Part shown: positions 1 through 35,290 of the stretch, piece after piece
Layout of the letters: each line of letters opens with the position of its first letter
How positions within the stretch are numbered: position 1 is the first letter of the stretch
Assembly: GCA_945965275.1 (NCBI GenBank)
Contig: CAMFNB010000013.1
Location: forward strand, 1 to 35,290
Direction: 5' to 3'
DNA: 35,290 nucleotides
Source: an uncultured Clostridia bacterium
GTDB taxonomy: Bacteria; Bacillota; Clostridia; UBA1212; SIG427
Translations under genes and position numbers: made by a program
Notes under the pieces: model-generated
Seen by the model: the letters and a program-made list of their open reading frames with translations, nothing else
Told to the model about the DNA's origin: nothing
The model's database searches: none

Positions 1-51
1 TGGATCATTCGTGTTAAAAAAGAAAAAAAGCAGGTTGAACAGCCTGCATAA
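1..51 (+). CDS. C-terminal end of an unidentified protein (partial, left edge)
   Basis: Frame 1 is open from the first base to a TAA at 49-51 and reads WIIRVKKEKKQVEQPA. The hydrophobic start followed by a lysine-rich basic tail would suit the cytoplasmic end of a membrane protein, but 16 residues are too few to assign a family. If real, the gene converges on the lipoprotein gene at 271-1269. The 32-bp repeats begin just after the stop and the bidirectional hairpin at 227-256 could end both transcripts. The alternative is that this is non-coding sequence with a chance open frame. Confidence 0.4.
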   Translation, partial: WIIRVKKEKKQVEQPA

Positions 52-57
52 GATATA

Positions 58-175
58 TTTTTCAAGGGACTTTTTGAGAAAAACACAATTTTTTCAAGGG
101 ACTTTTTGAGAAAAATGCAACTTTTTCAAGGGACTTTTCAGATAAACCAGCAACTTTTTCAAGGGACTTTTTAAA
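58..175. repeat. Four tandem copies of a ~32-bp AT-rich repeat
   Basis: The core TTCAAGGGACTTTT occurs with its first base at 61, 93, 125 and 158, giving periods of 32, 32 and 33 bp. The flanks are also alike: a T-run before the core, and GAGAAAAA-like sequence after the first two copies. The period is not a multiple of three, so this is not a coding repeat. It lies between the tails of two convergent genes. The period is close to three helical turns, so the cores would face the same side of the DNA. The function is unknown. Confidence 0.85.
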
Positions 176-226
176 GAAACCGCTATTTTTAGGCATTTTT
201 AGAATTGAGATTTTCAGTAAAACAGA

Positions 227-256
227 TAAAGCCGACAGATCACTCTGTCGGCTTTA
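227..256. terminator. Bidirectional intrinsic terminator
   Basis: TAAAGCCGACAG (227-238) and CTGTCGGCTTTA (245-256) form a perfect 12-bp stem around the loop ATCACT, with a short A-run on one side and a T-run on the other. It sits 15 bp beyond the stop of the minus-strand lipoprotein gene and can also serve the plus-strand gene entering from the left. Confidence 0.8.
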
Positions 257-270
257 CCATGTAGGAGCAA

Positions 271-1269
271 TTAATATATTTCAGAAAGCTTTTTCGTACA
301 TCTTGCCATTACCTCTGTGTATTCCTTAAGGTCACTTGCTGAGAGGTCTTTTCCTGCCCACGCTTCTGCCTTCGCACACAAATCAGTATATTTGTTTAAG
401 TATGTCGTATAATCATTAATCATTCCGAGTACATCATCTGAATCATTATACTTCTTCATAAAAGCACAATACTCATCAATAAAGGCCTCATACGATTTTA
501 AGAATTCCTTCAGTTCTTTATTACTACCCGAAACTTCATCCTTGTTTTCTTTCGGAACTTCAGTCGGTTTGACATCCGGTTTTTCCGTAGCAATCACATC
601 GTCCTCCGGCGCGGCAGCTTCTTCGGCATCAATTCTTATGAAAATAATATTTGCACCTTCATAACTTATCTGGAGAGAATCACCATCAGCATTTTTACCG
701 TTAAATGATTTTTCATATCTTTTAAAATCAATATCAAATCCCGCTTCTGTGCATTTGTCAACATAATTATTGAAATCATCGATTGTTGTATTTCCGACAT
801 ACAGGCAGAATCCGTCAGAGCTCTGCCACTTTACAACACCATATGTTGACTCAGGTTTGGGAACCTTTTCGCCAAAAGTGTTTGTCGGCCATTTTAGGTC
901 TCCCAGTTTTTCTCCCGCTTCAATCTCGATTCTCATTTCTTCTGATGACTCATAATACGATATTTCAATTTTTGTGGCATCTTCTCGAAAAGCTTCAAAA
1001 TCATGGTCCTTTTCAACATCCACATTAAATCCCGCTTCCACACACTTCTCCGCGTATTCGTCAAAGAAATCCTTTGATACTCCTTCAACATTTGCCGTAA
1101 ATTCATCATCGTCATTTTCGGTGATTTCGATTTTGCCTTGGTCAGGTTTTGGAATAAGAGCTCCAAGTCCTTTTCTTGGCCAGTCAGAGTCTGCTTTGTT
1201 CGAAGAGCCGCATGCAGCGAGCCCGACAATCATTAAAACTGCTAAAACTATCAATAAAAATCTTTTCAT
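271..1269 (-). CDS. Secreted lipoprotein with a duplicated ~85-residue domain
   Basis: The chosen start is the ATG at 1269, 24 codons inside the longest open frame, because GGAGGAG precedes it at normal spacing and the protein then begins with a lipoprotein signal: MKRF, a hydrophobic core and the lipobox LAAC. The 332-residue product would be acylated on that Cys and face outward. After the signal come two similar segments, each opening with a Trp-Pro (WPRKGLGALIPKP and WPTNTFGEKVPKP) and containing an EAGF motif, then an acidic Pro-rich linker and a helical C-terminus with several Tyr and Cys. The organisation resembles DUF6591-type Firmicute lipoproteins, recalled from family knowledge and not searched. 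It overlaps the XRE gene by ATGA, so the two are translationally coupled. The ligand and role are unknown. Confidence 0.85.
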   Translation of the reverse strand: MKRFLLIVLAVLMIVGLAACGSSNKADSDWPRKGLGALIPKPDQGKIEITENDDDEFTANVEGVSKDFFDEYAEKCVEAGFNVDVEKDHDFEAFREDATKIEISYYESSEEMRIEIEAGEKLGDLKWPTNTFGEKVPKPESTYGVVKWQSSDGFCLYVGNTTIDDFNNYVDKCTEAGFDIDFKRYEKSFNGKNADGDSLQISYEGANIIFIRIDAEEAAAPEDDVIATEKPDVKPTEVPKENKDEVSGSNKELKEFLKSYEAFIDEYCAFMKKYNDSDDVLGMINDYTTYLNKYTDLCAKAEAWAGKDLSASDLKEYTEVMARCTKKLSEIY

Positions 1270-1580
1270 TTCTTTTCTCCTCCTCTTCGTATTTCTTTTA
1301 CAAATGCCTGCAGATATTCCATTGCTGCAGGCGACAAGCATTTTGTCGGATTATTCTTTTCGACATTTCCCAGCAGCCAATCTGTTGTTACTGACAGGCA
1401 CTGTGCAATAGCAATAAGATTTCTGAGTTTCGGTTCAATTTCTCCGAGCTCATATCTCGCAATTGCTGTTCTGGATGTGCCTATGAGTTCTGCAAGTTTT
1501 TCCTGAGTGAAGCCTGCCTGTTCTCTTGCCTGCTTAATCCTTTTTCCCAAATAAAGCATTTGAAAATTCATATTACTCAT
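1266..1580 (-). CDS. XRE-family helix-turn-helix regulator
   Basis: A 104-residue DNA-binding protein. The Cro/C1-type HTH occupies about residues 11-65: LGKRIKQAREQAGFTQEKLA, then the recognition region around TSRTAIARYELG. The short C-terminus (EYLQAFVKEIRRGGEKK) lacks a recognisable effector domain. In-frame ATGs at 1571 and 1559 are alternative starts. None has a clear ribosome site, and the promoter-like sequence is so close that a shorter form or a leaderless message is possible. The gene overlaps the lipoprotein gene by 4 bp (ATGA). An inverted repeat just upstream (1588-1617) is a plausible self-operator. It probably represses its own two-gene operon, but the signal is unknown. Confidence 0.85.
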   Translation of the reverse strand: MSNMNFQMLYLGKRIKQAREQAGFTQEKLAELIGTSRTAIARYELGEIEPKLRNLIAIAQCLSVTTDWLLGNVEKNNPTKCLSPAAMEYLQAFVKEIRRGGEKK

Positions 1581-1587
1581 ATATTTA

Positions 1588-1617
1588 ATGTTAAAATATT
1601 TTGTCAGTATTTAACAT
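1588..1617 (-). promoter_or_regulatory. Candidate operator upstream of the XRE gene
   Basis: ATGTTAAA (1588-1595) and TTTAACAT (1610-1617) are perfect 8-bp inverted arms with centres 22 bp apart, about two helical turns. This suits a dimeric HTH regulator. The arms flank promoter-like sequence on the minus strand: CTGACA, 17 bp, then an AT-rich -10 region. Autoregulation by the adjacent XRE protein is inferred. Confidence 0.5.
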
Positions 1618-1637
1618 CAACCGAGAGTAACAATCCG

Positions 1638-1679
1638 TTACCGCAAGTAACCGGCAAACTCCTTCTTTTTCTTATACAT
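1638..1679 (-). CDS. 13-codon ORF with a perfect ribosome site, possible leader peptide
   Basis: Minus-strand ATG at 1679 lies 7 bases after AGGAGGA (1687-1693), the best Shine-Dalgarno in this region, and the frame reads MYKKKKEFAGYLR then TAA. It is about 60 bp upstream of the XRE gene, on the same strand. The stop lies among three arms, GTAAC/GTTAC/GTAAC (1627-1652), that can form either of two mutually exclusive hairpins. It could be a regulatory leader, a small cationic peptide or the scar of a lost gene. Expression is not shown by sequence alone. Confidence 0.4.
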   Translation of the reverse strand: MYKKKKEFAGYLR

Positions 1680-1771
1680 AAATAAATCCTCCTGTGTTTA
1701 AATTCCGCTCAAAGCAGTTTTCACTCACAAGAGGATTTGTAAATTTCGCGAATATGTAACTTTCACTACAC

Positions 1772-1794
1772 AAAAAAACGGCAGCCGAAGCTGC
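1772..1794 (-). terminator. Intrinsic terminator with UUCG tetraloop
   Basis: On the minus strand GCAGC-TTCG-GCTGC is followed by CCG and seven T residues. It lies 17 bp past the stop of the zinc-ribbon gene at 1812 and closes the operon that starts at the promoter at 8644-8672. Confidence 0.85.
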
Positions 1795-1811
1795 GCAATT
1801 AAACAACTTTA

Positions 1812-2363
1812 TCAGAATATGATTTCACCGCCGCTGGCAATAGATCTCAGCAAATCATCTACAGCTCCGCTGCTTACTGCAACTGCCACAAGGGCGCCTA
1901 CTGCAATAATTATAACTGTTGAAATAATGCTGAATATGATGCCAATTAAGGATAAAATTTTACCTGTTTTGGATTTGCCGTCATGCTTTCCATTTATTAT
2001 CATGAATTTGTTTGACTTTACATATCCTATAATTGATAAAATCAATCCGATTAGACCTGACTCAGAAAACACCAGTCCGAGAATACCGAGTACAAGAGCA
2101 CCCGTTGAGTTTGCCTTCTTTGCTGCAGGTGCAGAAGTCACAACTGTCTCAGTCGGCTGCGGCACTTCATCCGGAACCAGGTGTGCAACCGGAGGCATGC
2201 CGATTGGCGGTTCTTCAGCAGGGACGACTTCAGAAACAGTCTCCGGAACAGCTTCAGGAACGACCTCTTCAACAGCAGGAGCAACAACAGTTACTTTTGT
2301 TCCGCAAACAGGACAGAATTTTATACCATCCGCAAGTTTATTTCCGCAATTTTCACAAAACAT
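1812..2363 (-). CDS. Zinc-ribbon membrane protein (DUF4190-like)
   Basis: 183 residues. The N-terminus is a double-CxxC zinc ribbon (Cys3, Cys6, Cys17, Cys20; MFCENCG and FCPVCG). A Pro/Glu/Val-rich linker of about 65 residues follows, then two hydrophobic segments (about 90-115 and 135-165) separated by a basic loop with KSNKFM and GKSKTGK. This ribbon-linker-two-helix plan matches the DUF4190-type proteins common in Clostridia, whose function is unknown. It is a tandem paralogue of the next gene (2387-2794), 23 bp away, with a GAGG ribosome site. It is the last gene of the hydrolase-FakB-transporter-FakA operon. A role in membrane-associated regulation or assembly is only a guess. Confidence 0.85.
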   Translation of the reverse strand: MFCENCGNKLADGIKFCPVCGTKVTVVAPAVEEVVPEAVPETVSEVVPAEEPPIGMPPVAHLVPDEVPQPTETVVTSAPAAKKANSTGALVLGILGLVFSESGLIGLILSIIGYVKSNKFMIINGKHDGKSKTGKILSLIGIIFSIISTVIIIAVGALVAVAVSSGAVDDLLRSIASGGEIIF

Positions 2364-2386
2364 TGTTTTACCTCTGTTAAAACTGA

Positions 2387-2794
2387 TTAATAGTAGTAAA
2401 CATTATCTAAGTAAGATACGCAGGAAGCGATTGCTCCGATACATACAAACACAGTCATTACAATTCCTATAATAAATCCGAAATTGCCGAGAATGCGTCC
2501 GACCTTTGCTTTTCCGTAAATCATACCGTGATCCTTTGCAAATTTATTCGCTTTCTTCTTCGCAATGGCACCAAGAATAATTCCCGGAATGCCAAACTCA
2601 CAAAGAGCAAGTGCAAGAATACCCAAAACCATAATTGATGTTGAGTTATCCTGTACTTTTACTGCTTCTACATGTTCAACAACCGGCTCAACAGGAGTCA
2701 CAACCGGTGCCTGCTCACCGCCGACCTGGACTCCGCATTTAGGGCAGAACTTTGTTCCGTCATTAATCTGTGCTCCGCAATTAGTACAAAACAT
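2387..2794 (-). CDS. Zinc-ribbon membrane protein (DUF4190-like), paralogue
   Basis: 135 residues. The same plan as its downstream neighbour with a shorter linker: zinc ribbon MFCTNCG...FCPKCG (Cys3, 6, 17, 20), a Val/Glu/Pro linker to about residue 50, then two hydrophobic helices around SIMVLGILALALCEFGIPG and GFIIGIVMTVFVCIGAI. The loop again carries KKANKFAKDHG and GKAKVG, like the paralogue, so the pair arose by duplication. CGGAGGT precedes the ATG. The gene sits 15 bp after the Cys-hydrolase gene in the same transcript. The function is unknown. Confidence 0.85.
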   Translation of the reverse strand: MFCTNCGAQINDGTKFCPKCGVQVGGEQAPVVTPVEPVVEHVEAVKVQDNSTSIMVLGILALALCEFGIPGIILGAIAKKKANKFAKDHGMIYGKAKVGRILGNFGFIIGIVMTVFVCIGAIASCVSYLDNVYYY

Positions 2795-2809
2795 ATCTTT
2801 ACCTCCGAA

Positions 2810-3745
2810 TTAAATAGTATTTAAAAATTCTTTAATTGTCTCATCATACTTCTCCTCAGCATTGATTCTGATGTGTGAATGAGCGCCTTTATCAAAATAC
2901 ACGAGTTTCTTATTCTTTGAACTGCATTTATTATACAACACTTCAGCATAATGCGGAAGCGAAAATTTATCTTCCATGCTTTGCATCATGAGAATCGGTT
3001 TTTCCATTTTATCAATTCTGTAAATCGGTCCGTCGGTTACGACATTTACTCCGGCGCAAACTCTGATATATGCCATTACAATATAGGTCATCGGGAAATT
3101 CCTGTGCCCCATTTCCTTCATGTGATTTTTGAAGGAATCATAGAAATGAATGAACATTCCTTCCGCAACCATTCCTGTAAAATATTCGGGGCAATCCTTC
3201 GAAATCATCGCATAAAGTGCAGCCGCGGAACCGATGCAGATTCCGTGCACCACGATACTCTTTACTCCGAATTTTTCATTGATATACTTTCCCCAGCAAA
3301 GAAGATCTTCTGATTCCTTTTTACCGAGTGTTGCAAATGTTCCGCCAGATAAGCCGTGGGCTCTGTTATCCACAACAAGGATATTGTATCCCATTTCCTT
3401 ATACGGCTTTGCGAAATAGTAACTGTAAAGGCATGTTTCGGTTCTTCCGGCAAGAATGATTGCCGCGCGGTCATAGCCGAAATCGAAGTATTCTCCGCAG
3501 AGTTTAATCTTTTTGTTTGAAGTTTCAACTTCATGCTTGTATTCGCTGTTTTCTGCAGCCCACGCCATGCCTGTATCAAACATACGGACAATTTCCTCGT
3601 CATCCGGCATGCTGCATTCTCTCTTCCATTTACTCTTCGGTATTCTCACCAAAAGCACCGAATAAAGTACTCCCGGTAAAAAGAAAAGCGGAAGTACTCC
3701 TAACAATATTACTGCTGCAAGTATAATCCAAAACCAAATACTCAT
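2810..3745 (-). CDS. Membrane-anchored alpha/beta hydrolase with Cys at the nucleophile position
   Basis: 311 residues. An N-terminal hydrophobic anchor (about 4-33) is followed by an alpha/beta-hydrolase domain of the YqkD/monoglyceride-lipase-like type: DNRAHGLSGG (126-135), the nucleophile elbow HGICIGS with Cys170 where most family members have Ser, Asp259 (SMEDKF) and His289 (GAHSH). The Cys codon reads clearly as TGC. Dienelactone hydrolases are a known Cys-nucleophile branch of this fold. The paralogue at 7668-8606 keeps Ser (GTSMG). The oxyanion segment also departs from the usual HG (IILAGRTET). It starts directly at the FakA stop (TAAATG). The substrate may be an acyl ester or thioester, inferred from the lipid-gene neighbours. 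It could be inactive or carry a changed specificity. Confidence 0.85.
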   Translation of the reverse strand: MSIWFWIILAAVILLGVLPLFFLPGVLYSVLLVRIPKSKWKRECSMPDDEEIVRMFDTGMAWAAENSEYKHEVETSNKKIKLCGEYFDFGYDRAAIILAGRTETCLYSYYFAKPYKEMGYNILVVDNRAHGLSGGTFATLGKKESEDLLCWGKYINEKFGVKSIVVHGICIGSAAALYAMISKDCPEYFTGMVAEGMFIHFYDSFKNHMKEMGHRNFPMTYIVMAYIRVCAGVNVVTDGPIYRIDKMEKPILMMQSMEDKFSLPHYAEVLYNKCSSKNKKLVYFDKGAHSHIRINAEEKYDETIKEFLNTI

Positions 3746-5377
3746 TTATGAAATACCTATTATCCAGTGATAAATTTCCTGTCCGCCATATACAAATTCA
3801 ACTTCCATGCCCGGCCAGCTTTCTTCGATAATTTCGCGAACATCGTCTTCCGCATCCTCGTCGGCATCCTTTCCCCTGAATACGATGCACATTTCCTTTT
3901 CGTCCATATCCGGCACAAGAGTTAAACCTGACCTGATGCAGTCTGTCATGTTGTTTTTAACGCAAATAAGCTCTCCGCCCAAAAGACAGATTTCATCCCC
4001 TTCTTTGCAGCTCAGCTCATTCACCGAGTATGCGCGGGAAGCGGTTGTTTCCTGAAGAGTCAGCGTGCTTGTGGCACCGTTTTCCATCTGTTTGATTCTT
4101 CTTGCAAAGTCATCTGAATCAGCCATATCCATTGCAAGTGCAAAATATCCTTCGGCAAGGGTTTTAGTTGAAAGAACGGTAATCTCAGCCTCCTTATATA
4201 TTTCAGCTGCCTGCTTTGCCGCAAGAATCACATTTGAGTTGTTCGGAAGAACAACAATCTTTTTTGCATTTACTTTTTTGAACGCATCAACAAATTCCTT
4301 TGAAGAAGTGTTCATTGTTGCACCGCCGTCAAGTACGGCATCACATCCGAAGCTTTCAAAAAGCTCCGTGAAGCCTTCACCGTTTGAAACAGCAATTCTG
4401 GCAAAATCTTTTACCTTTGCCTTTTTTTCATTATGCTGAACCTGCATGTTCTCCAGTTTGAAATCAATGAATACTCCGTACTCTTCGCATGTCCTGATGA
4501 TTTTTGAAGGATTCTTTGTATGAACATGCACCTTCACAAGCATATTGTCCTGAACAGCAACAACGGAGTTTCCGTAAGACTCAAGAATGCCCGTAAAAGA
4601 TTTCATTTTAAAGTTTTGATCAAATTCTCCTGTCTTCATCAGTTGGAGAATAAATTCCAAACAGTATCCGTCTTCAAAAGCACTGTTTTCATTGAAAATT
4701 TCCGGCGTAACTTCAATTTTCTTACTCTCTTCTTTTACACTGAAATCAAGTGCAGTATCTTCGATATGTTCTCCGTAAAGCGACTTGAGCATACCTTCGA
4801 AGATTAAAATAAAGCCAGCTGCTCCGCTGTCAACAACACCTGCTTCTTTAAGAACGTCAAGCATGTCAGGTGTCTGGGAGAGAATTTTCTTCATTTCCGC
4901 GATATACATCGAAATCAGAACGTCGCATGGTGTGAGCCTTGAAATTTGTCCTCGTATGTTTTCAATGCCTTCACGTGCAACCGTGAGCATAGTTCCTTCA
5001 ACGGGACGAAGCACCGTTTTGTATGCGTTCCTGTAGCCCATGATAAGGCCGTTACGAAGTTCGCCTATTCCAATAACGGGCTTGTTGCGAAGTTCCGTGT
5101 AAAAGCCCTTGAAAAACTGCGAAAGAATAACGCCTGAGTTTCCTCTTGCGCCAAGCAGCATACCAACGCTGATTGCTTTTAGCACAACTGAAGTATCTGC
5201 ATTTGATTGTATTTTCGAAGCTCCGCTTTCAAGTGTTTTACACATGTTGGTACCGGTATCTCCGTCCGGTACCGGAAAAACGTTAAGGTCGTTAATCTCC
5301 CTCTCGTGAAGGCGAAGATTTGCCAAACCGTTTTTCAGCATTTTTTCCAGCATGAAGCCGTCAATTCTTTTAATCAT
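3746..5377 (-). CDS. fakA: Fatty acid kinase subunit A (FakA/YloV family), copy 1
   Basis: FakA phosphorylates a fatty acid held by a FakB (DegV) protein, giving acyl-phosphate for phospholipid synthesis. The 543-residue length is normal. The DhaL-type kinase domain is at the N-terminus, with the metal/ATP motif VPDGDTGTNM (36-45) and GARGNSGVILSQ (77-88). The middle domain carries a conserved Cys (DGYCLEF) and the VHVHT motif that bind zinc in characterised FakA. A C-terminal YloV domain includes VVLPNNSNV and a glycine-rich GGAT segment. AGGAAAGG precedes the ATG. It overlaps the transporter gene by 8 bp. The FakB partner is probably the DegV gene at 6732-7664 in the same operon. Confidence 0.9.
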   Translation of the reverse strand: MIKRIDGFMLEKMLKNGLANLRLHEREINDLNVFPVPDGDTGTNMCKTLESGASKIQSNADTSVVLKAISVGMLLGARGNSGVILSQFFKGFYTELRNKPVIGIGELRNGLIMGYRNAYKTVLRPVEGTMLTVAREGIENIRGQISRLTPCDVLISMYIAEMKKILSQTPDMLDVLKEAGVVDSGAAGFILIFEGMLKSLYGEHIEDTALDFSVKEESKKIEVTPEIFNENSAFEDGYCLEFILQLMKTGEFDQNFKMKSFTGILESYGNSVVAVQDNMLVKVHVHTKNPSKIIRTCEEYGVFIDFKLENMQVQHNEKKAKVKDFARIAVSNGEGFTELFESFGCDAVLDGGATMNTSSKEFVDAFKKVNAKKIVVLPNNSNVILAAKQAAEIYKEAEITVLSTKTLAEGYFALAMDMADSDDFARRIKQMENGATSTLTLQETTASRAYSVNELSCKEGDEICLLGGELICVKNNMTDCIRSGLTLVPDMDEKEMCIVFRGKDADEDAEDDVREIIEESWPGMEVEFVYGGQEIYHWIIGIS

Positions 5378-6725
5378 TATTGTCGGCCTTTCCTAAGTTA
5401 ACAAGCGATTTCGGAAGTTTGAATGTGAGAAGGAACGATACAAATGTTGCTGCCGCACAAATCAGAGTAACAAAATACATAGGGTTTACGGTAAAAGGAT
5501 CTTCGATCACACCTGTAATGCTCTTTAAAATATTGAGTACCACATATGAACCTATTGCCGAAGCAATGCCGGCAAACAATCCCTGTACCGCAAAGTACAT
5601 GGCTGAGTTTGACACTCCTGTCTTCTCCTGCTCTTCCGCAGCAAGCTGTGAGGGAATTGAATATGCAACTGAGAATAAAGCTCCGATTGCAAGGGAACAG
5701 AATACACCGGAAAGAATTGCAAGTATTGTTCTTGCGATGCCGGCTGCAATAAATGAAACTCCGAACATTGAAAGCATTCCGAAGCTGTATGAAAGAACGG
5801 CATATCTGAACGCAAATCCGAATCCGTATTTATTGAATATCTTTGTGTAGATATACAGTGTAAGAGGAACCGGGGCAAACGAGCCCATCATTACGAACAT
5901 CATATTCATTCCCGTACCTGTAAAATATTCATTTATTCCGCTCAGGAACAGCTGAACACCGAAAGTCATACATGAATATACAATCATCCATACGATAAAC
6001 TTCCTGTTCTTCAGTGTATATTTAAGTGATGTGGCAAGGTTTAATGCCTTTACCTTTTCTCCCTTGTCTTCTCTGTTGTCAGGCTCCTTAATCATGAAGA
6101 AAGGAATCAGCATTGTCAGCGCCATAGGAAGCACAAGCAATGCAACAATGCGAATGTTAAGACCTTTAAGCATCGCAACAACACCGACATATCCGAAGAT
6201 ATAGTAGAGAACATCGAAGAATGATTTCACATTTGAAATCATGTTTCTTGCTTTTACATTATCAACAATTTCGGTAAAAGTTGCGTAGTAAGTAACCATG
6301 GTAAGAGTATATGCAATATAGAACAGACACAGCACCACTCCGAGATAAATCGTATTAAGTAATGTTGCCTGACCGTTGTTCGGCACAATCAGGAAAAGAA
6401 GATATGCCGCAATTGTCGGAATAAGGCCGATTAAAAGTGCCGGTCTTCTTCTTCCGAATCTGCTCTTAAGATTGTCGGCAAATGCCGCCATGGGAATATC
6501 AATTATACCGTCAATGACTTTTGCAATAACACCGAACACTGCCCACACTGCAACAATTACAAGATCCGTATTTTGAAATGTATGAGTCTTTGCCGCTTCT
6601 TCTGAAAAGCCGCTTGCGATGATAGCACTGCAAAGGTATGAGCCCATCATAAGATTAAGCATATTAACGCCCAATCCGCCGAGAGCATAAAATATGAGTT
6701 GTGACTTCTTGGTTAACTTTTTCAT
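5370..6725 (-). CDS. GPH/MelB-type major facilitator (cation symporter family)
   Basis: 451 residues with about twelve hydrophobic segments. The first loop has the glycoside-pentoside-hexuronide (GPH) family signature: AKVIDGIIDIPM followed by a DNLKSRFGRRRPALLIG loop. Characterised bacterial GPH proteins import sugars with Na+ or H+, but the animal lysophospholipid carrier MFSD2A shares the MelB fold. Here the gene lies 6 bp after a FakB gene and overlaps FakA by 8 bp, and there are no sugar-catabolic genes nearby. A lipid or lysolipid substrate is therefore a reasonable inference, not a demonstrated fact. GGAG precedes the ATG. Alternatives are a sugar or glucuronide carrier. Confidence 0.8.
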   Translation of the reverse strand: MKKLTKKSQLIFYALGGLGVNMLNLMMGSYLCSAIIASGFSEEAAKTHTFQNTDLVIVAVWAVFGVIAKVIDGIIDIPMAAFADNLKSRFGRRRPALLIGLIPTIAAYLLFLIVPNNGQATLLNTIYLGVVLCLFYIAYTLTMVTYYATFTEIVDNVKARNMISNVKSFFDVLYYIFGYVGVVAMLKGLNIRIVALLVLPMALTMLIPFFMIKEPDNREDKGEKVKALNLATSLKYTLKNRKFIVWMIVYSCMTFGVQLFLSGINEYFTGTGMNMMFVMMGSFAPVPLTLYIYTKIFNKYGFGFAFRYAVLSYSFGMLSMFGVSFIAAGIARTILAILSGVFCSLAIGALFSVAYSIPSQLAAEEQEKTGVSNSAMYFAVQGLFAGIASAIGSYVVLNILKSITGVIEDPFTVNPMYFVTLICAAATFVSFLLTFKLPKSLVNLGKADNND

Positions 6726-6731
6726 TTACAA

Positions 6732-7664
6732 TTACTCCGCTGCAGAATACTTTTCAACAATTGCTTTCTCTCTTCCGAGGTCTTCCGAAATCGGAGTTCC
6801 CATGTAATATGCTGCCATGAGTCCGGGTCCGATATTAACTCCGCATGCCGGGAATACGTCACGAATTACAACAGCCTTAGGCTTAAACTTTTCTTCAATC
6901 ATGGCCTTGTATTTTTCAGCCTGAGGAAGTCTGTTTGTCTGAGCGATAAAGATAATCTGTTCTGAAGGATTCTCGATTGTCTCTTCAATGTAGTGCATGA
7001 GAACCTCATACGCCTTCTTTTCGCCTTTTATCTTGCCTATAACTGTTGTCATTCCGTTATAGTCAAATTCTCCGATTGGCTTAATTCCGATAAGCTGTCC
7101 CATGAAAGCTTTTCCGTGGGTCATTCTTCCCTTCTTTGCAACGAAAGAAAGGTCATCGAGCCAGCCGGCCTGGTGGAATCTGTTTTTATTTGTTTCAACA
7201 TACTGCGCAACTGTATCAAGTCCGTATCCCTCATCTCTGAGGGCTGCAGCACATACTGTCATAAGTCCGAAGCCCGGTCCGAATCTGAGTGTGTCGATAA
7301 CCTTGATGTTTGCATCAGGATTTGCTTCAAGCACGGCATCTCTTGCAGAGCATGCGAATCCGTATGTTCCGCTGATACCTGATGAAATTGTCATACAGAG
7401 TATGTCACAGCCCTCTTCAATGTATTTTGTGAAAACTTCGGTAAATTCCTGGACATTTGCAGGAGCCGTTGAATATCCGTCAGGGTTCTTTTTAAGATCC
7501 TTGTAAAAGTCTTCTCTTCCGATTTCATCCCATGAGAAAATTGACCGGAACTCTTTTCCGTCAGGCTTAAGTACATGTGATCGTAATACCTTGATGTCGT
7601 ACTTTTCCTGGTAATCATTTCCGAGATCACAAGTTGCATCTGCAACGATAACAAATTTTTTCAT
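6732..7664 (-). CDS. DegV family fatty-acid-binding protein (FakB-like), copy 1
   Basis: 310 residues with a complete DegV fold. The N-terminal nucleotide-like start is FVIVADATCDL (4-14). The ligand-site motifs are YSTAPANVQEF (64-74) and SSGISGTYG (94-102). The C-terminal half has AKKGRMTHGKA and a closing segment with CGVNIGPG. Such proteins hold a fatty acid in a buried tunnel and present its carboxylate to FakA. The gene begins 3 bp after the hydrolase stop and its ribosome site GAGAGGG lies inside the end of that gene. FakA follows two genes later. It has a longer insertion near residues 30-50 than the other DegV protein in the window, so the two probably differ in acyl-chain preference. 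Confidence 0.9.
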   Translation of the reverse strand: MKKFVIVADATCDLGNDYQEKYDIKVLRSHVLKPDGKEFRSIFSWDEIGREDFYKDLKKNPDGYSTAPANVQEFTEVFTKYIEEGCDILCMTISSGISGTYGFACSARDAVLEANPDANIKVIDTLRFGPGFGLMTVCAAALRDEGYGLDTVAQYVETNKNRFHQAGWLDDLSFVAKKGRMTHGKAFMGQLIGIKPIGEFDYNGMTTVIGKIKGEKKAYEVLMHYIEETIENPSEQIIFIAQTNRLPQAEKYKAMIEEKFKPKAVVIRDVFPACGVNIGPGLMAAYYMGTPISEDLGREKAIVEKYSAAE

Positions 7665-7667
7665 TTT

Positions 7668-8606
7668 TCAGTCCCTCTCAAAATATATTTTTATTTTCTC
7701 TAAAATCAAACCTTTAACATGCTCACGGTCAGTCACATATGATATTGCATGTTCCGCACCGGGCACGAATATCTTTGTTTTCTCCGAAGCACAGGATTCA
7801 TAGTTTGCAAGTCCCTGTGCAGCAGAAACCGTTGAGTCCGCTTCACCGTGTATAAACACTGACGGAATCCTGTTTTTACCGAGACTCTCGGTAACTTTTT
7901 TCTTTATATCCACACCTACAATAAGTTTTGCCCAAAGTCTTATGAGCGGCATTGCAAGCCGTGCAACCTTTATCTTCTTCTGACTGCTTCCGAAAATCAT
8001 TTGATCCCACGGTGATGTGAAGCCGCAGTCAAGTATCAGCATTTTAACGGCAGGCTCATCAATCTTTGATGATGCATACGAAACAGCCGCACATCCCATT
8101 GAAGTGCCGTAAATCAAAATTTCTTCCGCTCCCAGGTCGTTTTTCACAAAAGCGGTCCAGCTGAGAACGTCATTCTGTTCGAGAAGTCCCAATCCGGCAA
8201 ATCTGCCCCCGCTTCCCACATGGCCTCTCTGGTGAACAAAGAGAATATTGAAACCATTTTCAATCAGGTCATTTGCCTGCGCTGAAAAATTGGTAAAAGG
8301 GTCGGAACAGAATCCATGGAAAAACACAGCTGTTCTTTTAAATCCTTTGTCAAAATACTGTCCGGTAAGTACCGCCCCGTCATAGGCAGTAATTTTCACC
8401 TCGGAAGAATCATTTTCACGGAGCTTTGCTGCTTCGTTTTTCATAAGTTCTTCGTAGGGTTCGATATATGTTCCCTTGAATTTATAGTTCTCAATGTAAA
8501 CATTTTTCTTTTTTGAAAAAATGACAAAAAAAAGAACTATCGACGGGAATATAACGAATACCAACAAAAAAGAAATGAGAGCCAAAAGAACATATGTGAA
8601 TATCAT
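7668..8606 (-). CDS. Membrane-anchored alpha/beta hydrolase (Ser nucleophile)
   Basis: 312 residues. A strong N-terminal hydrophobic anchor (about 2-30) with a basic stop (SKKKN) is followed by the hydrolase domain: oxyanion HGFCSDPF (97-104), QRGHVGSGG (126-134), the nucleophile elbow YGTSMGCAA with Ser169, Asp257 (GEADS) and His286 (GAEHA). The triad is complete, so activity on an acyl ester is likely. It is the first gene after the promoter at 8644-8672, with the ribosome site GGGGGAGG. It is a paralogue of 2810-3745 in the same operon. A lipase or lysophospholipase role feeding free fatty acid to FakB/FakA is inferred from context. Confidence 0.88.
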   Translation of the reverse strand: MIFTYVLLALISFLLVFVIFPSIVLFFVIFSKKKNVYIENYKFKGTYIEPYEELMKNEAAKLRENDSSEVKITAYDGAVLTGQYFDKGFKRTAVFFHGFCSDPFTNFSAQANDLIENGFNILFVHQRGHVGSGGRFAGLGLLEQNDVLSWTAFVKNDLGAEEILIYGTSMGCAAVSYASSKIDEPAVKMLILDCGFTSPWDQMIFGSSQKKIKVARLAMPLIRLWAKLIVGVDIKKKVTESLGKNRIPSVFIHGEADSTVSAAQGLANYESCASEKTKIFVPGAEHAISYVTDREHVKGLILEKIKIYFERD

Positions 8607-8643
8607 TCGTCTGCCTCCCCCTTTTGTATTTCGCAGTTCTTAT

Positions 8644-8672
8644 ATTATATAAGAAAAAGCCCTGAATATCAA
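8644..8672 (-). promoter_or_regulatory. Near-consensus housekeeping promoter for the hydrolase-FakB-transporter-FakA operon
   Basis: On the minus strand TTGATA (8667-8672), 17 bp, then an exact TATAAT (8644-8649). The start would fall near 8637, about 30 bases before the hydrolase ATG. The -35 lies in the loop of the preceding operon's terminator hairpin, so the two elements interlock. Confidence 0.8.
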
Positions 8673-8684
8673 TTCATCAGGACT
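8653..8684 (-). terminator. Intrinsic terminator after the LRAT gene
   Basis: On the minus strand AGTCCTGA pairs with TCAGGGCT (8 bp, one G-U) and is followed by TTTTTC. The TGA stop of the LRAT-family gene (8677-8679) is part of the stem. The loop and downstream T-run contain the next operon's promoter. Confidence 0.75.
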
Positions 8685-9102
8685 TCTTATTAGCCTTGAA
8701 AAGGCGCCATTTTTCTTTTGCTTTTTCTTCCTGCGTGCTGAGTTTTTTACCGAAACAGACTTCGTATACAAAATGCTCGCAGTTATTGTGAAGAATGTTA
8801 TATCCGCCTTCTCCCAAACGGGCTTTGGCACGGCTTACTGTTTCGTCCTCGGAGAATTTTTCTTTCTTTTCTTTTTTCGTAAATTCAGCGACTTCGATTA
8901 TTGAGCCGCAGGCAAATATATCTATATCCGTTGAAATTACTGTTATTTCTTTGTTCGTTCTTTCATCGGCATACTGCGGTGCCGGCGGGAGACCGAACTG
9001 AATAACCTCATCGTCCGAAACGAAAATTCCGTAATGGTAAAATGATCCGACTTTCACTCGAATCATATCGCCTTTTTTACATTCCGTGGGATTCCAGTTC
9101 AT
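8677..9102 (-). CDS. LRAT-domain (NlpC/P60 superfamily) acyltransferase-like protein
   Basis: 141 residues, a single LRAT-type domain. The permuted papain-like order is clear: a His near the start in FYHYGIFVSDD (His23), then the catalytic Cys in NNCEHFV (Cys108, His110), the hallmark of lecithin:retinol acyltransferase and HRASLS/PLAAT proteins. These enzymes take an acyl group from phospholipid onto the Cys and pass it to water, an amine or another lipid. The usual second His is replaced by Gln35 (EVIQFGLPP), which could change chemistry. A lysine-rich stretch (KKEKKEK, 76-82) and basic tail would favour membrane contact. No signal peptide is present. The start overlaps the ACP stop by ATGA. 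The partner substrate is unknown; acyl-ACP is a contextual guess. Confidence 0.82.
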   Translation of the reverse strand: MNWNPTECKKGDMIRVKVGSFYHYGIFVSDDEVIQFGLPPAPQYADERTNKEITVISTDIDIFACGSIIEVAEFTKKEKKEKFSEDETVSRAKARLGEGGYNILHNNCEHFVYEVCFGKKLSTQEEKAKEKWRLFKANKKS

Positions 9103-9356
9103 GAGAGCTTTGCCTCGATGTAATTTACAACATCACGAAGTGTTGCAACATCGTTCATTCCGATATTGTCAAACTGAATGCCGAAAGTTTCCTCGATGGC
9201 AATTACGATGTAGAGCATGTTTACGGATGTCATTCCGTATTCCGTGCGAAGGTCCGCATCCTCTTTTATGTCAACATATTTATCTGCACCTGCGGGATCT
9301 GCATAAACTAAAATTTCTTTGATTTTATCGATTATCTCCGTTCTGCTCATTGACAT
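9099..9356 (-). CDS. Acyl carrier protein-like protein
   Basis: 85 residues, acidic and helical, with the phosphopantetheine serine at Ser44 in EYGMTSVNMLYIVIAIEE. The usual DSL triad is TSV here, so this is a specialised carrier and not the housekeeping fatty-acid ACP. The ATG at 9350 (third codon) would give an exact ATGA overlap with the ligase stop, as at other junctions here, and may be the true start. The ATG at 9356 overlaps by 10 bp. The gene lies between an acyl-adenylating ligase and an LRAT protein, which suggests the ligase loads it and the LRAT protein or the PlsC proteins unload it. This partner assignment is inferred. Confidence 0.85.
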   Translation of the reverse strand: MSMSRTEIIDKIKEILVYADPAGADKYVDIKEDADLRTEYGMTSVNMLYIVIAIEETFGIQFDNIGMNDVATLRDVVNYIEAKLS

Positions 9357-10852
9357 TTCTTATATCTCACAATCTTCATACTCGGTGTTCTTTCGAAATC
9401 ACTTGTTCTGATAATAATTTTCGCAACCTGCATGTATCCCGGAAGAGTCTTATTTATTTCTTCAAGCTTACCCGTAATGAATGCACCTCTTTCAGCCTCA
9501 GGAATTGCAGCCATTTCAGTCTGTCTCGGTACAACTTCAAGAGCAAGGAAGTGATTTCCGTTTTCGTTTACATCCTCATATACCTGTGAATCCTGAATGC
9601 ATGAAAGCTCGTTGAATTTCGCTTCAACCTCGGCAGGAGAAACATTTTCTCCGTTTGAAAGTACGATTACTTCCTTGATTCTTCCTGTGATATACAGGAA
9701 TCCGTCTTCGTCAATTCGAACCAAATCACCTGTCTTAAACCATCCGTCCTCATATGCTGTGATATCACCGCCTACATAATCTGTGAGCATGTTATCACCC
9801 TTGAGCCAAAGCTCACCGTTTTCGATTTTGTATTCCTGATTAGGATACATAATGCCCACTGACTCAGGCTTATTTGCCGATTCCGGATTTCCGGAAACCA
9901 GGTTTGCGGATTCTGTAAGTCCGTAGCCCGGGAATAAAGTCACACCCAATTTTTCATATTCTTTCACAAGATAAGGAGCAACAGCAGCGGCACCGCAGAT
10001 TATGTATTTCATATCGTTTCCGAGCATGTTTTTCTTAAACTGCTTTGAAAGAGAAAGCGCCATTTCGGCAAGTGCAGGAACCATAACCATAATGTTCGGA
10101 TTGAACATGGCGATATCCCTGAACATGTCCTTGTTGTTTCGGCAGATAAGTGTTGTGCCTCCTGTGTAGATCGGTGTAAGTAAGCTTCTGATAAGACCGA
10201 ATACATGTGAAAGCGGTAAAATCAAAATGCATTTCTGGAAGAATACATCTTTGTATCCGAAGCATCCGTTCATAATTCCCTGAAGAACTGCTCCGTTTGA
10301 AAGGAGAGCGCCCTTGCTTTTACCGGTAGTTCCGCCTGTAAACATGATTACGCAGGGAGTTTCCGCGCTGCACTCAGCAGCATCTGTTTCCTCGTCTGCT
10401 GTCTCTGTGACAGAAACTGCAGGCACCTTGAGCATTTCTTTAAATGACATATCCGCAAGGCCTTCTCCGTAAATAAGAGCACTTGTTCCGAACATCATAG
10501 TGCATCCGAACACTGCCTGTGCCGGAAGCTGAGCCGGAAGAACTGCTGCCGTATATCCCAGTGTTGTAATTGCGAAAAAAGCTTTTACGAAATCGTATGA
10601 ATTCGGGCTTATCAGAGCAACTCTTGCACCCTCCGGAAGTCCGAGATTTTTAATTACCGTACGGAATTTTCTGATATCCTTATCAAGCTGCGCATATGTG
10701 TAATCCATGCCGTTGTCTTTTATTGCAACCCTGTCCGCATATTCTTTTGCACAATGTTCCCACATTGAAGATAATGTTTTGTAATCAACAATCCTGTCAA
10801 AAGTCTCTTTGTCTGTGTACTTTGCGAATATTTCCTTTGGCTGTGTTTTCAT
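9347..10852 (-). CDS. AMP-forming acyl-CoA/acyl-ACP synthetase-like ligase
   Basis: 501 residues, a full ANL-superfamily enzyme. The P-loop is FTGGTTGKSKG (171-181). GYGLTES is at 309-315, TGDL at 374-377, the hinge region GRIKEVIVLSNGENVSP at 390-406 and the C-terminal catalytic Lys493 in TPSMKIVR. All adenylation motifs are intact, so it should activate a carboxylate as the adenylate and pass it to CoA or to a carrier. The ACP gene overlapping its 3' end makes acyl-ACP synthetase activity plausible, as in DltA-DltC or Aas. The start overlaps the PlsC stop by ATGA. The substrate cannot be read from the sequence; a fatty acid is the contextual inference. Confidence 0.88.
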   Translation of the reverse strand: MKTQPKEIFAKYTDKETFDRIVDYKTLSSMWEHCAKEYADRVAIKDNGMDYTYAQLDKDIRKFRTVIKNLGLPEGARVALISPNSYDFVKAFFAITTLGYTAAVLPAQLPAQAVFGCTMMFGTSALIYGEGLADMSFKEMLKVPAVSVTETADEETDAAECSAETPCVIMFTGGTTGKSKGALLSNGAVLQGIMNGCFGYKDVFFQKCILILPLSHVFGLIRSLLTPIYTGGTTLICRNNKDMFRDIAMFNPNIMVMVPALAEMALSLSKQFKKNMLGNDMKYIICGAAAVAPYLVKEYEKLGVTLFPGYGLTESANLVSGNPESANKPESVGIMYPNQEYKIENGELWLKGDNMLTDYVGGDITAYEDGWFKTGDLVRIDEDGFLYITGRIKEVIVLSNGENVSPAEVEAKFNELSCIQDSQVYEDVNENGNHFLALEVVPRQTEMAAIPEAERGAFITGKLEEINKTLPGYMQVAKIIIRTSDFERTPSMKIVRYKKCQ

Positions 10853-11514
10853 TTGTTCTTCTCCCCCTTAACCAATGCTTCCAATTCTGATTCTTTATTT
10901 TGTAATTTCTCTGTTATTTTGTCAATAAGACCGAAGTTCATTTTTGCTTCGGGATTACTGAAATCATCTATGGGCTCGCCTATTACCATTGTAAGTCTTT
11001 CATACCAATGCTCTTTCTTCTTTATATACATCGGTACAATCGGCACCTTGCCCTGGAAAGCCATCAAAGTAACACCGGACTTAAATGTTGCTGTCTCTCC
11101 GCTGCCGTCATTCACGGCTCCCTCGGGGAACATGGAAACCAGTTCACCCTGCTTTATGTGTTCAACAATTTCTCTGAAGGATCCGAAAGATACGTTATTT
11201 TTGTCAATGGGCAGACAGAGGAAAGCTTTGAAAAAGGGTCTTGATTTCCCCTCAAAGAATTTTTTAAGACAAATAAAATGATGCCTTCTGTACCAAATCG
11301 CAATCATCATATATATGGGATCAAAGAAGCCCAGATGATTTGCAATAAGTATTGCTCCGCCCCTTATGTGTTTTTGGGCCTTTTTGTTCTCAAAAAGAAT
11401 TTTCGGTCTCTGATAAAGAAACATCGGAAGTCCCAGCAAAAAGCAAAGCACTTTTACGATGTCATGAGCCAAATATTTAATTGAAAACATAGGTGGCTTA
11501 TTTTTGTTTTTCAT
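10849..11514 (-). CDS. PlsC-type acyltransferase (1-acyl-glycerol-3-phosphate acyltransferase-like), copy A
   Basis: 221 residues. A short hydrophobic segment (about 18-34) precedes the acyltransferase domain with the catalytic NHLGFFD (HX4D, His60-Asp65) and the substrate motif FPEGAVNDGSG (129-139), which lacks the Thr-Arg of typical FPEGTR. PlsC enzymes add the second acyl chain to lysophosphatidic acid. The altered FPEG block and the neighbouring ligase, ACP and second PlsC suggest a different lysolipid acceptor, as with the acyltransferase half of Aas. It overlaps the upstream PlsC gene by 17 bp and the downstream ligase gene by 4 bp. It probably lies on the inner membrane face. Confidence 0.87.
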   Translation of the reverse strand: MKNKNKPPMFSIKYLAHDIVKVLCFLLGLPMFLYQRPKILFENKKAQKHIRGGAILIANHLGFFDPIYMMIAIWYRRHHFICLKKFFEGKSRPFFKAFLCLPIDKNNVSFGSFREIVEHIKQGELVSMFPEGAVNDGSGETATFKSGVTLMAFQGKVPIVPMYIKKKEHWYERLTMVIGEPIDDFSNPEAKMNFGLIDKITEKLQNKESELEALVKGEKNK

Positions 11515-12130
11515 CTAAAATTTTACCCAGTTCAATTATTCTTTCTCTGCAGATATTGTTAAGTGCCTCAAGTTTCTCTTTGTCGCTTCCTTCTCCGTTT
11601 TCAACGTCAGACGGCATTATGGGTGTGCCCACAATTACCCGTGTCCTTTCTTTTGTAAAATACTTTCCGTTTGTGTATATCGGAATAATCGGCACATTCA
11701 GTGCAAGTGCAAGGTAAGCCGCACCCGGCTTGAATTCAAGCGGCCGCTCCTCGTCTTTAAGAGGAAGTCTTCCCTCAGGGAAAATACCCACCACTCCGCC
11801 TTTTTGAAGTATTTCTTCGGACTTTGTCATGAAAGTGAAGTTTTTCACCTCGCGGTTTACGTAAATTCCGCCCATCATTTTAAGAAATCCTCCGAGAACT
11901 TTCTTTTTGAAAAGCACCTCTGCCATCTGCACTCTAAGTGTCCTTCCGAAGAATACAAAAAGCATGACTGCATAGTCAAAAACAGATGTATGATTTGAAA
12001 TAACAACGGCGGGGCCCTTTATCTTTCTTCCCTGAATCGCCTTGTTCTCATAATATATTTTCGTTCTGAGAATGAGCTTTTCAAAAGGCCATCCCGTTAT
12101 TTTCGTGAACCAGTTAAAGAAGGCAATCAT
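11498..12130 (-). CDS. PlsC-type acyltransferase, copy B
   Basis: 210 residues, no long N-terminal helix. The catalytic motif is SNHTSVFD (His47-Asp52) and the substrate block is GIFPEGRLP (115-123), again lacking the Thr of FPEGTR. YVNRE (90-94) is the usual third block. It is only distantly similar to the adjacent PlsC, so the pair is not a recent duplication and may act on successive positions or different acceptors. The start overlaps the didomain protein stop by ATGA and the end overlaps the next PlsC by 17 bp, so the junctions are tightly coupled. Confidence 0.87.
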   Translation of the reverse strand: MIAFFNWFTKITGWPFEKLILRTKIYYENKAIQGRKIKGPAVVISNHTSVFDYAVMLFVFFGRTLRVQMAEVLFKKKVLGGFLKMMGGIYVNREVKNFTFMTKSEEILQKGGVVGIFPEGRLPLKDEERPLEFKPGAAYLALALNVPIIPIYTNGKYFTKERTRVIVGTPIMPSDVENGEGSDKEKLEALNNICRERIIELGKILDEKQK

Positions 12131-14025
12131 TTTTCTGCCCTCTTTTCTTTTATGTATTCATACATTTGTCTGACAGTTCGAAGCTTCGTTTCGTCATCAA
12201 AAGCAATGTTGACACAAAACTCTTCCTGCAGCCTTGTGATGAGTGCAAGATAGTTGAGGCTGGTTCCGCCTTCATCGAAGAAGAAATCCGAATCAAAGCT
12301 CACTCTTTCTGCGGGAATCTCAAGGGCAAAAGCGAACAACTCATGAATTTCTTTCATGAGTGCGTCCTCTTCCTCATCCTCTTTTTCGTTTTCCGTACGG
12401 AACAATCTGAACTTGCCGGCGTCGTAATCCCTTGCGATTTTGGCTCTGTTCTTCTTGAAATCATTTCCCTCAATAAAAGAATTTTTTATGAAGTCAATTT
12501 TAAGCTGCGAAAGAACCTTTTGCTCCGCCGCTGTTTTTCTTATGTTTTCCTCAAGTTTTCTGAATTCATCATTTGTGATGTATTTATCAACTGAAATCAA
12601 AAGCAACGGTAAAATGTTTTCTCCGCTCTTTGTCTTAGTAAGACAAACATCATTTACTCCCGGCAACATAAATACCTGCTCTGTTATGTTCGGATTTATA
12701 TTCTCACCGTTTGCGCCAATGATTACATCGTCTTTTCTTCCGAGAATTCTGTAGTGGCCGTTTGTTTCTTCAGCAAGATCGTGGGTGTTGAACCACTCTT
12801 CTTTTTCTTTTCTTTCCCCGCCTTCGATAATATATTTTGCAGTTGCCTTGCTTCTCACAAGCAGCTCACCGTCATCTGAAATTTTATATTCAACCATGGC
12901 CATCGGTTTTCCGACACTGCACGAATTGAGAAGCTTTGCTTTGTTTGAAAGCTCCACTGAAGTAATGCCTATCTCGGACATTCCGTAGCCGTCTGCAAGG
13001 TGATATCCTATTGCATTGAAAAATTTAATTGCTTCCGGTCTGATGCTACTTCCGCCGGTAATCATAAAGCAGATGCTGTCCCCGAAAATTCCTTCGCGAA
13101 CCTCCTTGAGTGCAAGTTTTGCAAACATTTTACCGAGCAAAGGAATGTCGTGAAGCTTTGTTGAAATCTCCACACCCTTCAAAAATTTTGAGTAGGTTTT
13201 TTCTCCCCGGGATTTGATTTCCGATATGGCGCGGTCGTAAACAGTTTCCCAAAAAAGAGGAACCGCAAAAACATGAGTTACCTTATGTCTTTTGATTGTG
13301 TTCTGAATCGTAGACGGGCTCATGTCATTAAGCTGCACAAGAGTACGCGAGAAGAACGCAAACCAAATGTATACGGCAACCAATCCGAATATATGATAGA
13401 ACGGTAAAAATGTCAGTTGCTTCAGGTTTCCCTCATAGTGCTTTTTCATCAGCTTACTTTCCTTGATTATCTCGTAGCTGTCGATAATCTGGTAAAAGAA
13501 TTCCTCTGCGCAGTATGCACAGATTTTCACATTGAATGATGTGCCTGAAGACATAACGAAAAGCTCCGTTCCGAAATCTTCTGCAACCAGCTCGCTTTCC
13601 GCATTTTCAATTTCGCTGTCTATGACGGCTACCGCATTTGCATCTGCAAGTGCTTTTTTTCTTGTTTCTTCATCAAGTCTGAGATTTACCAAAAGCGGTT
13701 TGAATCCGGCTGCGAGAATCGCCCAAAATGACTCGAGCCAGCAAAGCGAATTGTCCATTTGCAGTGCAACAACGGAATCATAAGGCTTGTCCTTAAGCTG
13801 CTCTTTAAGTGTTGCAGCCTGTTTTAACGCAGAAGAATAAACCTCTCCGTAGGTTTTCTTAACAATTCTGTATCCTTCGCTTTTCTCGTACATGATATTC
13901 TCTTTTTCCGAAAACATCAGGCGAAAAAGTGTATAAAAGGTTTTGGGGCTTTTTTTAAAGTCCTCAATCTTCGCAGTTACAAATTCATTTAATTTTTTGT
14001 GATTACCTAAACCGTATGCCTTCAT
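12127..14025 (-). CDS. Adenylation-carrier didomain protein (ANL ligase fused to phosphopantetheine carrier)
   Basis: 632 residues. An adenylate-forming domain (about 40-540) is followed by an acidic linker (ENEKEDEEED) and a C-terminal carrier domain with Ser589 in DEGGTSLNYL as the phosphopantetheine site. Adenylation motifs are present but drifted: the P-loop reads SSGTSFNVK (159-167) where TSGTTGxPKG is normal, the TGDL block is THDL (414-417), while GYGMSE (346-351) and GRKDDVIIGANGENINP (429-445) are good. The A10 Lys lies within FKKNRAK (523-529). This is an NRPS-like single module without condensation or release domains. Its acyl group must leave through a partner such as a PlsC or LRAT protein. 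Activity may be reduced or the nucleotide handling altered. It shares one base with the zinc-ribbon gene (TGATG). Confidence 0.85.
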   Translation of the reverse strand: MKAYGLGNHKKLNEFVTAKIEDFKKSPKTFYTLFRLMFSEKENIMYEKSEGYRIVKKTYGEVYSSALKQAATLKEQLKDKPYDSVVALQMDNSLCWLESFWAILAAGFKPLLVNLRLDEETRKKALADANAVAVIDSEIENAESELVAEDFGTELFVMSSGTSFNVKICAYCAEEFFYQIIDSYEIIKESKLMKKHYEGNLKQLTFLPFYHIFGLVAVYIWFAFFSRTLVQLNDMSPSTIQNTIKRHKVTHVFAVPLFWETVYDRAISEIKSRGEKTYSKFLKGVEISTKLHDIPLLGKMFAKLALKEVREGIFGDSICFMITGGSSIRPEAIKFFNAIGYHLADGYGMSEIGITSVELSNKAKLLNSCSVGKPMAMVEYKISDDGELLVRSKATAKYIIEGGERKEKEEWFNTHDLAEETNGHYRILGRKDDVIIGANGENINPNITEQVFMLPGVNDVCLTKTKSGENILPLLLISVDKYITNDEFRKLEENIRKTAAEQKVLSQLKIDFIKNSFIEGNDFKKNRAKIARDYDAGKFRLFRTENEKEDEEEDALMKEIHELFAFALEIPAERVSFDSDFFFDEGGTSLNYLALITRLQEEFCVNIAFDDETKLRTVRQMYEYIKEKRAEK

Positions 14026-14369
14026 CAGTCGAGCTTTTTACCGCAACCTCCGCAAAAATGATCTGTTCCCGGAACATACTGTTTTCCGCAGTTGGTACAG
14101 AATGCTTTTGCTCCCTCTGCAGGTGCCGTTTGTGGCTGCTGTGGTGCGGGATTCACTGTCTGTGGCCGGTTTGCTGTGCCGTCCGGATTCAAAGCATATG
14201 CTTCGTTGTGACGAAGCGGCTTTTTACAGGTCGGACAGTACACAAAACCGTCCGGAAACCAGGGTCTGAAGTCGAGATGATAGTCTGTGTATTGCACGTT
14301 TGTACGACACAAGGGGCATTGCTGCTGGTATGTGAGTCCGCTGTGCCATAAAGCTCTTTTAAATGCCAT
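14025..14369 (-). CDS. Two-module zinc-binding protein of unknown function
   Basis: 114 residues. The N-terminal module has CPLC (18-21) and CPTC (45-48). After a Pro/Gln/Ala-rich linker, a second zinc ribbon has CTNC (91-94) and CGGC (106-109), so two zinc ions are expected. There is no membrane segment, unlike the other zinc-ribbon proteins in the window. GGAGGAA precedes the ATG, 21 bp after the amidase stop with no terminator between. I do not recognise a specific family. It may be a scaffold or metal-dependent regulator for the operon products, but this is a guess. Confidence 0.8.
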   Translation of the reverse strand: MAFKRALWHSGLTYQQQCPLCRTNVQYTDYHLDFRPWFPDGFVYCPTCKKPLRHNEAYALNPDGTANRPQTVNPAPQQPQTAPAEGAKAFCTNCGKQYVPGTDHFCGGCGKKLD

Positions 14370-14390
14370 AATTATTTCCTCCGTTAATCT

Positions 14391-15665
14391 TTAAAATGCT
14401 TTTATTACAAAGTTCAAAACTCCGTTTGCTATCTTTTGCTGGTATGCCGCGTTATTGAGATTTTTATCCTCTGTCTCATTCGACGTAAATCCGCATTCGA
14501 GAATTACGCAGGTTCCGGCATTCCAGTTTATTCCTGTGTAATTATCACTCTTAACGGCACTTCTCTTTGTTGCACCGGTTGCATTGCATACCTCGGCAAG
14601 AAGCTCGGAAGCGTACCGGTTATCCCGGTAAGATCTGCTTTTACAGGACGCACTTCCGTCACCGGAGCCTCTTGAGAATGTATCAACACCCGCTGCGGAT
14701 GATGAGTCCGCGCTGTCACAGTGAATGCTGATTGTAATATCCGCACCTGCATTGTTTGCGATTGCTGCTCTCTGCTGATTTGAGAGATGCGTGTCGTTGT
14801 TGTCTCTTGTCATTACAACCTTATATCCGTTTTTCACAAGCGTATCTCTTACCTTCAGTGCAATCTGCAGGTTAGTTATATATTCAGGAATCTTTGTTGA
14901 AACACCTGTTGCGCCTGATGTGTTTTTAAGTTTTGTTGCTCTGCCCCACGGTGAAACGGTTTCGTATCCTGACGGCGGTGTCTTTTGGTGTCCGGGATCA
15001 ATGCATATTATTTTTGCAGGACTCTTGCCTGTCTTCTTTGCCGCGTTCCATCTCTCCGTTAGTTTTTCTCTTGTGGCAGGGCCTACGCTTCCGTCAACTG
15101 AAAGGCCGTTTGACATCTGGAATATCCTTACCATGTTAAGCGTGCCTGCGCCGAAGCTGGCATCCACATCAATATCATAGTTTAAGTTGTATAAAATTTC
15201 CTGAACCCAAAGTACGCCGTCTCCATTTGCTCCTTTTCTTATGCTGGTTGACGGTATGGTAAGATTATCGGGATTGTGTTTAAATGCCTGTCCCGGGGCC
15301 TCCATTGTTGCCTGAGGATTCGGTGTTGGTGTCGGTTCTGCAAGAGCCTCATATTTCTCAATGAGTTTTCCCCTTGTCGCCGGGCCCACGCTTCCGTCAA
15401 CTGAAAGGCCGTTGTCACTTTGGAATTTTTTTACCGTTGCAAGGGTGGCAGGTCCGAAGCTGCCGTCAACACTTATTGTATATCCCAGTGTTTTGAGCAT
15501 GGCCTGAAGCCAGTATGCATCATTTCCCTTTGCACCCTGTCTTACGCTGGTGGTCGGTGTTCTGTAGCTCTCCGGATTACCTGAAGCCGCAAAAGTGTTT
15601 GTTCCCGTGAACATGGACAAAACTATTGCAAAAACTAATATTACAGCGATTTTCTTTTTATTCAT
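14391..15665 (-). CDS. Secreted N-acetylmuramoyl-L-alanine amidase with two peptidoglycan-binding domains
   Basis: 424 residues. A signal peptide (MNKKK, hydrophobic core, FAASG) is followed by two PG_binding_1 repeats (about 38-103 and 138-204), each ending GLSVDGSVGPATR, and joined by a PTPTPNP linker. The C-terminal Amidase_3 domain (about 216-424) has DPGH (His226), Glu261, SIHCDS (His315) and catalytic Glu390 in ILECGF. It cleaves the lactyl-peptide bond of peptidoglycan outside the cell. The start shares one base with the epimerase-like gene (TGATG). Its place in an operon otherwise devoted to lipid and acyl transfer is unusual and suggests cell-envelope remodelling. Confidence 0.92.
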   Translation of the reverse strand: MNKKKIAVILVFAIVLSMFTGTNTFAASGNPESYRTPTTSVRQGAKGNDAYWLQAMLKTLGYTISVDGSFGPATLATVKKFQSDNGLSVDGSVGPATRGKLIEKYEALAEPTPTPNPQATMEAPGQAFKHNPDNLTIPSTSIRKGANGDGVLWVQEILYNLNYDIDVDASFGAGTLNMVRIFQMSNGLSVDGSVGPATREKLTERWNAAKKTGKSPAKIICIDPGHQKTPPSGYETVSPWGRATKLKNTSGATGVSTKIPEYITNLQIALKVRDTLVKNGYKVVMTRDNNDTHLSNQQRAAIANNAGADITISIHCDSADSSSAAGVDTFSRGSGDGSASCKSRSYRDNRYASELLAEVCNATGATKRSAVKSDNYTGINWNAGTCVILECGFTSNETEDKNLNNAAYQQKIANGVLNFVIKAF

Positions 15666-16579
15666 CAGAATTTTTCCGTCACCTTCTGCATTGCTTTTTT
15701 TACGAAAGCTCGCATGTATTTTATCTTGCTCTTTTGGAATTTCTTCCAGCGTTTCGCATATTCATCATAGATTGTGTCACCCGTGGCAAGGAACAATGCC
15801 TCAGCCTGCGCGATATGAAGATTGTGGTAAAAAGGACTGGCTATTCTTTTTTCCATATCATAAATTGTCCAATATCCGTTGTCGTACTTCGGCAATTCCT
15901 TTTTCAGAGTCGCGATTGTTTTTTCATAAGAATCTCTGTATTTTTCATCATCGCAAACCTGTATCATGTCGTAAAGTCCGAACACAGAGAAAATCCATCC
16001 GTTGAGAACAACCGCGCGCGGCTGAAATTCATGAAGAAACAAATCCTCTCCCTCATATCGCGCGGTACCGCCCTCTTCCAGCGGCATAAGCATAAAGTCC
16101 AGAGCTTTCTTTGCAAGAGAAATATATTTGTTGTCTCCTGTCAGCTTGTATGCACGAAGCAGGAGAGACGCGCCCTCACCCTGACACATTGATCCGTAAG
16201 GAGTTTTCGGATAGAGTACAAAGAAGTTGTTCCATCCGCCTTTTTCTTCAAGGTGTGCTTCCGCCCAGTCAACGCAGTTCATGAACTTCTTTTTGTATAC
16301 ATCCTCTCCGGTCTGAAGGTACATGTCATATGCACCTAATCCGTACTGAAAAATTGCTGTCGGAAATTCGATATCCTTGCCGTTCATTCCGCGAACCAGC
16401 GGAACAGCATCTGTTTCAAGAATTTCCTTCTGTATGGTTACCTTGTTTGTGAGGTCATTAAAATATCCCGTAAGTTCTCCGGGTTTAAATGATTTTCCAA
16501 GATTTTGGTCCACATGGTCCGCGCTTTTGCCTGTGAGCATAAGCCACCAGTGGCGAATGTTATATCTGTTAATTGCCAT
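15665..16579 (-). CDS. D-glucuronyl C5-epimerase C-terminal domain protein (PF06662-like)
   Basis: 304 residues from the ATG at 16579, chosen over the GTG at 16585 because GGAG ends 5 bases before the ATG and would overlap the GTG. The sequence has the alpha/alpha-toroid features of glucuronyl C5-epimerases: FPTAIFQYGLGAYDMYLQTG, SMCQGEGASLLLRAYKLTGD and SPFYHNLHIAQAEALFLATG. Animal homologues invert glucuronate in heparan sulfate; bacterial relatives act on heparosan-like polymers or are uncharacterised. No signal peptide is visible, so the protein would be cytoplasmic. It is the first gene after the promoter at 16609-16637. A role in glycolipid or envelope polymer modification is inferred. 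It could instead be a related glycoside-active toroid protein. Confidence 0.8.
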   Translation of the reverse strand: MAINRYNIRHWWLMLTGKSADHVDQNLGKSFKPGELTGYFNDLTNKVTIQKEILETDAVPLVRGMNGKDIEFPTAIFQYGLGAYDMYLQTGEDVYKKKFMNCVDWAEAHLEEKGGWNNFFVLYPKTPYGSMCQGEGASLLLRAYKLTGDNKYISLAKKALDFMLMPLEEGGTARYEGEDLFLHEFQPRAVVLNGWIFSVFGLYDMIQVCDDEKYRDSYEKTIATLKKELPKYDNGYWTIYDMEKRIASPFYHNLHIAQAEALFLATGDTIYDEYAKRWKKFQKSKIKYMRAFVKKAMQKVTEKF

Positions 16580-16608
16580 AAACACTCCGATAAATTTAAT
16601 TGTCTTCT

Positions 16609-16637
16609 ATTATATACCAAAATGCTCAATATGCCAA
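16609..16637 (-). promoter_or_regulatory. Near-consensus housekeeping promoter for the epimerase-amidase-acyl transfer operon
   Basis: On the minus strand TTGGCA (16632-16637), 17 bp, then TATAAT (16609-16614). Transcription would begin near 16602, about 23 bases before the epimerase ATG. Inverted repeats overlap the -35 and extend upstream. Confidence 0.8.
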
Positions 16638-16736
16638 AGTGCAGACAGTCATATTTGATGTCTGTTTTAAGGAATCTGTAAAAACAGACAATAAAAGTGA
16701 TGTCTTTTTTTGCACTTTATCGGGCCGCAGACATCA
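16636..16736. repeat. Nested inverted repeats upstream of the epimerase promoter
   Basis: Three inverted pairs lie in 100 bp. AAAGTGCA (16636-16643) pairs with TGCACTTT (16711-16718). TGTCTGTTTT (16659-16668) pairs with AAAACAGACA (16681-16690). TGATGTCT (16699-16706) pairs with AGACATCA (16729-16736). One outer arm touches the -35. They could be operators or an RNA fold. No coding frame fits here. Confidence 0.6.
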
Positions 16737-16742
16737 TATAAA

Positions 16743-16770
16743 ATGCAGCATGAAACACATCATGCCGCAT
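16743..16770 (-). terminator. Intrinsic terminator after the SPFH gene
   Basis: On the minus strand ATGCGGCATGA and TCATGCTGCAT form an 11-bp stem with one G-U pair around a 6-base loop, followed by TTTATAT. The wobble pairs only in minus-strand RNA; plus-strand RNA would have an A-C mismatch. It lies 24 bp past the SPFH stop. Confidence 0.65.
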
Positions 16771-16794
16771 TTGATTGCCATATCTTTTTTACCG

Positions 16795-17760
16795 TTATTT
16801 ATCGCAACACGGGTCAGCCTTCTTTTCAGGCTTTTCGTTCGGTGCCGGCTTAGTGTTGTCACCGAGACCTGTTGTCTCTGAGAAGAGTACGTTTGACTTA
16901 ACAGCATTTACCGCATCCGTCGGAATAATAATCTTTGAAGCCTTTCCGTTTGACATCTGAACAAGTGCCTCATACTTTTTGAGTTCAAGTACAGCACCGT
17001 CCACGCCTGCATCTTTGAGAGCTTTGAGACCGTCAGCCTCAGCCTTCTTTGCAAGAAAGATTGCCTTTGCTTCACCTTCGGCTTTTGCAATTCTTGCGTC
17101 TCTTTCACCTTCGGCTGCCAAAATCATTGCCTGCTTGTCACCCTCTGCTCTTGTGATTGCAGCTGCCTTGTGACCCTCTGCCTGTAAAAGAGTTTCTCTT
17201 CTGTCACGCTCTGCCTTCATCTGCTTTTCCATGGCATTCTGGATTTCTGCAGGAGGGATGATATTTTTAAGCTCAACTCTTGAGACTTTGATACCCCACT
17301 GGTCTGTTGCCTCGTCAAGAATGGCTGTCATTTTGCCGTTGATTGTATCTCTTGATGTAAGAGTACCGTCAAGCTCAAGTTCACCTACAAGGTTACGAAG
17401 TGTTGTTGCAGTAAGATTCTCAAGTGCCGAGATAGGATTTACTGCTCCGTATGTGTAAAGCTTTGAATCAAAGATTCTGAAATATACGACAGTGTCAATC
17501 TGCATTGTAACATTGTCTTTTGTGATAACAGGCTGCGGCGGTGAGTCAAGAACCTGCTCTTTCAGAGTCACTACCTTTGCAACTCTTGAAATGAACGGAG
17601 CCTTAACATGGATTCCCGCTGACCAGGTTTTCTGGTACTTACCGAGTTTCTCAACCACGTATTCACTTGCCTGAGGAACAATGCGAATGTTAGTGAAAAT
17701 CAAAATGAGCACAACAAGTGCTGCCAACCCAATTAAAACACCTAATAAAATTGATCCCAT
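16795..17760 (-). CDS. SPFH/Band 7 (stomatin-prohibitin) membrane protein
   Basis: 321 residues from the ATG at 17760. This start follows GGGAGGT closely and places the hydrophobic N-terminal anchor (about 3-26) at the beginning; the longer frame to 17787 has no ribosome site. The SPFH domain spans about 30-190 (YVVEKLGKYQKTWSAGIHV, then VTMQIDTVVYFRI). It is followed by an Ala/Glu-rich coiled coil (RAEGDKQAMILAAEGERDA) typical of stomatin/QmcA proteins. The tail ends KKADPCCDK. These proteins form large membrane rings and organise microdomains. It stands alone, with its own terminator, near lipid genes. A hairpin abuts its ribosome site. Confidence 0.92.
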   Translation of the reverse strand: MGSILLGVLIGLAALVVLILIFTNIRIVPQASEYVVEKLGKYQKTWSAGIHVKAPFISRVAKVVTLKEQVLDSPPQPVITKDNVTMQIDTVVYFRIFDSKLYTYGAVNPISALENLTATTLRNLVGELELDGTLTSRDTINGKMTAILDEATDQWGIKVSRVELKNIIPPAEIQNAMEKQMKAERDRRETLLQAEGHKAAAITRAEGDKQAMILAAEGERDARIAKAEGEAKAIFLAKKAEADGLKALKDAGVDGAVLELKKYEALVQMSNGKASKIIIPTDAVNAVKSNVLFSETTGLGDNTKPAPNEKPEKKADPCCDK

Positions 17761-17771
17761 AATTACCTCCC

Positions 17772-17786
17772 TGAGCATTTTGCTCA
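17772..17786 (-). promoter_or_regulatory. Small hairpin abutting the SPFH ribosome site
   Basis: TGAGCA-TTT-TGCTCA is a perfect 6-bp inverted repeat ending directly beside the GGGAGGT ribosome site (17766-17771) in the 5' untranslated region. It could tune ribosome access or protect the mRNA 5' end; no ligand-binding structure is apparent. Confidence 0.45.
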
Positions 17787-17814
17787 ATCATATTTTACCA
17801 AATTTCCGTATAAT

Positions 17815-17841
17815 AAAAAAGGGACTCACTGAGAGTCCCTT
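17815..17841 (-). terminator. Intrinsic terminator after the PdxK-type kinase gene
   Basis: On the minus strand AAGGGACTC-TCAGT-GAGTCCCTT gives a 9-bp stem followed by a T-run and TATTATA. It lies 16 bp past the kinase stop and isolates that gene from the SPFH gene. Confidence 0.9.
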
Positions 17842-17857
17842 AAAATCTGCCTTTTGA

Positions 17858-18700
17858 TTATTTATTCAGTCTCGACACAAGCATCGGCAATGCTTTTTCA
17901 AATTTAACACCATATCTGTGAGTATCATCATCCTGGGTCAGTCTGAGACTTTCGACCACGAAATCCGCAGCAAGTGCCGCTGCGTCAATAAGTGATTCTC
18001 CCTGAAGCACGGCTCCGGTAAAAGCAGCTGCAAAACAGTCTCCGGTACCGTGTGAGGATCTTTCCTGCTTATCGCAGAAATATTCCTGCTTTTTACCGGT
18101 ATCAGTTTCATAAACTACAACGCCGAGCTTTGACGGCTCATAGCTTACTCCCTTAAGAACAATTTTCTTCGCACCGAGTGATTTGAGAGCTCCAAGAAGT
18201 CCGTCAACATACTCACGTGTCTGGCATCCCTCTACATATTCTTTGTCACACATAAAGCAGGCCTCTGTTATATTCGGGAGAATTATGTCTGCCTCTCCGC
18301 AGAGCTCCGCCATTTCATGAGCAAATGCCGAATCAAAGCCGTAATAGAGCTTTCCGTTGTCGGCCATTGCAGGGTCAACTATTTTAAGTCCGCCTTCCTT
18401 GAGAACGTTTTTGAACAGTTCCTTGACATACTCAATCTGTGTGATGCTTCCGAGATAACCCGTATATATGCATTCATAACTGATATCCTCGTCCTGCCAG
18501 TGCTTCATTATTTTCGGTATGTCATCCGTAAGATCACGGAATGTGAAATTCGTAAACCCTCCGGTATGTGTTGAAAGAACCGCAGAAGGTAAAATTGCTG
18601 TTTCGATTCCGCATGCTGAAATAATGGGAAGAGCTACCGTAAGAGAGCACTGTCCGTAGCACGAAATATCCTGAATTGTCATTACTTTTGCATCTGTCAT
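17858..18700 (-). CDS. Pyridoxal/pyridoxamine kinase-like protein (PdxK/PdxY, ribokinase fold)
   Basis: 280 residues. The family markers are QDISCYGQCSLTVALPI near the start, the GYLGS segment (about 80-84), ILPNITEA and the anion-hole/catalytic SHGTGDCFAAAF with the catalytic Asp in GTGD. Pyridoxine kinases phosphorylate B6 vitamers with ATP in the cytoplasm and salvage PLP. The ThiD-like hydroxymethylpyrimidine kinases are close relatives, but the N-terminal SCYGQ and length fit Firmicute pyridoxamine kinases better. It is a single-gene unit with a GAGG ribosome site and its own terminator, divergent from the aromatic operon. That operon ends with a PLP enzyme, but a functional link is not implied. 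Confidence 0.85.
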   Translation of the reverse strand: MTDAKVMTIQDISCYGQCSLTVALPIISACGIETAILPSAVLSTHTGGFTNFTFRDLTDDIPKIMKHWQDEDISYECIYTGYLGSITQIEYVKELFKNVLKEGGLKIVDPAMADNGKLYYGFDSAFAHEMAELCGEADIILPNITEACFMCDKEYVEGCQTREYVDGLLGALKSLGAKKIVLKGVSYEPSKLGVVVYETDTGKKQEYFCDKQERSSHGTGDCFAAAFTGAVLQGESLIDAAALAADFVVESLRLTQDDDTHRYGVKFEKALPMLVSRLNK

Positions 18701-18814
18701 ATCTGTTCCTCTTTCCGGAAAAATATATTATGCATTCAATATATGTCCGCAGCGCCTTACATGCAATAACCAGTTTTCATTCTTTTTTACTTACCAGATT
18801 TCACACAACCGTAC

Positions 18815-18842
18815 AAAAAAGGTCCGACCCGGAAGTCGGTCC
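18815..18842 (-). terminator. Intrinsic terminator left behind a degraded gene
   Basis: On the minus strand GGACCGAC-TTCCGG-GTCGGACC (one A-A mismatch) is followed by six T residues. It lies just downstream of the flavodoxin-like remnant and was probably that gene's terminator. Confidence 0.7.
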
Positions 18843-18865
18843 CCTCTTCGTCCTGTCCGGCAGCG

Positions 18866-18958
18866 CAAAGTCGCGTTTGCAGATGCATAGTAAACCGGAC
18901 TTGCAAGAACCAAGCCGTCTGCCTCACGGAACAGTTCAGCAACTTCGTTTACTGTATC
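18866..18958 (-). pseudogene. Remnant of a flavodoxin-like NAD(P)H/FMN reductase
   Basis: The minus-strand frame contains about 30 residues that fit flavodoxin-fold reductases: VNEVAELFREADGLVLASPV followed directly by YYASANATL, where ADGxVLxSPVYY is the FMN-loop region. Before it come a Cys-rich stretch (VCCQC) and sequence unlike the family; after it the frame runs into arginine-rich sequence and the terminator. Complete members have about 180-200 residues, so both ends are lost. No ribosome site or start precedes it. The rest of the 18701-19049 interval holds the kinase 5' region, this terminator and the aromatic operon promoter. Confidence 0.7.
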
Positions 18959-18976
18959 ATTTATATAGTATAAACA

Positions 18977-19005
18977 TTGACAACACACGGCGATAATCGT
19001 ATAAT
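18977..19005 (+). promoter_or_regulatory. Exact-consensus promoter of the aromatic operon
   Basis: TTGACA (18977-18982), a 17-bp spacer and TATAAT (19000-19005) match the housekeeping sigma consensus at all twelve positions. Transcription should begin near 19012, giving an approximately 190-base leader before aroF. The first transcribed bases form TCGGC-AAAG-GCCGA (19014-19027), a small 5' hairpin. Such a strong promoter fits control downstream by attenuation. Confidence 0.92.
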
Positions 19006-19049
19006 GTACGCAATCGGCAAAGGCCGAAATTACTCGAAAGAGAAATGAT

Positions 19050-19127
19050 ATGAAAAGAAACTGCATTAAAAAGTATTATTGGTTTAGCTTTTACTTTGCG
19101 AATTCAAGTCGTACGGTTAGTTTGTGA
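19050..19127 (+). CDS. Aromatic leader peptide of the attenuator
   Basis: A 25-codon ORF, ATG at 19050 and TGA at 19125-19127, starting MKRNCIKK and continuing YYWFSFYF (codons 9-16, 19074-19097), then ANSSRTVSL. Seven of eight consecutive codons are Tyr, Trp or Phe, far beyond chance and covering all three aromatic amino acids. GAAAGAG (19036-19042) is a modest ribosome site 7 bases upstream. It lies between the exact-consensus promoter and a terminator hairpin in front of a Tyr/Phe/chorismate operon. Its translation, not its product, should be what matters: ribosome stalling reports low charged aromatic tRNA. Confidence 0.88.
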   Translation: MKRNCIKKYYWFSFYFANSSRTVSL

Positions 19128-19174
19128 TGCAGTGAATTACAGTTAAAATCCACGCGGTACAGATTAACCTGTAC
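19111..19174 (+). promoter_or_regulatory. Predicted antiterminator pairing of the aromatic attenuator
   Basis: GTACGGTTAG (19111-19120) can pair with TTAACCTGTAC (19164-19174): ten pairs including one G-U, with one bulged base. This uses the 3' arm of the terminator, so the two folds exclude each other. A ribosome stalled on the aromatic codons (19074-19097) leaves 19111-19120 free; one at the stop codon (19125-19127) covers it. A further 7-bp pairing, ACTGCAT (19060-19066) with ATGCAGT (19127-19133), may act as a pause or protector stem. Confidence 0.65.
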
Positions 19175-19187
19175 CGCATTTTTTATT
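19154..19187 (+). terminator. Attenuator terminator before aroF
   Basis: GCGGTACAG (19154-19162) and CTGTACCGC (19169-19177) form a perfect 9-bp stem around ATTAAC, followed by ATTTTTTATT. It lies between the leader peptide stop and the aroF ribosome site (GGAGGG, 19191-19196), so reading through it is required for expression of the operon. Confidence 0.92.
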
Positions 19188-19203
19188 ATCGGAGGGAAAT
19201 ATC

Positions 19204-20205
19204 ATGATAGTAGTATTGAAGGAAAACGTAGAAAAGGAAAAGCAGGACCAGCTTGTTGATTGGCTCAAGAGCTTAGGCCTCGGAGTACACATCTCAGCAG
19301 GACAGTTCCAGACAGTCTTAGGACTTATCGGAGACACATCAAGTCTCGATATGGACTTGGTTGAAAGCCTTGATATTGTCGACACGGTAAAAAGAGTAAC
19401 AGAAACATTCAAATGCGGTAACAGAAAGTTCCACCCGGAAGACACGGTAGTAAGCGTAGGAGATGTAAAAATCGGCGGCGGCAATTTCTGTATGATTGCA
19501 GGTCCCTGCTCAGTTGAGTCAGAAGAACAGATTATTTCAATCGCAAGGGATGTAAAGGCTGCAGGTGCAAACGTATTAAGAGGCGGAGCATTCAAGCCGA
19601 GAACTTCACCTTATGATTTCCAGGGCCTCGGACATGACGGCCTCGAGATTCTCAAAATCGCAAGACAGGAAACAGGACTTCCCATTATTTCTGAAATAAT
19701 GAATGTATTCGATCTTCCTCTCTTCGAGGATGTTGACATTTTACAGGTCGGTGCGAGAAACATGCAGAACTTCGATCTCTTAAAGGAACTCGGTAAAACA
19801 AATAAACCGATTCTTCTCAAGAGAGGTCTTGCAAATACACTTAAAGAATTTCTCATGAGTGCCGAATATATCATGGCACAGGGTAATGAGAATGTTATCC
19901 TCTGTGAGCGGGGTATCAGAACATACAGCGACTACTTAAGAAACACTCTTGACCTTTCGGCAGTACCGATGCTTCATGAGCTCTCTCACCTTCCGGTTAT
20001 CGTTGACCCGAGCCATGCAACAGGTATCGCAAGAATGGTACCGCCGATGGCAAAAGCAGCAACAGCCTGCGGAGCAGACGGACTTATCATTGAAGTTCAC
20101 AACGATCCTCCGCATGCACTTTGCGACGGCGCTCAGTCATTAAGACCTGAGGATTATGCAAAACTTGTAACAAAAATCAATGCAATCAGGGAGGCAATAA
20201 AGTGA
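19204..20205 (+). CDS. aroF: 3-deoxy-7-phosphoheptulonate (DAHP) synthase, class Ib with N-terminal regulatory domain
   Basis: Catalyses the first step of the shikimate pathway, condensing phosphoenolpyruvate and erythrose 4-phosphate. 333 residues. A ferredoxin-like N-terminal domain (about 1-70), as in the Thermotoga enzyme where it binds Tyr/Phe for feedback inhibition, precedes the TIM barrel. Barrel markers are IAGPCSVES (98-106), [14 protein letters not shown] (128-141), [10 protein letters not shown] and [14 protein letters not shown] precedes the ATG. It is the first structural gene after the attenuator, the logical control point for the whole pathway. It overlaps tyrA by 4 bp. Control is thus likely at two levels, attenuation and allostery. 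Confidence 0.95.
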
Positions 20206-21035
20206 TTGCAGGAATTATAGGGTTGGGATTAATAGGCGGTTCATTTGCCAAGGCTTATCACAGCAAGGGCCACACTGTCTATGCCTTCAACAGAACAAAA
20301 TCAGTAACAGACTTTGCTCTTTTAAGCGGAGACATTGACGGAGAGCTTACTGATGAAAGAATTCCGGAGTGCGATATCATCCTTAACTGCCTGTATCCGC
20401 AGGCTGCAATCAAATGGCTTGAAGACAAAGGTCCCATTATCGGTAAAAAGCCCATCGTAATCGACGGCTGCGGCACAAAGAAGGACATATGCGAAAAAGG
20501 AATGGCGCTTGCCGAAAAATACGGCTTCACATTTGTCGGCGGACATCCTATGGCCGGAACACAGTTTTCAGGATACAAATACGCAAAGGCAACTCTCTAC
20601 AACGGTGCGCCAATGGTTATCGTACCGCCGAAATACGACGATATTGTTTTCCTTGCGCACATAAAAGAATTACTTGAACCGGCAGGGTTCAGAAGCATAA
20701 CAGTTACAACAGCAGACGAACACGATGCGGTTATTGCATTCACATCTCAGCTTGCACATATTGTTTCAAATGCCTATGTAAAAAGCCCTACCTCAAGAAG
20801 ACACGCCGGCATGTCCGCAGGAAGCTACAAGGACCTTACACGTGTAGCATGGCTTAACCCTCAGATGTGGACAGAACTTTTCTTAGAGAACAAGGACAAT
20901 TTGGTTTACGAGCTTGATACCATTATCAGGAGCCTCAAAGAATACAAGGCCGCCATTCAAAGCGAGGACAGCGAAACACTGAGGAAGCTTCTTGAAGACG
21001 GAAAGAGAATAAAAGAGGAGGTGGACGGAAAATGA
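20202..21035 (+). CDS. tyrA: Prephenate dehydrogenase
   Basis: Oxidatively decarboxylates prephenate to 4-hydroxyphenylpyruvate for tyrosine synthesis, using NAD(P). 277 residues, GTG start overlapping the aroF stop (GTGA). The Rossmann motif is IIGLGLIGGS (5-14). The family motif GGHPMAGTQFSGY lies near the middle and SQLAHIVSNAY in the C-terminal helical dimerisation region. There is no fused chorismate mutase or C-terminal ACT domain, so feedback by Tyr, if any, would need another mechanism. Placement directly after aroF, ahead of the common pathway genes, is notable. An arogenate preference cannot be excluded from sequence. Confidence 0.93.
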   Translation: MIAGIIGLGLIGGSFAKAYHSKGHTVYAFNRTKSVTDFALLSGDIDGELTDERIPECDIILNCLYPQAAIKWLEDKGPIIGKKPIVIDGCGTKKDICEKGMALAEKYGFTFVGGHPMAGTQFSGYKYAKATLYNGAPMVIVPPKYDDIVFLAHIKELLEPAGFRSITVTTADEHDAVIAFTSQLAHIVSNAYVKSPTSRRHAGMSAGSYKDLTRVAWLNPQMWTELFLENKDNLVYELDTIIRSLKEYKAAIQSEDSETLRKLLEDGKRIKEEVDGK

Positions 21036-22090
21036 GAACCGTTGCGATAAATGCCAGCAGAAAATATGACGTTGTTATCGGACAGGGACTTTTACAGAAT
21101 CTCGGTAAAATGATTTCCGAAGTAACCTCCGGCAGAACAGCGATAATTGTTTCGGACGACAATGTCTTCCCGCTTTACGGCAGCACCGTGAAGGAACAGC
21201 TCCTTTCGGCAGGCTTTGAAATAACGGAATTCGTTTTCCTAAGCGGAGAAAACAGCAAGAACTTAGATACATACGGCAAGCTGCTGAATACAATGTCCGA
21301 AAAGCATCTCACAAGAAACGATGTTGTGGTTGCACTGGGCGGCGGTGTCGTCGGCGACCTTGCGGGTTTTGCTGCAGCAACATATCAAAGAGGAACAGGC
21401 TTCGTACAGGTACCCACTTCTCTTCTTGCTGCGGTTGACTCATCAGTCGGCGGTAAGACAGCAGTTGACCTGCCAAGCGGTAAAAATCAGGTGGGTGCAT
21501 TTTACCAGCCTTCACTTGTTCTCTGCGACACGGACACATTAAAAACCCTGCCCGATGCGGAATACAGAAACGGCTGTGCGGAGATTATCAAATATGCAAT
21601 GATTGAAGACGAAGCTCTCTTTGAAAAAATCAAGGCAACACCTATCAAAGATCAGTACGAAGAAATCATTGAAATCTGCGTAAAGATAAAACAGCTTTAT
21701 GTTGAGTCAGATGAGTTTGACGTCGGAAAAAGAATGTTCTTAAACTTCGGTCACACAATCGGCCACTGCGTCGAAGCATGCAGTAACTATGAAATTCCCC
21801 ACGGACAAGGTGTTGCAATCGGCATGGTTGCAATTACAAAAGCGGCATGGAAAAAAGGCTTTTGCAGCTTAGAGCTTTGCGAAAAGCTGAACGAGCTTAT
21901 CGAATATTACGGCCTGCCGACAAAGCTTCCTTTTACAGCGGAAGAAATGTTCGGAGCATCACTTTCAGACAAAAAGAATTTCGGAAAGAAAATGCGTCTT
22001 ATCGTGCCTGAAAGCATCGGTAAGTGCAGAATAGAAACAATCGGGCAGGATGACTTTATGACCTGGCTGAAAAGCGGAGGTGCCCAGTGA
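21032..22090 (+). CDS. aroB: 3-dehydroquinate synthase
   Basis: Converts DAHP to 3-dehydroquinate, the second shikimate step, with NAD and a divalent metal. 352 residues, normal length. The NAD and active-site motifs are present: ALGGGVVGDLAGF, PTSLLAAVDSSVGGKTAVD and the metal-binding NFGHTIGHCVE and HGQGVAIGM. An ATGA overlap joins it to tyrA, and GGAGGTGG lies within the end of tyrA as the ribosome site. It overlaps aroA by GTGA. Confidence 0.95.
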   Translation: MRTVAINASRKYDVVIGQGLLQNLGKMISEVTSGRTAIIVSDDNVFPLYGSTVKEQLLSAGFEITEFVFLSGENSKNLDTYGKLLNTMSEKHLTRNDVVVALGGGVVGDLAGFAAATYQRGTGFVQVPTSLLAAVDSSVGGKTAVDLPSGKNQVGAFYQPSLVLCDTDTLKTLPDAEYRNGCAEIIKYAMIEDEALFEKIKATPIKDQYEEIIEICVKIKQLYVESDEFDVGKRMFLNFGHTIGHCVEACSNYEIPHGQGVAIGMVAITKAAWKKGFCSLELCEKLNELIEYYGLPTKLPFTAEEMFGASLSDKKNFGKKMRLIVPESIGKCRIETIGQDDFMTWLKSGGAQ

Positions 22091-23340
22091 CTCAAACAAT
22101 AGTCCCGGGAAAAAGAACAGGCACGGTGTCCATTCCTTCTTCAAAATCTGTCGCACACAGATTGCTCATTTGTGCTGCCCTCTCTCATGAATGCAGTACA
22201 CTCACATTAGAAGGAATGTCAAAGGACATCAGCGCAACAATAAGCAGCCTGACTTCTCTCGGTGCTGAATTTGAAAACAGCGCAAAAAACGAGATCAGGA
22301 TTTCTCCGGTAAAAGGCAGCACAGAGGTTTGCAGCCTATGCTGCGGAGAGAGCGGATCAACCTTAAGATTCATGATGCCTGTTGCGGCAGCTCTCGGTAA
22401 AAAGGCAACGTTTCTCATGAGCGGTCTTCTTCCCAGCAGACCCCACGACGTTCTCATTAATGTTCTGGGACAGCACGGCGTCAGGGTTGAAAAAATCGGT
22501 GACACGCTTGTATCAGAAGGAAAGCTTACCGCAGGAACTTTTGAAGTTCCGGGCAATATTTCCTCACAATATATTTCCGGTTTGTTGTTTGCCCTTCCCC
22601 TTCTTGAAGGAGACAGCATAATTGACATATACGGAAAAATCGAATCCTCCGCATACATCGGTATGACAGAGGATGCAATAAAAGCCTTCGGAATCAATTT
22701 CAGAAAAGAAGGCAACAAATATTTCATTCCGGGCAGGCAAAAGTACAGCGCACCGAGTCATTTTACAGCAGAAAAAGACTGGTCCAATGCGGCATTCTTC
22801 CTCTGCATGGGCGCAATGTCAGACAAGGGAATAACACTGACCGGCATGAACATGTCTTCAAGACAGGGCGACAAAAAAATAGCGGATATCTTAAAGCAGT
22901 TCGGTGCGGACATCGAAATCGCAGACGGTGATATTCACATAAAAAAGGGAGAACTTAAAGGCATCACTGTTGACGCGGCAGAGATTCCCGATCTCGTTCC
23001 CACAATCAGCGCACTCGCCCAGGGCGCTTCGGGAACCACACGAATAATCAATGCCCGGAGACTTCGCTTTAAGGAATCAGACAGACTGAAAACAACAGCC
23101 CATATGTTAAATACACTCGGCGGTGCCGTTACCGAAACGGAAGACGGACTTATCATAGAAGGAAAACCGGAACTGGGCGCGGGAACAATCGATCCTGCGA
23201 ACGACCACAGAATTGCAATGTCAGCAGCAGTTGCATCCTGCATCTGCACAGGCGATGTTATAATTCCCGGTTCTGAATGCGTTGAAAAATCATACCCTGA
23301 TTTCTGGCGCGATTTTTACAGCTTGGAGGTTATGCAATGA
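22087..23340 (+). CDS. aroA: 3-phosphoshikimate 1-carboxyvinyltransferase (EPSP synthase)
   Basis: Transfers the enolpyruvyl group of PEP to shikimate 3-phosphate. 417 residues, GTG start overlapping aroB by GTGA, with GGAGG just upstream. Family motifs: SIPSSKSVAHRLLICAAL near the N-terminus (the catalytic SKS), GESGSTLRFMMPVA (the PEP loop), RRLRFKESDRL and DPANDHRIAMSAA. In the PEP loop the usual Gly-Asn-Ala-Gly-Thr is Gly-Glu-Ser-Gly-Ser-Thr, a feature shared with many Clostridial (class II-like) enzymes. It overlaps aroC by ATGA. Confidence 0.95.
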   Translation: MTQTIVPGKRTGTVSIPSSKSVAHRLLICAALSHECSTLTLEGMSKDISATISSLTSLGAEFENSAKNEIRISPVKGSTEVCSLCCGESGSTLRFMMPVAAALGKKATFLMSGLLPSRPHDVLINVLGQHGVRVEKIGDTLVSEGKLTAGTFEVPGNISSQYISGLLFALPLLEGDSIIDIYGKIESSAYIGMTEDAIKAFGINFRKEGNKYFIPGRQKYSAPSHFTAEKDWSNAAFFLCMGAMSDKGITLTGMNMSSRQGDKKIADILKQFGADIEIADGDIHIKKGELKGITVDAAEIPDLVPTISALAQGASGTTRIINARRLRFKESDRLKTTAHMLNTLGGAVTETEDGLIIEGKPELGAGTIDPANDHRIAMSAAVASCICTGDVIIPGSECVEKSYPDFWRDFYSLEVMQ

Positions 23341-24404
23341 GCAGCCATTACGGAGAAAACATTAAACTCACGATTTTCGGTCAGAGCCACTCCCCCGCAA
23401 TCGGAATGACTCTTGAAGGAATTCCCGCAGGTGAGAAAATTGACATGGAAAAGCTCGGCACTTTTCTTGCAAGAAGAGCACCCGGTAAAAATAAATTTTC
23501 CACACCGAGAAAAGAAGCTGACCTGCCTGAATTCGTAAGCGGCATCGTGGGAGACACCACATGCGGAGTTCCGCTCACCGCTCTTATTCACAACACAAAC
23601 ACACGTTCAGGCGATTATTCCGAACTTAAAATCACACCCCGTCCGGGCCACGCGGATTACACGGCCGAGGTAAAATACAAGGGCTGCCAGGACTATGCCG
23701 GCGGCGGACATTTTTCGGGAAGACTTACCGCGCCCCTCTGCATAGCAGGCGGAATTGCAAAACAGCTCCTTGAAAAAGAAGGAATCAGAATTGCAGCAAG
23801 AATTGCAGCAATCGGCGGAATATGTGACGAGGGTGCTCTTACCGAAACTCTCGAAGCTAAGGAGTTCCCTGTTGTCGATGACAGAAAGGGAGAGGAAATG
23901 CGTGCACTCATCGCAGAAAAAAGAGCTGTCGGCGACTCAGTCGGCGGAATCGTTGAGTGTGTTGTAACCGGACTTCCCGCAGGACTGGGCGACCCCATGT
24001 TTGACGGTATGGAAAACAGAATCGCACAGATTGTATTCGGTATCCCGGCGGTAAAAGGACTTGAGTTCGGCGCAGGCTTCTCAGTTGCGGAAATGACCGG
24101 CAGTCAGTGCAATGACGCATACTGTCTCGAAAGCGGAACGGTAAAAACAAAGACTAACAACTGCGGAGGAATTTTAGGAGGAATCACAAACGGCATGCCT
24201 CTTACATTCAAAGCAGCATTCAAGCCCACACCTTCAATTGCAATGACACAGGAAAGTGTGAATTTGGAAGAAGGAAAAGAAACAGAGCTTTCAGTTAAAG
24301 GAAGACACGATCCATGTATCGTGCCGCGCGCAGTGCCCGTTGTTGAAGCGGCGGCAGCACTCGCAGTATATGATGCACTACTCGGAAGGAGAAAAGAAAT
24401 ATAA
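23337..24404 (+). CDS. aroC: Chorismate synthase
   Basis: Removes phosphate from EPSP to make chorismate, using reduced FMN. 355 residues. Motifs: GQSHSPAIGMTLEGIPAG (catalytic His), then RPGHADY and GGGHFSGRLTAPLCIAGGIA; the C-terminal region has GGILGGITNGMPL and GRHDPCIVPRAVPV. All are normal for the family. ATGA overlap with aroA, preceded by GGAGG. The TAATG junction with pheA shares one base. FMN reduction is presumably supplied by other cell flavoproteins, as no reductase domain is fused. Confidence 0.96.
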   Translation: MSSHYGENIKLTIFGQSHSPAIGMTLEGIPAGEKIDMEKLGTFLARRAPGKNKFSTPRKEADLPEFVSGIVGDTTCGVPLTALIHNTNTRSGDYSELKITPRPGHADYTAEVKYKGCQDYAGGGHFSGRLTAPLCIAGGIAKQLLEKEGIRIAARIAAIGGICDEGALTETLEAKEFPVVDDRKGEEMRALIAEKRAVGDSVGGIVECVVTGLPAGLGDPMFDGMENRIAQIVFGIPAVKGLEFGAGFSVAEMTGSQCNDAYCLESGTVKTKTNNCGGILGGITNGMPLTFKAAFKPTPSIAMTQESVNLEEGKETELSVKGRHDPCIVPRAVPVVEAAAALAVYDALLGRRKEI

Positions 24405-25546
24405 TGAGTACCGGGGAATATCGTAAACAGATTGATGAAATTGATGACCAGATTATCAGTCTCTTCGCAAAAAGAATGGAAGTTGCTTCACATATAGCTG
24501 AGGAAAAAAAGAAAAACAATCTTCCGGTTTTAGATTCGAAGAGAGAGCGTGAGAAGCTTCTTGACATCATTGACAAGACGCCTGAGGAAATAAAGGAATA
24601 TTCTCCTCTTCTCTACTCCCTTATCTTTGAAATAAGCAGAAGCTATCAGAATAAAATCATCGGAGCAAACGATGAACTCACAAACAAAATCAAGGGAGCC
24701 ATTGAAGGCACGGCTCAGCTTTTCCCAGACAATGTAAGCGTTGCCTGTCAGGGTGTTGAAGGCGCAAACTCACAGATTGCCTGTGACAAGCTCTTCAAGT
24801 ATCCGAGAATTTTATATTTTTCAAACTTTGAAGCTGTTTTCTCTGCCATTGAAAAGGGTCTTTGCAGGTACGGTGTAATTCCGCTTGAGAACAGCACCGC
24901 AGGTTCTGTTAACTCAGTATACGATTTGATGATGGAGCACAAGTTCAGCATCGTAAGAAGTATCAGAGCAAAAATCACTCACAACCTTTTGGTTAAGCCG
25001 GGTACAAAGCTTGAAGACATAAAGGTTATCTATTCTCATGAGCAGGCAATTAACCAAAGCTCTGTATTTCTCAGTACTCTTAAGAATGTTCAGATTATTC
25101 CCTGCGAGAACACTGCAGTAGCCGCAAAGAAGGTTTCCGAATCAACGGATAATTCAGTTGCTGCTCTTGCTTCAATTCAGTGTATGAAATATTACGGACT
25201 GGAGTGCCTTAAAGAGTCTGTTCAAAACACAGACAACAACTACACCAGATTCATCTGTATTTCAAAAAATCTTGAAATCTATCCCGGAGCTGACAGAACA
25301 AGTATCATGCTTACTCTTCCTCACGAGCCCGGTTCACTTTATAAAATGCTTTCAAGATTTTATGCTCTTGATATAAACCTTATTAAGCTTGAAAGCCGTC
25401 CGCTCCCGAACAAAGAATTTGAATTCATGTTCTACTTCGATTTGGAAACTCCTGTTTACTCACCGAAGTTCCTTCAGCTCATGGGCGAGCTTCCTTCAAT
25501 CTGCGACTCTTTCCAGTACTTAGGAAGTTATAACGAGGTAATTTAA
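24404..25546 (+). CDS. pheA: Bifunctional chorismate mutase-prephenate dehydratase (P-protein)
   Basis: Makes prephenate and then phenylpyruvate for phenylalanine synthesis. 380 residues in three domains. An AroQ-class chorismate mutase is at the N-terminus (about 1-88; YRKQIDEIDDQIISLFAKRM), a prephenate dehydratase follows (about 105-285; VACQGVEGANSQIA, IPLENSTAGSV, NYTRFICIS), and an ACT domain closes the protein (about 295-372; LPHEPGSLYKML, KLESRP). The ESRP-type motif in the ACT domain is associated with Phe feedback inhibition. The mutase also supplies prephenate for tyrA, which lacks its own. It starts at the aroC stop (TAATG) and ends directly before the aroE/aroK fusion. Confidence 0.95.
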   Translation: MSTGEYRKQIDEIDDQIISLFAKRMEVASHIAEEKKKNNLPVLDSKREREKLLDIIDKTPEEIKEYSPLLYSLIFEISRSYQNKIIGANDELTNKIKGAIEGTAQLFPDNVSVACQGVEGANSQIACDKLFKYPRILYFSNFEAVFSAIEKGLCRYGVIPLENSTAGSVNSVYDLMMEHKFSIVRSIRAKITHNLLVKPGTKLEDIKVIYSHEQAINQSSVFLSTLKNVQIIPCENTAVAAKKVSESTDNSVAALASIQCMKYYGLECLKESVQNTDNNYTRFICISKNLEIYPGADRTSIMLTLPHEPGSLYKMLSRFYALDINLIKLESRPLPNKEFEFMFYFDLETPVYSPKFLQLMGELPSICDSFQYLGSYNEVI

Positions 25547-26791
25547 ATGGCTCGTTGCGGACTTCTCGGAGAAAAATTAGGCCACAGCTACTCACCGTTC
25601 ATTCACAATATGCTCGGTGACTATTCCTATGAGATTTTCGAGCGGTCTCCGGAATCAGTTGAAGATTTCATAAAAAACGGCGACTGGAACGGACTTAATG
25701 TAACAATTCCGTACAAGAAAACAGTCTTTCCGTTCATGGACAAAATCGGTGACTTCGCTCAGAAAACAGGCAGCATAAATGTTATCGTAAGAAAACCTGA
25801 CGGAACGCTTTACGGAGACAATACGGATGTATACGGATTCATCAAGCTCGTTGAGCTTTCAAAGATTGATGTTTCCGGTAAAAAGACTCTTGTCCTCGGC
25901 AACGGCGGTGCAGCTACCGCGGTAATCGTCGGTCTTAAAGAGCTTGGTGCCGTTCCTGTTATCATCAGCAGGTCCGGTGAATTCAATTATAATAACCTGG
26001 AACTTAACTACGATGCCGAAGTTATCGTAAACACCACTCCCGTCGGCATGTACCCGAATACCGGAAAAGCACCCCTTGACCTCGCACCTTTCAAAAACCT
26101 CAAGGGTGTAATTGACATCATCTACAACCCTGCAAGGCCCGAGCTTCTTCTCCAGGCAGAAAGACTCGGCATTCCCTGTATAAGCGGATTATACATGCTG
26201 GTTGCACAGGCCAAGAAAGCAGCGGAGATTTTTACGGGAAAAGAAATCGACGACAATAAAACAGATGAAATTTTCCACGCAATGATTCGCAGGCTTCAGA
26301 ACATTGTTCTCATAGGAATGCCCGGCTGCGGTAAAAGCACAATTGCAAGAGAAATCACTGAATGCACCGACAGAGCTCTGTTTGACGCGGATGATGAAAT
26401 TGAAAAGACTGCAGGCATGTCACCTGCACAAATTATTAAAGAAAAAGGCGAAGATGAATTCAGAAGAATCGAAAGCAGCGTTCTCTTAGAACTCGGTAAA
26501 AAATCAGGTGCCGTAATTGCCACCGGCGGCGGTGCAGTGGTACGTGCGGAAAACTATGATTACCTTCACCAGAACGGCATCATCGTCTGGCTTCGCAGAG
26601 ATCTCTCACTTTTACCGTCAAATGGAAGACCGCTCTCTCAGCAGAAGGGCCTTGAAAGACTTTTTGATGAAAGAGCTCCTCTTTACGAAAAATTTGCGGA
26701 TATCACAATCAGACTTGGTGAAAAACACTCAATATCTGATATACTTGACACCGTGTATAAGGAGTTAGTAAATGAAAATACTTGTAATTAA
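25547..26791 (+). CDS. Fused shikimate dehydrogenase-shikimate kinase
   Basis: 414 residues, two consecutive shikimate steps in one chain. AroE domain (about 1-240): GLLGEKLGHSYSPFIHN, catalytic Lys57 in NVTIPYKK, Asp94 in GDNTDVYG, the NADP loop LGNGGAATAV and NTTPVGMYP. AroK domain (about 250-408): Walker A GMPGCGKST (257-265), DADDEIE for shikimate binding, and the substrate/lid motifs FRRIES and TGGGAVV. All catalytic residues of both halves are visible. The order AroE-AroK would pass shikimate from the N-terminal to the C-terminal active site. The gene abuts pheA and overlaps aroQ by 20 bp. I saw no frameshift, so it is a true fusion. Confidence 0.94.
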   Translation: MARCGLLGEKLGHSYSPFIHNMLGDYSYEIFERSPESVEDFIKNGDWNGLNVTIPYKKTVFPFMDKIGDFAQKTGSINVIVRKPDGTLYGDNTDVYGFIKLVELSKIDVSGKKTLVLGNGGAATAVIVGLKELGAVPVIISRSGEFNYNNLELNYDAEVIVNTTPVGMYPNTGKAPLDLAPFKNLKGVIDIIYNPARPELLLQAERLGIPCISGLYMLVAQAKKAAEIFTGKEIDDNKTDEIFHAMIRRLQNIVLIGMPGCGKSTIAREITECTDRALFDADDEIEKTAGMSPAQIIKEKGEDEFRRIESSVLLELGKKSGAVIATGGGAVVRAENYDYLHQNGIIVWLRRDLSLLPSNGRPLSQQKGLERLFDERAPLYEKFADITIRLGEKHSISDILDTVYKELVNENTCN

Positions 26792-27212
26792 CGGACCTAA
26801 TATTAATATGCTTGGAATTCGCGAACCTGCAGTTTACGGTTCACAGGACTACAATGCCCTTCTCTCTTTTATCAGGAAAACATGTGAGGAAGAAGGAATC
26901 GAGGTTGAGTGTTTCCAGTCAAATCACGAAGGCGACATCGTTGATAAGATTCAGGCCGCCTTTAACGTGTTCGACGGAATCGTAATTAACCCTGCGGCAT
27001 ACACTCATACAAGCGTTGCAATCTTAGACGCACTCAAGGCAGTGGGACTTCCTACAGTTGAAGTTCACATCTCTGATGTGTCAACAAGAGAAGACTTCCG
27101 ACAGATTTCATACGCCGGAAAGGCCTGCATTAAAACATACATGGGTCTCGGCTTTGAAGGATACAGACAGGCAATTCTTTATCTGAAAGGATACTTGGGT
27201 GAGCAGAAATGA
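26772..27212 (+). CDS. aroQ: Type II 3-dehydroquinate dehydratase
   Basis: Dehydrates 3-dehydroquinate to 3-dehydroshikimate, the third shikimate step. 146 residues, the usual size of the dodecameric type II enzyme. The markers are NGPNINMLGIREPAVYG with catalytic Tyr22, NPAAYTHTSVAI (Asn73, His79) and VEVHISD (His99). It overlaps the aroE/aroK gene by 20 bp, with AAGGAG inside that gene as the ribosome site. Its stop is overlapped by a 26-codon ORF. With this gene every step from PEP and erythrose 4-phosphate to chorismate is encoded in the operon. Confidence 0.95.
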   Translation: MKILVINGPNINMLGIREPAVYGSQDYNALLSFIRKTCEEEGIEVECFQSNHEGDIVDKIQAAFNVFDGIVINPAAYTHTSVAILDALKAVGLPTVEVHISDVSTREDFRQISYAGKACIKTYMGLGFEGYRQAILYLKGYLGEQK

Positions 27213-27289
27213 AAATCAAGACAATCCTGAACAGTTTGTTCATTTTAAATAAAAGGTGGCGCAAGGCGCCGAATATTGCAGCATGGTAG
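27209..27289 (+). CDS. Small ORF with Trp codons between aroQ and trpB2, possible leader peptide
   Basis: The ATG overlaps the aroQ stop (ATGA) and a 26-codon frame runs to TAG at 27287-27289. It starts MKIKTILNSLFILNKRWRKA and ends with Trp as its last codon, so 2 of 26 residues are Trp. GGGTGAG in the end of aroQ could serve as its ribosome site. The hairpin GGCGC-AAG-GCGCC (27258-27270) overlaps the first Trp codon. There is no T-run, so it is not a classical attenuator; translational coupling to trpB2 would be the possible role. It may also be meaningless spacer. Confidence 0.35.
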   Translation: MKIKTILNSLFILNKRWRKAPNIAAW

Positions 27290-27327
27290 AACGTGAAGAA
27301 AATACAAAACAGAAAGGAAAAATTATC

Positions 27328-28692
27328 ATGAATGAAATACCATACAAAATTTATTTAACAGAAGACGAGATGCCTAAGGCATGGTACAATTTAAGATCGG
27401 CTATGAAGAACAAGCCGGCTCCGTTACTTAATCCGGGCACACACGAACCAATGAAGGCAGAAGAGCTTGCTCCTGTTTTCTGTGAGGAACTCATCAAGCA
27501 GGAACTCGACAACGATACAGAGTACTTCCCGATTCCGGATGAGATTTACAACTTCTACAAAATGTTCCGTCCTTCACCGCTCGTAAGAGCATACTTCCTT
27601 GAGAAGGCTCTCGGAACACCCGCAAAGATTTACTATAAGTTCGAAGGTAACAACACCAGCGGTTCTCACAAGTTAAACTCGGCCATCGCTCAGGCATATT
27701 ATGCAAAGAAGCAGGGACTTAAGGGTGTTACAACTGAAACAGGCGCAGGACAGTGGGGAACAGCTCTTTCAATGGCATGTTCATATTTCGGTCTTGACTG
27801 TAAGGTTTACATGGTTAAGGTATCATACGAGCAGAAGCCGTTCAGACGTGAAGTTATGAGAACATACGGTGCTGACGTTACTCCTTCTCCTTCAATGACA
27901 ACAAATATCGGTAAAAAGATCCTCGAAGCTCATCCCGGAACAACAGGAAGCCTTGGTTGTGCAATTTCAGAAGCTGTTGAAGTTGCAACATCAACGCCGG
28001 GATACAGATATGTTCTCGGAAGTGTTCTTAACCAGGTTCTCCTTCACCAGAGTATCATTGGTCTTGAGACGCAGGCAGCACTTGATAAGTACGGCGAAAA
28101 GCCTGACATCGTAATCGGTTGCGCAGGCGGCGGTTCTAACCTCGGCGGTCTTATCGCTCCTTTCATGAGAGATAAGATTAACGGAGACCTTGATTGCCGG
28201 ATCATCGCAGTCGAGCCTGCATCATGCCCTTCACTTACACGTGGTGTTTATGCTTACGACTTCTGCGATACCGGTATGGTTTGTCCTCTTGCAAAGATGT
28301 ACACCCTGGGAAGCAACTTCATTCCTTCAGCTAACCACGCAGGCGGATTAAGATATCACGGTATGAGTTCAACACTTTCACAGCTTTACGACGACGGTCT
28401 CATGGAAGCAAGATCAGTTGTACAGACAGATGTATTCAAGGCAGCTGAGCAGTTCGCAAGAGTTGAAGGTATACTTCCTGCTCCTGAGAGCTCACATGCA
28501 ATCAAGGTTGCAATCGACGAGGCTCTTAAGTGTAAAGAAACAGGCGAAGCAAAGACAATCGTATTCGGTCTTACAGGTACAGGTTACTTCGACCTTGTTG
28601 CTTACCAGAAGTTCCACGACGGCGATATGTCAGACTACATCCCGACAGATGAAGATCTTCAGAAGAGCTTCGACACTCTTCCGAAAACCTGA
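27328..28692 (+). CDS. trpB: TrpB2-type tryptophan synthase beta chain
   Basis: PLP enzyme joining indole and serine to make tryptophan. 454 residues from the ATG at 27328, which follows AGAAAGGA; the longer frame from GTG 27256 has no matching ribosome site or family similarity. The PLP Lys is in NNTSGSHKLNSA and the phosphate cup in GCAGGGSNLGG; ETGAGQWGTALS is the indole-site Glu loop. The length, the N-terminal extension (YKIYLTEDEMPKAWYN) and the motif spacing fit the TrpB2 group, which acts without a TrpA subunit. No trpA, trpC, trpD or trpE is in the window, so it likely salvages free indole. A terminator follows. Confidence 0.92.
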   Translation: MNEIPYKIYLTEDEMPKAWYNLRSAMKNKPAPLLNPGTHEPMKAEELAPVFCEELIKQELDNDTEYFPIPDEIYNFYKMFRPSPLVRAYFLEKALGTPAKIYYKFEGNNTSGSHKLNSAIAQAYYAKKQGLKGVTTETGAGQWGTALSMACSYFGLDCKVYMVKVSYEQKPFRREVMRTYGADVTPSPSMTTNIGKKILEAHPGTTGSLGCAISEAVEVATSTPGYRYVLGSVLNQVLLHQSIIGLETQAALDKYGEKPDIVIGCAGGGSNLGGLIAPFMRDKINGDLDCRIIAVEPASCPSLTRGVYAYDFCDTGMVCPLAKMYTLGSNFIPSANHAGGLRYHGMSSTLSQLYDDGLMEARSVVQTDVFKAAEQFARVEGILPAPESSHAIKVAIDEALKCKETGEAKTIVFGLTGTGYFDLVAYQKFHDGDMSDYIPTDEDLQKSFDTLPKT

Positions 28693-28709
28693 TTTGATTT
28701 TTAATTCAA

Positions 28710-28741
28710 GGCAGGTGTTCATTTCGGGCACCTGTCTTTTT
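28710..28741 (+). terminator. Terminator of the aromatic operon
   Basis: GGCAGGTG (28710-28717) pairs with CACCTGTC (28729-28736), 8 bp with one G-U, followed by TTTTTG. It lies 17 bp after the trpB2 stop. Confidence 0.85.
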
Positions 28742-28748
28742 GTGTAGC

Positions 28749-28777
28749 AAAAACCCCGAAGCCGTATGACTTCGGGG
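28749..28777 (-). terminator. Terminator of the sigma-fakA-plsC-fakB operon
   Basis: On the minus strand CCCCGAAG (from 28777) pairs with CTTCGGGG (to 28754) around an 8-base loop, followed by TTTTT (28753-28749). It lies 20 bp past the DegV stop and faces the aromatic operon terminator. Confidence 0.9.
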
Positions 28778-28797
28778 AGGCTGTATGTCAGAAATAA

Positions 28798-29664
28798 TTA
28801 TCTCTTCTTACCTACAAAGAACAAAGCGAGTGTTCCCGGACCTGAGTGTGAACCGATAACAGGACCGACACTTGAAATGCTTGTTGCCTTTACGCCGTTC
28901 TTTGCAGCGATAAGCGCCTCAACTGTCTTAGCATCTTCAAGACAGTCACCGTGAGAAATGAAATACGGCTGGCTTGTCGGGTCTTCTGCAAGCTCGTAAT
29001 ACTTATCTGCAAGAGCCTTGAGTGCAAGCTTTCTTCCTCTTACCTTTGACATGCTGATAAGATGTCCGTCATCATCAACATGAAGTACAGGCTTAATATC
29101 AAGCACTGTAGCGGCAAATGCAGCTGCGGCACTTACTCTTCCGCCGCGCTTTAAATATACAAGATCATTTACGGTGAACCAGTGGCAAAGCTTTGGTGCG
29201 ATTTCCGAAAGGTACTTTTTGTTTTCTTCAAATGATGCTCCTTCCTTTTTCTTTTCAACCGCATACCATACCATAAAACCTTCGCCTGCTGATGCACATT
29301 TTGAATCAAGTACGAATACTTCTCTGTCCGGGAATTCTTCTTTTAATTCCTCTGCAGCAATCTTTGCAGAATTGCTTGTTGTTGAAAGACCTGATGAAAG
29401 ATCGATAAAGATGACGTCCAAACCCTGTGAAAGAGGCTGTGTGAACATTTCCTTAAAGCCCTCCGGGTTAACAGCTGCTGTCTGGAATACAACGCCGTCT
29501 CTCATCTTTGCATAGAACTCATCAATTGCCATGTCTTTGCTTGTAAACGCTTCGTCTTTTTCGGCTCTTTTGAATGTAAGTTCTCTCCATTCAACACCCC
29601 ACTGCTGAAGTGTTTCGAGAGGCAAGTCGCATCCTGAGTCTGTCATAATTACATAATCGCCCAT
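28798..29664 (-). CDS. DegV family fatty-acid-binding protein (FakB-like), copy 2
   Basis: 288 residues, complete DegV fold: VIMTDSGCDLP (5-15), the ligand-site motifs FQTAAVNPEGF (60-70) and LSSGLSTTSN (89-98), VYLKRGGRVSAAAAF and a final SVGPVIGSHSGPG. The last motif, with HSGPG, is the normal C-terminal fatty-acid-site signature; the other DegV protein in the window has CGVNIGPG instead. It binds a fatty acid and delivers it to FakA. GGAGAAAA precedes the ATG, 28 bp after the plsC stop. It is the last gene of the sigma-fakA-plsC-fakB operon. Its partner is probably the FakA at 30435-32072. Confidence 0.92.
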   Translation of the reverse strand: MGDYVIMTDSGCDLPLETLQQWGVEWRELTFKRAEKDEAFTSKDMAIDEFYAKMRDGVVFQTAAVNPEGFKEMFTQPLSQGLDVIFIDLSSGLSTTSNSAKIAAEELKEEFPDREVFVLDSKCASAGEGFMVWYAVEKKKEGASFEENKKYLSEIAPKLCHWFTVNDLVYLKRGGRVSAAAAFAATVLDIKPVLHVDDDGHLISMSKVRGRKLALKALADKYYELAEDPTSQPYFISHGDCLEDAKTVEALIAAKNGVKATSISSVGPVIGSHSGPGTLALFFVGKKR

Positions 29665-29692
29665 ACTATTTTCTCCTTGAATATATTTAAAT

Positions 29693-30421
29693 TTAATATG
29701 TCTTTCGCATATCTGAAAGCTCTTCCCGTATTCTCTCCTGAACCATCTCTCCCAAAGCGGAAGCCTTCATGCCTTCGTATTCTTCGGGCCTGATTACAGG
29801 CAGTATTGAAAGATAAATCATTGCCGCTTTGAGTCTGTGGTTTTCCTCAAGGCATTTGTAGGAACCGTCAATCGCAAAAACCGTTATCGGAGCTTTTGCA
29901 TCAAGCGCAGCCTTGAAAGCACCGTGCTTGAATTCTCCCATATCAGGACCCTTGCTTCTTGTTCCCTCCGGGAAAATCAAAACAGAATTTCCGGCTTTGA
30001 TTTTCTCTCCCGCAGTCTTTATTGCCTTCAAAGACTGTCGCATGTTTTCTCTGTCCAACGGGATTCCGGCCAATATTTCCAAAAGCAGGTTAACCACAGG
30101 AATCTTCATGAGTTCCTTCTTAATTACCATGGACTTCATGGAGCCAAGATAAGAAAGTGCAATAAGTGCATCAAAATCACTCTGGTGGTTTCCCACATAA
30201 AGAGAAGCATCTTCTGTAAGATTCTCTTTTCCCTTTACGATGACCTTTGCTCCCGCAACCTTTGCAAGAATAAGCACCGCCGGCTTAAGCATTGCGGCTG
30301 CAGCCTTATTCGGACCTGCAGTTTCCTTTCTGCTTCTGAAAAGCCAGAAAACAAGGATAAAAGGCAGGTACAGAAAAGCTAATATAACGGCTGTAAAAAG
30401 CCAAATTAACGTGCGTATCAT
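29693..30421 (-). CDS. plsC: 1-acyl-sn-glycerol-3-phosphate acyltransferase (PlsC family), copy C
   Basis: 242 residues. An N-terminal membrane anchor (about 3-28) is followed by the acyltransferase domain with GNHQSDFD (His79-Asp84), GIPLDR (119-124) and a canonical FPEGTRSKG (150-158). This is the most typical PlsC of the three in the window and probably the housekeeping-type enzyme making phosphatidic acid. Between fakA and fakB it would use the acyl chain that Fak activates, after PlsX/PlsY steps encoded elsewhere. It lies 13 bp after fakA. Confidence 0.9.
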   Translation of the reverse strand: MIRTLIWLFTAVILAFLYLPFILVFWLFRSRKETAGPNKAAAAMLKPAVLILAKVAGAKVIVKGKENLTEDASLYVGNHQSDFDALIALSYLGSMKSMVIKKELMKIPVVNLLLEILAGIPLDRENMRQSLKAIKTAGEKIKAGNSVLIFPEGTRSKGPDMGEFKHGAFKAALDAKAPITVFAIDGSYKCLEENHRLKAAMIYLSILPVIRPEEYEGMKASALGEMVQERIREELSDMRKTY

Positions 30422-30434
30422 AACGCCTACCCCG

Positions 30435-32072
30435 TTACTCCGCAGAGATTATATACTGGTAAATAGGCTGTTTTCCGCTTACCAGAGCCACGTCAACGTT
30501 TTCTGCCACGCTTCTTATTATCTCAGCAACGGCTTCAGCCTCTTCTTCCTCTGTTTTTTTACCGTAATACACGGTTACAAGGTCTTTTCCGATAACATTC
30601 TCGGCAAGAGCTCTGATACAGTCCTCCATTGTGTCGGCAGCATATTTAAGGTCATTGTCCACAAGGCCGATGTACTGCTTCTTCTTTACGCTGATGTTGT
30701 CGATTTCGGCATCTTTTACCGCTCTTGTAACTGAAAGTGTGGTAACTGTTGTTCTTGCAGCCTCCATATTTTCAACATTTTCCGCAACAGAAAGAGAAGG
30801 ATCAATCGAAATGATTGATGTCACGCCCTGAGGAATGGTCTTTGTGGTAACAACGCCAACCTCAACGCCTTCGTCGCAGAGCTCCGCTGCCTGCTTTGCC
30901 GCAAGCACGATATTTGAGTTGTTCGGTAAAAGTATAACCTTGTTGCAGTGAACTTCCCTGATTGCCTTAAGGAAATCTTCCGTGCTGGGGTTCATGCTCT
31001 GGCCGCCTTCGATTACATATGAAGCACCGAGTTCCATGAACAGATCACGAATACCGTCTCCGTTGGCAACGGGAATTATTGCGTAGTCGTCGTCGAGAGG
31101 AGATTCCTCTTCAACCGGCTCAGGATTTTCCTCAGCCTTTGACATCATATTGCTGTGCTGCTGGCGCATATTCTCAACCTTTACGAATTGAGGATCGCCG
31201 TACAGGAACATTCTTGTGAGAACCTTGAGAGGCTCGTTTGTGTGTACATGAACTTTAACAATCTCGTCATCATTTGTAAGAACAATGCTGTCACCGAGAT
31301 TACTTAAGAATCTTCTGAGTGAACCCATCTCCTCTTCGGGAATTTCCTTCTCAATATTCACAAGAGCTTCAGTGCAGAACTGGAATGTGATTTCTTCAGT
31401 TGAAAATGCAGAGAAGTCGGCAGATTGTCTTGTGTTGTCAGAAGTGTTTTCTTCAACAACCTCAACAGTCTCCCCGTGAAGAGCCTTAATCATTCCCTTG
31501 AGAATAATGTTGAAACCGTATCCGCCTGAGTCAACTACCTTTGCCTTTTTAAGTGCCGGAAGCATGTCAGGAGTTTTCTTGAGTGTTTCCTTTGCTTCAG
31601 CATAAACCGCATCCATAAGAGTGCAAATGTCATCAGAAGAACTTATTGATACATTTGCGCACTCTCTCATTACCGTGAGGATTGTTCCCTCAACCGGCTT
31701 CATTACGGCTTTTCTTGCTGAATCAGCACCGTTCTTAAGAGCTGCCAAAAGTTCTTCTTTATCAGCTTCCTTTTTACCGTCAAAGCTCTGAGCCACTCCG
31801 CGGAAGAACAGCGAAAGAATTACACCTGAATTACCGCGTGCTGCACGCATTACTGCTTTTGCAACTGCCTTTGCCTCTTCTCCCAGGTCTCCTTTGGGCG
31901 TTCCGAGTGTGCGGACAGCTTCAAGTGTCATGAACATGTTTGATCCCGTATCTCCGTCAGGTACAGGAAATACGTTTAAGCGGTTAACATCCTCTTTTTG
32001 TGCCTGGAGTGCATTTGCGCCCGTGCAGACCATTCTGTGGTAGAGAACAGCATCAATTTTTTCTATAGCCAA
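30435..32072 (-). CDS. fakA: Fatty acid kinase subunit A (FakA/YloV family), copy 2
   Basis: 545 residues. DhaL-type kinase domain with VPDGDTGSNM (37-46) and AARGNSGVILS (78-88); middle domain with a Cys in QFCTEAL and the zinc-site KVHVHT; C-terminal YloV domain with LPNNSNIVLAAKQAAE and a GKKTEEEEAEA stretch. The start is TTG at 32072, set by GGAGGGG 8 bases upstream. It is preceded by a hairpin that reaches the ribosome site. It is distinct from the copy at 3746-5377 along the whole length, so the duplication is old. The neighbours plsC and fakB make its role in exogenous fatty-acid phosphorylation secure by context. Confidence 0.92.
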   Translation of the reverse strand: MAIEKIDAVLYHRMVCTGANALQAQKEDVNRLNVFPVPDGDTGSNMFMTLEAVRTLGTPKGDLGEEAKAVAKAVMRAARGNSGVILSLFFRGVAQSFDGKKEADKEELLAALKNGADSARKAVMKPVEGTILTVMRECANVSISSSDDICTLMDAVYAEAKETLKKTPDMLPALKKAKVVDSGGYGFNIILKGMIKALHGETVEVVEENTSDNTRQSADFSAFSTEEITFQFCTEALVNIEKEIPEEEMGSLRRFLSNLGDSIVLTNDDEIVKVHVHTNEPLKVLTRMFLYGDPQFVKVENMRQQHSNMMSKAEENPEPVEEESPLDDDYAIIPVANGDGIRDLFMELGASYVIEGGQSMNPSTEDFLKAIREVHCNKVILLPNNSNIVLAAKQAAELCDEGVEVGVVTTKTIPQGVTSIISIDPSLSVAENVENMEAARTTVTTLSVTRAVKDAEIDNISVKKKQYIGLVDNDLKYAADTMEDCIRALAENVIGKDLVTVYYGKKTEEEEAEAVAEIIRSVAENVDVALVSGKQPIYQYIISAE

Positions 32073-32083
32073 AATATTCCCCT

Positions 32084-32099
32084 CCGTAAACCTTTACGG
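32084..32099 (-). promoter_or_regulatory. Palindromic hairpin over the fakA copy 2 ribosome site
   Basis: CCGTAAAGGTTTACGG on the minus strand is a 16-bp near-perfect inverted repeat located between the anti-sigma stop and the GGAGGGG ribosome site of the TTG-started fakA; its last two G residues run into that site. It could lower fakA translation relative to the sigma genes. Confidence 0.4.
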
Positions 32100-32100
32100 T

Positions 32101-32409
32101 TTATCTCCATCTCTTATCTGTACCGAGCACGGCCTTAACAATTCCCGCAACGGATGTTACGAGCAAAGCCGCACCGATTGAATATTCTAACACAGTTCTC
32201 TTTTTAAGCATATCAACAACCTCAGAGTAACGATACTTACCCTTTCCGTCTGCGTCCTCAAGAGAGTGTGGAATATGTCTCATTTCATCATAATATCTGC
32301 GACAGTCTTCGCACGATTCGAGATGCTCTTCAATTACCTTTTTTGTCTCCTCACTTACTGCCTCGTCCTGGTATAAAGGGAGAAGATCACGAATTACATT
32401 ACAATCCAT
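32101..32409 (-). CDS. Anti-sigma factor with zinc-binding (ZAS) domain and one membrane helix
   Basis: 102 residues. The N-terminus MDCNVIRDLLPLYQDEAVSE and the zinc motif EEHLESCEDC (His29, Cys33, Cys36, with Cys3) define an anti-sigma domain. A short linker leads to a hydrophobic helix (about 73-95) and the protein ends just after it (TDKRWR). There is thus no outside sensor domain, so the signal must reach it through the membrane, a partner protein or the zinc site. It shares one base with the sigma gene (TGATG). It should bind and inhibit the adjacent ECF sigma factor. Confidence 0.88.
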   Translation of the reverse strand: MDCNVIRDLLPLYQDEAVSEETKKVIEEHLESCEDCRRYYDEMRHIPHSLEDADGKGKYRYSEVVDMLKKRTVLEYSIGAALLVTSVAGIVKAVLGTDKRWR

Positions 32410-32909
32410 CAGAGTATTTCCTCCTTGACTTTATCTCTTACACGTAAGTAGATAAGTTTTGACGAATCGGCTGAGATTCCGTAGAAGCGTCCGAGCTCTG
32501 CAAAAGATATGTCTCCGAATATGCGGAGAATGAGGATGTCTCCTTCCTTCTTTGTGAGCTTTGAGAAAGCGCTTCTGAGTTTCGCAACATCAACCTCTTC
32601 GTTTATTCTGAAGCCGGGTTCGTCATTAACTGACGCCTCCGGATTAGAAACATATAAATTAACAGGCAAAGTGAGTGCATCCGTTTTATTAAGATACTTA
32701 ACAAACATCTTTCTTGCATAATGAAGAAGCCAGGTCAGCATCTCACACTGTCCTTTATACAACACCATTCTTTTGAATGCATGGAAAAAAGCTTCTTTTG
32801 ACATCTTATCCGCTGCTTCGGAATCATGGCAAAGCTTGTATAAGAATGAATATACCTGCTGATAGTTATCAGTGTAGATCTTTTCAAATTTACGTTCAGT
32901 CTGTCTCAC
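32409..32909 (-). CDS. ECF-type RNA polymerase sigma factor
   Basis: 166 residues from the GTG at 32909, chosen because AGGAGGG precedes it by 6 bases; the ATG at 32966 has no ribosome site and the extra residues are not sigma-like. Sigma region 2 is about 5-75 (FEKIYTDNYQQVYSFLYKLC, then WLLHYARKMFVKYLN) and region 4 about 105-165 (LTKKEGDILILRIFGDISF, then the HTH around YGISADSSKLIYLRVRDK). It directs polymerase to a small regulon, released when its anti-sigma partner at 32101-32409 lets go. The promoter upstream is of the housekeeping type. Linkage to fakA, plsC and fakB suggests that the regulon concerns membrane lipid. Confidence 0.9.
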   Translation of the reverse strand: MRQTERKFEKIYTDNYQQVYSFLYKLCHDSEAADKMSKEAFFHAFKRMVLYKGQCEMLTWLLHYARKMFVKYLNKTDALTLPVNLYVSNPEASVNDEPGFRINEEVDVAKLRSAFSKLTKKEGDILILRIFGDISFAELGRFYGISADSSKLIYLRVRDKVKEEIL

Positions 32910-32981
32910 TTTTTTCCCTCCTGTAAAAATCTTTTTCAAATCGCGAAATCCTGCCTGTTCCGGCATGGTATTCGTTAGATA

Positions 32982-33010
32982 AATGTAGCATATTTCAGCA
33001 TTTTGGTCAA
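32982..33010 (-). promoter_or_regulatory. Promoter of the sigma-anti-sigma-fakA-plsC-fakB operon
   Basis: On the minus strand TTGACC (33005-33010), 17 bp, then TACATT (32982-32987) with an extended TGC before it. The start would be near 32975, leaving about 65 bases to the GTG. It looks like a housekeeping-sigma promoter; an additional autoregulated ECF promoter was not recognised. Confidence 0.7.
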
Positions 33011-33034
33011 TTAAAAAGGGGATTTCAGACTATT

Positions 33035-33065
33035 AGAAAAGCAGTACCTCAGGTACTGCTTTTCT
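33035..33065 (-). terminator. Terminator of the sulfur-assimilation operon
   Basis: AGAAAAGCAGTACC (33035-33048) and GGTACTGCTTTTCT (33052-33065) form a perfect 14-bp stem with a 3-base loop. The TGA of the Rrf2 gene (33049-33051) is the loop. The A- and T-rich ends of the stem serve as the U-tract. Confidence 0.85.
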
Positions 33066-33462
33066 TCACCAAATCTTTAAGTGTTTTACCGTCTAAGAAG
33101 TCATTGATGACATCATTTAACTCTGTCCACATTCCTATCGTTCTGCACTTGTCTTTTCTCGGACACGGAGCCGCCCCGCATTCAAGGCATGATATGGGAG
33201 CAACACTTCCCTCGGCCGCTCTCAGGATTTCGCCGATTGTATATTCTTCCGGTTTTCTCGTGAGTTTGTATCCTCCGCCTTTTCCGTGGATGCCTTCCAC
33301 AAGACCTGCCGAAACAAGCGACGGCATAATTCTCTCAATGTACTTAAGAGATATCTCCTGCCTTTCCGCAACAGCTTTTATGGCTACATATTCATCTGAA
33401 TTTCTCTCGGCAAGATCCGTCATGAGTCTCAAAGCGTATCTTCCCTTTGTTGATACAAGCAT
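33049..33462 (-). CDS. Rrf2-family transcription regulator (IscR/CymR type) with cysteine cluster
   Basis: 137 residues. The winged HTH is at the N-terminus: STKGRYALRLMTDLA, then ISLKYIERIMPSLVSAGLVE and GKGGGYKL. The middle has Cys92, Cys95, Cys100 and Cys106 (SCLECGAAPCPRKDKC), close to the Cys positions that hold the Fe-S cluster in IscR and absent from the B. subtilis cysteine regulator CymR. It therefore probably senses Fe-S or redox state. It is 18 bp from cysK, with GGAG before the ATG, and shares an operon with two sulfur-assimilation genes, so control of cysteine synthesis is likely. Confidence 0.9.
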   Translation of the reverse strand: MLVSTKGRYALRLMTDLAERNSDEYVAIKAVAERQEISLKYIERIMPSLVSAGLVEGIHGKGGGYKLTRKPEEYTIGEILRAAEGSVAPISCLECGAAPCPRKDKCRTIGMWTELNDVINDFLDGKTLKDLVKKSST

Positions 33463-33480
33463 GGGTCCGCTCCTTTTCTG

Positions 33481-34413
33481 TCAGTCTGCAAACAATGGGG
33501 TTGAAAGATATCTGTCACCTGTGTCCGGTAAAATAACTACAATATTCTTACCTTCGTTCTCCGGCCTCTTTGCAATCTCAATTGCAGCATGTACTGCTGC
33601 CCCCGATGATATGCCGACAAGCACGCCTTCCGTTTTACCGATAAGCTTACCGACTGTAAAAGCTTCTTCGTTGTCTACAGGGAAAATTTCATCGTAAATA
33701 TCAGTATTGAGAATTTCCGGTACAAAGCCTGCGCCGATTCCCTGAATCTTATGAGGTCCTGCAACACCTGTTGAAAGAACCGCCGATGTCTTCGGCTCAA
33801 CTGCAACAACTTTAATATCAGGATTCTTTGACTTTAAGTATTCGCCTGTTCCGGTAATTGTTCCGCCTGTTCCCACGCCGGCAACAAATATGTCAACTTT
33901 ACCGTCTGTGTCCTCAAAAATTTCAGGACCTGTTGTTTCAAAATGAACCTTGGGGTTTGAAGGATTCACAAACTGTCCGGGAATAAAGCTGTTGGGAATT
34001 TCAGCTGCAAGCTCATCTGCCTTTGCTATGGCCCCCTTCATTCCTTTTGCTCCCTCACTTAAAACAAGCTCTGCGCCGTATGCTTTCATAATCTGTCGTC
34101 TTTCAACTGACATTGTGTCAGGCATTACGATAATTATTCTGTATCCTCTTGCGGCAGCAACTGAACAAAGTCCTATTCCCGTGTTTCCCGATGTGGGTTC
34201 AATGATTACGGAATCAGGCGTAAGCTTTCCCGCAGCTTCCGCATCGTCAATCATCTTCTTTGCAATTCTGTCTTTTACAGAGCCGGCAGGATTGAAATAT
34301 TCAAGCTTTGCATAGATCTTCGCCCTTAAGTCAAATTTCTTTTCGATATTTGTGAGTTCCAGCAAAGGTGTCTTTCCTATAATCTGGTCCGCTGATGTAT
34401 AAATATTAGCCAT
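33481..34413 (-). CDS. cysK: Cysteine synthase A (O-acetylserine sulfhydrylase)
   Basis: 310 residues. PLP enzyme making cysteine from O-acetylserine and sulfide. The PLP Lys is Lys47 in [11 protein letters not shown]. The substrate loop TSGNTG is at 74-79, the phosphate cup GTGGTITG near the middle, and the C-terminal Ser/Gly region [10 protein letters not shown] is present. Length and motifs are those of a true CysK and not of cystathionine beta-synthase. It lies 29 bp after the sulfhydrylase gene, with GAGGTAAAG before the ATG. It likely belongs to the operon that ends at the Rrf2 gene. Confidence 0.95.
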
Positions 34414-34442
34414 TTTCTTTACCTCGATTTCTGATTCATATT

Positions 34443-35290
34443 TTAAATCCTTGCAAGGCCCTGTTCAAGGTCTGCGATGATATCGTCGATGTGCTCTGTT
34501 CCGATTGAAAGTCTTACCGTTGTCGGCTTAATACCTGTGGCAAGAAGCTCCTCTTCCGAAAGCTGGCTGTGAGTTGTTGAAGCCGGATGAATCACAAGAG
34601 ACTTAACATCCGCAACATTAGCAAGGAGTGAGAATAACTCAAGACTCTCCGTAAACCTCTTTGCATCCTCTGCGCTGCCCTTAATTTCAAATGTGAAAAT
34701 TGAAGCTGCTCCCTTCGGGAAATATCTGTCGTACAATTCCTTCTCTTTGCCTGTGGCAAGGGACGGGTGGTTTACCCGCTCAACCTTCGGATGGTTCTTT
34801 AAGAAATCAACGACCTTAAGAGCGTTTTCAACATGTCTTTCAACTCTTAATGAGAGAGTTTCAAGTCCCTGTAAAAGAAGGAATGAGTTAAACGGAGAAA
34901 TTGTTGCTCCCTGGTCTCTCATAAGTGTTGTTCTGAGTTTGATGATATATGCAAGGTTTCCTGCTGCCTCTGAAAATACAACTCCGTGGTATGACGGATT
35001 CGGCTTTGTGATTCCGGGGAACTTGTCATTCTGAGTCCAGTCAAACTTACCGGAGTCAATAACCACACCACCCATTACTGTTCCGTGACCGCCGATGAAC
35101 TTTGTAGCCGAGTGAACAACAATATCCGCACCATGCTCAATCGGTCTTAAGAGATATGGTGTTGCGAATGTGCTGTCAACGATAAACGGAATTCCGTGCC
35201 TGTGAGCAATTGCCGCAATTGCTTCAATGTCTATAACATTTGAATTGGGGTTGCCGAGTGTTTCTGCATACAAAGCCTTTGTGTTAGGCT
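34443..35290 (-). CDS. O-acetylhomoserine sulfhydrylase-type Cys/Met metabolism PLP enzyme (partial, right edge)
   Basis: The frame is open to the window edge; the codon at 35271-35273 is TTG, read as Leu inside [14 protein letters not shown], so the true start lies to the right. The visible 280 or so residues contain the PLP Asp region [13 protein letters not shown], the PLP Lys in [11 protein letters not shown], and the C-terminal signature [21 protein letters not shown]-like endings and the absence of Cys/Met gamma-lyase motifs favour O-acetylhomoserine (thiol)-lyase, which makes homocysteine from O-acetylhomoserine and sulfide; cystathionine gamma-synthase or lyase remains possible. It is the upstream neighbour of cysK. 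Confidence 0.85.

Follow-up and report, generated by a model that had tools for sequence, protein, structure and literature searches.

The leader in front of the aroF operon of the window, by which we mean the whole 35,290-nucleotide stretch of DNA analyzed here, is very probably a ribosome-mediated transcription attenuator. Its parts are conserved at related loci, its two competing helices covary, and a switch between them is predicted by folding. We also consider it likely that the leader belongs to one homologous clostridial scaffold, made of a region-2 core (GUAAGGNNNNUUUGUGNUGC) and a matched terminator, whose duplicate copies acquired new targets through exchange of the sensor run alone: Phe/Tyr codons before aroF, TrpX-like transporters, and paaK; additional Trp codons in cases where the aro operon took in trpB2 and the Trp T-box of that gene was lost; Leu codons in front of an acyl-CoA ligase fusion; and Ile codons before an unseen gene.

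The window is a contig of a 1.53-Mb metagenome-assembled genome that is 82.9% complete. An earlier note on this DNA had described an exact-consensus promoter, a 25-codon leader open reading frame (ORF) with seven aromatic codons in eight, and a terminator with a 9-bp stem and a T-run, and it placed all three correctly. The leader has the following parts.

18977..19005, + strand: sigma-70-type promoter TTGACA-17-TATAAT, agreeing with the consensus at 12/12 positions
19050..19127, + strand: leader peptide ORF of 25 codons, MKRNCIKKYYWFSFYFANSSRTVSL and a stop, from translation; an aromatic-rich ORF is likewise placed in most homologous loci
19060..19068, + strand: region 1, a predicted anti-antiterminator and the partner of 19125-19133 when no ribosome is present, from the minimum-energy fold of the complete leader
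19074..19097, + strand: sensor run Tyr-Tyr-Trp-Phe-Ser-Phe-Tyr-Phe, with 7/8 codons for Phe, Tyr, or Trp
19111..19130, + strand: region 2, the 5' half of the antiterminator, from the free fold with upstream bases masked and from covariation; its core UUUGUGNUGC is kept in alignments A1 and A2
19154..19174, + strand: region 3, the terminator 5' arm and loop and also the antiterminator 3' half, from folding and covariation
19154..19187, + strand: intrinsic terminator with a 9-bp stem, 6-nt loop, and T-run, with two-sided changes in 9/9 pairs

Region 2 takes in the final leader codons together with the stop codon (19125-19127). The terminator stem (19154-19162/19169-19177) contains 6 G-C pairs among its 9 bp and is followed by ATTTTTTATT.

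We folded the leader with and without the bases that a ribosome would mask, a check that the earlier note had proposed. The pairing of 19111-19120 with 19164-19174 suggested there exists (-8.4 kcal/mol), but it represents just the outer stretch of a longer helix. The full antiterminator joins 19111-19130 to 19154-19174 over about 19 bp (-20.0 kcal/mol) and covers the 5' arm and loop of the terminator; only 0.2% of 2000 dinucleotide shuffles of the downstream leader matched the native strength of pairing with that arm and loop. When the bases under a ribosome at the last aromatic codon were removed, the free fold of this stalled state paired 19111-19126 and 19128-19130 with 19154-19156, 19158-19169, and 19171-19174, and the antiterminator reached -23.9 kcal/mol versus -21.8 kcal/mol with the terminator forced. 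A ribosome placed at the stop codon left the terminator as the one structure able to form (-16.6 kcal/mol). The predicted switch is reflected in the ensemble probability of the terminator stem, which was 0.11 in the stalled state, 1.0 with the ribosome at the stop codon, and 0.98 for a ribosome-free transcript beginning at the leader start codon. The minimum-energy fold of the ribosome-free leader pairs region 1 with bases 19125-19133, an interaction that would hold region 2. From the masked and free folds, we conclude that the classical 1:2, 2:3, 3:4 logic is present in the sequence of the window leader. A clear equilibrium switch was found in only 15 of 80 loci, and in most of the 80 the terminator wins even in the stalled state, so the model needs co-transcriptional, kinetic folding, in which region 2 would pair with region 3 before the 3' arm of the terminator is made.

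We infer stalling, termination, and a response to amino acids in the window leader as follows. RNA polymerase would start near 19012, judging from the promoter, and a ribosome would translate the 25-codon leader. If charged tRNA-Tyr, tRNA-Phe, or tRNA-Trp were low, the ribosome would stall on the codons at 19074-19097, leaving region 2 free to pair with 19154-19174, and with the antiterminator formed the polymerase would read into aroF-tyrA-aroB-aroA-aroC-pheA-aroEK-aroQ-trpB2. If aromatic amino acids sufficed, the ribosome would reach the stop codon and cover region 2, and the hairpin at 19154-19177 would end transcription near 19187. Without translation, region 1 would pair with region 2, with termination likewise predicted.

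We collected AroF homologs from 58 related whole genomes and 80 named contigs, chiefly of Lachnospiraceae, Oscillospiraceae, and unnamed Clostridia of the rumen and gut, and scored a leader where, within a small ORF ending 60 to 230 bases before aroF, six or more of eight consecutive residues were F, Y, or W. Such an ORF was present at 70/103 aroF loci, compared with 2/806 control positions in the same DNA. The leader peptides vary widely outside the aromatic run, and the run itself is conserved in character, not in letters. The spacing between the last aromatic codon of the run and region 2 has a median of 17 nt. What is conserved 3' of the run is the RNA and not the peptide: the core UUUGUGNUGC encodes a KVRAICAA-like tail in some loci, follows the stop codon in others, and is retained in differing reading frames. 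An Oscillibacter-like clade has a different yet matched pair of elements, for example, CGGUUUGGCUG with CAGCCGAACCG.

Both helices covary. Across 40 aligned leaders, the antiterminator had 46 two-sided cells in which pairing was kept, versus 18.7 ± 3.5 after shuffling, and the terminator had 40 versus 8.3 ± 2.3; these figures are strong but not exact, because relatedness stays in the shuffles. Sliding the partners abolished both signals. Region 2 also pairs better with its own terminator arm (mean, -14.8 kcal/mol) than with the arms of other loci (-11.6 ± 0.29 kcal/mol; z of -11 over 81 non-redundant loci). The alignment of upstream regions that the earlier note had called for bears it out, with a conserved aromatic run and two covarying stems, and conservation and covariation strongly support its proposal of attenuation. 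The core UUUGUGNUGC (19121-19130 in the window; columns 18-28 of A2) is nearly invariant even though neighboring pairs covary. It varies less than pairing alone requires, and pairing is insufficient as an explanation. In one clade (L006, L007, L008, L010, and L011), the aromatic leaders end in a conserved WRWRKF (CGATGGCGGAAGTTCTGA), and these loci have no recognizable scaffold, as judged by the lack of a match to covariance model R2, and no clear intrinsic terminator. The control step in this clade may differ from that in the window.

The predicted attenuator precedes nine genes and a terminator.

19204..20205, + strand: aroF, DAHP synthase of the B. subtilis type with a ferredoxin-like domain (TIGR01361; PF00793, PF18152)
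20202..21035, + strand: tyrA, prephenate dehydrogenase (best matches below curated cut-offs)
21032..22090, + strand: aroB (TIGR01357)
22087..23340, + strand: aroA (TIGR01356)
23337..24404, + strand: aroC (TIGR00033)
24404..25546, + strand: pheA, chorismate mutase-prephenate dehydratase (PF01817, PF00800)
25547..26791, + strand: aroE-aroK fusion (both domains matched, below curated cut-offs)
26772..27212, + strand: aroQ, type II dehydroquinase (TIGR01088)
27328..28692, + strand: trpB2, TrpB-like (TIGR01415)
28708..28738, + strand: terminator ending the operon (terminator scan)

No + strand terminator within 19200-28700 splits the operon, and the only good one comes after trpB2. Matches to internal promoters in the same interval numbered 12, against 12.3 expected from shuffles, and were discarded. 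The earlier note had called this a complete aromatic operon, which is correct for Phe and Tyr; the Trp part consists of trpB2 only. Neither a trpC-type (PF00218, indole-glycerol-phosphate synthase) nor a trpE-type (PF00425, chorismate-binding) protein was found in the 83%-complete genome, so that the trpE plus trpC pair by which we recognize a de novo tryptophan operon is lacking and trpB2 is the sole Trp gene in the operon. Given this gene content and what is known of TrpB2, the Trp part is probably indole salvage. Upstream of the aro operon and divergent from it lies a pyridoxamine kinase gene (NF005491; 17858-18700 of the window); trpB2 encodes a member of a PLP enzyme family. The minus strand around the operon appears to encode two DAK2/FakA-like kinases and two DegV-like proteins, as read from translations alone (3746-5377, 6732-7664, 28798-29664, and 30435-32072).

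We compared the sensor codons with the position of trpB2, which we counted as joined when it lay directly after aroQ or about 6 to 8 kb downstream of aroF on the same contig and otherwise as separate; operons without joined trpB2 were those that could be followed for at least 9.5 kb without encountering it. The leaders of most relatives have Phe and Tyr codons only. Where trpB2 is joined, 13/13 leaders contain Trp codons (12 from the scan plus L054, MKIISLYWRRFNWCKFAAGYFALL, read by eye), compared with 2/54 where it is not (L019 and L069), a difference with a Fisher P value of about 2e-11 when kinship is ignored. The Trp-bearing leaders of joined operons are very different in peptide (YYWWF, WRWRKF, IWYWYYF, YRFWRF, and LYWRRFNW). 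The AroF tree shows only two changes in joining and five in the Trp codon; there are therefore few independent events, and a tree-based test is powerless. The retention of a Trp codon in every joined lineage despite turnover of the peptide speaks for function. One exception, L009, has a joined trpB2 and no leader. Three further loci that were joined by coordinates (L044, L049, and L107) were rejected on finding different contigs or an intervening T-box.

The presence of a T-box tracks the position of the gene. Separate copies of trpB2 have a T-box directly upstream in 25/26 cases, versus 1/12 for joined copies (L146, in the L050 genome). Most T-boxes before separate copies have a UGG specifier; in the form GAAUGG[A/U]C, it can be made out in 20 of the 26 trpB2 T-boxes, L146 included. 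Before the window trpB2, Rfam gave no match in 27130-27340, and no remnant T-box at an E value of ≤1. Of all rows of the tree, L032 is closest to the window; its trpB2 is separate and has a T-box, and its leader holds no Trp codon. The Trp codon in the window leader fits the presence of trpB2 in the operon. The earlier note had proposed one leader sensing Phe, Tyr, and Trp for a joint operon. The run does hold codons for all three, but the operon is not a joint de novo one, as its only Trp gene is trpB2, and most homologous leaders lack Trp codons.

It is possible, though we doubt it, that only Phe and Tyr are sensed in effect, with the single Trp codon of the window incidental and the leader an ordinary Phe/Tyr attenuator. 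One Trp codon among six for Phe and Tyr may add little, and the prevalence of Phe/Tyr-only leaders, the rarity of Trp outside joined operons, and the small number of joining events all agree with such a reading; it sits poorly with Trp codons in every joined-operon leader, within such different peptides, and with the loss of the T-box from 11/12 joined trpB2 copies.

Three other explanations concern the device itself. Since T-boxes are common in these genomes (28/28 relatives) and control standalone trpB2, a T-box or another riboswitch might control the leader, with the small ORF incidental. We find this highly improbable: a search of the leader with Rfam 15, at the gathering threshold and at E values of ≤1, returned no family other than L20_leader and snoR53, both far below cut-offs and taken as chance; the T-box (RF00230), which is recognized by a stem I with a specifier loop and a UGGN bulge, had no match at the leader, and its motif is absent from A1 and A2; and the aromatic runs are conserved within an ORF whose other residues are not. 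An arrest peptide, stopping the ribosome through its sequence and not through codon starvation, has hardly more to recommend it, because the tail that some leaders share, such as KVRAICAA, reflects the RNA core, whose bases elsewhere stand in another frame or after the stop. Action on translation (coupling or reinitiation) or through Rho instead of intrinsic termination is somewhat less improbable but still unlikely. As a general proposal, reinitiation at leader peptides is in the literature (PMC4833913), and no clear intrinsic terminator accompanies the leaders of the sister clade (L006-L008, L010, and L011). Against this, leader and aroF are separated by a covarying GC stem with a T-run in the window and at about 80 loci, and the aroF ribosome-binding site is outside that hairpin. 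We favor attenuation by intrinsic termination.

Copies of the attenuator scaffold also occur away from aroF, as found with a covariance model, R1, built without the Leu-, Ile-, transporter-, and paaK-linked copies. The window's own genome has one scaffold copy only. Seven copies from seven genomes (L204-L207 and L224-L226) precede TrpX-like ABC transporter genes (PF04392; NF041285 at an E value of 6e-69, yet below its cut-off) and have Phe/Tyr leaders such as MKALSFAAAYYYRYYFRKTK, which suggests that uptake of aromatic amino acids is under the same switch. One copy (L170/L208; G210:C158:10858-10972), with the Phe/Tyr leader MFLSVLFVFICLYFYFFAFLFCKSKSVLCCG, stands before the phenylacetate-CoA ligase gene paaK (TIGR02155 at 560 bits versus a cut-off of 646), which could help to make aromatic amino acids through reductive carboxylation of arylacetates. 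Leu-rich leaders, MKHISLANLFLLLLLPQEIE in L201 and a related one in L203 (R1 E values of 6.5e-8 and 2.7e-8), precede a fusion of a xylose-isomerase-like TIM barrel with an AMP-binding acyl-CoA ligase (841 amino acids in L203), possibly for salvage of branched-chain acids for leucine. An Ile-rich leader, MKQSSFAIIIGIIISFIIRKCDKVGL (L202; G058:C139:19018-19129), matched R1 at an E value of 5.1e-5; here the contig breaks off before the gene that it would control is reached. Genome G058 carries all three versions, aromatic, Leu, and Ile. Changes of specifier codon in T-boxes are a parallel to these proposed swaps of the leader run (PMC2494555). Weak matches to R2 (L227-L230) and R1 (L168) were terminators without an aromatic leader and were taken as chance.

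Leader-peptide attenuation is classical in Proteobacteria, where it controls trp, phe, and his operons. Attenuators of trp are also known in Actinobacteria, where none such was found for Phe or Tyr (PMC1262725). Like the window, these systems combine a leader peptide of regulatory codons with a competing antiterminator, an intrinsic terminator, and a promoter directly upstream. The window system differs from them in belonging to Clostridia, in its mixed Tyr/Phe/Trp run, and in its predicted control of a whole shikimate-Phe-Tyr operon plus trpB2, and the clostridial system differs in having a conserved region-2 core common to leaders with different codon runs. The earlier note had contrasted Proteobacteria with Firmicutes as better known for T-box and TRAP control of aromatic genes, but leader-peptide attenuation occurs in Firmicutes too: a Leu-rich attenuator peptide is reported for the S. 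aureus ilv-leu operon (PMC5794164), hisS/hisZ leaders are predicted in bacilli (PMC2965389), and an upstream ORF precedes aroF in Acholeplasma (PMC8632094). The S. aureus and bacilli leaders likewise represent attenuation in Firmicutes, for other amino acids and other operons and with no shared scaffold shown. The Acholeplasma motif, uORFC-13-1, for which attenuation was proposed, has 24 examples, from Acholeplasma and environmental sequences only, and a U-run coding for at least one Phe (PMC8632094). Compared by its text description only, it resembles the window in having an upstream ORF with Phe codons and a promoter and terminator immediately before aroF; no model for it was among the Rfam matches at the leader. 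Beyond this motif, a literature search that took in few subscription papers gave no report of a clostridial aromatic leader, which is apparently undescribed.

The Trp T-box (RF00230) resembles the window leader in sensing the charging of tRNA-Trp and in controlling, in related genomes, the same gene, trpB2. Unlike the leader, it makes direct contact with tRNA and is independent of translation. In the window, trpB2 lacks a T-box; what the operon carries instead is a Trp codon in its leader. The choice of sensor codons seems to track which genes the operon contains, and leader codons seem to replace a T-box when a gene moves to another operon, which amounts to a natural experiment in rewiring. 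The leaders appear to form a family of attenuators in Clostridia of the gut and rumen, for which Rfam has no entry and in a group where T-boxes would be the expected device, and their scaffold provides a specific search model for the amino acid specificity of uncharacterized transporters and acid-CoA ligases. Relative to the known systems, the mechanism is familiar; what appears new is the exchangeable conserved scaffold, together with the mix of aromatic codons in one run and the link between the sensor codons and the genes of the operon.
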